Below, piece by piece: positions 1 through 50,610 of a stretch of DNA of 50,610 nt. How positions within the stretch are numbered: position 1 is the stretch's first letter; each line of letters begins with the position of its first letter. The DNA is from Syntrophus sp. (in: bacteria). Its GTDB lineage: Bacteria; Desulfobacterota; Syntrophorhabdia; Syntrophorhabdales; Syntrophorhabdaceae. The translations under genes and the position numbers were made by a program. The notes beneath the pieces are model-generated. The model had not been told where the DNA came from and made no database searches. It saw only the letters and a program-made list of their open reading frames with translations. The stretch lies in assembly GCA_013824835.1 (NCBI GenBank), contig PNOM01000012.1, forward strand, positions 1-50,610. The letters are read 5' to 3'.

Positions 1-181
1 GTATAAAAAAGGCGATAAGTTGATTTTTAAAGGAGAATCATATATGATCGCAAATGGTTCTTGGGAAAAAAAGACAGGAATAACAGAAATAGTTATTGAC
101 GTCGACGACAAGCCTGGTTACATATATGTGGCAGCAGAAGAAGGGAAGAAGATTGAGGTATCGGTATATAGATTTTACTGA
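1..181 (+). CDS. 3' end of an unrecognised gene (truncated by window edge)
   Basis: An open frame enters from the left edge and stops with TGA at 179-181, giving 59 residues that begin YKKGDKLIFKGESYM and end KIEVSVYRFY. The short, lysine-rich and beta-strand-like text (GYIYVAAEEGKKIEVSVYRF) reads like the end of a small single-domain protein. I do not recognise the family. An internal ATG at 44 follows AAAGGAGAATCAT, a fair ribosome site, so a separate 45-residue gene is possible. The frame is open upstream of that ATG, so I favour a truncated longer gene. Confidence 0.5.
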   Translation, partial: YKKGDKLIFKGESYMIANGSWEKKTGITEIVIDVDDKPGYIYVAAEEGKKIEVSVYRFY

Positions 182-612
182 AATATTTAATGATAGCGTG
201 AATAAGTTTATCTATCCCCTATTTTGTATTGCAACTTCCTAGAATTGGTGTTATAAGAAATCCTCGTATTTATTGAGGTTTAAGAAACGAACCGCCAACG
301 CCAATCGGAAACATACTATAATATCAATTCATTGCCGACGACAGAAGAAATGCCGAAAATCGAGTTTCGACGTTTCCTACAGGCCTGCTTGCGAACGTAG
401 GTAAACACCTTTTGTCGCAATGAGTTAGGGGAGGCTCCAAGGCGCTTTGAGCACGGGTTTTCGAAAACGCTTCAAATGTGGTGGCCCTGAAGCGCCGAAT
501 TGAATAAAGCCGATCTGCTTTGTCGTGCTTCGGCCATCACTCGCACGGATGTACACAAGCATAGGGCTCGGCGAATCGCGAGGAAAAGACAAGTTGGCCC
601 ACAAAGTTTCTC
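182..612. other. intergenic region without a recognisable gene
   Basis: About 430 bases with no supportable gene. A weak hairpin (CCTC/GAGG followed by TTT) near 262-283 may end the truncated gene. A pair of inverted arms, GGCGCTT near 440 and AAGCGCC near 490, lies further on. Reading frames on the minus strand run across this stretch into the following gene but lack start signals and family resemblance. Confidence 0.4.
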
Positions 613-649
613 TTTTCCATTTCTGTCTTTCATGGTATAATACACCAAT
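613..649 (+). promoter_or_regulatory. promoter/operator of the first TumE-type pair
   Basis: A perfect TATAAT at 636-641 lies 16-17 bases after a T-rich -35-like block (613-619). It sits inside ATGGTATAATACACCAA, which almost matches the perfect palindrome at the second pair (33865-33881). The ATG follows only 11 bases after the -10 box, so the predicted transcript would have a leader of about 4 bases and no Shine-Dalgarno site. A repressor bound to the palindrome would cover the -10 box, which fits autoregulation by the antitoxin. That last point is inference. Confidence 0.6.
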
Positions 650-652
650 AGC

Positions 653-934
653 ATGAAAGCAATCCTCGTTACACATCAAAAGGTTACCGATGAGCAAGGG
701 AATACTATCGAGGTTAAAGTATGGAGATTGTCGGAGCCGAAGGAAGACAAGCCACATGGTTACCGCTATTCCTTGGCGTATATTGTCGATGGCGAGCGGG
801 TTGTTGGCTATGACAATGGGGAAGGCAAGGGCGACCACAGGCATTATGGGAGGAAAGAAGAGCCCTATTTCTTCGAAAGCATAGACAGGCTTTTTGATGA
901 TTTTCTTGAGGATGTGAGGAGGTACAAAAAATGA
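653..934 (+). CDS. TumE-type (DUF6516) toxin-like protein
   Basis: A 93-residue protein beginning MKAILVTHQKVTDEQGN. The layout is typical of the small DUF6516/TumE family: a VKVWRLSEP strand, then a YRYSLAYIVDGERVVGYDNGEGKGDHRHY core with the GKGDHRH signature, and an acidic C-terminal helix (FDDFLEDVRRY). Members are proposed toxins paired with a winged-helix DNA-binding antitoxin, and the next gene is exactly that, overlapping by the 4 bases ATGA. A second, diverged copy of the pair lies at 33882-34531 in the same order with the same overlap. The start has no ribosome site because the promoter is almost directly upstream. The toxin activity is taken from the family and not shown here. Confidence 0.75.
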   Translation: MKAILVTHQKVTDEQGNTIEVKVWRLSEPKEDKPHGYRYSLAYIVDGERVVGYDNGEGKGDHRHYGRKEEPYFFESIDRLFDDFLEDVRRYKK

Positions 935-1296
935 AGGTAAAGAAAGTCCGGGTTGGTATCAGAAGCGTTGAGAGCGTTCTTGACGATGCGAAAGAGACGA
1001 TGAAAATACTTGAACGGGGAGAGCACGTGCAGAAAGAGGCCGGGGTGTATTTTGCCAGCTTTGAGGCTTTTCGTAAGGCGCTGACGCCGAAGCGGCTTGC
1101 CCTACTGCATGTCATAAAAACCTCTAAGCCCAAGTCCCTTCACGAGTTGGCTGAGATCACTAAAAGGGACATTAAAAACGTGTCAGAGGATGTGAAGTAC
1201 CTTGAACAGATAGGGCTTATCGAGAAGCGGGGAGACCGCAGGGAAGTTGTCCCGTTCATCGGTTATGATAGGATTGCCCTTGAAATCGCCATTTAG
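931..1296 (+). CDS. winged-helix antitoxin/regulator (HVO_A0114-like) of the TumE-type pair
   Basis: A 121-residue protein. The N-terminal half (about residues 1-50) contains VLDDAKETMKILERGE and a FASFEAFRKALTPKRLALLHVI segment. It is followed by a clear winged helix-turn-helix (about 52-100): KSLHELAEITKRDIKNVSEDVKYLEQIGLIEK. Proteins of this kind accompany DUF6516/TumE toxins and probably both neutralise them and repress their own promoter. The gene starts inside the toxin stop (ATGA, 931-934), so translation is coupled. The paralogue at 34172-34531 shares the sequence plan LT.(K/R)R..LL....K.......L..(I/V)KRD.KNV..D...LE.IGL. Confidence in the DNA-binding fold is high, in the antitoxin role moderate. 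Confidence 0.75.
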   Translation: MKVKKVRVGIRSVESVLDDAKETMKILERGEHVQKEAGVYFASFEAFRKALTPKRLALLHVIKTSKPKSLHELAEITKRDIKNVSEDVKYLEQIGLIEKRGDRREVVPFIGYDRIALEIAI

Positions 1297-1508
1297 AGTG
1301 TTCGCCACCCGGCGAATTTTTCCTGGAAGGCTGGCCGCTGGAGATTGTCCCGCTTGATTTTACCGGCAAAGCCCCGTCAACGTGCGTCTTCCTTAGGGAT
1401 ATCCGCAAGAACACGCCGGATGTTTGCCATTACGACCGGTGTTCTGGGTGCACTCCTTTCGTGTGGTGTTTACGTTCAGGATATAAAGCGTTAATTTGTT
1501 TGGGGCTA
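1297..1508 (+). other. possible coding remnant between two toxin-antitoxin loci
   Basis: The stretch keeps an open frame (phase of 1296) reading EFFLEGWPLEIVPLDF and later DIRKNTPDVCHYDRC, which looks like decayed coding sequence because it is cysteine-containing and not low-complexity. I recognise no family and there is no start site. It is best treated as debris from rearrangement next to the antitoxin scar that follows. Confidence 0.25.
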
Positions 1509-1542
1509 CTTTGCTTGACGCGAAAGAGACGATGAAAAGGCT
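1509..1542 (+). pseudogene. scar of a second HVO_A0114-like antitoxin gene
   Basis: The stretch reads LLDAKETMKRL and matches VLDDAKETMKIL of the intact antitoxin upstream (979-1011), almost base for base apart from a 3-base deletion. It ends a few bases before the stop of the oppositely oriented mazF-like gene at 1545. The simplest reading is a partial duplication or a decayed second module cut off by arrival of the mazEF-like pair. Confidence 0.5.
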
Positions 1543-1544
1543 TG

Positions 1545-1871
1545 TCAGAGCGAGAGCGCCTGGCGCAGGCCGTCTTCTATTTTATCGAGATCACTTGGTT
1601 TCAGGCTTCCCACCTTTTGATGGAGCCTGCTCTTGTCTATTGCGCGGAGCTGATCGCATACGACGACGACATTCCGTCCGAGGCACTCCACTTCTATTGC
1701 TAATGGGGGCCTTGGTGTGCCCGATGAAGAGAGGGGGAGCGCAAGAACGGTCCTCCGGGCATCATTAATGGGGGTTGCACCGATGAGAACACAGGGTCTT
1801 TGTTTTTTTATCTCTGAGCCTACCGTGGGATCGAGATTAACCCAATATATATCACCACGCTTCAGGCTCAA
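1545..1871 (-). CDS. mazF: MazF/PemK-type endoribonuclease toxin
   Basis: A 108-residue protein with the family hallmarks: N-terminal RGDIYWVNLDPTVGSEIKKQRPCVLIG, a central VLALPLSSSGTPRP strand, and a C-terminal VVCDQLRAIDKSRL segment. MazF enzymes cut mRNA at short sequences and are held in check by a small antitoxin; the length is normal. The start is a TTG (1869-1871) inside the end of the upstream antitoxin gene (20-base overlap), so coupled translation is likely. The partner at 1852-2085 is a ribbon-helix-helix protein. The gene is convergent with the TumE-type pair. All core motifs are present, so it is probably active. Confidence 0.88.
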   Translation of the reverse strand: MSLKRGDIYWVNLDPTVGSEIKKQRPCVLIGATPINDARRTVLALPLSSSGTPRPPLAIEVECLGRNVVVVCDQLRAIDKSRLHQKVGSLKPSDLDKIEDGLRQALSL

Positions 1872-2085
1872 TGCCGTCTCCTGCGGTAATGTCCCACTCC
1901 GCCATGTCCTTATTTAAGGCTTCATCCTTCTCGACTGCCAGCGCACATTGAAAAAGCGCTTCTTCCCTGCGGTTGATCTCCTGTTCCAGGAGGTCCTTGA
2001 CGACCTGGCTCCGTCTTCTCGCAGGAATAACAGATTTCATTCGTTTCACAAGGTCGTTAGGCAGGGAGACCAGTATTTTCTCCAC
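1852..2085 (-). CDS. ribbon-helix-helix antitoxin of the MazF-like toxin
   Basis: A 77-residue protein. Residues 1-45 (EKILVSLPNDLVKRMKSVIP then RRRSQVVKDLLEQEI) form a CopG/Arc-like ribbon-helix-helix: a short DNA-contacting strand and two helices. The acidic tail (DEALNKDMAEWDITAGDGIEPEAW) is the typical part that wraps the toxin. It starts at GTG (2083-2085) with AAGGAG about 10 bases upstream and overlaps mazF by 20 bases. Such antitoxins usually repress their own operon. No clear palindrome was found in the 2086-2150 leader. Confidence 0.82.
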   Translation of the reverse strand: MEKILVSLPNDLVKRMKSVIPARRRSQVVKDLLEQEINRREEALFQCALAVEKDEALNKDMAEWDITAGDGIEPEAW

Positions 2086-2269
2086 AATAAAATAACTCCT
2101 TTGTATATTGTATGTCTATTATCCGCGCTTGATTCAATTAATTATTTTGCCATAAGGTCTTCCGGAGCCGTTTCTTGCAGAAGATGTAGGCACACATCTC
2201 GACGAAGTGCTTAACGCTATCTTGAGAGCTTTGGCGAACCTTCAGAGAGGATAGGAAGTTAAAGACAAT

Positions 2270-4480
2270 TCAGGCACATTCGCTGAATCCGCATGAATGA
2301 CACACGGAACAGCCTCCTTCATGCTCGATCTTTCCGCCGCACTCGCGGCATGCCCCCTTAAAGAGCGTTCTCTTTTCCATTTTCTCTCCATGACCAGCAG
2401 AAGACACATGATTCCGAATGGCTTTGGCTACTGCATCGGCGCAGGAAAGGACCTTGTTTACACCGAATCCGGAATGGGAATGGCAGGAGATGTCCATGAG
2501 CTGCTTTATGACTTGGTCGGGCTGAACCCCGCTCCTCCAGGCGAGCGAAACCATCCGACCAATGGCCTCGCTTTGAGAAGCGGCACAGCCGCCGGCTTTG
2601 CCCATGGTGGTAAAGAGCTCGAACAGTCCGCCTTCATCTTCATTTATGGTAACGTAGAGAGGTCCGCAACCGGTCTCCATCCGGTATGTCCAGCCTTTGA
2701 GGGACAGAGGGCGGTCGCGAACGATTTTTTCCGCCCTTTCATCCTGTTCCTGTGGTGTTTTTCCAGTAGAAAGGACCTGATTCTCCCTTGATCCGTCACG
2801 ATATATTGTAACGCCCTTGCAATCCAGCTTATAGGCAAGTTCGTATACCTTCCTGACATCCTCTACAGTAGCGGTTTTGGGAAAATTGACTGTTTTGCTT
2901 ACTGCATTATCCGTGTTCTTCTGGAATGCTGCCTGCATCCGGATATGATCCTCCGGGGTGATGTCGTGGGCTGTAACGAAAATATTGCGAATATCAGAAG
3001 GAATCTCCTCGATATCCTGAATCGTACCATGCTCGGCAATCTTCTCCATGAGGGCCTTTGAATAAACGCCCCCTTTTTTGGCCATATCTTCAAAGAGGGG
3101 GTGGACTTCGACCAGAATATTGTTATCCAGTACCTGCCGCACAAAGGAGACTGCAAAAATCGGTTCGATCCCGGATGAGGCATTCGCAATAATGGAGATC
3201 GTTCCTGTGGGGGCAATGGTGGTCACCGTGGCGTTCCTGATCAGAGGTTTTCCTTGCTGAGAAAAGAGCGAGCCTTCGAAATTAGGAAATGCACCCCTAT
3301 CCCTGGCCAAACCCCTGGAAGCATCGTGTCCTTCGTCATTGACAAAGGCCATTACCTTTTCACCTAATTCGATCGCATCCCCGGAGCTATAGGGAATCCC
3401 CAGGGTGATGAGCATATCGGCCCACCCCATGACGCCGAGGCCGACCTTTCTGTTGCCATAGGTCATCCGGGCAATCTGCGGCAGGGGATATCGATTAAGT
3501 TCAATCACATTGTCCAGAAAATGTACGGCCAGATGGATGGTTTCTTTGAGCCGCTGCCAGTCGACATGACCATCTTTTACCATTAAGCCCAGGTTGATTG
3601 ATCCCAGGTTGCAGGATTCATAGGGGAGCAAGGGCTGCTCGCCGCAGGGGTTTGTCGATTCGATCGCGCCGATATGAGGGGTGGGATTGTCCCGGTTCAA
3701 GCGATCAAGGAAAATGATGCCAGGCTCTCCATTCTCCCATGCATGTTTAACGATAAGGTCAAAGACATCTATGGCCTTCAATGTTCCGGCAATTTCCCTG
3801 TTCCGGGGATTGATCAGGGGATAGGATTCATCCTGTTCCAGTGCCTCCATAAAGGCCTCGGTCAAACCCACGGAGATGTTGAAATTATTCAACTGATTCT
3901 GATCGGTTTTGCATCCGATGAACTCCAGGATATCCGGATGATCAACCCGCATTAGACCCATATTTGCGCCCCGCCTCGTACCGCCCTGTTTGACCGTCTC
4001 TGTGGCAATATCAAAGACCCGCATGAAGGATATGGGTCCGCTCGAAATACCTGCTGTTGACTGGACAACATCATTTTTGGGGCGGAGATTGGAAAAGGAA
4101 AAGCCTGTCCCTCCCCCTGATTTGTGAATAAGGGCGGTCTGTTTTACCGCGTCGAATATCTCTTCCATGGAATCCCCGACAGGGAGCACAAAACATGCAG
4201 ACAACTGACCCAATTCGCGGCCTGCATTCATGAGGGTGGGAGAATTGGGCAGGAACTCAAGATTGGCCATGATAGTATAAAACCGGTGTGCCAGGGCTGA
4301 GGTGTCAGTATTATTATCAAACTTTTTATCAGCATGGGCAATTGCATCTGCAACACGGCGGAACATATCGGCAGGCGTTTCAATGACGCGGCCATGCTGG
4401 TCTTTTTGTAAATAGCGCCGCTCCAGAACCGTTACGGCGTTTTTTGATAACCGCGGAATTATGGATTGATGAGCGTTCAT
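2270..4480 (-). CDS. nrdJ: adenosylcobalamin-dependent (class II) ribonucleotide reductase
   Basis: A 736-residue enzyme that reduces ribonucleotides to deoxyribonucleotides using vitamin B12 and no oxygen, the main dNTP source of many anaerobes. Visible motifs: LEFLPNSPTLMNAG and LSACFVLPV (first redox cysteine) near residues 75-100, KSGGGTGFSFSNLRP, the active-site loop ESTNPCGEQPLLPYESCNLGSINL in the middle, NRKVGLGVMGWAD, and ATVTTIAPTGTIS. The C-terminus is a four-cysteine ribbon (CRECGGKIEHEGGCSVCHSCGF), usual in this group and thought to regenerate the active site. It is transcribed alone, leftward. Two NrdR-box-like sites 50-95 bases upstream predict repression by NrdR when dNTP or ATP levels are high. 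Confidence 0.95.
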   Translation of the reverse strand: MNAHQSIIPRLSKNAVTVLERRYLQKDQHGRVIETPADMFRRVADAIAHADKKFDNNTDTSALAHRFYTIMANLEFLPNSPTLMNAGRELGQLSACFVLPVGDSMEEIFDAVKQTALIHKSGGGTGFSFSNLRPKNDVVQSTAGISSGPISFMRVFDIATETVKQGGTRRGANMGLMRVDHPDILEFIGCKTDQNQLNNFNISVGLTEAFMEALEQDESYPLINPRNREIAGTLKAIDVFDLIVKHAWENGEPGIIFLDRLNRDNPTPHIGAIESTNPCGEQPLLPYESCNLGSINLGLMVKDGHVDWQRLKETIHLAVHFLDNVIELNRYPLPQIARMTYGNRKVGLGVMGWADMLITLGIPYSSGDAIELGEKVMAFVNDEGHDASRGLARDRGAFPNFEGSLFSQQGKPLIRNATVTTIAPTGTISIIANASSGIEPIFAVSFVRQVLDNNILVEVHPLFEDMAKKGGVYSKALMEKIAEHGTIQDIEEIPSDIRNIFVTAHDITPEDHIRMQAAFQKNTDNAVSKTVNFPKTATVEDVRKVYELAYKLDCKGVTIYRDGSRENQVLSTGKTPQEQDERAEKIVRDRPLSLKGWTYRMETGCGPLYVTINEDEGGLFELFTTMGKAGGCAASQSEAIGRMVSLAWRSGVQPDQVIKQLMDISCHSHSGFGVNKVLSCADAVAKAIRNHVSSAGHGEKMEKRTLFKGACRECGGKIEHEGGCSVCHSCGFSECA

Positions 4481-4528
4481 TATGCTACCCCCTCTTAATA
4501 CGGCAACAACACATTTATATAAATAACA

Positions 4529-4575
4529 GTACTATATGTAGTATGAATAATCACTATAACCACTATATATAGATT
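4529..4575. promoter_or_regulatory. pair of NrdR boxes upstream of nrdJ
   Basis: Two sites fit the NrdR consensus core CwATATnTwG: CTATATGTAG (4532-4541) and CTATATATAG (4563-4572). They are 31 bases apart, three helical turns, which is the spacing expected for paired NrdR boxes. They lie upstream of the leftward nrdJ start at 4480, where they would overlap its promoter. Confidence 0.8.
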
Positions 4576-4714
4576 TCGTCAAGGGGAAACTTACCCTGAG
4601 TTTCCCCGGTTTTCCTTATAATATCTGTTCAAGCTGCCGGATAAAGCGCGCACAGTTGAGCAGGGGGCAAGCAGCGTTCGGCTTCATGGAGCTATAAAAC
4701 CTTGGAAACCCAAG

Positions 4715-5779
4715 GTGTTGATAGGATGCTCTTATTGTGTTATTCATATTGAATATATCATGCTGAAAAGCAAATTCCTATCAGTGAGTTCGAACAGTTC
4801 CCTTCAAATAGCGAGATTTCTTGGCTGGACGATATTGGCGTTCATCATGTATTCGGCGATCAGCGCCGTTGTTTTCCTCGTCAGTCAGGTTTTATTGCAA
4901 AAAGGAATCACCCCCAATTTGCCGTGGATCGCCGCCGTGCAAGAACATTTGTACTTCAGCGGGGCAAGAAATATCTGGCAGGCACAACCAGGCTGCGTTG
5001 TATTCGACCAGGATTTGATCTACAAGCCCAAAGACGGCGCATGCCAGTTTGACAACGTTGAATTCAAAACAGTCCAGAGGTTCTCTCCTGAAGGCCGCTA
5101 TACAGGCCCCAAGCCAGACGGGATGGGCATTGCCGTGCTTGGGGATTCCCATGCCGTGGGCTGGGGGGTAGGAGATGAGGAGACTTTTGCGGCGGAGCTA
5201 CAAAGGCTAAGCGGTCGCCCTGTTTACAACCTGGCGGTTTCAAGCTATGGCACGGTCAGGGAGCTGATGCGGCTGGAAAAATCCGGCCTCCTTGACAAGA
5301 TTGATACCATTGTTATCCAGTACTGCGATAACGACCTGGAGGAAAATATGGAATTCCGGCCTGCCTCCCCTCAGGCCAACCAGCAAAAATTCTCAACCAT
5401 TATCCACGCCCGTCAAGCATCTTTATCCAGCAAGCTCAAACATCTCAGCAAAGGTTACCGGTTCACTTTCAGGACACCCTATTCCAGCCTTAAAAAGAAA
5501 TTGTTCACCAGGGCGCCAGATGATTTTTCACGCCACTACCAGCCTTTTATCGCCGCCCTTGGCAAACATGATGTATTAAAAACCAAGCGCATTATCGTCT
5601 TTTACAGCAACGCGCATGGAGACAAGCTCCGCTCTTTTCCGGTGGGTAAAGACCGTCAATTGCCTAATGTTGTGTTTGTTGACCTGGATCTTGAGCGGAA
5701 TGACTACTATCGGATTGATGGACACCCGACCCGTGCAGGGCATAAGAAAGCAGCCCGCCGCTTGATGGATATCCTCTAA
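4715..5779 (+). CDS. membrane-anchored SGNH/GDSL hydrolase family protein
   Basis: A 354-residue protein. A single hydrophobic segment near residues 35-60 (LGWTILAFIMYSAISAVVFLVSQVLL) anchors it. The outer part carries the SGNH fold: IAVLGDSHAVGWGVGDE with the nucleophile S145 in a GDSH block, TIVIQYCDNDLEEN with a conserved N, and a C-terminal DGHPTRAGH with D335 and H337. Such proteins are usually esterases or O-acetyl-transfer partners acting on surface polysaccharide, but the substrate cannot be told here. ATG 4715 has AAGGTG 8 bases upstream; ATG 4760 (MLKSKF) is an alternative. It is a single gene between divergent nrdJ and a palindromic repeat that could end its transcript. Confidence 0.75.
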   Translation: MLIGCSYCVIHIEYIMLKSKFLSVSSNSSLQIARFLGWTILAFIMYSAISAVVFLVSQVLLQKGITPNLPWIAAVQEHLYFSGARNIWQAQPGCVVFDQDLIYKPKDGACQFDNVEFKTVQRFSPEGRYTGPKPDGMGIAVLGDSHAVGWGVGDEETFAAELQRLSGRPVYNLAVSSYGTVRELMRLEKSGLLDKIDTIVIQYCDNDLEENMEFRPASPQANQQKFSTIIHARQASLSSKLKHLSKGYRFTFRTPYSSLKKKLFTRAPDDFSRHYQPFIAALGKHDVLKTKRIIVFYSNAHGDKLRSFPVGKDRQLPNVVFVDLDLERNDYYRIDGHPTRAGHKKAARRLMDIL

Positions 5780-5784
5780 TCACT

Positions 5785-5802
5785 GCGGGGTCAGTTCCCC
5801 GC
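5785..5802 (+). terminator. GC hairpin after the SGNH gene
   Basis: GCGGGG and CCCCGC separated by 6 bases, beginning 6 bases after the stop codon. No T-run follows, so it may be a processing or palindromic-repeat hairpin and not a true intrinsic terminator. Confidence 0.35.
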
Positions 5803-5842
5803 CCCTTGGGGCGTATACAATTGCTGAGTACAGTGCTTTTAG

Positions 5843-5874
5843 ATACCCCGCTGCTTGCGGCGGGGAGGTTCATT
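5843..5874. repeat. dispersed palindromic repeat, copy 1
   Basis: Palindrome CCCCGCTGCTTGCGGCGGGG with flanks ata...aggttcatt. The same unit with few changes occurs at 17555-17585 and, inside a coding region, at 49262-49292 and 49316-49339. It is a REP-like element. Confidence 0.65.
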
Positions 5875-6066
5875 TTTCCGTTCCGGCCAATCTCTGAATC
5901 CAGGTCAAAATGATGAAATATCCGACAAGTTATTGAGCACGGCCTTCCGCCAAGGTGAGGAATAAAATTATACATGAGAATGACCGTGAGAAGGGTTGCG
6001 AAAGAATTGCTCACTTCCATGGTGAAGCGAGCTTCGTGGTATGGGCTTGCAAGAAAATCAATTAAA

Positions 6067-6148
6067 TGCGAAAGAGGGGATTTGAACCCCTACGGTTTAA
6101 CCCGCTGGATCCTAAGTCCAGTGCGTCTGCCAGTTCCGCCACTCTCGC
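6067..6148 (-). tRNA. tRNA-Leu (anticodon UAG)
   Basis: Read leftward from 6148, the acceptor arm GCGAGAG pairs with CTTTCGC, and the T arm contains GGTTCAAATCC. The anticodon stem CTGGA/TCCAG holds the loop CTTAGGA, so the anticodon is UAG, reading CUA-type leucine codons. The long variable arm is that of a class II tRNA. CCA is not encoded after the discriminator A. Confidence 0.95.
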
Positions 6149-6193
6149 CTGTTTGCTATCTATTTAACATCATTTAAGGTAATTTATCAACCA

Positions 6194-6236
6194 GTGAATT
6201 GTGGAATGTGAATTGTGGAACTGTGAATTGTGGAAC
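6194..6236. repeat. short tandem repeat next to tRNA-Leu
   Basis: Three head-to-tail copies of GTGAATTGTGGAA with a 1-2 base linker. They are followed downstream by two CTATGTT units (about 6240-6262) and ACTAACG repeated twice near 6301-6316. The stretch between tRNA-Leu and the radical SAM gene holds no gene. Confidence 0.75.
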
Positions 6237-6308
6237 AGTTCTATGTTCAACGCTCTATGTTAAGGGTTGAAGGTTTTTAGGCCTCTGTCTTTAGCTGTTT
6301 ACTAACGA

Positions 6309-7637
6309 CTAACGACTGCTTTTATCTTGTACGTATTGTTTTAAAAACGCCAGGTCCTCGTCGGTAAACCCTTCCCATGCAAAGGGGAAAAGAGCGTTGT
6401 TCTGGTAGATCGCGTCTTCTGAAATGGGGTAGCGGGCATGCATATGGTATGTGTCAAAAAGCGGGGTATGGGGTATGGGGGTATATTCGGCAATGTGGGT
6501 TCTTACTCCGAGGCCCGAAAGGTAGTCTATGGAGGCCTTTACGTCCTGCCATTTCTGGAAAGGAAGGCCGGATAGTATGTAGGCGCTGATTTGATCCATG
6601 GAGAATCCCCCCTTCGAAAGATGGCCCAGTGCCCGTTCAAAGACCTTAAGATTAACCTTTCCCCCTGTGGATACCTGAAGGCCTGCGTCGATGGTCTCGA
6701 GGCCGATTCGCACCTCCTGAAACCCGGCAGAGAAAAGCAGACAGGCGAGCTCCTCATCTATAAATGCAGCGTTTATGGCATTCGGATTATATATTTCGAT
6801 GGGGAAGGGGAGCGTGGAAACCTTTTTCAGCAGGGGTTTTGCAAAAAGGGCGCTTTTGTAGAGGAGGCTATCGTCGTAGATGATGTATCTTTTTACCCCG
6901 TATTCGTGCCAGTAGCATATCTCATCGACTACGTGTCCCGCATCCCTTCGGACGATACGGGGGTGCATGTAGGGGGTTGCACAGTATGTACAGGCGAATG
7001 CGCATCCGTAGGAGGTCAGGAGGGGGACAAAGGGAATGTCGTTGTACAGATCGTATGCAGGGTAAGGAATATCATGGAGATCATAGGGCGAGGGTTTAAA
7101 AGAGAGCGCCAGGGAGAATCTGTTTTCTATAAATGCATAGAGCCGCTCTATCTCATTATGGCGAACAACAAGGTCTGCCTTTGACATCCGGATTATGGCC
7201 TGATCATAGCAGAGGGTCGGATAAATGCCCCCGACGATGATCTTAGAGGAAGGAAAGAGTTCCCGTGCGATTTCCACCACTTCCTGAGTGCCCGGATACC
7301 AGTATGTCATGATAGAGGTAACCAGGATGAGATCAGGGGGTTCCAGGATGGAGAGTTCCGCGGCAAGCTGTTCTTTAGATATGCCGTAACGCTTGAGGCG
7401 TTTATGTATCCCTCTCAGCGGCAGCAGGTGACCCACCTTTTCCTTTATGAACGGGCCCCTTCCATCGGCCTTTCTTTTTTCTTCCACGGTCCTCATGCAG
7501 TCAATGAGGCGGATATCCATATTATTCTTTCGCAGGATGGCCCCTACATAAAGCAGGCCCAGAGGACTTGACCAGAAACTATAGGCAGAATAATCGTATA
7601 TATACGGATTTATTAGGAAAACAGATAATTGTTTCAC
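6309..7637 (-). CDS. radical SAM protein with N-terminal B12-binding-like domain
   Basis: A 442-residue protein. The N-terminal third (VFLINPYIYDYSAYSFWSSPLGLLYVGAIL then DIRLIDCM) has the cobalamin-binding-like layout. The radical SAM core begins at LLTSYGCAFACTYCATPY, whose CxxxCxxC would hold a 4Fe-4S cluster. Later blocks (YIIYDDSLL, EVRIGLETIDAG, GLPFQKWQDV) fit the TIM-barrel. Family members carry out methyl transfer or ring chemistry on unknown substrates. The GTG start (7635-7637) lies inside a parS-like palindrome, 15 bases after the rhomboid gene stop, so both are probably one leftward operon. The substrate is unknown. Confidence 0.85.
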   Translation of the reverse strand: MKQLSVFLINPYIYDYSAYSFWSSPLGLLYVGAILRKNNMDIRLIDCMRTVEEKRKADGRGPFIKEKVGHLLPLRGIHKRLKRYGISKEQLAAELSILEPPDLILVTSIMTYWYPGTQEVVEIARELFPSSKIIVGGIYPTLCYDQAIIRMSKADLVVRHNEIERLYAFIENRFSLALSFKPSPYDLHDIPYPAYDLYNDIPFVPLLTSYGCAFACTYCATPYMHPRIVRRDAGHVVDEICYWHEYGVKRYIIYDDSLLYKSALFAKPLLKKVSTLPFPIEIYNPNAINAAFIDEELACLLFSAGFQEVRIGLETIDAGLQVSTGGKVNLKVFERALGHLSKGGFSMDQISAYILSGLPFQKWQDVKASIDYLSGLGVRTHIAEYTPIPHTPLFDTYHMHARYPISEDAIYQNNALFPFAWEGFTDEDLAFLKQYVQDKSSR

Positions 7638-7645
7638 GTGAAACG
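7630..7645. promoter_or_regulatory. parS site (ParB binding), 15/16 match
   Basis: TGTTTCACGTGAAACG matches the bacterial parS consensus TGTTTCACGTGAAACA at all but the last base. It lies in the junction of two genes and contains the GTG start codon of the radical SAM gene. A perfect copy occurs 8 kb away at 15632-15647. Confidence 0.85.
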
Positions 7646-7652
7646 CCCCATC

Positions 7653-8312
7653 CTATTTGCGCCGTTTTTTTAATGTGAAGATTTTGACGAAGATAAGACC
7701 GAAAATAAATCCCCCGATATGGGCATACCACGCAACACCCGCGCTGTAGGAAAAGAAGATCTGCATAAGAAACCAGATGGTGAGAAGCAGAACAGCAGGC
7801 ACCTCGACAATTTTGATAAGAACAATGATGATGAGAATGGTTTTTACCCGGGCGAGAGGGAAGAGAACGAGATAGGCGCCAAGGATGCCGGATACTGCGC
7901 CGCTTGCCCCTATCATGGGAATATCAGAAGAGGGATCGTAGGAAAGCTGAAACAGGGCAGCCGCGATGCCTGACAATAAATAGAAAAAGAGAAAGCGTTT
8001 GCGGCCCATGGTATCCTCCACGTTGCCGCCGAAGATCCACAGATAGAGCATGTTCCCGATGAGGTGCAGAGCGCCCTCGTGGAGGAACATGGAGGTAAAG
8101 ATCGTGAGTACATTGTGAGGCATGAGGTTCCATTGAGAGGCTATGGAAAGAAGCTCCCTGGGGATCAGGCCGAACTGCTTACAGAGAAGCTCTTCCTCTG
8201 CCCCGCGGAGGAAGAGCTTCTGCCATAAAAAAAGTAACATGTTTACAAAAATAATACTTGTTGTTATAATTGGAAAAGCGCGTTTTGGTATGGTGCCTTT
8301 GATGGGTATCAT
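7653..8312 (-). CDS. rhomboid-family intramembrane serine protease
   Basis: A 219-residue membrane protein starting MIPIKGTIPKRAFPII. Six or so hydrophobic segments are visible. The catalytic features of rhomboids are present: GNMLYLWIFG with N87 preceded by H78 and H83 (FLHEGALHLIGN), the nucleophile S137 in GASGAVSG, and H198 in WYAHIGG. Rhomboids cut transmembrane helices within the membrane; substrates cannot be predicted. The frame stays open further upstream, but that extension overlaps galT and lacks rhomboid text, so I place the start at ATG 8310-8312. The gene is divergent from galT with about 58 bases between them. Confidence 0.88.
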   Translation of the reverse strand: MIPIKGTIPKRAFPIITTSIIFVNMLLFLWQKLFLRGAEEELLCKQFGLIPRELLSIASQWNLMPHNVLTIFTSMFLHEGALHLIGNMLYLWIFGGNVEDTMGRKRFLFFYLLSGIAAALFQLSYDPSSDIPMIGASGAVSGILGAYLVLFPLARVKTILIIIVLIKIVEVPAVLLLTIWFLMQIFFSYSAGVAWYAHIGGFIFGLIFVKIFTLKKRRK

Positions 8313-8370
8313 CGTGAATGTCTTACCATGTGCATTGTACCATGTCAAAATATGGATAATGGAGCAGCCT

Positions 8371-9372
8371 ATGCCAGAGTTGAGAAAAGACCCGATTATT
8401 GACCGGTGGGTTATCATTTCCACAGAAAGAGGGAAAAGACCTGTTTTTTTTGTAGAGGAGGCGGCCCCATCAAAGGCCGGTATGTGCCCTCTTTGTGCGG
8501 GCAATGAAAACATGACTCCCCCTGAGGTGTATGCCATAAGAAGAGACCTGTCGCCGCCCAACAGCCCGGACTGGATGCTCCGGGTTGTGCCCAACAAGTT
8601 CCCTGCCCTCAGGATTGAGGGTGCATTGAACAAAGAAGGCGTGGGTCTTTACGACAGGATGAATGGTGTCGGCGCCCACGAGGTTGTCATTGAAACCCCG
8701 CACCATTCAGAGATGTTGTCCCATATGGAGGTAGAGGATATTGAGAATGTATTCATTGCCTGTAAAGAACGGTGTCTGGATCTGGCAAAAGATAAAAGAT
8801 TCAAGTATGTCATGGTGTTTAAAAACCATGGATCAATTGCAGGCGCTTCCCTTGAGCATTCCCATACCCAGCTTATCGCTCTTCCTATAGTGCCGAGGAG
8901 GGTAATAGAGGAGATAGAGGGAGGTCTTGCCTATTACCGGTATAAAGACAGATGCATCTTCTGCGACATAATCGCCCAGGAAAAGGAAGAGGGGGTGAGG
9001 GTCGTGTTTGAGAACGAGCATTTTATCGCGGTTTCTCCTTATGCGTCCCGGTTTCCCTTTGAGACCTGGATAATGCCGAAAAAGCATGAAGCCTGTTTTG
9101 TATCAAGAGACAAGGAAGACAATTTCTATTCAGCAGCAGAAGCGCTCTCCGTAATTCTGAAAAAATATAACAAGGTCCTCAATTCACCACCCTATAACTT
9201 TATGATTCACAGCGCACCCTTCGGAAACGGCGAAATGCACCATTATCACTGGCACATAGAGATTATACCAAGGCTTACGAAAATGGCAGGATTTGAATGG
9301 GGAACCGGTTTTTATATAAACCCTACCCCGCCCGAGGAGGCTACAGAGTATCTCAGAGAAACGAGTATATAG
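8371..9372 (+). CDS. galT: galactose-1-phosphate uridylyltransferase
   Basis: A 333-residue enzyme of the HIT superfamily that exchanges UMP between UDP-glucose and galactose-1-phosphate (or a related sugar phosphate). Seen: LRKDPIIDRWVIISTERGKRP at the N-terminus, a zinc pair C39-P-L-C42, EVVIETPHHSEM, and the active-site H163-S-H165-T-Q167. A second HIT-like half holds FCDIIAQEKE and HYHWHIEIIPR. The start at ATG 8371 has GGAG 6 bases before it; an upstream extension of the frame runs into the divergent rhomboid gene. glgA follows 9 bases later, so the two form a sugar-nucleotide/glycogen operon. Confidence 0.92.
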   Translation: MPELRKDPIIDRWVIISTERGKRPVFFVEEAAPSKAGMCPLCAGNENMTPPEVYAIRRDLSPPNSPDWMLRVVPNKFPALRIEGALNKEGVGLYDRMNGVGAHEVVIETPHHSEMLSHMEVEDIENVFIACKERCLDLAKDKRFKYVMVFKNHGSIAGASLEHSHTQLIALPIVPRRVIEEIEGGLAYYRYKDRCIFCDIIAQEKEEGVRVVFENEHFIAVSPYASRFPFETWIMPKKHEACFVSRDKEDNFYSAAEALSVILKKYNKVLNSPPYNFMIHSAPFGNGEMHHYHWHIEIIPRLTKMAGFEWGTGFYINPTPPEEATEYLRETSI

Positions 9373-9381
9373 GGGGTTTAT

Positions 9382-10839
9382 ATGAAGGTGCTGGTCGCAT
9401 CTCCTGAAATATTTCCTTTTGTGAAAACAGGCGGTCTTGCGGATGTTACGGGTGCGTTGCCAAAGGCATTAAAAAAGTTAGGGGCCGATGTTCGGGTTAT
9501 ACTGCCGAAGCACAAGGGGATTGAGGAACAGAAATTCCCTATGAACTATAAAAACCTTAAGATATCATGTCAAATATCACAGTCCTCAGTCGAGGGAGAA
9601 ATTGTGGAGAGCGAGTACGACGGCGTTACTGCCTATCTCGTGGAACAAGATGAGTATTACTTCAGGGATTATCTCTACAGCACGCCCGATGGCGACTACC
9701 TTGACAATGCAGAAAGATTCATCTTTTTTGCAAAAAGCATCCTTGAGGCCATCAAGGTAACAGGCTTTGTGCCCGATGTCCTCCACTGCAATGACTGGGA
9801 AACGGCCCTTGCCCCGGTATTCCTCAAAACCGCCTATAAGGACGATCCTGTACTCAGAGACATAGCAACCATTTTTACCATCCACAACCTCGGTTATCAG
9901 GGCATTTTCTGGCACCACGACATGCACCTCCTTAATATAGGCTGGGAATATTTTACCCCTGATTACCTTGAATTTTTCGGCAACATCAATTTCTTAAAAG
10001 GCGGGATTACATTTTCTGATGTTATTAACACGGTGAGCAAGAGATACAGCGAGGAGATGCAGACGCCGGAGTTCGGCTGTGGTCTTGAAGGTATATTGCG
10101 TACAAGAAAAAACGATCTCTATGGCATTGTAAACGGGATAGACTACGAAGACTGGAATCCGGAGACGGACCTGTTTCTTCCTGCACGATATAGTATGACC
10201 GATATGAAGAAAAAGGTTCTTTGCAAGGCTGCCCTGCAGGAGGCCTTCGGGTTGCCGGTAGACAAAAAGGTTCCTCTCGTGGCAACCATATCGAGGTTTG
10301 CTGATCAGAAGGGTTTTGATCTTATTTCTTCAAGCCTTGAGGAGATAACCGCCATGGGGGTACAATATGTGATTCTCGGAACCGGGGAAAGAAAATATCA
10401 CGAGCTTTTCACAGAGCTGGCAAAGACATTCCCCAGGTCATTTTCTGTGAGGATTGCCTACGACAACGCCCTTGCCCATCTGATCGAAGCAGGTGCGGAC
10501 ATATTCCTCATGCCTTCAAGATATGAGCCATGCGGTCTCAACCAGCTCTATAGCCTCAAGTATGGAACGGTTCCGGTAGTAAGGGGTGTAGGAGGCCTTG
10601 AGGATACTATCGTAGACTACACGTTAACCCCCGATAAGGGAACCGGTTTTAAATTCTATGATTATACAAAAGAAGCGATGCTTGATGCCCTGCATAGGGC
10701 GGGCACAGCCTATGAGAACAAAGATGTATGGCGCTCTCTCACCGCACAGTGCATGAAGGCCGATTTCTCCTGGAAGCGTTCTGCACAGGAATACCTTGAC
10801 TTATATGGAAAAGCAGTCAACAAGCATGAACCCCATTGA
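9382..10839 (+). CDS. glgA: glycogen synthase (ADP-glucose type)
   Basis: A 485-residue GT5 glycosyltransferase that extends alpha-1,4-glucan chains from ADP-glucose in the cytoplasm. The signature KTGGLADVTGALPKAL is at residues 14-30, and FTIHNLGYQGIF and NTVSKRYSEE lie in the middle. In the C-terminal half are GIVNGIDYEDWNP, ATISRFADQKG and the EPCGLNQLYSLKYGTVPVV block that binds the donor. Length is normal. It lies between galT and a sensor kinase that begins before its stop codon, suggesting one transcript of at least four genes. Confidence 0.96.
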   Translation: MKVLVASPEIFPFVKTGGLADVTGALPKALKKLGADVRVILPKHKGIEEQKFPMNYKNLKISCQISQSSVEGEIVESEYDGVTAYLVEQDEYYFRDYLYSTPDGDYLDNAERFIFFAKSILEAIKVTGFVPDVLHCNDWETALAPVFLKTAYKDDPVLRDIATIFTIHNLGYQGIFWHHDMHLLNIGWEYFTPDYLEFFGNINFLKGGITFSDVINTVSKRYSEEMQTPEFGCGLEGILRTRKNDLYGIVNGIDYEDWNPETDLFLPARYSMTDMKKKVLCKAALQEAFGLPVDKKVPLVATISRFADQKGFDLISSSLEEITAMGVQYVILGTGERKYHELFTELAKTFPRSFSVRIAYDNALAHLIEAGADIFLMPSRYEPCGLNQLYSLKYGTVPVVRGVGGLEDTIVDYTLTPDKGTGFKFYDYTKEAMLDALHRAGTAYENKDVWRSLTAQCMKADFSWKRSAQEYLDLYGKAVNKHEPH

Positions 10840-12553
10840 ATTATTCGGAAAGATTATCGAGATATCTCACTCAAATCTGGAGATATCGTCTCGCATAAAA
10901 TCAATCCTCAACATTATAAGCCAGGATCTTCACTATGAAGAGGTCATGGCCTATACCCTTGATCAGGACAAAAGGCTTACATGCCGGTATTTGAATGACA
11001 GGAGCACCTTATTCCCCATACTGAACAAGTACAGATGTCGCGTAGGCGAGGGAATTGCGGGAGGTGTAGCCCAGAAGAGAGCCCCTCAGCATTTCACATC
11101 AAGGGATATTCCGCCCCGATTCGGATGTCTTTTTTACCCTGAATTAGACGGGCAGATTGAACGATTTAAGTCTTTTGCCTTTCTTCCCCTGTCGGACGAC
11201 AGTTATCTTTACGGTGTTCTCGTTGCAATTTCAACAAGGGAGGCAATACAGGATTCCGAAAAAATCCTTCTTTCCATGCTTTCAAGGGAAATAGGGGGTA
11301 TTCTGCGCACCTATTCCCTTATCATTGAATCAAAGAAGCGAATCAGCGAGCTTGCCACCCTGTCGGAGCTTGGAAGGGTGCTCGCGTCAGATGTGGAGCC
11401 CGAAGAACTCCTGAAGAACATTGCTCTTATAGTTGCAAAAGCCCTGAGCGCACAATTTGTTACCATTAAACTGGAATATCCCTTTCTCCGCATCGGATCC
11501 CAGAGATTTACCAATGGGACCATTGAGCCCTTAATGATGCAATATGTGAATGAAATGGAAATCGAGTCAATAAAAAACAAAAGGTCGATGTCGTTAAAAG
11601 ATCATATCTCTGAGGCAGAAGAGGGTCATCTCAGGTTTTCTCTCCATACTTCACCCATGATGTCGAAGAACCGCATTATCGGGGCGATCACAATGGGTGC
11701 TTCAAAGGCTCAGTATTTTATTGCTGAAGAAGACGGCCGGTCCCTTATTAATACAATATCCAACTATATGTCCAACGGGCTTGAAAATACCCTGCTGAAC
11801 AGGCGACTCAGGGATGTGGTGAGAGAGCTGAACGATGCCCAGAAAAGACTTATCGAGCAGGAAAAACTGAAGAGTCTTGGAGAGATGACTGCAAACATTG
11901 CCCATGAGATCAAAAACCCTCTTGTAATAATAGGCGGTTTTGCAAAGAGGCTTGCAAAAAAGACCCATCTGGACCAGACTGAAAACAGATATATAGATAT
12001 TATCTTAAAAGAAGTAACCCGTCTCGAATCGATTCTTAACGAGGTTCTTAATTATGTAAAAGAAGGGCCGACATTGACGGGGGCATGCGATATAAACAGC
12101 TGTATAGACGAGATTATATCACTTTTTGCGCCTGACAGTACGTGGAAAGATATTAAAATTGAGAAAATGTTTGATAATAAGCTGGATCCTGTAATCTGTG
12201 ACAGCCAGCAGATTAAGCAGGTTTTTATTAACATACTCATGAATGCCTTCGAGGCCATGGACGGGAGGGGAACAATAGAGGTAAAGACAGAACAGTCTGT
12301 AGTGAATGGGAAGATGTTTATGTCGGCTGCCATTTCCGACACCGGCGGAGGCATAGACCCATCGATTATGGAGAATATTTTTAATCCTTTTTTCACGACA
12401 AAGGAAAAAGGAACAGGGTTGGGTCTTGCCATATCGAACAAGATCGTAACAAACAACAACGGCCGTCTGGAGATAAAGAATATGGTAGGCAAGGGGGCAA
12501 CGTTTATTGTGTATCTTCCCTTAGAAAATAAAACAGGAGAGGGGTTTGTATGA
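10805..12553 (+). CDS. soluble GAF-domain sensor histidine kinase
   Basis: About 582 residues with no clear membrane segment. The first 330 residues look like two GAF-type sensor modules (EEVMAYTLDQDKRLTCRYL; then LGRVLASDVEPEELLKNIALIVAKAL). The kinase core follows: the phosphoacceptor box NIAHEIKNPLVIIGGFAKRL, N-box NILMNAFEAM, G1 DTGGGID and G2 GTGLGLAIS. Its partner receiver overlaps the stop by ATGA (12550-12553). The start is uncertain: TTG 10796, ATG 10805 and ATG 10826 all lie within the end of glgA. The input signal is unknown; the context suggests a cytoplasmic metabolic cue. Confidence 0.85.
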   Translation: MEKQSTSMNPIELFGKIIEISHSNLEISSRIKSILNIISQDLHYEEVMAYTLDQDKRLTCRYLNDRSTLFPILNKYRCRVGEGIAGGVAQKRAPQHFTSRDIPPRFGCLFYPELDGQIERFKSFAFLPLSDDSYLYGVLVAISTREAIQDSEKILLSMLSREIGGILRTYSLIIESKKRISELATLSELGRVLASDVEPEELLKNIALIVAKALSAQFVTIKLEYPFLRIGSQRFTNGTIEPLMMQYVNEMEIESIKNKRSMSLKDHISEAEEGHLRFSLHTSPMMSKNRIIGAITMGASKAQYFIAEEDGRSLINTISNYMSNGLENTLLNRRLRDVVRELNDAQKRLIEQEKLKSLGEMTANIAHEIKNPLVIIGGFAKRLAKKTHLDQTENRYIDIILKEVTRLESILNEVLNYVKEGPTLTGACDINSCIDEIISLFAPDSTWKDIKIEKMFDNKLDPVICDSQQIKQVFINILMNAFEAMDGRGTIEVKTEQSVVNGKMFMSAAISDTGGGIDPSIMENIFNPFFTTKEKGTGLGLAISNKIVTNNNGRLEIKNMVGKGATFIVYLPLENKTGEGFV

Positions 12554-12909
12554 AAAAGATAAAACTGTTGATTGTTGATGATGAGGAGAACATAAGAATC
12601 CTTTTTAAAGAGGAGCTCGAGGACGAGGGATATGAAGTGGAAACGGCCTCGAACGGGTTTACGGCTCTGGAAAAATTCAGGAAAGGCACATTTGATCTGA
12701 TAGTGCTGGACATAAAGATGCCCGGTATGGATGGGATACAGGTCTTGAACGAGATTAAGAACATTAATAAGGACCAGCCCGTGATCCTCTGTTCGGCCTA
12801 TGGTGAGTTCAAACAGGATTTCTCAAGCTGGGTGTCTGACGAGTATGTGGTAAAATCGGCAGATACGGGAGAGTTGAAACAGACGATAAAAAATATACTC
12901 AGTCTCTAA
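12550..12909 (+). CDS. single-domain response regulator
   Basis: A 119-residue receiver domain with no output domain. The acidic pocket D10-D11 (IVDDEENIR), phosphoacceptor D54 (IVLDIKMPGMDG), a switch serine in VILCSAYGE and lysine K104 in the EYVVKSADTGEL block are all present. It overlaps the upstream kinase gene by 4 bases and is almost certainly its phosphorylation target. With no DNA-binding domain, it probably acts through protein contacts, or passes phosphate on. Confidence 0.9.
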   Translation: MKKIKLLIVDDEENIRILFKEELEDEGYEVETASNGFTALEKFRKGTFDLIVLDIKMPGMDGIQVLNEIKNINKDQPVILCSAYGEFKQDFSSWVSDEYVVKSADTGELKQTIKNILSL

Positions 12910-13055
12910 GTCCGCCAGAGGCCGCACCTCATTTATATGTATACCTTTGTCTGCATAAGAAGTGTAAACGGAAAAGAGAAAACATTTTCCTGGTGTCGTG
13001 CAATTCGCAGAAAAACCTTGATATTGAGGTATATAAAATCATATTATAGAGCATC

Positions 13056-13127
13056 GGGGGTGTAGCTCAGAGGGAGAGCATCTCGTTCGCAACGAGAGGG
13101 CCGCGGGTTCAATTCCCGCCACCTCCA
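13056..13127 (+). tRNA. tRNA-Ala (anticodon CGC)
   Basis: The acceptor GGGGGTG pairs with CACCTCC and contains the G3-U70 pair that specifies alanine. The anticodon stem TCTCG/CGAGA holds the loop TTCGCAA (anticodon CGC), and the T arm has GGTTCAATTCC. CCA is not encoded. Confidence 0.95.
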
Positions 13128-13192
13128 TATTCGGAAATACGCGTGTTAAATGCTATTTGACTTTCAAATAATATATAGATTATAATCACAGC

Positions 13193-14461
13193 ATGAAAAA
13201 ATATATAGCCCTCTTAATAGTATTCACTATGTTCTCGTGCAGTTACATACCCTTTATGGGGAAGAAAACAGGTAAGCCTGCTGACACAGCCAAGACGACA
13301 GACAAGGCAAAGCCGCAAAAAGCGGACAAGGGAGAAGAGATTAGAGAAGTAGTCGACCCTAAGCCGGGGGATATTCAGCTCCTGGATGGTATCGAATATA
13401 TATATACAAAGAACAAAAAATTTATGCTCACACCTTACGAACCGGAGTATGTGTGGGTTCGAAAGGATCAGTACACTCCCGGTCTTGGCGAGACGGTAGC
13501 GTCTGCCTTCAGCGGGGGAGACAAGAAGACGAGAAGTGAACTTGAGGCGCGTCTTGCAAAACTTGAGGAAGAAAACAAAAAGAAAGGCATTGCCCCTCAG
13601 ATGGGATACCCGCAACAGATGGTGGCGCTGCCGCCCGGTATGGGTTCTTTCCCCGGAGGCATGTATATGCAGTCTATGATAACATTCAGTTACCCGTCGC
13701 CAAAAATGAAAAGACGGGTTATTGTCCTTCCAATGGAAGATCAGACAAACTACAAAGAAGAACATCTTGGCGAGCTGTCTACAAGGAGGCTTGTGTCAAG
13801 GCTTGAAAACACAAATGCCATTATTTGTATTGACCCGAATACCACAAATATTAAGGGATCTCTTACAGAGCCCATGAATATGAAAACACTGAATGAAGTC
13901 TACGGCGTTCAAGCGATTATAAAAGGGTCAGTCTCTGATATTTTTACCAGTACGTCCAAAATTGAAGGAAAAGACGATCGGGAAACGTCTTTTGCCATAT
14001 CAAAAATGAGTCTTGAAATATTTAACACAGAAACAGGAACGGTGCTTAAGAACCTTTCAGGGAGAAATCCTGTTTTTCTTTCCCGTGAAAAGGGTGATCT
14101 GAGTTCGGAAAAGGCAAAAGTCAAGGCTATAGACCTTTCCATTGAGATTATCGCCGATGACCTGCTCAAGAGTATTCTTGCCATTGACTGGCATGCACGG
14201 GTAGCTTCAGCAGAAAACGGCAAAGTGTATATTAATGCAGGAAGACTTTCCGGTCTCGAAAAAGGTGGAACACTCGAGGTATATTCAACAGGCGAACAGG
14301 TAGTTGATTCAAAAACGAACGCTCCTCTTGGAAGAGTGAAGGGTCGCTATGTAGGGGAGTTGAAGGTAGAAGAACTTTTCGGTGTTGATGCGTCATGGGC
14401 GAAGCCTGTCAAGGGAACTGTTTTTTCCCCTTCAGACCTCGTATATTTGAAAAAAGACTGA
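13193..14461 (+). CDS. lipoprotein with CsgG/FlgT-like features, function unknown
   Basis: A 422-residue protein with a lipoprotein signal peptide (MKKYIALLIVFTMFSC; lipid-bearing Cys at residue 16). A lysine-rich linker (residues 20-50) and a coiled stretch (RSELEARLAKLEEENKKK) follow, then a proline/glycine/methionine-rich spacer (PQQMVALPPGMGSFPGGMYMQ). The C-terminal half (RRVIVLPMEDQTNYKEEHLGELSTRRLVSRLEN onward) resembles the CsgG/LpoB-type envelope fold. The tail (GKVYINAGRLSGLEKGGTLEVYSTGEQV) resembles the C-terminal domain of FlgT-like proteins. It is a single gene behind tRNA-Ala. The role in the envelope is inferred, not known. Confidence 0.65.
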   Translation: MKKYIALLIVFTMFSCSYIPFMGKKTGKPADTAKTTDKAKPQKADKGEEIREVVDPKPGDIQLLDGIEYIYTKNKKFMLTPYEPEYVWVRKDQYTPGLGETVASAFSGGDKKTRSELEARLAKLEEENKKKGIAPQMGYPQQMVALPPGMGSFPGGMYMQSMITFSYPSPKMKRRVIVLPMEDQTNYKEEHLGELSTRRLVSRLENTNAIICIDPNTTNIKGSLTEPMNMKTLNEVYGVQAIIKGSVSDIFTSTSKIEGKDDRETSFAISKMSLEIFNTETGTVLKNLSGRNPVFLSREKGDLSSEKAKVKAIDLSIEIIADDLLKSILAIDWHARVASAENGKVYINAGRLSGLEKGGTLEVYSTGEQVVDSKTNAPLGRVKGRYVGELKVEELFGVDASWAKPVKGTVFSPSDLVYLKKD

Positions 14462-14504
14462 TCATCCATAATTTCTGATCCTCATTTAAAAATCTTATAT
14501 ATAA

Positions 14505-14531
14505 ACCGCGGCCGCTGAAAAGGGTCGCGGT
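14505..14531 (+). terminator. hairpin after the lipoprotein gene
   Basis: ACCGCGGCC and GGTCGCGGT form a 9-bp stem (one G-U pair) around a 9-base loop, 44 bases past the stop codon. No strong T-run follows, so it is a weak terminator call. Confidence 0.45.
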
Positions 14532-14722
14532 TATGGTCAAATATTGCGTATCAATTAATGAAGAAAATAATTTTCGCGAAAGTAAATACCATTTAAAAAA
14601 CTACGCCGCAATCATAAAAAAGAGCACGCATATATAGTTTATTTATTCCTTCTACAATGCCAAGAAGAGCGCCGCCCTTATCCTGATTTTGATTGGCCCA
14701 TGAATGATGAAGTGCATCATAA

Positions 14723-14847
14723 TTCCAATTCTAACTCAAAGCCCTATCTTCGTTGCCTTCGTCATCAGATCCTTGATGTACTGCTAAAGCACACCTTCGT
14801 CGCCTCTTCCTTGTCGCCTTGATATCATCTATGATTTTGAATTGGAA
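14723..14847. mobile_element. MITE with TAA target duplication (copy 1)
   Basis: A 125-bp element bounded by inverted ends TTCCAATTC/GAATTGGAA and flanked on both sides by TAA (14720-14722 and 14848-14850). The ends resemble those of the 123-bp element at 33248-33370 (TTCCATTTC). Its right half (cgtcgcctcttccttgtcg...) recurs at 48944-48997. No coding capacity, so it must be mobilised in trans, if at all. Confidence 0.75.
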
Positions 14848-14859
14848 TAATACATAATC

Positions 14860-15051
14860 TTAATTTCCGCTAAAATGCATTTCAAGCGCCTGTGATGCAG
14901 CCGTTCCCTCTATGAAGGTTATGAGTCTCAGTGAGCCTCTTATGTGCAGCCTGACGCATTCTACGAGGTCGCTTGTAAGGCAGTCAGCACAATAAAGTTC
15001 TGGATGTTGAGTGCAAATAAGCTGATCGGCCGAGACCTGAAACTCACACAA
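14860..15051 (-). CDS. doubtful small ORF downstream of chrA
   Basis: Sixty-three codons from a TTG start, in the same frame as chrA and following directly after its stop codon. The text (CVRLHIRGSLRLITFIEGTAASQALEMHFSGN) is not low-complexity but matches no family I know, and there is no ribosome site. It could be a gene remnant. The MITE at 14723-14847 lies just beyond its end. Confidence 0.2.
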   Translation of the reverse strand: MCEFQVSADQLICTQHPELYCADCLTSDLVECVRLHIRGSLRLITFIEGTAASQALEMHFSGN

Positions 15052-15057
15052 GAAGTT

Positions 15058-16215
15058 TTATTTTGAAATAAGAAAAGCGAGTAAAGCCCCTGACAAGATC
15101 ACATAAAATATATCAACCTTTTTCAGAAGGGCAGCGAAAGATGCGAGTCCAACAGAAATCCGCAAAAGGTCCCATGGAACAAGGGATGAAAACTTAAATG
15201 TCATAAAAAGAAGGAGACCGAGAAATGTCGCAAAAAGCCCTTTTGTAGCGCCCATAAAATAGGGATTGCTTTTAAAACGGTCAAATAAAGGAGCGGCAAA
15301 AAGGAGAGCTACAAAGGAAGGTGTAAATATGGCAAGGGTGCTAATCACGGATCCGATAAACCCTTCTACCATATAGCCGATGAACGTTGCCGTAATCACG
15401 ATTGGTCCCGGGGTAATCTGACCGAGGGCAATGCCGTCCATAAAGGTGGCAAGGCTCAGCCATCCTTTTACTTGTACGATTTCGTGGAGCATAAGAGGCA
15501 GGGAGGCAAAGCCGCCGCCAAAGGCAAAGAGGTCAACCTTAAGCATTACAACGGCGAGGCTGAAGAGCCGCTGATCCCTCATGTAGAGCAGAACAAGGCC
15601 CACGAGAACAAATAAAAGCATACAAATAATATGTTTCACGTGAAACATACCCGTCCCCATCCTGTCCAGGGGGATATCGGCCTTTGACCGGCTGAGAAGA
15701 AGAGCTCCTGATAAGGCACCGCAGAGAATCACGGGGAAGGGACTCGAACCGATGGCAAAGAGAAGGGCTGAGAAAAGGGCTATAAGAATACTTCGGGGCT
15801 TCCTGATAATATCCCTGCCGAGAGAAATGGTTGCATTGGCAACAAGAGATACAACAATAACCTGCAGCACAGAGAAAAGGGATGTCGCTATAGCGAGGGC
15901 ATGATACTGTGTATAGAGGGCGGAAAGGACGACCATCAGTAAAAAGGCAGGCAAGCCGAAGCCTATGTATGCGGAAAGGGCACCGGCAAAACCTCCTGTC
16001 TTCAGGCCTACAAAGGCCGCCATCTGCATCGCGGTGGCTCCTGGTATGGACTGACATAGGGCAACACCATCATTAAAGCCTTTTTCGTCAAGCCATTGGT
16101 TGCGTCGCACAGAAAGATCTTTTATATATACAACCATTGCGGGACCGCCGAAGGCAGTGATTCCGAGCCTTAGAAAGGAAAGAAAGAGGGTGAGGGCCCG
16201 GGTATTATTCATCAC
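15058..16215 (-). CDS. chrA: chromate transporter family protein (ChrA-type)
   Basis: A 385-residue membrane protein with two homologous CHR halves. The first has FLRLGITAFGGPAMVVYIKD and ALCQSIPGATAMQMAAFVG; the second has LFAFGGGFASLPLMLHEIV and ALGQITPGPIVITATFIGYM. The FGGP/FGGG and Q.(I/T)PG motifs are those of the CHR superfamily, which exports chromate or related anions. The substrate here is unproven. It starts at GTG (16213-16215) or ATG 16212, two bases after the isochorismatase-like gene stop, so the two are co-transcribed. A perfect parS site lies in the linker between the halves and is translated as MFHVKH. Confidence 0.9.
   Translation of the reverse strand: MMNNTRALTLFLSFLRLGITAFGGPAMVVYIKDLSVRRNQWLDEKGFNDGVALCQSIPGATAMQMAAFVGLKTGGFAGALSAYIGFGLPAFLLMVVLSALYTQYHALAIATSLFSVLQVIVVSLVANATISLGRDIIRKPRSILIALFSALLFAIGSSPFPVILCGALSGALLLSRSKADIPLDRMGTGMFHVKHIICMLLFVLVGLVLLYMRDQRLFSLAVVMLKVDLFAFGGGFASLPLMLHEIVQVKGWLSLATFMDGIALGQITPGPIVITATFIGYMVEGFIGSVISTLAIFTPSFVALLFAAPLFDRFKSNPYFMGATKGLFATFLGLLLFMTFKFSSLVPWDLLRISVGLASFAALLKKVDIFYVILSGALLAFLISK
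15632..15647. promoter_or_regulatory. perfect parS site inside chrA
   Basis: TGTTTCACGTGAAACA, the full 16-base palindromic consensus bound by ParB/Spo0J. It lies within the coding sequence of chrA, in the loop between its two halves, where it costs no conserved residue. Confidence 0.92.
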
Positions 16216-16217
16216 AT

Positions 16218-16775
16218 CTATTTAACGAGCTGAAGGGCCGCCTTGAACTCATCAGTCCCTGCTTTTCCAAGAAGCTCATAAATACACATCTCTGTCGATG
16301 TTATGATTGAGCCACTGTGGAGCATCCTCTGGAGAGCGATTTGCTTATTGTCAGGGGTGCGGGATGATACGGCATCGGCGACAACATGGACAGTATAGTC
16401 GGGGGAGGCGTGAAGCGCAGTCTGAGATACACAGATATGGGCCTCGACTCCTGTGAGTATAAGGGTTTTTCTTCCCAAAGCGAGGGCCTGATCCGCGAAA
16501 TCATGACAGCGAAAACAGTTAAAGTGAATTTTTTTCACAGGATGTATGTCAGGGAGGAGGGCTTTCACCTCAGGCAAGGTGGGGCCAAGCTTTTCCTGCT
16601 CGGTAATAATGACAGGGATGTTTGCAATCCGGGAAAACCTGGCAAGGCGGGTTATGTTATTCACAACCTCTTCCTTCCCGGATATAACAGGGATAAGCTT
16701 TTCCTGGACATCAATGATTACAAGAAGGCAATTCGCAGGGTTTATCAAGGGATGTGTATTGGTGTTAATGCACAT
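16218..16775 (-). CDS. isochorismatase-family cysteine hydrolase
   Basis: A 185-residue protein with the family triad: the Asp in LLVIIDVQEKL, a Lys in VKKIHFNCF, and the nucleophilic Cys in LTGVEAHICVSQTAL, followed by the usual VVADAVSSRTPDNKQIALQRM segment. The family includes nicotinamidases and isochorismate hydrolases, and this short form (often called YcaC- or ISOC1-like) has no assigned substrate. ATG 16773-16775 has GGAGG 6 bases upstream. It sits between a NarL-type regulator and chrA on the same strand. Confidence 0.88.
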   Translation of the reverse strand: MCINTNTHPLINPANCLLVIIDVQEKLIPVISGKEEVVNNITRLARFSRIANIPVIITEQEKLGPTLPEVKALLPDIHPVKKIHFNCFRCHDFADQALALGRKTLILTGVEAHICVSQTALHASPDYTVHVVADAVSSRTPDNKQIALQRMLHSGSIITSTEMCIYELLGKAGTDEFKAALQLVK

Positions 16776-16798
16776 GAGATACCTCCATTATAGTTTAC

Positions 16799-17455
16799 TC
16801 AGGGCTCCAAAGAGGTCAGGCCTTCCCGTATGGCATACTTGGTTAACTCTGCTATGCTGTGAATACCAAGCTTTTCCATAAGTTGTTGACGGTGCGTCTC
16901 AATCGTTTTAACACTGACATTGAGGACGGATGCGATCTGTTTTGTAGCCTTTCCTTCTGCGAGGAGCTGTAGTACCTCCCGCTCCCTTGCCGTAAGGGCA
17001 GTAAATACGGTTGTCTCGTTTTTTGCAAGACCATGGAGATACTCTTTTACCACCACATCCATCACTTTCGGGCTTAAATAGGGCTGGTTCATCATTACCG
17101 TATGGATTGCCGTGATCAGTTCTTCGAAGGCGCTGTCCTTTAAGAGATATCCTGAGGCGCCGGCTTTAAGCATCTGCAGTACAAAGCGCCTGTCTGAGTG
17201 CATGGAAAGGGCGATCACCTTAACATCATGAGTCTTCTCTGCAACAATCTGCCGCGTTGCATCAATGCCGTTCATCTCAGGCATGCCGATATCCATAATG
17301 ACTACATGGGGAAGCAGCTTCTGGGCAAGGCGCACCGTGGTAAGTCCGTCTTGAGCCTCGGCGATAACCTCCATATCAGGCTGTTTTTCGAGGAGCGAAC
17401 GAAGCCCCTCTCTTATGATCTTGTGGTCATCGGCTAAAAGAATCTTGGTAATCAT
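16799..17455 (-). CDS. NarL/FixJ-type response regulator
   Basis: A 218-residue two-domain regulator. The receiver has D9-D10 (LLADDHKIIREGL), phosphoacceptor D55 (VVIMDIGMPEMNG), a switch serine (VIALSMHSDRR) and the GYLLKDS lysine. The LuxR-type helix-turn-helix occupies about residues 150-210 (LTAREREVLQLLAEGKATKQIASVLNVSVKTIETHRQQLMEKLGI). No kinase gene is adjacent, so its sensor must be elsewhere. Targets are unknown; the neighbouring hydrolase and chrA are candidates by position only. Confidence 0.93.
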   Translation of the reverse strand: MITKILLADDHKIIREGLRSLLEKQPDMEVIAEAQDGLTTVRLAQKLLPHVVIMDIGMPEMNGIDATRQIVAEKTHDVKVIALSMHSDRRFVLQMLKAGASGYLLKDSAFEELITAIHTVMMNQPYLSPKVMDVVVKEYLHGLAKNETTVFTALTAREREVLQLLAEGKATKQIASVLNVSVKTIETHRQQLMEKLGIHSIAELTKYAIREGLTSLEP

Positions 17456-17502
17456 AGGTCCACTCCTTACCCATTTCTTTTTTAAATCACTACGGGCACA
17501 TT

Positions 17503-17585
17503 CCCCGCGGCTTGCCGCGAGCCCGTCATCAAGCCTGCCCCGGACCTGATCCGAATACCCCGCTGCTTGCGGCAGGGAAGTTTAT
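17503..17585. repeat. dispersed palindromic repeat, copy 2 (double)
   Basis: Two palindromic units: CCCCGCGGCTTGCCGCG near 17502-17518, and CCCCGCTGCTTGCGGCAGGG within 17555-17585. The second matches the 5843-5874 unit, including its flanks. It lies between the stop of the dsbC-like gene and the start of the NarL-type regulator and may attenuate transcription between them. Confidence 0.6.
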
Positions 17586-18313
17586 TTCTGTTGAGCGGCA
17601 TCATCTTTTGACTTAAGGGCAGCCTCGATCTGTGCGAAATTTGCTCCGGATATGGCCTTGTTGTTTACAATGAAAAAAGGAGTGCCGCTTATCCCCATTT
17701 TTTCCGCAATCTCCTTGTGAGCCTTCAGGAGGTCGTTGGCTTCAGGCTTTGTGCATGCCTCGTATTTCATGCTGTCCAGCTTGCCAGTCATGGCCTCTTC
17801 GTATGCCTGGGCCTTATCCTGTGCGCAAAAGACATACTTAACCTTGTTTTCTGCATCCTTATGCATGGGTAAAGGCAGAAAAAAAACATAACGTGTTACA
17901 TCTGTTTTCTGGCTGAAGAATAAGGACGCCTTTCTGCAGTATGGACAATCGGGGTCAGTAAACTCTATGGCGATATTCTTGCCCGTACCGATTTTAATCG
18001 CCTTATCAAGGGGAAGGGCCTTGGCTTTTGAAAGAATGATCTCACTTATCCTGTTCGCAGTAATATTAATACGGTTTCGATCCCATATCTCGCCAACGAA
18101 CAGATAGCCGGGCTCAGCGGCAAAATAAATGATATTAGTGCCGTCGATAACCACTTCGTAAATGCCCTTTATACCTGTACTGTTAAAGGCATCAAACTTC
18201 AAGGCCGGGAAGACCTTTTTGAAAGATTCCTCTGCGGACTGAGCAAAAGCAGTGAAAGTAATGCCCAGAAGGAATATGCCTGCTAATAAAAACAGCGCGC
18301 TCTTTTTTCCCAT
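17582..18313 (-). CDS. DsbC/DsbG-like periplasmic thiol-disulfide protein
   Basis: A 243-residue exported protein. Signal peptide MGKKSALFLLAGIFLLGITFTAFAQ; a small N-terminal dimerisation-like domain (EVVIDGTNIIYFAAEPGYLFVGEIWD); then a thioredoxin fold with the active site DPDCPYCRKAS and the cis-proline in SGTPFFIVN. DsbC-type enzymes reshuffle wrong disulfides in the periplasm. The variant CPYC and an additional cysteine pair (VFCAQDK..., YEACTKPEA) are seen in relatives linked to cytochrome c or anaerobe envelope proteins. It lies upstream of the regulator on the same strand but separated by a palindromic repeat. Confidence 0.87.
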   Translation of the reverse strand: MGKKSALFLLAGIFLLGITFTAFAQSAEESFKKVFPALKFDAFNSTGIKGIYEVVIDGTNIIYFAAEPGYLFVGEIWDRNRINITANRISEIILSKAKALPLDKAIKIGTGKNIAIEFTDPDCPYCRKASLFFSQKTDVTRYVFFLPLPMHKDAENKVKYVFCAQDKAQAYEEAMTGKLDSMKYEACTKPEANDLLKAHKEIAEKMGISGTPFFIVNNKAISGANFAQIEAALKSKDDAAQQK

Positions 18314-18376
18314 TATACCCCCTGTTCAGCAGTTGATTGCCCCGTAAAAAGGCTTTATAAGGTTCCTGCAAATCCG

Positions 18377-18589
18377 TTACTTTTTAAATATTGAAAAAAG
18401 TACCGTTAATATAATGCTTATTATTATACTGGTTGTAATAGGGAAATAGAAGCTGAATCGCTCCTTCTTTACATAAATATCACCTGGAAGCCGCCCTATG
18501 TAGGGAATTCTGTCCCCAAAGATGAAGGCAAGGCCTACGACAACGAATATGATGCCGAGGATGATAAGGATTTTCCCTATGCCATTCAT
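18377..18589 (-). CDS. DUF2905 small membrane protein
   Basis: Seventy residues with two transmembrane segments (IGKILIILGIIFVVVGLAFIFG and TSIIISIILTVLFSIF) and, between them, the family signature RIPYIGRLPGDIYVKKERFSFYFP. DUF2905 proteins are widespread and have no known function. The start overlaps the queH stop by one base (TAATG), so it is translated with queH. Confidence 0.9.
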   Translation of the reverse strand: MNGIGKILIILGIIFVVVGLAFIFGDRIPYIGRLPGDIYVKKERFSFYFPITTSIIISIILTVLFSIFKK

Positions 18590-19119
18590 TACTTCTTCTC
18601 GAACCTCTCCTTTTCGCTGAAGACGCAGCCGCAGTAAGGCTGGCGGTACATATTGAGCGCCTTCGATTCTTCTATCCCTTCCTGCCAGCCTTTACGGAAG
18701 TCTCTGTAAATAAAGGAGATATCTGCTTTATGGGCGATCTCTTCGCCCAGGGATTTTATGTCATCGTGTCTCTGATACCTGCTGTAGAGAAGTGTAGTGG
18801 TGACCCCGTCAAATCCACCCTGCGCCGCTTGTTTGAATACCCTTTCGAGCCTCATGCGGTAGCAAAAAAGACATCTGTCCTTCCCGTAGTCAAGGGCTCC
18901 CCGAAGAAAGTCCTCAAGGCAATACTCCTTGTCAATGGTTAAAGGGAGGAGGGAAGTCTTTGCGTAATCTTCAAGGGTGGTAAGTCTTTTCTGGAACTCC
19001 CTGTAAGGGTGGATGTTGGGGTTATAAAAGTACCCCGAAACATCCGCCCCCTCATTTCTCAACTGCCTTATGACATATATGCTGCAGGGAGCGCAGCATA
19101 TATGCAAAAGGACCTTCAT
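18589..19119 (-). CDS. queH: epoxyqueuosine reductase QueH
   Basis: A 176-residue enzyme for the last step of queuosine synthesis in tRNA, reduction of epoxyqueuosine, in the B12-free QueH form common in anaerobes. The metal-binding cysteines are visible: LLHICCAPCS at the N-terminus, RCLFCYRMRLE in the middle and YCGCVFSE at the C-terminus, along with YFYNPNIHPYREFQKR and TTLLYSRYQRHDDI. It lies directly downstream of ppdK (12 bases) and overlaps the DUF2905 gene. Confidence 0.93.
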   Translation of the reverse strand: MKVLLHICCAPCSIYVIRQLRNEGADVSGYFYNPNIHPYREFQKRLTTLEDYAKTSLLPLTIDKEYCLEDFLRGALDYGKDRCLFCYRMRLERVFKQAAQGGFDGVTTTLLYSRYQRHDDIKSLGEEIAHKADISFIYRDFRKGWQEGIEESKALNMYRQPYCGCVFSEKERFEKK

Positions 19120-19130
19120 TGCAACATCAC

Positions 19131-21887
19131 CTATTTGGCTTTTTTCTTGCTCTTATCTTTAATTGCCGCCCGGGCTGCAGCGAGCTTGGCAACCGTTACT
19201 CTGTAGGGTGAACAGCTTACATAATTGAGACCGAGTGAGTGACAGAACTCCACTGAATTCGGCTCTCCGCCGTGCTCACCGCATATACCCATCTTTAAAT
19301 TTTTCTTCGCTTTTCTGCCGAGATCAACGGCAATCTTCATCAGTTTTCCAACGCCGTCCTCATCTATCCTCTGGAAGGGGTCGTAGGCGAGGATGTTGTT
19401 GTCCAGATAGAACCTGAGAAACTTTACCGCGTCGTCCCTGCTCATGCCCATAGCGGTCTGAGTAAGGTCATTGGTGCCGAAAGAGAAGAATTCAGCAACC
19501 TTTCCGATCTCGTCGGCAGTGATCGCTGCCCTTGGTATCTCGATCATGGTTCCTACCTTATATTCTATATCCATCTTGTATCGGGCCATTACTTCCTTTG
19601 CAGCCTTGTCCACGACCTCTTTCTGGAGTACAAACTCGTTTACATAGCCCACAAGGGGTATCATGATCTCAGGAATGACCTTGATGCCTTCCTTTTTTAC
19701 CTCACATGCGGCCTCAATAATGGCCTGTGCCTGCATTTCGGTGATTTCCGGATAGACAATCCCGAGCCTGCAGCCCCTGTGACCGAGCATGGGATTCGCC
19801 TCATGGAGACTCTGAATTTTTGCAGAAAGGGCCTCAAAAGTGGTCCCTGTTTTCTTTGCCAGGTCCTTTATCTCCTTTTCCGTATGAGGGAGAAATTCAT
19901 GCAAAGGTGGATCAAGTGTCCTTATGGTAACGGGAAGGCCGTTCATGACCCTGAAGATGCCCATGAAATCCTTCTTCTGCATGGGGAGGATCTTTTTAAG
20001 GGCCTTAACCCTGCCCTTCAGATCATTGGCAACGATCATCTCCCGAACTGCATCGATACGATCGCCCTCGAAGAACATATGCTCTGTTCTGCAGAGGCCG
20101 ATACCTTCTGCACCGAAGGCAACCGCTACTTCCGCCTGTTTCGGTTCATCGGCGTTTGTTCTGATACCCAGCTTTCTGGCGCTGTCAGCCCATTTCATCA
20201 GGAGTTCAAAATCCTTGTACACGGGGGAGTCTTTCGGTTTCAGTGTCTTGTCCACGAGAACCTGTAATATCTCGGAAGGTATGGTCTTGATCTCTCCCAC
20301 AAAGACCTCTCCGGTAGTGCCGTCAAGGGAGATATAATCCCCTTCCTTAATGACCTTGCCTTTAACCTTGATCGTCTTTTTCTTGTAATCTATATCGAGT
20401 TCGCCGCATCCGGCAACGCATATCTTGCCCATCTGTCGTGCCACAAGGGCCGCATGGCTTGATACGCCGCCTGTAGAGGTAAGGATGCCCTGGGCTGCGT
20501 TCATCCCTCTCAAGTCTTCCGGGGATGTTTCCACTCTTACGAGGATCACCTTTTCGCCGCGGCCTGCCCATGCCTCTGCATCCTCTGCATTAAATACGAC
20601 CCGCCCTGTGGCTGCGCCCGGACCGGCATTGAGCCCCCTTGCTGCCATATTCCCTGATTTCAGGGCCTTTGCCTTGTCATTGGGGTCAAAGATCGGTCTC
20701 ATGAGCTGGTCAAGCTGTTCCGGCTTTACCCGCATAAGGGCCTCTTCTTTTGTGATCAGGCCCTCTTTAACCATATCCACGGCAATCTTGAATTCTGCAA
20801 AAGCCGTTCTCTTTCCATTCCTTGTCTGGAGCATCCAGAGCTTGCCTTTCTGAATGGTAAACTCCACATCCTGCATATCCCTGTAATGCTTCTCCAGGTT
20901 TCCCCTGATCTGCATGATCTGGGCGTAGATATCGGGCATGACCTCTTCGAGGGACTGGACAGAATCGTCGGTTTTCTGTTTTTTGTTGATAGGGAGGGGG
21001 GTTCTGATACCGGCAACCACATCTTCGCCCTGGGCATTCAGAAGATATTCTCCGTAGAATTCATCTACCCCTGTGGTCGGGCTTCTTGTAAAGGCAACGC
21101 CTGTGCCTGAGCCTTCACCCATATTCCCGAAGACCATGCACTGGACGTTTACTGCTGTGCCCCACGTATCGGGAATGTTGTTAAGCTCTCTGTATGCAAT
21201 GGCTCTTTCCGTATTCCAGGATTTGAAGACCGCGCCGATTGAACCCCAGAGCTGTTCCCACGGATCTTCAGGAAAATCAACCTTCAGTCGTGTCTTTATC
21301 AGCTTTTTGAAACGGACGACAAGGTCCTTCAGATCGTCTACGGTGAGGTCTGTATCGAGCTTGACCTTCTTTTCCTTCTTCTTTGCCTCGATGACTTCTT
21401 CAAAGGGGTCGGATTCTTCCTTGTTCTCCGGTTTGAGACCGAGGACTACATCACCGTACATCTGGACAAACCGCCGGTAGCAGTCATAGGCAAAGCGTTC
21501 GTTCTTCGTCAGTTTTGCAAGGCCTTTTACGGTCTTTTCGTTTAACCCGAGGTTCAGCACCGTATCCATCATGCCGGGCATGCTGACCCGGGCGCCTGAC
21601 CGGACTGAAAAGAGAAGGGGGTTTTTCGTGTCCCCGAATTTCATGGCCATGGTCTCCTCAACCCGCTTCATGTTTGCCATTACCTGTTCTTTTAAGCCGT
21701 CAGGGAAGGTCATCCCGTGTTTGTAGAAATATACACAGGCTTCAGTAGTGATGGTAAAGCCCGGAGGAACAGGAATGCCAAGGTTGACCATATCAGCAAG
21801 GCCTGCACCTTTACCACCCACAAGATTTTTCAGCTTTTCCCCTGCTTCAGCCTTTTTGCCGCCGAAGAAGTATACGTGTTTTGTCAT
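19131..21887 (-). CDS. ppdK: pyruvate, phosphate dikinase
   Basis: A 918-residue enzyme interconverting pyruvate, ATP and phosphate with phosphoenolpyruvate, AMP and pyrophosphate. The ATP-grasp N-terminal domain starts [30 protein letters not shown] and has [19 protein letters not shown]. The swivelling domain carries the phospho-histidine in [16 protein letters not shown]. The C-terminal PEP/pyruvate barrel has [14 protein letters not shown] and [15 protein letters not shown]. Length is that of the bacterial enzyme. It follows glyS by 10 bases, so synthetase and dikinase genes are in one leftward transcript. In an anaerobe the enzyme can run towards gluconeogenesis or use pyrophosphate. Confidence 0.97.
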
Positions 21888-21897
21888 AATTGCCTCC

Positions 21898-24024
21898 TCA
21901 TTCTATGCGGATTTTTGAAAAGTCACCATACGTCAGGAACATATCCTTTATCTTCTTTAACAGGGCAAGCCTGTTGTTTTTTATGGCCTCATCCTTATCC
22001 ATGACAAATACCTTTTCAAAGAAATTGTCGATTGTTTCCTTAAAGCCTACAAGGAGAGTGAGGCTGTCCGCATATCGTTTCTCTTCCACGGACAGAAAAA
22101 GGGCGGTTTTTGTCGACTCATAGAGGTCAAAGAGGGCCTCTTCCTCTGCTTCCTTGAAGAGGGTTCTGTCTACGTCAAGGTCTTCCGCAAGGGATTTTGT
22201 GATATTGTATACCCTTTTAAACCCTACCATCAGCCTCTGGAAGTCCTGGAGCGCGTTCTGCGTTTCAAGGGCGCGAAGCCTCAAGAAGGCATCATAGATA
22301 TCTTGAGGGACAAAGGGCAATACGCTCTCCACAAACTCCTGATTATGGCTTTCCTCAATCATGGAGAACTTGAAGCGGGCAATGATGAAATCATTGAGAG
22401 AAGTCTTTGTCTCTTCCAGGGTAATCCGTTTTTTGATCCCCGAACCGCTCTCGTATGCCTTCTCAACAAGCCTTTCCAATGGAATATGAAGGGTCTTGTC
22501 AATAATGATCCTTATAATGCCGAGGGTTTGTCTTCGAAGGGCAAAGGGATCCAGCGTTCCCGTGGGGGTAATCCCTACGGAGAAAAAGGAGACAAGGCTG
22601 TCGCACTTGTCTGCAATACCGAGGATTGCGCCGAGGGTGGTTTCCGGCAAGGCACCGCTCCCCCCTGTGGGGAGGTAGTGCTCCTCTATGGCCCGCGCAG
22701 TTTCCCTGTCTTCTCCCTGGGCCTCAGCATAGATCCTGCCCATTACGCCCTGGAGTTCGGCGAATTCACCTACCATGTGGGTAAGGAGGTCGGATTTTAT
22801 TAATCTGACTGCCCGTTTTATCCGCTCTTCCTGGTGATAATTGAGAATCGTTGCGAGATAAAGGGCGCTTTTTTCTATCCTATCCGTCTTTTCCTTCAAG
22901 GTGCCGAGCTTTACGTGCCACACAATGGAGGAAAGGCGGTCATAAAGATCATAGAGTGTATTCTTCCGGTCCTCATCAAAGAAAAATCGGGCATCGGCAA
23001 GGCGCGCCCTCAGGACCTTTTCATTGCCCTTTATTACGTTTTTGTCTTCCAGGGGGATCGTGTTCGCAAAGAAGATAAAATAGGGCATGAGCCCCCCGTT
23101 GGCGTGTTGAGTTTCCTGCCCCCCTTTTTCAAAGGGGGGAGCGGGGGGATTAATCTTTTTCTCTATGGGAATATACCTCTGATGGGACTTCATGACGTTG
23201 ACGAGCACTTCCTTGGGAATTTCAAGGAATGCCTCATCAAAGGCGCCCCGGAGTGGGTAGGGATATTCCGTGATGTAACAGATCTCTTTAATGAGGTCCG
23301 CATCCCTGATGGCTGTGCCCCCGGTTTCCTCTTCTATTTTCCGGATGCCCTCAAGGATTATGGCCATTCTCTCTTCTTCTTTGACGATTATATAATTGGC
23401 CCTCAGCGTCTCGATGTAGTCGGACGGGTCATTGATTACAATCATGCCTTTTGACAAAAAACGATGGCCATAGGTGATATTGCCGCTTTGTACATCGGCA
23501 ACGGAAAACCCTATGATATCATTACCGAAAAGAGCAACAACCCACTGGATCGGACGGGCAAATTCAAAGCTTTCCCTGCCCCATCGCATCCTTTTCTGAA
23601 AGGGGATACGGGCGATTGCGTCACGGAGGAGATCGGGAAGGACATCCATGGTCTGCCTGCCCCCTTCGTTCTTCTCAACAACAACAAAATCAACCCCGTC
23701 CTTTGTGCCTTTTTTCAAGTCTTCAAGGGAGACTCCCTGAGACTTTGCAAATCCGGTTGCCGCGGGGGTGGGTTTGCCCTGGGGATCAAAGGCCCTGTTA
23801 TAAGGGGGGCCGTATTTTACAGAAACCCGTTCTTCCTGGGTTTCTACTACATCCTGTATAATAACGGCGATTCTCCTCGGTGTGGCATAAACCTCCATCT
23901 TATTGGAAGCAATTTGTAAGCCTGCAAGGCCATCCTTCAGGAGCTTGTAAAGGCCCTCTTTTGCAGGCTCAAGGAAGCGTGCAGGGATCTCTTCGGTACC
24001 TATTTCCAGGAGTAATGTTTTCAA
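21898..24024 (-). CDS. glyS: glycyl-tRNA synthetase beta subunit
   Basis: A 708-residue beta chain of the two-subunit bacterial GlyRS, which charges tRNA-Gly with its alpha partner. It opens with [18 protein letters not shown] and contains [36 protein letters not shown]-type text [36 protein letters not shown], and the C-terminal anticodon-binding part ([26 protein letters not shown]). Near residues 295-315 ([19 protein letters not shown]) is a proline/glycine-rich insert that looks like a small repeat translated within the protein. glyQ precedes it by about 60 bases. Confidence 0.96.
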
Positions 24025-24084
24025 TTGTGATGCTCCGTTCTGATAAAGAATAATTTAATGGATGATAGTAGGCAGCCCTGCTTC

Positions 24085-24996
24085 TTAACCGCGCTCGGCA
24101 CTTTCACTCCGAACTCCGGGCTCAGCATTATTTAGAAGGGGAAAACCCATCTCTTCCCTTTTTTTCAAATAGAGTTCTGCGCACAACTTGGCGAGGTTTC
24201 GTACCCTCCCGATGTAGTTGGCCCGCTCAGTCACGCTGATGGCGCCCCTTGCATCAAGGAGATTAAATATGTGTGAACACTTCAGGCAGAAATCATAGGA
24301 AGGATAGACAAGCTCCCTGCCCTTTGCAAGCCTTTCCCCTTCTTTCTCGTATACGACAAACATGTCTCTAAGCATGGATGCATCGGACTCTTCAAAATTA
24401 TATATGGAATATTCCTTTTCAGGCTCAAGAAAAACGTCCCCATAGAGGACGTTTTTATTCCAATTGATGTTGTATACGTTATCCACGTCCTGGAGGTACA
24501 TGGCGATCCTTTCAATCCCGTAGGTGATTTCCACGGTAATGGGGGAGAGGTTTATGCCGCCCACCTGCTGAAAATAGGTAAACTGGGTGATTTCCATGCC
24601 GTCGAGCCAGACCTCCCAGCCAAGACCCCATGCCCCGAGGGTCGGTGATTCCCAGTCATCTTCAACAAACCTGATGTCGTGATTTGCAGGGTCTATGCCG
24701 AAGCTCCGGAGGCTGTCGATATACATATTCTGAATATTTTTGGGGGAGGGCTTCATGATAACCTGAAACTGATAGTAGTGCTGAAGCCTGTTCGGGTTCT
24801 CGCCGTATCTTCCGTCAGCGGGTCTTCGGGATGGCTGAACATAGGCGGTATTCCAGGGTTCAGGTCCGAGGGACCTTAAAAAGGTAGTAGGATGGAATGT
24901 GCCGGCGCCGACTTCCATGTCATAGGGCTGCTGTATGATGCAGCCTTTATCGGCCCAGAATTTTTGTAACGCGAATATCAAGTCCTGAAAATACAT
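24085..24996 (-). CDS. glyQ: glycyl-tRNA synthetase alpha subunit
   Basis: A 303-residue catalytic chain beginning [41 protein letters not shown], with [57 protein letters not shown] and [16 protein letters not shown], the class II synthetase motifs. The frame remains open to 25206, but that 70-residue extension matches nothing in GlyQ, so I set the start at ATG 24994-24996. The C-terminal tail [17 protein letters not shown] is slightly long. It is first of the leftward series glyQ-glyS-ppdK-queH-DUF2905. Confidence 0.95.
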
Positions 24997-25238
24997 GGTA
25001 ACCTCAATTATCTCCAACGTTTCTATATCATAAAAGCCCGGCTTATAGCCATAAAATTCAGCAGTTCCGACAGTAAAAGGGGTAAAAATGGCAAGGAAGT
25101 GGTCCTGTATGGGGTCCGAGTTACTGAGATTGCTCTTGTGACGGCCAATGGCATGGGGTGAAAACTCCATCTGCGCCGCTCGCGTCCTCTGACGTTTGCC
25201 ACCCACACGCTATGGTGAGAAAGTTGATATTCTTGGAC

Positions 25239-25437
25239 GGCTCCCGGCACGGGACGAAAACTTGATCTGTATCGCTCTGCTTGCCTCGGTCCTGCAACGT
25301 ATCCCGATACGTCTCCGGTCTACGAGGCTTCACAGCCCGATACACCTGAAGTCCCCGTCCCGTGCCAGGAGCCACTCCATCCGGCATCAATAGGTGTCTT
25401 TTCATATAGTGGATGCCGGAAAATAGACCAGATGAGG
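25239..25437. repeat. structured repeat, left copy (possible ncRNA or mobile-element relic)
   Basis: An outer stem is formed by GGCTCC + GGCACGGGACG (25239-25256) with CGTCCCGTGCC + GGAGCC (25356-25372), one C-A mismatch between the blocks. Inside lie ACGTATC/GATACGT and GGCTtcacAGCC. A second hairpin follows, CCGGCATC/GATGCCGG (25381-25419). The 57 bases at 25381-25437 match 33770-33826 with only two differences, and the block at 25230-25295 is also closely shared. The outer stem shows a compensating pair change between copies (GGCTCC/GGAGCC here, GGCCCC/GGGGCC there). A third, partial copy of the 3' end (ggatgccggtag) is near 25500-25525. The direction of any transcript is unknown. Confidence 0.65.
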
Positions 25438-25669
25438 CGAGTGTTTCCTGGGAGTGATACAACTGCCATCCGATGAATCACTCTATTTTTGTTGTATGAA
25501 GGATGCCGGTAGAAACGAAAGATGACCCCCATTTCTGCTTCTGCTCGCCAGTGTATATTTCCGACCCTTCGTGCCATCCGTCAGAAAACCTCTCGGCACG
25601 GTTGTTCTTCCTTATAGACGGATTTGCTGATGTGTGTTAATCTTTTTTATCACAGGGAGGTAACAGAAA

Positions 25670-25885
25670 ATGACCACTACAACAAAAGCAAAAAGAATAG
25701 GTGATATGACTGTTGATGAGCTGCAAAGTATCATAAGGGATACCATGCATGAGTTTATTGACCCTGATTACGGTCTGTTGTTGAGGCCAGATATTGAAAA
25801 GGAACTTAAAGAATCAAGAAAACAACGGAAAAAAGGGGAAGGAAGCACTCTGGATGCAGCGAAAAAACAACTTGGCCTTCCATGA
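25670..25885 (+). CDS. RelB-like antitoxin
   Basis: A 71-residue protein. The first half, RIGDMTVDELQSIIRDTMHEFIDPDYGLLLRPDIEKEL, has the helix layout of a family of small antitoxins often annotated next to RelE toxins. The C-terminal part is a charged helix (KESRKQRKKGEGSTLDAAKKQLGLP). GGGAGG lies 8 bases upstream of the ATG. Its stop overlaps the start of a RelE-type toxin gene (ATGA), which confirms the pairing. The toxin frame is interrupted, so the antitoxin may have no partner to neutralise. Confidence 0.72.
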   Translation: MTTTTKAKRIGDMTVDELQSIIRDTMHEFIDPDYGLLLRPDIEKELKESRKQRKKGEGSTLDAAKKQLGLP

Positions 25886-26142
25886 TGTACCACGTAGTTA
25901 TCCTCCCGAAAGAGCTCGATGATTAAGAAAAACTCGATAAAACAACAGCAAAGCGGATAATTGAACGTATAGAATGGCTTTCTGAACACATCGAAGCAAT
26001 AATCCCTCTTCCCTTGAAAAGCAGGCTGTCGGGTTTTTTCAAATTCCATGTAGGGGACTGGCGCATAATCTATGAGATGGACCGCAAAGGTAAAACGCTC
26101 TATATCCATAAAATAGGTCACAGAAGAGAAATATATCAATAA
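25882..26142 (+). pseudogene. RelE-family toxin with an in-frame stop codon
   Basis: The frame from ATG 25882 reads MMYHVVILPKELDD, then TAA at 25924-25926 (codon 15), then continues unbroken EKLDKTTAKRIIERIEWL to the RelE end GDWRIIYEMDRKGKTLYIHKIGHRREIYQ with TAA at 26140-26142. GDWRIIYE and IGHRREIY are the catalytic-end signatures of RelE/ParE-type ribonucleases. A single nonsense change inactivates the full-length toxin; there is no convincing internal start soon after it. The gene overlaps its antitoxin by 4 bases. Confidence 0.82.
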
Positions 26143-26310
26143 CCAATATGGATTTATAAGAAAACACTTGCAATAACACAGCATAATTCGGAAAATAGAA
26201 TATTCAATTCAATATTTTTGGTCAGAAAGACGCATGGTGGCCACAAGCGGCAAATGCGAGAATGCAGGTTCAATGATTTTACTATTCACTGCATCTTTAG
26301 GATGGGAGTA
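26143..26310 (+). other. AT-rich leader before the methyltransferase operon
   Basis: Bases 26143-26210 are AT-rich and contain -10-like hexamers (CATAAT 26182-26187, TAGAAT 26196-26201), but no well-spaced -35 was found. The frame of the methyltransferase is open back to a TTG at 26218. I prefer the ATG at 26311 because GGGAG lies 5 bases before it and upstream text has no methyltransferase character. Confidence 0.4.
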
Positions 26311-27441
26311 ATGACGTGTCAGTATAATAGGCAGCAGAGAGATGTGGTTCGATCTGATGTGCCTCAACATCAATCGCCTCAGCCGTTTACCTGTATTGAT
26401 CTCTTTGCAGGGGCAGGCGGGCTATCGCTTGCTGCAATGAATATTGGACTGAAGGTGAAGGTCGCAATTGAAAAGAATAAGCATGCCTGCAACACATATC
26501 GACATAATTTAATAATAACAGATAGAGAACCATATTTGTACAACGCCGATATTCTTAAAGTCTCTCCAGTTGTTATTGCAGATACACATTTTTCTGGAAA
26601 CAGTTGCTGCGATATCGTTTTAGGTGGCCCGCCGTGTCAAGGTTTTTCTGTTCATCGACTTAATGATGCTGGCGTCGATGATCCAAGAAATGAATTGATA
26701 TTGAGATATTTTGAATTTGTAGACGCACTAAAGCCCAAAGCGTTCTTGATGGAGAACGTTCCCGGTATTCTCTGGAAACGTCACCAAGACTATTTGAGTA
26801 AATTTTACGAGAAAGGGAAGAATACCGGCTACTTCATTCACCAGCCGGTTGTTTTGGACGCAAGGGATTTTGGAGTACCCCAGCGACGGAAGCGTGTTTT
26901 CATTCTCGGTGTAAGAAATGAAGTTTCATTCAATACACTCTGGCCGCCAACACCGACACATGGGAGTAAAAAGTTCAGAAAAAAGAACCCCAAGTTAAAG
27001 CCTTGGCGTATTGCAGAAGAAGTTTTCGCGAGCCCCCCATCTTGCAGTGATGAGAATAATTACCACATGAACCATACCCGTGAAATGCTCGAAGTATTTG
27101 AATCTACTCCATTGAATGGAGGGAGCCGTTTTCAATCAATACGGGTATTGCCTTGCCATAAAAATCATAATGGCCATAAGGACGTGTACGGGAGAATAGA
27201 TTCTTCACGGCCGGGTCCCACCATGACGACGGCCTGTATAAATCCATCTAAAGGGCGATTTGTCCATCCCACAGAACATCATGGAATTACAATCCGGCAT
27301 GCAGCGCGCTTTCAAACCTTCCCGGAATGGTTCACTTTCAAGGGTGGATTGATTGCCGCTGGAGAGCAGATAGGTAACGCGGTGCCGATCAAACTGGGAG
27401 AGATTTTGCTGCAAACTATTTTGGAAGGACTCAGGAAGTAA
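26311..27441 (+). CDS. DNA (cytosine-5) methyltransferase
   Basis: A 376-residue enzyme that transfers a methyl group from S-adenosylmethionine to carbon 5 of cytosine. The ordered motifs are all intact: I, DLFAGAGG (30-37); IV, GGPPCQGFS with catalytic C109; VI, E148-N-V; VIII, Q191-RRKR; and X, QIGNAVP (353-359). The target-recognition region lies between about 200 and 330 and cannot be matched to a sequence by eye. It is first in a rightward set with a GHKL ATPase (37 bases on), a receiver-domain protein and a Vsr endonuclease. The pairing with Vsr is typical of C5-type restriction-modification loci. No conventional restriction enzyme accompanies it. Confidence 0.95.
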   Translation: MTCQYNRQQRDVVRSDVPQHQSPQPFTCIDLFAGAGGLSLAAMNIGLKVKVAIEKNKHACNTYRHNLIITDREPYLYNADILKVSPVVIADTHFSGNSCCDIVLGGPPCQGFSVHRLNDAGVDDPRNELILRYFEFVDALKPKAFLMENVPGILWKRHQDYLSKFYEKGKNTGYFIHQPVVLDARDFGVPQRRKRVFILGVRNEVSFNTLWPPTPTHGSKKFRKKNPKLKPWRIAEEVFASPPSCSDENNYHMNHTREMLEVFESTPLNGGSRFQSIRVLPCHKNHNGHKDVYGRIDSSRPGPTMTTACINPSKGRFVHPTEHHGITIRHAARFQTFPEWFTFKGGLIAAGEQIGNAVPIKLGEILLQTILEGLRK

Positions 27442-27478
27442 GCGACGATGATGGTTGACATTACAATAGAGGAGCAAA

Positions 27479-30451
27479 ATGGTTAAATCGATAGCATTCA
27501 AAACCAGGGCAAGAACGATTGATCACCTCGGTCGAGAGCAAATAGCGGACTGCCCCACTGCCATTTCCGAGCTTTGGAAAAACTCCTACGACGCATATGC
27601 ACGGGAAGTGTCTCTACATATCTTCGACGGAGATGTGCCTGTAGCCGCGGTTTTTGATAATGGCCACGGAATGAGCCACGAAGAATTCATAGAGAAGTGG
27701 CTCGTTGTTGGTACGGAATCAAAGGCATCCGCCATGGAAGTACCGGAAGATGATCGGAATGATCTACCTTATCGAGAGAAACAAGGTCAAAAAGGTATCG
27801 GGCGTCTTTCTTCGGCCTACCTTGGCTCCTTACTTCTTCTGATTTCAAAAAGAAAGACGAATTCTTTCGTCGCTACACTTATCGATTGGCGCCTGTTTGA
27901 GAACCCGTTTCTCTACCTGCAGGACGTCGAAATACCCGTCGTGGAATTCGATAACAAGGTCGACTTTTGGATGCAAATTGCCTCCTTATTCGACAGGATG
28001 ATGGGCAATGTTTGGGGCGACGGTAATGACAGTGCTCGTGATGAACGTGTGGTTGCAGCGTGGGCGACATATAATGCTCTTGAAAGGGAAGAAGGCCGAA
28101 CCTCCACTAAGGCAGCGATCGAAGAAACCTTGATAGGGACGACCTTCACTGAACGACATATTGAAAACTGGCCAGTATGGGCGAATACATCTCCACACGG
28201 AACCGCGATGTTGATGGCCAATATCACCTACGATCTGGAAGCCCAGCTTTACAGCGCTGGAACGACGAGCGAAAGCGATGCACTCCAGAGCGCAAAAGAC
28301 AAACTGTTTCAGACTCTATCGAACTTTACGGACCCTTTTGTTGATCCCCATGAAGTCGAGAGTGGCTTAGGGGCCGATGATTTCAAGTATTCGGTTACGG
28401 CTTGGGAGGGTGCATTAAGTCGCCCAATCATTTCAGATGAGCGTGAATTTGACTACGGAAACCTTGAGGAGCTGGAGCACGTCCTTGATGGCGAAATTGA
28501 CGTGAGTGGAATTTTCAGGGGGAAGGTCAGAGCTTTCGGTAAATGGCTTGGGGGTGAGGTAATCATTAATCCCATTTCTGCTGTCCCCACCCGCTCAGAC
28601 TCCCGCGTTGGCTCGTTTCATTTACGAATTGGAACATTTGAGCAGACTAGAGAGAAGACGACCCATCCGGCGGAACTACACTCGAAGCTTATGGAACAGG
28701 CTGGCAAATACGGCGGTTTCATGGTGTATAGAAACGGTCTTCGCGTCATGCCCTATGGACGTGAGGATAATGATTTCTTTGAAATTGAGTTGCGACGAAC
28801 GAAGCACTTCGGCCGTGAATTCTGGTCGTACAGGCGGCTCTTCGGGCGCGTAGCGCTCACGCGCCTCGAGAATCCGAATCTACGCGACAAAGCCGGGCGC
28901 GAAGGAATTATCGATAACAAGGCAGCGAAGACTTTTCGTGACATCGTTATCAACATTCTTATGGAGAGCGCCAGACGGTTCTATGGCACTGATTCAGATA
29001 TCCGTGCCCAAGCTCTTCCGGATATTAAGGAGAACTATGCGAAGCAGAAGGCTGAGGAAGCACAAAAGCGGATTAAAGCAAGGAAAAGAAGAGAGTTTCG
29101 CAGTAGGCTGATGACAAATTTGCCCCAGATGCGGCTACTGGAAGAAGAATTGATCAAATTGGCAGTGACGGCTCGAAGTGATTCTCTACCCACGACCGAA
29201 ACAGAGTTGTTGACAGTGAGAGAACGCCTCTCAGAACTCAAGGAGCAACGAATCCGTCTCGCGCTCGGCCCTGCACCAAACGTACTGGGTGCATTGGAAT
29301 CGGATTATAGAGCCTTTCGGAGTTGCGACAATAGTGCCGCTGAGCTCATTGTTCGGCTCGGTGCGTCGATCTCTCATCATCTCGAAAGAATCAAACCAAA
29401 GTCTTCAAAAGAAGTGGCATATTCTGAGATCAGTCGCAATGCCGCATATTTGCAGCATAGGCTTCGCAAGTGGTCTGCAGAAACGAAGGAAATTCTCAGT
29501 GGGGAGATCAAGCGGATTTCTGACTTGACTGACGAAAGGAACAAGCGGTACCACAGCGAAACGTTGCCCCTACTGGATGATTTGGAGCATGGTCGAACGA
29601 CGCTTGCAGGAGTTCTTGATCAACTTGAGCTTGAACGGGATCGGCAGGACCGCGAGAATTCGGAGCTTTTTGAGCCCTACATTTCAACACTGAAGAGCTT
29701 GCAGGATAGCATAGATATTGAAACGATGGTAAGTTTCACAATGGAGGAAGCAGCAGACTTGCGTCAGGAGCTTGATCGATTGAATGCCCTGGCGCAACTC
29801 GGCATAACAGTGGAGATCATTGGCCATGAAATTGAAGGGCTGGAGATGACGATATCGCAAGGCCTGGAACATTTACCGAATGTAGCAAAAGATACACCGC
29901 TATTCGCCACGATTCGTGCGGCGCATGGTGCGCTTGTGGATCGGCTTCGATTCCTTTCCCCCCTAAAACTTTCCGGTGAAAAGGTCAGAACTTGGATCGG
30001 CGGGGAGAATATTGTCGATTATGTAAAGGGGTTCATGGGTGAATCCCTTGGACGGCGTGGCATTACACTTAACGTCAGTCCGGAATTTGCCCGTTTCAGT
30101 GTGTACGAACAGGCATCCAGGATATTTCCTGTGTTCATCAACCTAATCAACAATGCTGCCTATTGGGTCAGTCAGTCGCCAACAAACTCTAAAACAATTT
30201 TTCTCGATATCGTTGATGGGAAGGTGGTTGTTGCCGATGATGGTCCCGGTGTAGAGAAAGATGACGTGAAGAGTCTTTTCACTCTTTTTTTTACCAGGAA
30301 GATACGCGGTGGGCGAGGAGTCGGTCTTTATCTCTGCCGCGCTAACCTGGCAGCGGGTGGCCATACGATTAGCTATGCGACAGAAAACCGTCTGCGCAGG
30401 CTTTCAGGGGCGAACTTCATCATTGACTTCAAAGGGGCGAAGTATGACTGA
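27479..30451 (+). CDS. two-headed GHKL protein: MORC-like ATPase at the N-terminus, histidine-kinase core at the C-terminus
   Basis: A 990-residue protein. N-terminal GHKL ATPase: N-box E31-LWKN35-SYDAY, G1 D60-NGHG64, G2 GQKGIGRLSSAYLG (103-116), as in MORC/paraMORC and HSP90-like ATPases of restriction loci. Residues about 400-540 continue as an S5-like part (YRNGLRVMPYGREDNDFFEIELRR, REGIID). A charged coiled region spans about 540-770. The C-terminal 210 residues are a histidine-kinase core: GHEI box with H783, N-box N888-LINNA, G1 D920-DGPG924 and G2 RGVGLYLCRANLAAGG (946 onward). GAGGAG precedes the ATG, and the receiver gene overlaps its end by 8 bases. I infer a sensor that couples DNA- or complex-remodelling ATPase activity to phosphotransfer. 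Confidence 0.85.
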   Translation: MVKSIAFKTRARTIDHLGREQIADCPTAISELWKNSYDAYAREVSLHIFDGDVPVAAVFDNGHGMSHEEFIEKWLVVGTESKASAMEVPEDDRNDLPYREKQGQKGIGRLSSAYLGSLLLLISKRKTNSFVATLIDWRLFENPFLYLQDVEIPVVEFDNKVDFWMQIASLFDRMMGNVWGDGNDSARDERVVAAWATYNALEREEGRTSTKAAIEETLIGTTFTERHIENWPVWANTSPHGTAMLMANITYDLEAQLYSAGTTSESDALQSAKDKLFQTLSNFTDPFVDPHEVESGLGADDFKYSVTAWEGALSRPIISDEREFDYGNLEELEHVLDGEIDVSGIFRGKVRAFGKWLGGEVIINPISAVPTRSDSRVGSFHLRIGTFEQTREKTTHPAELHSKLMEQAGKYGGFMVYRNGLRVMPYGREDNDFFEIELRRTKHFGREFWSYRRLFGRVALTRLENPNLRDKAGREGIIDNKAAKTFRDIVINILMESARRFYGTDSDIRAQALPDIKENYAKQKAEEAQKRIKARKRREFRSRLMTNLPQMRLLEEELIKLAVTARSDSLPTTETELLTVRERLSELKEQRIRLALGPAPNVLGALESDYRAFRSCDNSAAELIVRLGASISHHLERIKPKSSKEVAYSEISRNAAYLQHRLRKWSAETKEILSGEIKRISDLTDERNKRYHSETLPLLDDLEHGRTTLAGVLDQLELERDRQDRENSELFEPYISTLKSLQDSIDIETMVSFTMEEAADLRQELDRLNALAQLGITVEIIGHEIEGLEMTISQGLEHLPNVAKDTPLFATIRAAHGALVDRLRFLSPLKLSGEKVRTWIGGENIVDYVKGFMGESLGRRGITLNVSPEFARFSVYEQASRIFPVFINLINNAAYWVSQSPTNSKTIFLDIVDGKVVVADDGPGVEKDDVKSLFTLFFTRKIRGGRGVGLYLCRANLAAGGHTISYATENRLRRLSGANFIIDFKGAKYD

Positions 30452-32216
30452 TATCGCGATAGAAATACCAAATCATGACGAACTCATCCGAGAAGTTTTC
30501 ATTGACCCGATACGCACCGTGATAGTGGTCGACGACGAATATCCGACGTTGGACAGTCTGACAGCTAAGGAACTGAGCGTAGAAGGCGGCTGGAAGGGAG
30601 AAGAAAAGGATGTTCAGCGTGTTCGTGATCTTCTGGAATTCGCAAGAACAAAGGATAGGCCGTGGCTTGTAGACGTTCATGATGGCAAGAAGATCGGTGC
30701 TGCCACGGAGGAGGTGATCGCTCCGTACCTTCACCATTCAGATTTGTTGGTGTTGGATTACAATTTGGATAGCATCGGGGTCAAGGGTGGCGCTGCAATT
30801 AATATATTGAGAAGACTTGCACAAAATGACCATTTCAACTTGGTTATCGTTCATACAAATGAGAACAACCTTGAAACGGTCATTCGTGGAATCGCGTTAG
30901 GCCTCTCTTATCCTGATCCTGCACTATGTTTCGCCGACGAGGAGGAGAAATCACTGGGTGAAGATTTGGAGCAATGGGAAGACGAAGCCGAAGGGATTAC
31001 ATTGCAGCTTGACAACGAAATCTCGGAGGAGACGTATCTACAAGCAAGAACCAAGTACACGGACAATTACGCGGGGATACTCGGGGCGACGGAGGGGAAA
31101 AGAATTATTGACCTTTGGAAAAATAGGCCAAAACAAGTTCAACTCGACACAAAGCAGCTCGCTAAATTGCTCCTATTCAGAAAGCAGGTGAGCCTGACAA
31201 AACAGTTATCCCCGGAAGATTTTGGAAACGTTCAGGTCGGCCATTCAGACGCCATTAACTGGATACGGACTGATCGACTGTTCATCACCGTTTTGTCTAA
31301 AAGGTGTTCCCCTGATTCATTCGAATCCAAACTGCTGGAGGCGATAAGGACATCTTGTCCTTCTCCCCACCGCCTTCTGCTCGCCAAAATGAGGAGTGAA
31401 ATCGATCAGCGAGGGGTAGTCGCTGAGGCAGCAATCCTCGGGAATCGGCACATACAGGCAGAATGGCTGAGCGATTTTCTGAATCCAGATCCGGTCGACC
31501 CGAAAGGCGTCATTTACAACACGATAGACCAGCACTGGGAGGCCCTCGGTGATCAATTGAGATCGGCTCTCAGCAGTTTTGCTGAACGGTTATATCAGTA
31601 TTTTGCCTCGTTGGACAAAGATGACGTTATGAATGGGTGTGGTTTTAGTAATACCGATGTTGGTTCCACCGACGCTTTGATGTCGTTCAACTGTTTTACG
31701 AGTACCAAGCCTATCGATAGATCACATCTGACTACAGGCCATATATTCAGTATTTCCGGTGAGGAACAATCCCTTTGGGCCTGTCTTACCCCTGCTTGCG
31801 ACATGGTTCCAGATCGGCCATTACCGCCGGGCTTGACTGACTGTCGTCCATTTGTGGCAGTGCAACTCAACCGAATTGACAAAGCTATGGCGTTAAAAAA
31901 TGCTACTAAGAACATCTTTCTGTTTCTCAGAATCAATGGAGAATTGGAGGCGTTCAGCATACACAAAAGGGGTGACATGACGGCAAATCCTGTTTGGAAG
32001 CAGATGTTTGCGCGCGCCAATGGGAGATTTCACGGGGACAGCAAGCTGAATGTCGGCTGGATAGCCCAAAGGGACGGCGAGTTAAGTATAAGTTGGAGCG
32101 AGGTCTCCACTGTGGCCCAACTGCGTTCTGAATACGCGCTAAACTTGCTGCAGCGCATCGGTGTTTTTCTCTCTCGACCCGGGCTAGGCATTAACTTCAA
32201 GAGTCGTCAAGCATAG
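30444..32216 (+). CDS. receiver-domain protein with long unrecognised C-terminal region
   Basis: A 590-residue protein. The first 150 residues form a response-receiver-like domain: D30-D31 in TVIVVDDEYPTL, probable phosphoacceptor D105 in DLLVLDYNLDS, and switch T138 in LVIVHTNENN. An unusually long insert separates D31 from D105. The remaining about 440 residues include an acidic helical part (EEKSLGEDLEQWEDEAEG), a helical middle (HRLLLAKMRSEIDQRGVVAEAAI) and a C-terminal domain with TGHIFSISG and LWACLTPACDMVPD. No nuclease or DNA-binding motif is recognisable. I chose ATG 30444, which overlaps the ATPase stop by 8 bases; translation is coupled. It is the natural phosphate acceptor of the upstream kinase core. 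Confidence 0.8.
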   Translation: MTDIAIEIPNHDELIREVFIDPIRTVIVVDDEYPTLDSLTAKELSVEGGWKGEEKDVQRVRDLLEFARTKDRPWLVDVHDGKKIGAATEEVIAPYLHHSDLLVLDYNLDSIGVKGGAAINILRRLAQNDHFNLVIVHTNENNLETVIRGIALGLSYPDPALCFADEEEKSLGEDLEQWEDEAEGITLQLDNEISEETYLQARTKYTDNYAGILGATEGKRIIDLWKNRPKQVQLDTKQLAKLLLFRKQVSLTKQLSPEDFGNVQVGHSDAINWIRTDRLFITVLSKRCSPDSFESKLLEAIRTSCPSPHRLLLAKMRSEIDQRGVVAEAAILGNRHIQAEWLSDFLNPDPVDPKGVIYNTIDQHWEALGDQLRSALSSFAERLYQYFASLDKDDVMNGCGFSNTDVGSTDALMSFNCFTSTKPIDRSHLTTGHIFSISGEEQSLWACLTPACDMVPDRPLPPGLTDCRPFVAVQLNRIDKAMALKNATKNIFLFLRINGELEAFSIHKRGDMTANPVWKQMFARANGRFHGDSKLNVGWIAQRDGELSISWSEVSTVAQLRSEYALNLLQRIGVFLSRPGLGINFKSRQA

Positions 32217-32224
32217 AGAAACGC

Positions 32225-32632
32225 ATGGACAACCTATCTCCAGAACAGCGGTCAAGTAATATGTCGGCCGTGCGCGGAAAAAATACCTCCCCGGAGTTAC
32301 GAGTTCGTCGAATGCTTCATGCTATGGGCTACCGGTTTCGTCTTCACCGAAAAGACCTCCCCGGCAAACCAGACATAGTACTTTCCAAGTATCGACTCTG
32401 CATATTCGTGCATGGGTGCTTCTGGCATCAGCATCCGGGCTGCAAAAGGGCGACTATTCCAGAGACAAGAAAGACTGAATGGCAGGAAAAGTTTCGCCAG
32501 AACAAAGAGCGGGATGATCTGGTCCAAAAAGAGCTTGAAAACCTAGGGTGGCGCGCGTGTGTGATATGGGAATGCGAAGCTAAAATACCTAACAACCTTA
32601 TTCGGATTATCGCGAAGAATCTCAAAACATGA
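32225..32632 (+). CDS. vsr: Vsr-type DNA mismatch endonuclease
   Basis: A 135-residue very-short-patch repair endonuclease. It matches the family along its length: MSAVRGKNTSPELRVRRMLHAMGYRFRLH, LPGKPDIVLSKYRLCIFVHGCFWHQHPGCKRA, and NLGWRACVIWECEAK. The metal and catalytic residues D50, H63 and H68 are in place. Vsr nicks T:G mismatches that arise when 5-methylcytosine deaminates, so it protects against the mutational cost of the adjacent methyltransferase. It starts 9 bases after the receiver gene and closes the operon. Some Vsr-fold enzymes act as restriction nucleases, but this sequence looks like a plain repair Vsr. Confidence 0.95.
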   Translation: MDNLSPEQRSSNMSAVRGKNTSPELRVRRMLHAMGYRFRLHRKDLPGKPDIVLSKYRLCIFVHGCFWHQHPGCKRATIPETRKTEWQEKFRQNKERDDLVQKELENLGWRACVIWECEAKIPNNLIRIIAKNLKT

Positions 32633-32886
32633 GGTCTATGAGGAAATATAACGAAAGGCACACAAAACACATAAACGGGCGGTGATTACGGATATCATCG
32701 AACATGGTTACACTCTTATGGTGATTAGATTCTGTAAGTTGCCAGTGTTAACCGGTAAGAAATCATCGGAAGTAAAAGGGTGATCCACACTTGGCTTCCG
32801 GCGTATTCCCCCATGCTTCTATTCTGGCTAATTACTGATAATTTATCAAGAAAATAATGTAGTTGTGATTGACTCGTGCGGGTAAT
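32633..32886. other. intergenic region after the vsr operon
   Basis: About 250 bases without a credible gene or clear terminator. It leads to the 3' end of a leftward, disrupted gene, so the two transcripts converge here. Confidence 0.4.
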
Positions 32887-33432
32887 CTATTTTCCTTTTA
32901 ACCATTTTTCATCCTCAAAAGGTTCTGCTATCCTTTTTATTAATGCCGGAGTGAGTTTTCCTCCACTGAGGAGAAAATCCATATCTTCATTGCCTGATGC
33001 AGGAACAGTATGCGGGACACCCAGTATGCTTATCCAGGGAGGACTGCCAGGCGCCACTGGACCCAATGGAGCGGAACGAATCGTCTCCGGGATTATCAGA
33101 TAAAATGAGCCGGTTTTATTGTTGTCGACAGGAGCGGTGCCTTTTGGTATTACCAGCCCACCCTGTTTTGACCGAACTGTTTCTTGAGCAGGCAAACGTA
33201 GCCGATAAGGAGGAGCGCCTTTGCCAACATCAACATCGGCTGTGTAATTCCATTTCTAAATCAATAGTCTATTTTATGTCAGATGTCATTGCGCGCAAAG
33301 CGAAGCAATCTCAAAGCCTTAGATTGCCACGTCGCTACGCTCCTCGCAATGACTTGAATTAGAAATGGAATAAGAAATAGCTGAGAATCCGAGGATTACA
33401 GCGAGTACTGCGATAAAAGCAATCCGATTCAT
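32887..33432 (-). pseudogene. small exported protein gene split by a MITE
   Basis: Reading leftward, ATG 33430-33432 (GGAG 6 bases upstream) begins a signal peptide MNRIAFIAVLAVILGFSAIS, after which the frame enters the MITE at 33248-33370 and stops within it. Beyond the MITE the rest of the protein resumes: TADVDVGKGAPPYRLRLPAQ ... LKGK, stop at 32887. Deleting the 123-bp MITE plus one TAA copy joins the two parts in frame as FSAISYTADVDVG, giving 139 residues. The mature part is proline/glycine-rich with no family I recognise (TGSFYLIIPETIRSAPLGP, SGNEDMDFLLSGGKL). The gene must have been intact before the insertion. Confidence 0.8.
33248..33370. mobile_element. MITE with TAA target duplication (copy 2), disrupting a gene
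   Basis: A 123-bp element with 17-bp inverted ends (TTCCATTTCTAAATCAA and, inverted, TTCCATTTCTAATTCAA; one mismatch) flanked by TAA at 33245-33247 and 33371-33373. The inside is a hairpin made of GTCATTGCG... and ...CGCAATGAC arms, a motif common among dispersed bacterial repeats. Its precise removal restores a reading frame, which fixes both boundaries. Confidence 0.9.
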
Positions 33433-33524
33433 TGCCTTCTCCATATACCCTGAATTGGCATATATTACATTATATCTTCCGGGCGGCAATTTCAATCCCC
33501 TGGAGGCGCGGGTGTGGTTTTAGC

Positions 33525-33545
33525 AATATTCGTCTGTTGAACCGA
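33525..33545. repeat. 21-bp direct repeat, left copy
   Basis: AATATTCGTCTGTTGAACC + GA occurs exactly here and at 34580-34600 in the same orientation. The two copies bracket the right structured repeat and the second TumE-type pair (about 1.05 kb). Confidence 0.8.
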
Positions 33546-33589
33546 GTAACCTTCAGTTAACTGAAGCGAAAAAGATGATGTTCCTGGAC

Positions 33590-33826
33590 GGCCCCTGGCA
33601 CGGGGCGAAAACTTGATCTGCATCGCTCTGCTTGCCTTTGGTCCTCCGACGAATCGCTATACGCCTGCCTACAAGGCTTCACAGCCTTTTCTGATTTAGC
33701 CGGGGACCCGTGCGCAATATGCCCGCATGAGATAAGTTTTGTTCACGGGTGGCACAGGGGCCACTACACCCGGCATCAATAGGTGTCTTTTCGTATATTG
33801 GATGCCGGAAAATAGACCAGATGAGG
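33590..33826. repeat. structured repeat, right copy
   Basis: It corresponds to the element at 25239-25437 in the same orientation. The outer stem is GGCCCC (33590-33595) with GGGGCC (33757-33762), and the inner stem is GCACGGG with CCCGTGC. An extra stretch of about 40 bases sits in the 3' arm. The final 57 bases (33770-33826), including the CCGGCATC/GATGCCGG hairpin, match the left copy at 55 of 57 positions. A perfect palindrome, CTTCAGTTAACTGAAG, lies just upstream (33551-33566). The element ends about 55 bases before the second TumE-type gene. Confidence 0.65.
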
Positions 33827-33845
33827 AAAGTAGTTGTATCTGAAC

Positions 33846-33881
33846 TTCTTTTGTGTAATAAGTTATGGTATAATATACCAT
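33846..33881 (+). promoter_or_regulatory. promoter/operator of the second TumE-type pair
   Basis: TTCTTT (33846-33851) and a perfect TATAAT (33869-33874) are 17 bases apart. The -10 box is the centre of the perfect palindrome ATGGTATAATATACCAT (33865-33881). The ATG at 33882 begins 7 bases after the -10 box, so the transcript should be leaderless. The same arrangement with a near-identical motif precedes the first pair. Confidence 0.7.
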
Positions 33882-34175
33882 ATGGTGGCAGAACTCATAT
33901 TTAGATCGAAGTTTGTATACCCTGACGGGGCTATCAGGGAGATGGTGCTATGGAGGCTGCCCGAAAAAACAGCAGACAACCCCTTTGGCCTCAAATACAG
34001 ACTTCATTACGGGTATCCCGATGGAAGAACGGTAATACGTTACGATAATGAGAAAGGCAAGAGTCATCATAAACACATCGGTGGCGATGAAGAGTTATAT
34101 CAATTTATTGATGTTGAGTCTCTTGTCGCTGATTTTTTGTCCGACATTGAGCGGGCACGAGGGGGCTTACAATGA
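33882..34175 (+). CDS. TumE-type (DUF6516) toxin-like protein, second copy
   Basis: A 97-residue protein, MVAELIFRSKFVYPDGAI, with the same plan as the gene at 653-934: a MVLWRLPEK strand, LKYRLHYGYPDGRTVIRYDNEKGKSHHKHIG in place of the first copy's ERVVGYDNGEGKGDHRHYG, and an acidic C-terminal helix (VADFLSDIERAR). The two are clear paralogues but too diverged to be a recent duplication. The start is the ATG at 33882; an in-frame earlier start would lie upstream of the promoter. It overlaps its antitoxin by ATGA (34172-34175). Confidence 0.75.
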   Translation: MVAELIFRSKFVYPDGAIREMVLWRLPEKTADNPFGLKYRLHYGYPDGRTVIRYDNEKGKSHHKHIGGDEELYQFIDVESLVADFLSDIERARGGLQ

Positions 34176-34531
34176 ATGATGATGTAAAAATAGAAATCAA
34201 AGAGGCGAAACAGTCGGCACAGGAATTTGTTGATGCCTGGCATCGCGCTGAGCGGGGCGAGCCAACTGAAGAACCTGTGGACCGGCTCTATTTCCCGGAC
34301 TTGGAGGCGTTGCTTCGAACGCTGACTGCCCGTCGCATCGGGCTGTTGAAGATGCTCCACAAGACTGGCGTTACGAGCATCCGTGCCCTTGCCGGGCTTG
34401 TTAAACGGGACTACAAAAACGTTTATCAGGACATAAAAGCCCTTGAAGCGATCGGCTTGGTGGTTCGGGGAGACAAGGGATTCTCTGTGCCGTGGGAACG
34501 TATCGTTGCTGAAATACCTTTGGCGGCATGA
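34172..34531 (+). CDS. winged-helix antitoxin/regulator of the second TumE-type pair
   Basis: A 119-residue protein with an N-terminal helical part (IEIKEAKQSAQEFVDAWHRAERGE) and a winged helix-turn-helix (TSIRALAGLVKRDYKNVYQDIKALEAIGLVVRG). It shares the fold and the KRD-KNV-D-LE-IGL pattern with the antitoxin at 931-1296. It probably binds the palindrome over the promoter at 33865-33881. The DNA-binding fold is clear; the neutralising role is inferred from the family. Confidence 0.75.
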   Translation: MNDDVKIEIKEAKQSAQEFVDAWHRAERGEPTEEPVDRLYFPDLEALLRTLTARRIGLLKMLHKTGVTSIRALAGLVKRDYKNVYQDIKALEAIGLVVRGDKGFSVPWERIVAEIPLAA

Positions 34532-34579
34532 ATGAGCTATTGAGGCACAGTCAGACGCTAAGCTGCCAAGATTTGAAGT

Positions 34580-34600
34580 AATATTCGTCTGTTGAACCGA
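34580..34600. repeat. 21-bp direct repeat, right copy
   Basis: Exact partner of 33525-33545. It lies about 50 bases after the antitoxin stop, so a segment carrying the structured repeat and the toxin-antitoxin pair is flanked on both sides. Confidence 0.8.
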
Positions 34601-34738
34601 TGACTTTCTCCTTGAAATTAGCGGACGGATGGGGGAAAATGAAGTTGAAGGCATCAGGAAGGAATAGGTACACAGGAATGATTTGCGCGATTTAGTAATC
34701 ATTCCTGATCTGCTCAGGCTATACAGGTTGGAGCCGCG

Positions 34739-35266
34739 ATGAAGACCATTAAAGCATTAACCATTCGGCGGTCCACGGTGGCCCCCACAGTCAAGGGTCC
34801 GGAGATGCGGGCTCCTTTGAGGCCTCTACGGGTAGCATTGTGTGCAATGTTGTTCCTTGTGAATTTTCATGTCAGTGCCTTTGCCCAATCATCATGCAAC
34901 GGAATTCACGTAAAGATTTTGGACATTAGAAATAATACTGGAACCATAGCATGTGCGCTCTTTGAATCTCCGGATGGCTTCCCTGATGATTATCACCGTT
35001 TTGCAGCCAGTATTATAGCAACAAAAATTCGCGATAAGCAGGCCCGTTGTGATTTTCAGGACATCGCGCCTGGAACATATGCCCTTGTCGTTGCTCACGA
35101 TGAAAACATGAACGGCAAACTTGACGCTAATTGGCTGGGGGCGCCAACGGAAGGTTACGGTTTTTCAAACGATGCAAAGGCATGGCTTCGCGCGCCTTCA
35201 TTCTCTGCAGCCAGCTTCTCCTTCGATGGGAAAAACCTGGATCTGACGATCAGCCTCCATTACTGA
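34739..35266 (+). CDS. exported DUF2141 protein
   Basis: A 175-residue protein. The signal peptide has a long basic start and a hydrophobic core (LRVALCAMLFLVNFHVSAFAQ), cleaved near AFAQ. The mature part has the DUF2141 sequence: HVKILDIRNNTGTIACALFESPDGFP, FQDIAPGTYALVVAHDENMNGKLDANWLGAPTEGYGFSNDA. The latter resembles a beta-sandwich with a DxNxNGKLD calcium-like loop. DUF2141 proteins are periplasmic or secreted and of unknown function. GGAG precedes the ATG by about 6 bases. ATG 34805 (MRAPLRP) is an alternative start with a more usual signal-peptide length. Confidence 0.85.
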   Translation: MKTIKALTIRRSTVAPTVKGPEMRAPLRPLRVALCAMLFLVNFHVSAFAQSSCNGIHVKILDIRNNTGTIACALFESPDGFPDDYHRFAASIIATKIRDKQARCDFQDIAPGTYALVVAHDENMNGKLDANWLGAPTEGYGFSNDAKAWLRAPSFSAASFSFDGKNLDLTISLHY

Positions 35267-35396
35267 ACGCCCCACGAGGTAGATTCCATTTCAAGGTGAA
35301 CCACGTATGGCCCGACAATACACCTGATGGGGAAACTTCTCCACAGGATTGTTTTCAGGTTGTAAATAGTGCGTAATCACGTATAATAAACAAGAC

Positions 35397-35714
35397 ATGT
35401 CTACTAAAGTGAAAAGAAAAGGCAATCCAGTGAAAGAATCACGGTCACAACCCCGTGGCCTCAATTCTCCTTCTTCAGTCACATCCAGGGCGAAAAAGAA
35501 CAGAAAGAAGAATATCCAGCAGGTCCGTGACAGATCAGGACAGAAGATGATAAACAGAATTAAGGCGATCGTCCTTATATGCATCGCGTTACTCTCCTTT
35601 GCGTACATGATATATTCAGGCGGGTCAACCGGCGGCTTTGTCTTGCTGGTTATCGGGCTCGTCTGTGGTCTTCTCGGTGTATTATACATCCGCGAAGGCA
35701 AAAAAAGCGGCTGA
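35397..35714 (+). CDS. small membrane protein, function unknown
   Basis: A 105-residue protein. The first 50 residues are strongly basic (KVKRKGNPVKESRSQPRGL..., AKKNRKKNIQQ) and would stay in the cytoplasm. Two transmembrane segments follow (IKAIVLICIALLSFAYMIYSGG and GGFVLLVIGLVCGLLGVLYI). It ends 16 bases before the HD-hydrolase gene on the same strand. No family is recognised. Confidence 0.6.
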   Translation: MSTKVKRKGNPVKESRSQPRGLNSPSSVTSRAKKNRKKNIQQVRDRSGQKMINRIKAIVLICIALLSFAYMIYSGGSTGGFVLLVIGLVCGLLGVLYIREGKKSG

Positions 35715-35730
35715 GGGGGAGAGGAAAATT

Positions 35731-36912
35731 ATGAGAAAGGCGTTTATCCTGAAGATTTACGATGGTGCGACCATGCAGCGGTGGAATGACAAGATCCGCC
35801 CTGTGGAATTACGGGAGCTCGATAAACAGGCCCACAAGATGATTATTGCCTGGTTCCTTGGAAAATTTGAGGAAGGGAAAGAAGGATTTGACTGGGGAGA
35901 AGTGATAGAGGGTGGACTCTTTGAGTTTCTCCACCGCCTTGTCATCACGGACCTGAAGCCCCAGGTCTTTGACAGGATCAAGGGGGACCAGGCCAGATAC
36001 AAGCAGCTCAATGAATGGGTATTCGAGCGCCTGGAACCGATTTTATCACCCCTTGGAACGGGCCTGAATGAACGGTTCAGGGGGTATTTTGATCAGAGTG
36101 ATGATACCATCAATAAACGGGTCTTAAGCGCCGCCCATTTCTACGCGACACAATGGGAATTCAACATCATAGAACGGGCAAACCCCGGGGGATATGAAAT
36201 GCCGGAGATCAAGGTCCTCCTTCAGGAAAGGCAGGAGCGTTATTACGACCTCAAGGGTATCCAGCACCTTGCCCTCTATGGAAAATACAGGAATTTCATC
36301 GATCTCTGCGGTCAGCTCCGGTTTCAACTCCGATGGGGGCACGTAAACATGATTCCCCGCACCTCAGTGCTCGGCCACATGCTCGTTGTTGCCCTCCTTT
36401 CCTATCTTTTCTCAAGGGAGATTGATGCATGTCCGAAAAGGAGTGTGAACAACTATTTTACCGGGCTTTTCCATGACCTGCCTGAAGTGCTCACAAGGGA
36501 TATTATCTCCCCGGTAAAGAGGTCTATAGAGGGGCTCGAGGAGCTGCTCAAGACCTATGAACGGGAGCTGATGGAGAAAGAGGTCTTTAATCTCATACCC
36601 CCTGCCTGGCACGAGGATATGCAGATGTATACGGAGAACGAGTTCAGCAGCATTGTGACCCTGGACAAGAAGATACGGCCTGCTGACTCCGATACTATTA
36701 CAGCCGCCTACAATGACGATACCTATAACCCCAGAGACGGGGAGATAGTCCGTGCCGTTGATCACCTTGCCGCCTTTGTAGAGGCACACGTAGCCCTTGA
36801 AAACGGGGTCAATTCAAAGGAACTCCTTGGGGCGAAGAAGACCTTCCTGGAGCAGTACAGGGGTAAAATCATCGGGGGAGTGCGGTTCGGCGAGCTCTAT
36901 GAGGATTTCTGA
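35731..36912 (+). CDS. HD-domain phosphohydrolase (YfbR-like)
   Basis: A 393-residue protein with metal-binding HD blocks: TSVLGHMLVVALLSYLFS, NNYFTGLFHDLPEVLTRDIISPVK and RAVDHLAAFVEAH. The HD pair is in GLFHDLPE, and spacing fits the YfbR/5'-nucleotidase-like branch, although this protein is much longer, with an N-terminal helical half (about 170 residues) lacking a known domain. Start ATG 35731 has GGGGGAGAGG upstream; the frame runs further back into the membrane-protein gene but without a good site. The substrate may be a nucleotide; unproven. Confidence 0.85.
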   Translation: MRKAFILKIYDGATMQRWNDKIRPVELRELDKQAHKMIIAWFLGKFEEGKEGFDWGEVIEGGLFEFLHRLVITDLKPQVFDRIKGDQARYKQLNEWVFERLEPILSPLGTGLNERFRGYFDQSDDTINKRVLSAAHFYATQWEFNIIERANPGGYEMPEIKVLLQERQERYYDLKGIQHLALYGKYRNFIDLCGQLRFQLRWGHVNMIPRTSVLGHMLVVALLSYLFSREIDACPKRSVNNYFTGLFHDLPEVLTRDIISPVKRSIEGLEELLKTYERELMEKEVFNLIPPAWHEDMQMYTENEFSSIVTLDKKIRPADSDTITAAYNDDTYNPRDGEIVRAVDHLAAFVEAHVALENGVNSKELLGAKKTFLEQYRGKIIGGVRFGELYEDF

Positions 36913-36939
36913 AAAGGGAAGCGCGGGGCCTGTACCTGC

Positions 36940-37419
36940 CTATGCGACTGCTGCGCCCGTGAGGGTGAGGCTCATAGGGAAAAACCTTACACCATTTAAT
37001 TCACGGAGACTGCCTCTATAGGTAAACCTGAAGCGCTCATAGGCGCCGACTGAATTGGGCGCTGCATCTACGGTGATAATGGGAAAAGCCCCATGATCTG
37101 CGAGAATATCTTCCCTGATAGAGGAGACCAGCATTCTTCCTATGCCCTGCCGTTGCCGTTCCTTTGCGATAAAGAGCATGGCAAGGTGGTTCGGGTGTAT
37201 CAACTCTGCCATGCCAATGATTGCGTTGCCGTCAAGGGCCATATAAAAGCTGTTCCCAAGGGCCATTCTCCCGGCAATTGAGACCGGACAGGCATAAACT
37301 ATGAATTCGGCAATGCCCTGGGGATGAAAAACCGGTGCCACTGCAAGCATAAAGGAATCTATCGCGACCCGGGAGATCGCTGCGGCATAGGACGTGGTAT
37401 CCTTTACTATCCGTATCAT
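36940..37419 (-). CDS. GNAT-family N-acetyltransferase
   Basis: A 159-residue protein beginning MIRIVKDTTSYAAAI. The acetyl-CoA-binding motif A is present: HLAMLFIAKERQRQGIGRMLVSSIRED, followed by the strand ITVDAAPNSVGAYERFRF. GAAGGG precedes the ATG at 37417-37419. A longer frame (to 37494) adds a hydrophobic stretch that I take as non-coding. It converges with the HD-hydrolase gene. The substrate cannot be inferred. Confidence 0.88.
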   Translation of the reverse strand: MIRIVKDTTSYAAAISRVAIDSFMLAVAPVFHPQGIAEFIVYACPVSIAGRMALGNSFYMALDGNAIIGMAELIHPNHLAMLFIAKERQRQGIGRMLVSSIREDILADHGAFPIITVDAAPNSVGAYERFRFTYRGSLRELNGVRFFPMSLTLTGAAVA

Positions 37420-37539
37420 GTGCCCTTCAGGACAAACAGCATATATAGTAAAAAAGTTACAGAAAAAAATACCACAGACATGGAAGAGAAACAACAGTTA
37501 AACAAGAATTTGTATTGATTGTTTGCGAACTATAGCGTA

Positions 37540-37570
37540 AAATGTTATTTAATGCGAATGATAACTACAA
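37540..37570 (+). promoter_or_regulatory. inverted repeat upstream of abiEi
   Basis: GTTAT (37545-37549) and ATAAC (37560-37564) face each other across about 10 bases just before the ribosome site AAGGGA. AbiEi antitoxins repress their own promoter through inverted repeats, so this is a candidate operator. The short arms make it a weak call. Confidence 0.3.
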
Positions 37571-37580
37571 GGGAATTTAT

Positions 37581-38360
37581 ATGCTTGCCAGTATAATTGA
37601 CGAGTTTTCTGCAAAGGGGCGATCCAGCTTTACTTTAAAAGAAGTTGAGGCACTGAGAAATTCATCGCCTGTAGCTATAAAGGCTGCTATTGGAAGGCTG
37701 CAAAAGAAAGGCCGGATAGCTACGCCTTACCGTGGGTTTTACGTTATTGTTCCTCCTGAGTATCGTGTTATAGGCTGCCTGCCTGCGGAACAATTCATAG
37801 ATGATCTGATGAAGCACTTGGGGGAGCTTTACTACGTGGGGCTTCTGAGTGCTGCCGAGTACCACGGAGCAGCCCATCATCGGCCTCAGGTTTTTCAGGT
37901 TATGGTGTCAAAAGCACGGAGAAAGATAAGGTGCGGAAGGGTACTGGTTGAATTCATCTATCGAAAGAATGTTGTCGATGTTCCCACCAAAGAAAGAAAT
38001 GCGCCTGCCGGAACAATAGTTGTGTCGACCCCCGAAGCCACCGCGCTCGATCTGGTGGGGTATGAGAGGCGCAGCGGGGGTCTGGATAATGTGGTCACCG
38101 TCTTGTCGGAACTTGCGGAAAAAATAGATGCCAGGGGACTGCTCGAAATAGCCTCATTCTCTCCGATTGCCTGGATGCAGAGGTTGGGCTACCTCCTTGA
38201 CACACTGGGGGAAGAGAAAATGGCAAGCATACTTGCGGAATACATAGATGAGAAAGAGCCGACCCGCATACCGCTGGTACCGGCACTGACGACGAAGGGA
38301 TCCAAATCAAACAGGCGGTGGAAACTGCTTGTTAACAAGACCATCGAGGCAGACATTTGA
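37581..38360 (+). CDS. abiEi: AbiEi-type antitoxin of a type IV toxin-antitoxin system
   Basis: A 259-residue protein. The N-terminal winged helix-turn-helix (about 1-60: SSFTLKEVEALRNSSPVAIKAAIGRLQKKGRI) is followed by the AbiEi core: GFYVIVPPEYRVIGCLPAEQFIDDLMKHLGELYYVGLLSAAEYHGAAHHRPQVFQVMV and STPEATALDLVGYERRSGGLDNV. AbiEi represses the operon and counters the AbiEii nucleotidyltransferase toxin without binding it. ATG 37581 has AAGGGA 6 bases before it; ATG 37542 is an alternative. The stop overlaps the toxin start (TTGA, 38357-38360). Confidence 0.92.
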   Translation: MLASIIDEFSAKGRSSFTLKEVEALRNSSPVAIKAAIGRLQKKGRIATPYRGFYVIVPPEYRVIGCLPAEQFIDDLMKHLGELYYVGLLSAAEYHGAAHHRPQVFQVMVSKARRKIRCGRVLVEFIYRKNVVDVPTKERNAPAGTIVVSTPEATALDLVGYERRSGGLDNVVTVLSELAEKIDARGLLEIASFSPIAWMQRLGYLLDTLGEEKMASILAEYIDEKEPTRIPLVPALTTKGSKSNRRWKLLVNKTIEADI

Positions 38361-39196
38361 TATCTTCGGCCTATATACGTGAGTGGCGACAATGGGCGCC
38401 CTGGACGCAGGATGCACAGGTTGAACAGGACTTGATCGTGTGCAGGGCTTTGGTTGAGATATTCAGTCACCCCGATCTGGCAAAGAATCTTGCCTTTCGA
38501 GGAGGAACGGCCCTTTTCAAGCTCCACCTCCCGCAAGCACGCTATTCTGAGGACATTGATCTGGTTCAGGTGCATCCCGGACCAATAGGCCCTGTGATGG
38601 ACGCACTGCAGGAGAGACTTAACAACTGGCTTGGAAAACCAAAGCGGAGCCAGTCACAGGGGCGGGTTACCTTTCTCTACCGGATGCAGTCCGAACGGGG
38701 GACGCCGTTAAGGTTGAAAGTTGAAATCAACTCGCGGGAGCATTTTTCGGTGTTCGGTCTCGAAGAGCGCCTCCTTCGCGTTGATTCCCGCTGGTTTTCC
38801 GGCAGTGCTTCCGTATTGACCTATCACATAGATGAACTTCTGGGCACGAAGGTGCGGGCATTATACCAGCGCAAGAAAGGGCGGGACCTCTTCGACCTGT
38901 GGAAGGCCTTTAATATCACCAATGCCAGCCCTGACCGGGTGATTGAATGTTTCTTAAGGTACATGGAGTATGAGGGCCGACGGGTGTCACGGGCAGAGTT
39001 TGAAGAGAATCTTCTTCTAAAACTCGAAGACCCCCGCTTTCTGAATGACATAGGACCGCTGCTGGCCCCTGACTGCGCCTGTGATATAATCAGTGCTGCC
39101 GACTGCGTATTGAACCGGCTGGCAGTGCTGATTCCCGGAGAGCCTTGGGAAGGAAGAGGAGAAAAGAAGAAGAAACAGGGGAAGGCCAAGTCATGA
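38357..39196 (+). CDS. abiEii: AbiEii/AbiGii nucleotidyltransferase toxin
   Basis: A 279-residue toxin of the DNA polymerase-beta-like nucleotidyltransferase fold. The active site is intact: FRGGTALFKLHLP (G49-G50-T51) and RYSEDIDLV (D66, D68), then a conserved VLTYHIDELLGTKVRALYQRKKGRDLFDLWKA segment. AbiEii halts growth by modifying tRNA acceptor ends and gives phage abortive infection in studied members. It starts at TTG overlapping the antitoxin stop and is followed 3 bases later by a short excisionase-like gene. Complete and probably active. Confidence 0.93.
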   Translation: MISSAYIREWRQWAPWTQDAQVEQDLIVCRALVEIFSHPDLAKNLAFRGGTALFKLHLPQARYSEDIDLVQVHPGPIGPVMDALQERLNNWLGKPKRSQSQGRVTFLYRMQSERGTPLRLKVEINSREHFSVFGLEERLLRVDSRWFSGSASVLTYHIDELLGTKVRALYQRKKGRDLFDLWKAFNITNASPDRVIECFLRYMEYEGRRVSRAEFEENLLLKLEDPRFLNDIGPLLAPDCACDIISAADCVLNRLAVLIPGEPWEGRGEKKKKQGKAKS

Positions 39197-39199
39197 CGG

Positions 39200-39364
39200 A
39201 TGTCAAATGTGGTGGCAAGCAATAATATCCAAAAAAGACTCTATTCTGTTAAGGAGGCTTCTGTTTATCCGGGCCGGTCTGACTGGGCTGCGAGAAAAAT
39301 GCTGTGGGCAGGAAAACTCCCCTTTGTTCGGGATGGCAATAGGATTCTATTGGACATAGTGTAA
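39200..39364 (+). CDS. short excisionase-like helix-turn-helix protein
   Basis: A 54-residue frame from ATG 39200 reading RLYSVKEASVYPGRSDWAARKMLWAGKLPFVRDGNRILLDIV. This is the MerR/excisionase-type winged helix, which normally goes on for another 10-15 residues (DLDxFIE...). Here it stops 5 bases before tRNA-Arg, so it may be C-terminally truncated. AAGGAGG lies within the frame, and a ribosome site before the ATG is not obvious. It follows the AbiE toxin directly. It could be a leftover of the integration module that brought in the AbiE pair. Confidence 0.6.
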   Translation: MSNVVASNNIQKRLYSVKEASVYPGRSDWAARKMLWAGKLPFVRDGNRILLDIV

Positions 39365-39368
39365 CTAT

Positions 39369-39445
<77 letters not shown>

Positions 39446-39584
39446 ACGTGTTTGGTAAAAAACTATATCATAAAACCAAAGCAAAAACCGTAGAAAACAT
39501 TACCCGTGAATTCAAAACGCCTGTTTTCGGATGTGCCCAAATACTTGCATAATAATTGAACCGGGAACAGTCTTTAATTACCAA

Positions 39585-40406
39585 ATGGGAATTGCTACGA
39601 GAATAGAAGAAGGGCTTGAAAATATTGTTGAGTCGCCTTTTCAGTGCAAAAGGGTTCTTGACTCGGCGAGCATTGAAATAGCCCTTAAAAGGCTCACCGA
39701 TAAACATCGGACGAATATCCTTGGCGCGCTTTTTGTTCCAACCTGCTACGCTGTTGTTGTTGACGAATCAATCTATGGCGAATATGAGCCCTTTTTCGAT
39801 ACCTTTAAAAAACAGGTCGTTCACAGATTGAGTGCATGGTTCAATGAAAAAGGCTACGAAACGGTTGAGGAAATAAACATTGAATTCATGAAGGGGCTCC
39901 TGGATAAAAACAAATTTGATGTCTTTTTCTCGCCAAAAGGAAAAGATGACAGTCATTCCTGCCATAACAAGGCAGGGGAATGCAGTACTGCCTTGATCCC
40001 GACCGGGAAATCTCACAACGGGCTATCCTTAAAGGGAAACCTCACCTTTGATAAACTGGCCCATAACGGATACAGGTCAAAAAATGAAGGAGACAAAGAA
40101 AGCCCCGCAATAAGTCAGTATAACGCTCAACTTACTGATCAGCGTACCGGTGAAGTGCATAAAATCATGAGCCACGATGTCACCCTTGGCAGGGATGAGG
40201 GCTGTCATATAATGATTCATGATGAAACGGTCTCCATGAAGCATCTTCGTGTGCACATAATCCACGGAAAGTGCAGCGTTGAGGATTGTGGCAGTAAAAA
40301 CGGTACATGGGTTAACCATAAACGAATAGACAGGATATTTCTGAGGAGTGGTGATAAAATTGTAATTGGAAACACGGAATTATTGTTCACTATCCATGAA
40401 GGTTAA
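39585..40406 (+). CDS. FhaA-like protein: DUF3662 N-terminus plus FHA domain
   Basis: A 273-residue protein. MGIATRIEEGLENIVESPFQ and YAVVVDESIYGEYEPFFDTFKKQVVHRLSAWFNEKGYETVEEINIEF form the DUF3662-like part seen in FhaA proteins. A linker of about 60 residues is followed by a C-terminal FHA domain: DVTLGRDEGCHIMIHDETVSMKHLRVHI and VEDCGSKNGTWVNHKRI. FHA domains bind phosphothreonine, so this is an adaptor in Ser/Thr-kinase signalling. I chose ATG 39585 because MGI begins the FhaA-like pattern; the frame is open to 39531. First gene of an FHA/PP2C cluster. Confidence 0.82.
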   Translation: MGIATRIEEGLENIVESPFQCKRVLDSASIEIALKRLTDKHRTNILGALFVPTCYAVVVDESIYGEYEPFFDTFKKQVVHRLSAWFNEKGYETVEEINIEFMKGLLDKNKFDVFFSPKGKDDSHSCHNKAGECSTALIPTGKSHNGLSLKGNLTFDKLAHNGYRSKNEGDKESPAISQYNAQLTDQRTGEVHKIMSHDVTLGRDEGCHIMIHDETVSMKHLRVHIIHGKCSVEDCGSKNGTWVNHKRIDRIFLRSGDKIVIGNTELLFTIHEG

Positions 40407-40551
40407 GGGGTGCGATGGGCATAATAGTATAGTGATTTATTTCTTTTTATGATATTTATCATTAATTCAGTGGCATTTATAGCGATGAGTAACAAGCTTT
40501 TTCTTGGAGTATGGGGGAATGGTTTTTGAGAGAAGCCGACTGGAGGAAAGG

Positions 40552-42564
40552 ATGAAGTGTCCTTCATGTAAAAGCAGCATTCAAACCCTGTGGGAAACGG
40601 ATAATTATTGTCCTGAATGCGGGGCAAAATTTACCGATGAGTTCAAAAAACAGATACGGTTAAATCTTGACACCCCTGTTGAAGGAATGGAGGGCCGTGC
40701 TGTTCCAAAAGGTTTGCGCGTTGATGTCCAGAAAGGCGCAGACGGCACGATGCTGCACGATCTAAAAATCAGGGTCGAAGAAGAATATAAGAATGTTCTG
40801 CGGGGCGCTCTTTCCGATGGTCGCATAAATCTAAATGAAATACTGGTCCTTGCCAGAAAGAAAAAAGAACTCAACCTTGATAAAAAAGAGGCCATACGAC
40901 TTCAGATGGAGGTTGCGGGAGAACTGGGCCTGACCGTTGATGAAGAGAGCGATCCCAACGTCAATGACATTGTCATGGAGATCGATGAGAATAAGACCTA
41001 CTGGGCAGGAGAGGGTGACTTTATCGATTTCCGCATAACAAATATTTCCGATGGGTTGCTCGATAATGTGTTTGTTATGGGCAGATTCAAGCATCTTCAG
41101 AGCGATGCGAAGGACGACCCAAAAAAACTGCCCCCTCAGCAGAACAAAATATTTCACCTCCGGTTTATGCGTCTTTACAGCGGTATCGAGGTGGCCCATA
41201 TATCCGTTGAGTATCTGGACCCGAAAGGCAACCCCTCAGTCTATGAAACAGAACTCGAATTCAGGGTTATTGAAAAGGGAATGGAAAAAAGAGAGGGTGA
41301 TAAAAGCATTAACATATCGATAACAGCAGAGAAAATCATGGGAAATGACCTTTCAAGCCTTGCAGAGATGGCTGGTCGGGATGCCCAGAAAGAGGAGGGT
41401 TCTTCAAAGAAATCTTTTTATAACGAGTCGGAGAAGGTGTGGAGAAGGCTCCCGCTATTTTTTGATGAGGAAAAAACAAAAGAAAAAAGAAATCAGATTT
41501 TCATCCAGAAAAGATTTAAAGAGGGGGAAGACAATTACCACAAAGGCTTGACATTAAAAGAGCGCGCCTACCCCTTCCACTCAAAAGACCCGAAAAACGC
41601 CAAGAAGATCCTTGATAATTCAGTAAGCCTCCTTGAGGCTGCCAAGGCTTGTTTTGAAAAGGTTCTGGATGTAGATCCGGAACATGAGGGGTCTCTGAAA
41701 AAGGCGAAAGATATTGAGGGGGTTATTTCAGAATTGGAGAAACGTATCGGTGTATTAAGGATACGAGAGAAGATGCCGTCGATAAACCTGACATCCGCCC
41801 TTTTGACCCTTGGTAATCCGCAAAAGTATATCTATCTCTATTCCAAAGAGACAATAACTATCGGCAGGCTTAGTACAAACGACATGATTTTAAGGGTCCT
41901 TCCCTGCCTACCCGAGGAAACGTATCCTGAAAACTACAGAAAGAACCTTCAGATCAGCGGGCTTCACGCAGAGATATTTTTAAGTAAGACAGGGGATGTT
42001 TTCATAAGGGACAGGGGAAAAGAGAACAAAGGGAGCAAGAACGGAACATTTCTTGACAGGAAGAGGCTGGCGCCGCCCCTTTATGGATATCCCCTCACGG
42101 ATAAAGCAAAGATTGACATTGCGGGGGCCTTGGGTCTTGAATGCAATTTTATATATAATGATAAAAAGGGGAAAACCGAAAGAGACAGGCAGGACAGTTG
42201 TTTTACCGTTCTCGGCAGTGTCTCGAAAAGCTGTTTCGGAATAGATGTAAAAGGGGATGTAAATGCAATAAAGATTGTCCGGACGAGCAACTTCTCTGAA
42301 GGGGAGGAGTACATTATCCTTATTCGCAAGATTACGATCGGCAGAAGTCTCTATAACGGGATCATTATCGATGGAGCACGGGTTTCCGATATCCACGCAC
42401 AGCTTTTCTACCGTGATGGTCATTACTGGATAGAAGACCTCAATTCAAGGCATGGGACATGGGTAAACGCTGAAAAAATTGAATCAGGAAGAGAGATGCC
42501 CCTTGGCACACATGCGGAGATAGTAATCGGCGACATACGGATGGACTTTAAAGGGAAGGAATAA
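40552..42564 (+). CDS. zinc-ribbon protein with two FHA domains
   Basis: A 670-residue protein. A zinc ribbon opens it (C3, C6, C20, C23: MKCPSCKSS...YCPECGAKF). Then come an acidic helical TerB-like stretch (GALSDGRINLNEILVLARKKKELNLDKKEAIRLQMEVAGELGL), a beta-rich middle (residues about 140-250), and a charged helical tetratricopeptide-like part (KACFEKVLDVDPEHEGSLKKAKDIEG). Two FHA domains end it: ITIGRLSTNDMIL...ISGLHAEIF...GSKNGTFLDRKRL, and ITIGRSLYNGIIIDGARVSDIHAQLFYRDG...LNSRHGTWVN. The start has GGAGG 5 bases before ATG 40552. It looks like a scaffold reading two phosphorylated partners. Confidence 0.8.
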   Translation: MKCPSCKSSIQTLWETDNYCPECGAKFTDEFKKQIRLNLDTPVEGMEGRAVPKGLRVDVQKGADGTMLHDLKIRVEEEYKNVLRGALSDGRINLNEILVLARKKKELNLDKKEAIRLQMEVAGELGLTVDEESDPNVNDIVMEIDENKTYWAGEGDFIDFRITNISDGLLDNVFVMGRFKHLQSDAKDDPKKLPPQQNKIFHLRFMRLYSGIEVAHISVEYLDPKGNPSVYETELEFRVIEKGMEKREGDKSINISITAEKIMGNDLSSLAEMAGRDAQKEEGSSKKSFYNESEKVWRRLPLFFDEEKTKEKRNQIFIQKRFKEGEDNYHKGLTLKERAYPFHSKDPKNAKKILDNSVSLLEAAKACFEKVLDVDPEHEGSLKKAKDIEGVISELEKRIGVLRIREKMPSINLTSALLTLGNPQKYIYLYSKETITIGRLSTNDMILRVLPCLPEETYPENYRKNLQISGLHAEIFLSKTGDVFIRDRGKENKGSKNGTFLDRKRLAPPLYGYPLTDKAKIDIAGALGLECNFIYNDKKGKTERDRQDSCFTVLGSVSKSCFGIDVKGDVNAIKIVRTSNFSEGEEYIILIRKITIGRSLYNGIIIDGARVSDIHAQLFYRDGHYWIEDLNSRHGTWVNAEKIESGREMPLGTHAEIVIGDIRMDFKGKE

Positions 42565-42692
42565 ACTGCCTGTCCGTCCCCTGAGTACCTCATAGTATTT
42601 TTTCTTTCTACTTCTACGCATAAAAAATTTGTTCCATTCGTCTTATAGTGTGCAGTCATAGCATGGAAACTACCACACCAGAGGAGGACGCG

Positions 42693-43622
42693 ATGGGTTA
42701 TATGGACTCGATACGAAATCTATTCAGGGGCATGAAAAATATGTTTTACGAAAAAAACAGGGGGCTACAGCCGAGAGAAATCCTTGTGATGATGCTCTGT
42801 GAGCTTGAAAAGAGAAAGAAATATGGTATCGAAGAGAAGGCTTTTGTCCCGAATGTCTATGCCGTGTATCTCAACTCCTTTGATTATGAGGAGATGTCCC
42901 CTCTGCTTTCAGGCATTAAGGAGCAGCTTAAAAACAGGATTATGGAAAAGGCCAGGCGGAAAGGCTACAAGCTGCTTTCTTCATCGATTAGCATTGATAT
43001 TCGTGAAGACTCAGGTTTATTGAGGAACCAGGTGGTTGTAGAGTCATCCTTTCTAAAGGAGAAGACGCCTGTGACAATGGTAAAGGATAATGTGTCAGCC
43101 TCTTCGGAAAAAGGGCAAAAAGAGAAAGGGATAGAGCGACACACGATAAGTCCGAGGGTAAGAGAAATCATGAACAGGAAGGATTCTCCTGCTTTCCCGC
43201 CGCATGGTGTTGAAACAGAACAGGATGTAAGGGAAGGTGGTACATGCACGGAAGAGAGTGCACCTGAGCCATTAAAAGAAAAGGGTTTTACAAAAATCAT
43301 CGAAGATAAAAAGACCAGATTTATCGACAATGCAAGGGCAAGGCTTGAAATTGTGGGTGGAGAAGAGAGCGGTGATGTAATCGCACTTCAGGAGGGCGAG
43401 TATACCTTCGGCAGAGGAAGGAATGCCCAGCTTTTAATCAAAGACAAGGAAGAAATGGTCTCCAGGGTACACTTCAAGCTCATTGTAAAAGACGGCCACA
43501 TAAGGATAAAGGATCTCGGCAGTCTCAATGGAACAAAGGTCAACGAAATTGAAATCGAGGAGGCTGAATTGAAAAAGGGAGACATCATTGCTGCAGGGAA
43601 AGCGTTGTTAAAGGTGGCATAA
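42693..43622 (+). CDS. FhaA-like protein: DUF3662 N-terminus plus FHA domain, second copy
   Basis: A 309-residue protein, paralogous to the one at 39585-40406. N-terminal DUF3662-like part (MGYMDSIRNLFRGMKNMFYEKNRGLQPREILVMMLCELEKRKKYGIEEKAFVPNVYAVYLNSFDYEEMSPLLSG), a disordered, charged linker, then an FHA domain (YTFGRGRNAQLLIKDKEEMVSRVHFKLIVKDGHIRIKDLGSLNGTKVNEIEIEEA). GAGGAGG lies 5 bases upstream of ATG 42693. Its stop TAA abuts the ATG of the next FHA gene, so the genes are translated together. Confidence 0.82.
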   Translation: MGYMDSIRNLFRGMKNMFYEKNRGLQPREILVMMLCELEKRKKYGIEEKAFVPNVYAVYLNSFDYEEMSPLLSGIKEQLKNRIMEKARRKGYKLLSSSISIDIREDSGLLRNQVVVESSFLKEKTPVTMVKDNVSASSEKGQKEKGIERHTISPRVREIMNRKDSPAFPPHGVETEQDVREGGTCTEESAPEPLKEKGFTKIIEDKKTRFIDNARARLEIVGGEESGDVIALQEGEYTFGRGRNAQLLIKDKEEMVSRVHFKLIVKDGHIRIKDLGSLNGTKVNEIEIEEAELKKGDIIAAGKALLKVA

Positions 43623-44042
43623 ATGGCACTTTCCCTTTGGACGATAAAACTCCTGAATGCAGCGTTTGTCTTCTCTTTTGGGGTAGTCACGCTCTGGCTC
43701 CTTTACCGGAGCCTTGCTTCCGATAGGGCGAAAAGGTCTTCGCCAGCCCAGAGGGCAGAGTTTTTCTTGAGAATAATGAGAAATGGCTTTCCGTTTCTTA
43801 GTATGCCTGTCGAGAAAAACCATTACCTTATCGGAAGGGCCACGGGGTGCGACATCCCCCTTAAGGGCCTGGGCATACCTCCATTTATCGGGGAAATCTT
43901 CCTCAGAAATGGAAATTGTTTTTTTAAGAATGTGCTCGAAGACTCGGTGAGGATAAACAATAAGCCTATCGGTATAGGGGAGAGAATAATCCTCCCTGGT
44001 TATGAAATAAGTCTTTACAACTATTTGATGAAAATTGAATAA
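43623..44042 (+). CDS. membrane-anchored FHA-like protein (FhaB-like layout)
   Basis: A 139-residue protein. One N-terminal transmembrane segment (LLNAAFVFSFGVVTLWLLYR) is followed by a single FHA-like fold on the cytoplasmic side (HYLIGRATGCDIPLKGLGIPPFIGEIFLRNGNCFFKNVLEDSVRINNKPIGIGERI). The usual S.H/N.G.. phospho-binding pattern is imperfect: GIPPFIGEIF replaces the typical SRxHA. So it may bind weakly or be structural. The order (soluble FHA, membrane FHA, phosphatase) recalls the fhaA-fhaB-pstP cluster of other bacteria. It starts at the base after the preceding stop. Confidence 0.72.
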   Translation: MALSLWTIKLLNAAFVFSFGVVTLWLLYRSLASDRAKRSSPAQRAEFFLRIMRNGFPFLSMPVEKNHYLIGRATGCDIPLKGLGIPPFIGEIFLRNGNCFFKNVLEDSVRINNKPIGIGERIILPGYEISLYNYLMKIE

Positions 44043-44159
44043 TAGGATCAGCTGCCAGTCTTAAAATTAGCGATCATCCAGGGGGCATTCGCGATTCAAA
44101 AGCTGACACCTGAACCCTTGTTGTTTTATTGTATTGCTCATTGGAAAAAGGATTTATCC

Positions 44160-45026
44160 ATGGATGCTTTTGGCATAACAGATAGAGGAAAAAAAAGGGA
44201 GAATAATCAGGACAGCATTTATCCGTCTGAACAGGAGTTCAAAGAGATGCATCGTCCGGACAGGAGCCTGATGTTCTATGTTGTTGCCGATGGTATGGGT
44301 GGGCATGTATTCGGAGAGGTGGCAAGCCGGAAAGCAGTCACTATCATAAATGATTTTGTGAAAGAGAGTATATTAAACAGCAATGATGAATCTCTCAGGG
44401 AAGACGAGTTTATTATCGGGATTTTAAAAGAGGCAGTGCAGAATGCTCATCGTGATATTTATGAGTACTCGCAAAGTCTGCCGGAAAAAGAAACTATGGG
44501 GACTACTGTTTCCGCCGTGCTTTTCAGGAATGGCAAGGCCTACATTGCTCATGCGGGCGACAGCAGGATATACAGGTTAAGAAAAGGCAACTTAGAGAAG
44601 CTTACGAAGGATCATACTGAAATACAGCGCCTTGTTGACATGGGTGCTATTGGTGAAGAGGAAGCAGAGAACCACGGTCTGAGCCACATTCTGACCATGG
44701 CCTTAGGCGCAATTGAGCACGTTGAGCCTGATTTTATCGTCTGTGATATTCAGGAGGGGGATTCTTTTCTTCTCACGTCAGATGGTCTTTTCAGGGTTTT
44801 AAATAAAGTGGAAGTTACAGAAGTAATGATGAAGAGGCTCTCGGCACAAGAGAAATGTGAAGCCCTTGTCAATAGTGCGCTTGAAGGGGGTGCTCCGGAC
44901 AATGTATCGGTTATTGTAGTAGAAACCGGAAAGAGACATTTCCTGAAATACATTTGTCCACGCCTCATTGTTGCGGGTATATGCATACTGAGTGCGTGTC
45001 TGTTGTTTTTTATATTTATGAACTAA
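44160..45026 (+). CDS. PP2C-family serine/threonine phosphatase with C-terminal membrane segment
   Basis: A 288-residue protein. PP2C metal and active-site motifs are in place: RGKKRENNQDS (D18), VVADGMGGHVFGEVAS (D44, G45), GTTVSAVLFRNGKAYIAHAGDSRIYRL, LTSDGLFRV and GGAPDNVSVIVVE. A transmembrane helix ends the protein (IVAGICILSACLLFFIF). It reverses Ser/Thr phosphorylation and is the only catalytic enzyme of the FHA cluster within the window. Start ATG 44160 has AAAGGA 9 bases before it. The matching kinase is not in this window. Confidence 0.92.
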   Translation: MDAFGITDRGKKRENNQDSIYPSEQEFKEMHRPDRSLMFYVVADGMGGHVFGEVASRKAVTIINDFVKESILNSNDESLREDEFIIGILKEAVQNAHRDIYEYSQSLPEKETMGTTVSAVLFRNGKAYIAHAGDSRIYRLRKGNLEKLTKDHTEIQRLVDMGAIGEEEAENHGLSHILTMALGAIEHVEPDFIVCDIQEGDSFLLTSDGLFRVLNKVEVTEVMMKRLSAQEKCEALVNSALEGGAPDNVSVIVVETGKRHFLKYICPRLIVAGICILSACLLFFIFMN

Positions 45027-45038
45027 GCTTTCCGCCTG

Positions 45039-46652
45039 CTAAATCTTAAATCCCTTCACAGAGTTCTCCAGGCTTACAGCGAGGGTGCTCAGTTCGAGGG
45101 CAGCCTGGGTTACCTGTTCCGCAGAGTTCGAGGCATCTTTTGTGACGGATGCCACCTGCTCGATATCCTTCGCAATCTCATCGGTAGTTGAATTCATCTC
45201 TTCAATTGCCGTTGCGATCTGCTGTACCATGGACTGGAGATTGGAAGCGCTGCTCACAATTTCTATTAATGCAGTGCCGGCTTCATTGGAGAACTCGACC
45301 CCTGCCTGTACGCTTTTTGAGGCTTCATCCATCGATTCCACTGCCCTGTCGACCCCTGATGTTATGGAGCCAATCATACTGCCGATTTCCTGGGTCGATT
45401 TACTGGTCCTTTCTGCGAGCTTTTTCACTTCATCAGCAACGACAGCGAAACCTCTTCCTGCCTCCCCTGCCCGGGCAGCCTCGATAGCAGCATTTAAGGC
45501 GAGCAGATTGGTCTGGTCGGCTATGTCATTAATGACGCTCACGATCTCGCCGATCTTTTCCGACTGATTTCCAAGATTTTTTACAAGTTCAGAGGATTTA
45601 TGAACTGTTTTTGCGATTTCTTTGACCTCATCTACCGATTTATTTACAATGCCGTTGCCGTTTTCAGCGATGTTTACCATGTCTTTTGCCGAGTCGGATA
45701 TGTTGTTCGCATTTTTTGCAATGTCGAGTGAAGCCTGAGACATCTCTTCTGAGGCTGTAGAGACCTGGATAGTCCGTTCTACCTGTGCTTCTCCCCCCCT
45801 GGCAAGCTGTTCGGCGCTGGCGCTTAATTCATGACTTGCAGAGGCAACGCTGGCAGCAGATGATTTGACTTCTGCAATCAGTCTTTTCCATTTCTCAACC
45901 ATTGTCGCAAAGGCCCGCATTTCATCGCCCAACTCGTCCCTTCTCTCTGTCTCGACACGGACAGACAGGTTGCCCTCCGCCAGTGTTTGAGCTACCGCGA
46001 TATTCTGCTGAATCGGTATAGTGATACTCCGGGTGATAACGATGCTGACGCAGACGCCTAAGATGAGGGAGACTATGCCAAAGATGATCAGCATCACCTT
46101 GACGGTATAGTTGCTCTTTATGATTTCGTTGTACTTTGTCTGGACCCCGTTTTGCTGGTATTTGACGATTTCTGTGACGATCTCGATGAATTTATAGACC
46201 GCTGGATCAACGGAGGTGCTGTAAAGGGTCGATGCCTCATCAAAATTGCCTGCTTCTATGGTTTCAGCAAGTTTTATATTGTTCCCCCGCGCTTCAGCGA
46301 TAGTTGCCTTGAATTTTTCGAGAAGGGCCTTCCCCTCTTTGTCGGTCTCCAATTTTTCGAGGTTTTCCAGGGCAGCCAGATAGAGTTTTCGTTTTTCCCC
46401 GATTGATTGCAGGGGGGCCTTGTCCTTCGTGTATACGGCTTTGCCTGTCTCCTTATTGATAAACTGGAGATTTGTGAGTATGGCATTTGCCATCATTGCC
46501 TTCTGGAAGTTTATATTGGTGATCTCGTTTGCCCTGATGTCTGTATCTCTCATATTTTTGAAACTTATAATGCAGAGGGCGATTATTATGGCGATGAAAA
46601 CAATATAACCTCCTGCCAGTCTTTTTCCTATCCGTACATTTTGCAATCTCAT
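45039..46652 (-). CDS. methyl-accepting chemotaxis protein
   Basis: A 537-residue receptor. TM1 (residues about 12-32), a periplasmic four-helix-bundle ligand domain of about 155 residues (rich in KTD/E helices), TM2 ([22 protein letters not shown]), a HAMP linker ([38 protein letters not shown]) and a long signalling helix. The hairpin tip is [44 protein letters not shown], the part that contacts CheA/CheW. Its ligand is unknown. It is transcribed alone, convergent with the PP2C gene. Confidence 0.95.
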
Positions 46653-46843
46653 GATGTCGCTCCTCTATTCTCTTTTGTCTTCATGTTAAACATTACCATG
46701 GATCACCATAATGATAATCAATATTATCGATTAAAAGGGGAATTTCTTAAGGGGGCATGGGTTGGATGGTTGAGAATATCTGCAAAACAATTAATGGATC
46801 AGGGTGGGCAAGGGGAGTTCTTCGCATTTGCATGTGACCCGCC
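46653..46843 (+). other. gap before the helicase gene, with a possible short leader ORF
   Basis: No gene of ordinary size. A 26-codon frame (46759 ATG GGT TGG ... ATG TGA, ending near 46839) lies just before the terminator at 46844. It could be a leader peptide or chance. Confidence 0.25.
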
Positions 46844-46872
46844 AGAGAGGTCTGGACAAAGACCTCTCTTTT
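46844..46872 (+). terminator. intrinsic terminator/attenuator upstream of the helicase gene
   Basis: AGAGAGGTCT (46844-46853) pairs perfectly with AGACCTCTCT (46860-46869) around a 6-base loop and is followed by TTT. It lies on the plus strand 55 bases before the helicase start, with no plus-strand gene directly upstream, so it may act as an attenuator. Confidence 0.65.
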
Positions 46873-46927
46873 GTACTTTAATATCCCCTTCAGCACAACC
46901 AGTGTAAGAACATCTTCGGAGGAAAGC

Positions 46928-48895
46928 GTGGTAAAAGGCAAAAATTACGTTATACAGGATCTCAAGGCACAGCTCAATGCCTCCCAGTATGAGGCGGTTA
47001 CTACCACGGAAGGCCCGGTCCTTGTCATTGCAGGGGCAGGAAGCGGCAAGACCAGGGTTATCGAATACCGTTCCCTGTACCTTGTCCAGAAAGACATTGA
47101 TCCGGAATCTATTTTGCTCCTCACTTTCACCCGTAGGAGCGCCCAGGAGATGATCGAGCGGGCGTCCCGGAATGATTCCCGGTGCTCGAAGATAGACGGC
47201 GGGACCTTTCACTCCTTTGCAAGCAAGATCTTAAGGATTTACAGCAAAAACCTTGGCTTATCAAATTCTTTCACTATATATGATGAAGGCGATGCAGAGG
47301 AGGCAATCCGGCGGTGCTGCAATAAAATGGGATACGACCAGGATAAGGAGTTTCCCAAAAAGAACGAACTGAAGAATGTCTTCAGTCTCTGCATCAATAA
47401 GGGAATGAATGTTGACGATGCAGTCCTGAAGACCTATGTGGATTATGAGGACCGGCTCGGGGAGATCAAGACCGTGCAAAAGGAGTATGCCGAGTATAAG
47501 CTCAGGAATAACTGTGTTGATTATGATGACCTTCTGGTCTATCTCAGGGTTGTGCTCGGAATCGACGAAGTAAGGGAGAGGCTCTCGTCAAGGTACCGGT
47601 ATATTATGGTTGATGAGTTCCAGGACACAAACGGTGTTCAGGCAGATATCGTCCGTTTTCTCTCAATGAAGCACAACAATGTGATGGTGGTAGGGGACGA
47701 TGCACAGAGCATCTACGGCTTCAGGGGCGCCAATCACCTGAATATCCTTCAATTCCCCAGGGAATTCAAGGGCTGCAAGGTGATAAAGCTCCAGGAAAAC
47801 TATCGCAGCACCCAGTCTATCCTTGATGTAGGCAATGCAGTCCTCAACAATATGTCTCATAAATTTGATAAACGCCTTGTGTCAGCTATGGGCGTCATTG
47901 GTGAAAAGCCTGTGGTGTCACGTTTTGATGATGTGTACGAGGAGGCGGCATGGGTAGCACAGAAGGTCCAGGTTTTGAAATCCACAGGCATTGTCCTGGG
48001 AGAGATGGCGGTTCTCTTCAGGACCGCTTTTACCTCCATGCCCCTCCAGGCGGAACTGGTAAAGCGGGGAATACGGTTTAAACTCTTCGGGGGCCGGAAA
48101 TTCTACGAGATGGCCAATGTCCGCGACGCGGTCTCCTATCTGAGGCTCGTTGCAAACCCTACTGACGAGCTCGCGTGGCACCGGGTCCTGATGCTCCTTC
48201 CCGGCATTGGCGTCAGGACTGTTGAAAGACTTCTTGAACTGATTATCCATTACACCACCCTGGCGGATATTATCGATAAGGTTTTTGCGCCCTTTTGCGC
48301 AGGTCAGAAAAACTCGGAGGTCTTTGCCTCCCTGAAAACACTTCTTGAGACAATATCCGGTCCATCCATGCTTCCTGCCCGTCAACTGGAGCTTGTTATG
48401 GAACATTACGGTCCTATCATGAAGATGAAATACAAGAAGGACTCCACCAGGGTGAAGGAACTGGTCATGCTTGTACAGATGGCCCAAAGGTACCGCACCC
48501 TGAAGGACTTTCTTGCCGATGTTGCCGTTGATCCTGACAAGGATGCCAAGGATAACGATTTCGAATACCTTACCCTTTCCACGGTACATTCAGCAAAGGG
48601 GCTTGAATGGGGCAGGGTCTTCCTTATCGGCCTGGTGGATGGCGTGTTCCCGTCAAGCAGGTCTTTTATCGATGCTGAAGAGGGCGATATCGAGGAGGAG
48701 AAGAGGCTCTTCTACGTGGCAGTCACGCGGGCAAAGGAAGAAATATTCCTCAGTTTCTACCTTAAAAAGGGTATAAATGAGCGCTCTAAGGGAAATCTCT
48801 GCAGGTTTCTCGATCCTGCGAATGTAAGAAAAACCTTTGAAAAACGGACAGTGGAATCCATATCCGGATCAGCGCGCCGCCGCTTACGGCATTAA
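46928..48895 (+). CDS. UvrD/Rep-type superfamily 1 DNA helicase
   Basis: A 655-residue 3'-5' helicase with all SF1A motifs: Q-motif LNASQYEAV; Walker A GAGSGKT (36-42); LTFTRRSAQEM; DDLLVYLRVVLG; IMVDEFQDTN; VGDDAQSIYGFRGA; QENYRSTQ; FGGRKFYE; YLTLSTVHSAKGLEWGRVFLIGLVDGVFP; EEKRLFYVAVTRAKEE. It unwinds DNA in repair or replication restart. It is shorter than UvrD (about 720) and lacks a long C-terminal tail. GTG 46928 has GGAGG 5 bases upstream, which decides the start; earlier frame text lacks a site. Confidence 0.93.
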   Translation: MVKGKNYVIQDLKAQLNASQYEAVTTTEGPVLVIAGAGSGKTRVIEYRSLYLVQKDIDPESILLLTFTRRSAQEMIERASRNDSRCSKIDGGTFHSFASKILRIYSKNLGLSNSFTIYDEGDAEEAIRRCCNKMGYDQDKEFPKKNELKNVFSLCINKGMNVDDAVLKTYVDYEDRLGEIKTVQKEYAEYKLRNNCVDYDDLLVYLRVVLGIDEVRERLSSRYRYIMVDEFQDTNGVQADIVRFLSMKHNNVMVVGDDAQSIYGFRGANHLNILQFPREFKGCKVIKLQENYRSTQSILDVGNAVLNNMSHKFDKRLVSAMGVIGEKPVVSRFDDVYEEAAWVAQKVQVLKSTGIVLGEMAVLFRTAFTSMPLQAELVKRGIRFKLFGGRKFYEMANVRDAVSYLRLVANPTDELAWHRVLMLLPGIGVRTVERLLELIIHYTTLADIIDKVFAPFCAGQKNSEVFASLKTLLETISGPSMLPARQLELVMEHYGPIMKMKYKKDSTRVKELVMLVQMAQRYRTLKDFLADVAVDPDKDAKDNDFEYLTLSTVHSAKGLEWGRVFLIGLVDGVFPSSRSFIDAEEGDIEEEKRLFYVAVTRAKEEIFLSFYLKKGINERSKGNLCRFLDPANVRKTFEKRTVESISGSARRRLRH

Positions 48896-48934
48896 TAATT
48901 TGTTTGCGGCAAGATGCCACCCCCTCAACTCGCT

Positions 48935-48997
48935 TTGCTCGCACCTCCGTCGCCTCTTCCTTGTCGCCTCAATATCATTTTTGATTTAGAATTGGAA
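48935..48997. mobile_element. MITE fragment ending at the rhlE-like stop codon (copy 3)
   Basis: The right part matches the 14723-14847 element (cgtcgcctcttccttgtcgcct, then the end GAATTGGAA). It is followed directly by TTA (48998-49000), which is the stop codon TAA of the leftward DEAD-box gene. The left end with TTCC is not seen, so the copy is truncated or diverged. Confidence 0.6.
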
Positions 48998-50467
48998 TTA
49001 GCGCTTCGACGATTTGCCTGTTTCGTTCCTGTTCCATCGCCTTCCTGAGGGAGGTGATGCTGTGGTTTTGGTTCCAGAAGCAGCAGCGCGGGTCGGCTGG
49101 GTGGGACCTGTGCTGGGCCTGGCTCCCCCATTTGTGCGTACAGCCGCCTGTCCTGGTTTTGGCTGCATCCTGCGGGGCTGCGGCGGTCGCGCGAATTCAA
49201 TATTCTTTATTGGCGCTGATTGCCCCGCTGGTCCATGCCCTGAAGCCTGTTTCGGGATGGTTGCCCTGCGACTTGCTGCGGGGTGATTCATTCCATGCTG
49301 CTGTCTTGCCTTTGATGTCCCGTGGCTTGCCGCGGGACAGTTGGTTTTTGTATAATCAAAACCTTCCAGAATGCGCCGCTCAATCTTCTTGCCCAGCACA
49401 CGCTCAATGCCCTTGACCTGGGGCTCGTCTTCCTGGCTCACAAAGGTGAAGGCGTCTCCGGTCTTTGCGGCGCGGCCGGTCCGGCCAATGCGATGCGTGT
49501 ACGCATCTGTTGTATCCGGCATATCATAGTTGATGACATGAGATATGCTTAGTACATCAATGCCTCGGGCCGCGATATCCGTTGCCACCAGTATCTGGTA
49601 TGAACCGCTGCGGAAACCGTCGAGGGCATCCTGACGTTTATTCTGCGACAGGTTCCCCTGGAGCGAGGCAGCCCTGTATCCTGCCTTCTGCAGTTCCTGA
49701 CCAACGCGTTTTGCCCTGTGCTTGGTACGTGTGAAAATCAGGATCGATTCTGTATCGGTCTGTTTGAGGAGTTCCATGAGAAGTCCGGTCTTCAGTTCCT
49801 GTGCAACAGGATAAAGGGCATGGGAAACCGTGTTTGCCGGGGCCGTATGGCCGATCTTTACCGTAACCGGATTACGGAGCACTTCGTCCGTCAGCTTTCG
49901 GATGCTGTCGGCCATGGTGGCTGAGAACATCAGCGTCTGCCGCTTGGTGGGCAATTGCTTGACAATCCGCCTGATGTCGGGCAGGAAGCCCATATCGAAC
50001 ATCCGGTCCGCCTCGTCAAGAACAAGGACTTCCAGGTTCGTAAGGCTGATGGTCCTCTGGTTAAGGTGATCAAGCAACCGGCCGGGACAGGCAACGACAA
50101 TGTCGACGCCGGCCCGCAATTTCTGTATTTGTGGTTTCACGCCCACGCCGCCGTAAATCGTGCAGCTTGTCAGATGTGTATTGCGCCCCAGTTCTCCGAT
50201 CGATATATGGATCTGCTCTGCCAGTTCACGTGTGGGCGCGATGATCAGGGAGCGTACCGCACCCCGTGGACCCGGGAGCAGATGCTCCAGAATCGGCAGC
50301 ACGAACGCCGCTGTTTTTCCCGTTCCGGTCTGGGCAAGACCCATAACATCTTTGCCTGCGAGGACAGGGGGGATTGCCTGTACCTGGATAGGAGTCGGAA
50401 CCTGGTAGCCGAGCGCCTTGACGCCAGCCGCTATTTGTGGATGAAACTTGAATGAACTAAAACCCAT
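48998..50467 (-). CDS. rhlE: RhlE-like DEAD-box RNA helicase with extended basic tail
   Basis: A 489-residue RNA helicase. Motifs: FHPQIAAGVKALGYQVPTPIQVQAIP (Q motif), AQTGTGKTAAF (I), PTRELAEQI (Ia), VLDEADRMFDMGF (II, DEAD), MFSATM (III), ILIFTRTKHRAKRVG (IV), VATDIAARGIDV (V), HRIGRTGRA (VI). The helicase core ends near residue 365. The tail of about 120 residues is rich in Pro, Ala, Gly, Arg and Thr and is probably disordered and RNA-binding. Two copies of the dispersed palindromic repeat are translated within it (PAAS blocks). Its TAA stop doubles as the MITE target site. Confidence 0.93.
   Translation of the reverse strand: MGFSSFKFHPQIAAGVKALGYQVPTPIQVQAIPPVLAGKDVMGLAQTGTGKTAAFVLPILEHLLPGPRGAVRSLIIAPTRELAEQIHISIGELGRNTHLTSCTIYGGVGVKPQIQKLRAGVDIVVACPGRLLDHLNQRTISLTNLEVLVLDEADRMFDMGFLPDIRRIVKQLPTKRQTLMFSATMADSIRKLTDEVLRNPVTVKIGHTAPANTVSHALYPVAQELKTGLLMELLKQTDTESILIFTRTKHRAKRVGQELQKAGYRAASLQGNLSQNKRQDALDGFRSGSYQILVATDIAARGIDVLSISHVINYDMPDTTDAYTHRIGRTGRAAKTGDAFTFVSQEDEPQVKGIERVLGKKIERRILEGFDYTKTNCPAASHGTSKARQQHGMNHPAASRRATIPKQASGHGPAGQSAPIKNIEFARPPQPRRMQPKPGQAAVRTNGGARPSTGPTQPTRAAASGTKTTASPPSGRRWNRNETGKSSKR
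49262..49292. repeat. dispersed palindromic repeat inside rhlE (copy 3)
   Basis: CCCTGCGACTTGCTGCGGGG with flanking tgattcatt matches the 5843-5874 unit (CCCCGCTGCTTGCGGCGGGG...ggttcatt). On the coding strand it is read as NHPAASRR in the RhlE tail. Confidence 0.55.
49316..49339. repeat. dispersed palindromic repeat inside rhlE (copy 4)
   Basis: TGTCCCGTGG and CCGCGGGACA around CTTG form a 10-bp stem with one G-T pair. On the coding strand it is read as NCPAASHGT in the RhlE tail, 23 bases from copy 3. Confidence 0.6.
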
Positions 50468-50610
50468 GGCACCTTCTTTATTGAGGTAGATTAGTAGCTA
50501 AAGCAGAATATGACCGGATATTATCTCGTTATGAAAACGTTCTGGACAAATTGTTTGATAAATCTCTCACGCGGCCTTTGATCATTACTTCGTTACTTGA
50601 GTAACACTAT
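50468..50610. other. upstream flank of rhlE to the window edge
   Basis: About 140 bases containing the presumed promoter region of the leftward rhlE-like gene. No gene or strong signal is seen. Confidence 0.4.

Follow-up and report, generated by a model that had tools for sequence, protein, structure and literature searches.

Proteins with HEF_HK and Response_reg_2 domains were linked to C5 cytosine methylases by Bellieny-Rabelo, Pretorius and Moleleki in 2021 (PMC8011034), who noted that a Vsr gene often lies just downstream of the receiver gene, did not assign a function and, for the N-terminal part, reported no more than a relationship to HATPase_c_3 and paraMORC proteins. ParaMORCs occur in restriction-modification operons (PMC2292703), which bears out the remark in a preliminary description of the present DNA that MORC-type GHKL ATPases are found in such neighbourhoods. 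The window analysed here (the whole stretch of DNA studied, 50,610 nucleotides of contig PNOM01000012.1 from Syntrophus sp.) carries a locus that, by its sequence, belongs to the kind catalogued in 2021: the kinase has the domain order HATPase_c_3 (1e-18), HEF_HK (2e-5) and HATPase_c (5e-13), all three over the Pfam cut-offs, a Response_reg_2 receiver gene adjoins it, and C5 methylase and Vsr genes lie upstream and downstream, respectively. The locus is not undescribed, as had first been supposed, since both its architecture and its association with restriction-modification were already in print (PMC8011034). New beyond that work are a MORC/SMCHD1 fold match, a dedicated methylase, a near-invariant motif in the output domain, compact relatives of the system and IS3-truncated copies in Escherichia coli. 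In the open-access literature searched, no experimental test of the system's function was found. In the comparison with defence-system profiles that the preliminary description had proposed, kinase and receiver matched no system listed in PADLOC, which has no model for the receiver or the C-terminal half of the kinase and whose REase_II model matches the GHKL part weakly. We consider the locus, with a probability of roughly 0.7, to be a modification-guided defence module of this general kind.

The four genes lie on the same strand with gaps of 37, -8 and 8 bases (Table 1), exactly as the preliminary description had placed them. The same four genes occur at a different genomic position in another genome of the genus (G306), and against these copies (69-80% amino-acid identity) none of the four has an internal stop and pN/pS is 0.14-0.24 across all of them; all four are therefore under purifying selection. 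In a second genome of the genus (G361), which lacks the system, the flanking genes are about 160 bp apart, compared with about 10.7 kb here, and thus the operon sits in an island that was either gained at this site or lost in G361. Just upstream of the operon (25670-26145), an antitoxin-like ORF is followed by a RelE-like frame that an in-frame stop near 25926 interrupts early, by eye what looks like a broken toxin-antitoxin pair. Downstream of Vsr in the same island (33834-34531), two overlapping small ORFs, the second HTH-like, resemble a toxin-antitoxin-like pair by eye. Elsewhere in the window, a PemK/MazF-family gene is encoded at 1557-1862 on the minus strand (PF02452, E 1.7e-26).

Table 1. 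Features of the operon and its island, with positions in the window.
Feature	Position	Strand	Basis
Island of about 10.7 kb carrying the operon, between glyQ and the gene at 35638	25062..35729		flank comparison
C5 cytosine DNA methyltransferase, 376 aa	26311..27441	+	PF00145, E 4e-61
Methylase target-recognition domain (TRD)	about residues 206-312 of the C5 methyltransferase	+	conservation comparison, 81 loci
MORC-type ATPase/histidine kinase fusion, 990 aa	27479..30451	+	PF13589 + PF19191 + PF02518
MORC/SMCHD1-like ATPase module, residues about 10-516	27506..29026	+	fold matches, invariant residues
His783, predicted phospho-acceptor of the HEF_HK domain	29825..29827	+	invariant, 60/60
Histidine-kinase catalytic (CA) domain, residues 835-988	29981..30442	+	fold, N/G1/G2 boxes
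Receiver (RR-like) protein, 590 aa	30444..32216	+	PF19192 Response_reg_2, 2e-16
Receiver domain, residues 21-306, helical insertion about 165-250	30504..31361	+	fold matches
Candidate output domain, residues 412-590, mostly beta	31677..32213	+	invariant C452, near-invariant D453
Vsr mismatch endonuclease, accessory	32225..32632	+	PF03852, 8e-32; TIGR00632, 4e-43

A kinase profile built from four sequences found 78 loci in GTDB genomes and a further 6 in viral contigs that carry the system; the counts below refer to the 87 loci with a receiver gene, including added plasmid loci and same-phylum genomes. The kinase gene adjoins the receiver gene in all 87 (overlapping or abutting it in 80 of 83), a methylase lies close by in 86, upstream or downstream of the pair, and the pairwise distances of kinase and receiver are strongly correlated (r = 0.93 over 81 loci; permutation maximum 0.13 in a first distance analysis). 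Vsr is nearby in 32 loci, directly after the receiver in about a dozen, and absent from 55. Since Vsr is optional, the methylase near-constant and the kinase always paired with the receiver, the unit is methylase, kinase and receiver; the earlier proposal of a conserved mobile operon thus holds for these three genes, but not as a four-gene unit. Some loci carry further nucleases next to the core (HNH_2, HNH_5-like, AspBHI_N-Mrr and Mrr); in about 40, Vsr is missing and no other nuclease was recognised. At these, neighbouring ORFs encode integrases, repressors, phage genes and housekeeping genes, and no nuclease family recurs in two or more loci among the 25 commonest of 150 Pfam families in 108 neighbour ORFs. 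Endonucleases with AspBHI_N and Mrr_cat domains were checked near the methylase module in L043 (6373-7677) and L084 (5608-7008) and are assigned by sequence cluster in L047, L071 and L077; AspBHI itself cuts methylated DNA.

The preliminary description had called the kinase a two-headed GHKL protein, and both heads were recovered by AlphaFold (pLDDT 82.5, pTM 0.61) and fold search, with the ATPase modules of SMCHD1 and MORC2 at the top of the Foldseek list and histidine kinases next. Structural alignment of residues 10-516 with VIA-align gave Z 17.2 over 333 residues for MORC3, 17.0 over 352 for SMCHD1 and 15.5 over 317 for MORC4, and these alignments (317-352 residues) contain the GHKL plus S5 module of a MORC ATPase. 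No CW zinc finger or other chromatin-reading domain appeared in the Pfam scan, whose profiles may miss a diverged form; prokaryotic MORCs need not carry either. Residues 775-988 align to many histidine kinases at Z 15-18. Across 60 homologs, E31, N35, D60, G64, G106 and G108 of the first head and N888, N892, D920, G922, G945, G947 and G949 of the second are invariant, including the N, G1 and G2 box residues of the CA domain, and in the AlphaFold model helices connect the ATPase head to the kinase core. On this model, the chain begins with a MORC/SMCHD1-type ATPase module of some 510 residues, to which a histidine-kinase core is joined.

MORC and SMCHD1 are ATPases of compaction and silencing, and with MORC3 and SMCHD1 as the best fold matches the module might silence rather than cut: a MORC-like clamp would compact unmodified foreign DNA and shut off its transcription, and the His-Asp relay would open or close the clamp instead of firing a nuclease. 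The control of MORC2 compaction by phosphorylation (PMC12216690) and the roughly 40 loci without a recognised nuclease are consistent with this. Nevertheless, we consider silencing rather unlikely because clamps alone need no dedicated receiver with a conserved output domain, and because the closest sequence family of the head, like one relative of the methylase, is either annotated as a restriction enzyme or located beside one.

The receiver gene overlaps the kinase gene by 8 bases and its product scores 60.9 bits against the Response_reg_2 cut-off of 27. In the AlphaFold model (pLDDT 91), the receiver domain matches that of PorX at Z 10.7 and many other receivers at about 10; D30, D31, D105 and K286 are invariant in 82 of 82 sequences and T138 is kept in 80 of 82. 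Kinase and receiver together hold the full two-component complement, namely a DHp histidine and CA domain on one side and the acidic pair, Asp, Thr and Lys on the other. The residues of the phosphotransfer trigger suggested earlier are therefore in place (His783 and the receiver residues invariant, apart from T138), whereas the transfer itself is predicted from them. The C-terminal residues 412-590 have conserved N416, G432, C447, C452, D453, R561, Y564, R578 and G580 and found no relative in Pfam, PADLOC or the PDB; a profile of this region detects one clear copy per genome, always within the receiver, plus one compact relative. Searches with the receiver model probed the C-terminal half weakly, as the Foldseek and VIA lists were filled by matches to the receiver domain; a viral structure library gave no match to the model, and a peptide-pattern search for the receiver alone gave no close viral relative. 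A MazF/PemK-like barrel, considered by eye for the output domain, was not supported (hhalign probability 0.2% against a small, noisy MazF set).

Neither profiles nor fold searches with the two AlphaFold models revealed a nuclease besides Vsr, in agreement with the preliminary description and with the C-terminal half of the receiver weakly probed. Its further proposal, that ATPase and receiver take the place of a nuclease, is still something we infer, since the receiver searches, equally weak over the C-terminal half, revealed no fold of a restriction enzyme. An enzyme could nonetheless be hidden there: the module would then be a phosphorelay-gated restriction enzyme, with a nuclease or toxic enzyme in the C-terminal domain of the receiver, possibly centred on C452-D453. 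The module does occur without a neighbouring nuclease, the domain was detected in no proteins other than these receivers, and C452 and D453 are invariant or nearly so, with the Cys-Asp recurring in compact relatives; even so, we judge this unlikely because neither fold nor profile matched a nuclease (the C-terminal part weakly probed) and an isolated Cys-Asp is atypical of a metal-dependent nuclease site. Very unlikely is an ordinary two-component regulator of the methylase or of other genes, for although the histidine-kinase and receiver folds are genuine and their catalytic residues are all present, no output domain of a DNA-binding type was recognised, the kinase is a soluble protein whose MORC head stands where a sensor would be, and the module moves as three genes among unrelated neighbours.

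The compact relatives join an ordinary receiver to the same kind of C-terminal domain with the CD motif preserved, which reads VVLSPACDLV in the relative found by the profile. In L140 and L141 (600-2119), the compact receiver directly follows a HATPase kinase and, in L141, directly precedes a Vsr gene; a similar pair on a Campylobacter conjugative plasmid (L143, 3798-8251) lies beside a dcm gene, and another (L142, 4852-8074) adjoins neither Vsr nor dcm. Compact pairs were found on Campylobacter conjugative plasmids and an Enterobacter mori plasmid, and the kinases of these plasmid pairs also have an N-terminal HATPase_c_3. His783 lines up with a His-Glu in the compact relatives and in distant ones that the HEF_HK model does not reach. 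The two Pfam models thus cover only part of the superfamily.

The first gene encodes a C5 methyltransferase, as had been read from its motifs (DLFAGAGG, GGPPCQGFS, ENVPG, QRRKR and IGNAVP), and its PF00145 match identifies it as a DNA methylase such as a type II restriction-modification system would include; NCBIfam and PADLOC concur on the methylase and on Vsr. Across 81 loci, the TRD, with the conserved stretch NGGSRxxSxRxLxCHxxxxGHxDVYGR, has a mean identity of 49%, on a par with the 52% of the catalytic core, which suggests one target site common to the methylases of these loci. Homologs at E<1e-40 occurred in only three records among 72,556 plasmids, all of which also carry the receiver; on these matches, the methylase is a dedicated subfamily of the module. 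A first distance analysis had suggested that methylases are swapped among loci, a view rejected because that analysis had used a non-adjacent second methylase in L079 and others, and adjacent methylases alone gave the TRD conservation of 49%. Kinase and methylase distances correlate only moderately (0.52, 81 loci), so methylases are sometimes exchanged between loci. The next relative of the methylase (35% identity) is encoded in a Pantoea prophage, where its neighbour is a full-length GHKL protein of BbrUII/HgiDII type, so the module may have descended from, or have parts in common with, such restriction-modification systems.

The last gene was likewise correctly read as Vsr: it matches E. coli Vsr at 2.5e-28 with the PGxPD and HGCFWHxH motifs intact. 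Vsr is a T:G mismatch endonuclease and the usual companion of m5C methylases. That the ATPase brings in Vsr to do the killing, in the way that MutL recruits nucleases, is hardly credible. Vsr does follow the receiver directly here and in about a dozen loci, is known to interact with MutL (cited in PMC2292703) and accompanies all three BbrUII-type loci checked, but it is missing from 55 of 87 loci and is by type a mismatch endonuclease.

Phage genes and integrases are among the neighbours of the module, and in E. coli related DNA is present in 771 of 5426 complete genomes and all three genes of the module, at no less than 99% identity, in 205. One E. coli copy lies on an element, adjoining tRNA-Leu, that has a MobH relaxase and an integrase; Fic and a phosphorothioation-dependent endonuclease are encoded close by. 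Modules of Photorhabdus and Brenneria type are present in E. coli, and the Citrobacter module found no match in that species. Two weaker E. coli matches (L181 and L182, 8016-11484 in each) have a kinase gene that has lost its 5' part beside an IS3 element; the MORC head and methylase are absent, and the kinase tail stands with an intact receiver and an integrase; the truncated copy of L181 adjoins ssrA. A weak 200-base match as in these two recurs in hundreds of E. coli genomes. Some of the 'group 2' proteins without HATPase_c_3 (PMC8011034) may be IS3-truncated remnants of this sort.

The defence reading is preferred because of the pairing of kinase with receiver (87/87) and methylase (86/87), the correlation of 0.93 and the invariant catalytic residues; because MORC/SMCHD1 and kinase folds are combined with a dedicated methylase whose relative is linked to BbrUII/HgiDII; and because the module is mobile, as seen in the genomic island, the viral contigs, the phage and integrase neighbours and the relaxase/integrase element. 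Against it count the moderate kinase-methylase correlation, the IS3-truncated E. coli copies, in which kinase tail and receiver persist with methylase and MORC head gone, and the three-gene core itself, in which no nuclease or other effector was recognised.

In a defence module of this kind, self DNA would be marked by the methylase at a single conserved site, and the MORC-type head, as an ATP-driven DNA clamp, would load or close on incoming DNA without that mark. As the clamp closes and the protein dimerises through its long coiled coil, the C-terminal histidine kinase would be switched on, autophosphorylate at His783 and hand the phosphate on to the receiver at Asp105. The C-terminal Cys-Asp domain of the phosphorylated receiver would then give the output directly or recruit a nuclease, of HNH or Mrr type where present. 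Vsr would repair T:G mismatches arising from deaminated methylcytosines rather than serve as the restriction enzyme. We infer clamp loading, methylation sensing and the direction of the signal, and the clamp action is modelled by analogy on MORC2, a phosphorylation-dependent DNA clamp (PMC12216690). Whether the full relay operates as proposed is, in our estimate, an even call, and that a MORC-type clamp detects unmodified DNA and reports by His-Asp phosphorelay to a new class of receiver-linked effector is advanced more tentatively. Were this so, a restriction system would be switched by two-component signalling, and the ATP cycle of a bacterial MORC would drive a kinase. His-Asp phosphotransfer, familiar from environmental sensing, would then also control how self and non-self DNA are told apart, and the reading of DNA by MORC clamps could be studied in a genetically simple bacterial model. 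The presence of the module in 205 of 5426 complete E. coli genomes makes it testable by standard phage assays with a laboratory strain.

Detocs is a two-component phage defence with kinase, receiver and effector proteins; the PADLOC matches, from a version that may lack a Detocs model, included none to it. Among other known systems, Shedu VcSduA likewise starts with a GHKL ATPase, for which control of a defence effector has been proposed, but its nuclease is in the same chain and it has neither methylase nor receiver (PMC12137116). The MORC/paraMORC ATPases of restriction-modification operons share the GHKL plus S5-type module and the C5 methylase and Vsr neighbours (PMC2292703), whereas here the ATPase is fused to a histidine kinase in an operon without a helicase. 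The BbrUII/HgiDII GHKL restriction enzymes (NF050001) resemble the kinase in the N-terminal GHKL domain (E 2e-15, residues 12-128). In the three strongest loci of this type in the phylum (L155, L156 and L157), Vsr is directly adjacent; a C5 methylase with a BbrUII-type GHKL protein also lies near holin genes in the late region of a Pantoea agglomerans prophage (L158, 5941-8959). Over its full length, however, the kinase does not match these enzymes, scoring 56 bits against a cut-off of 550, and its C-terminal part is instead a histidine kinase with a separate receiver.
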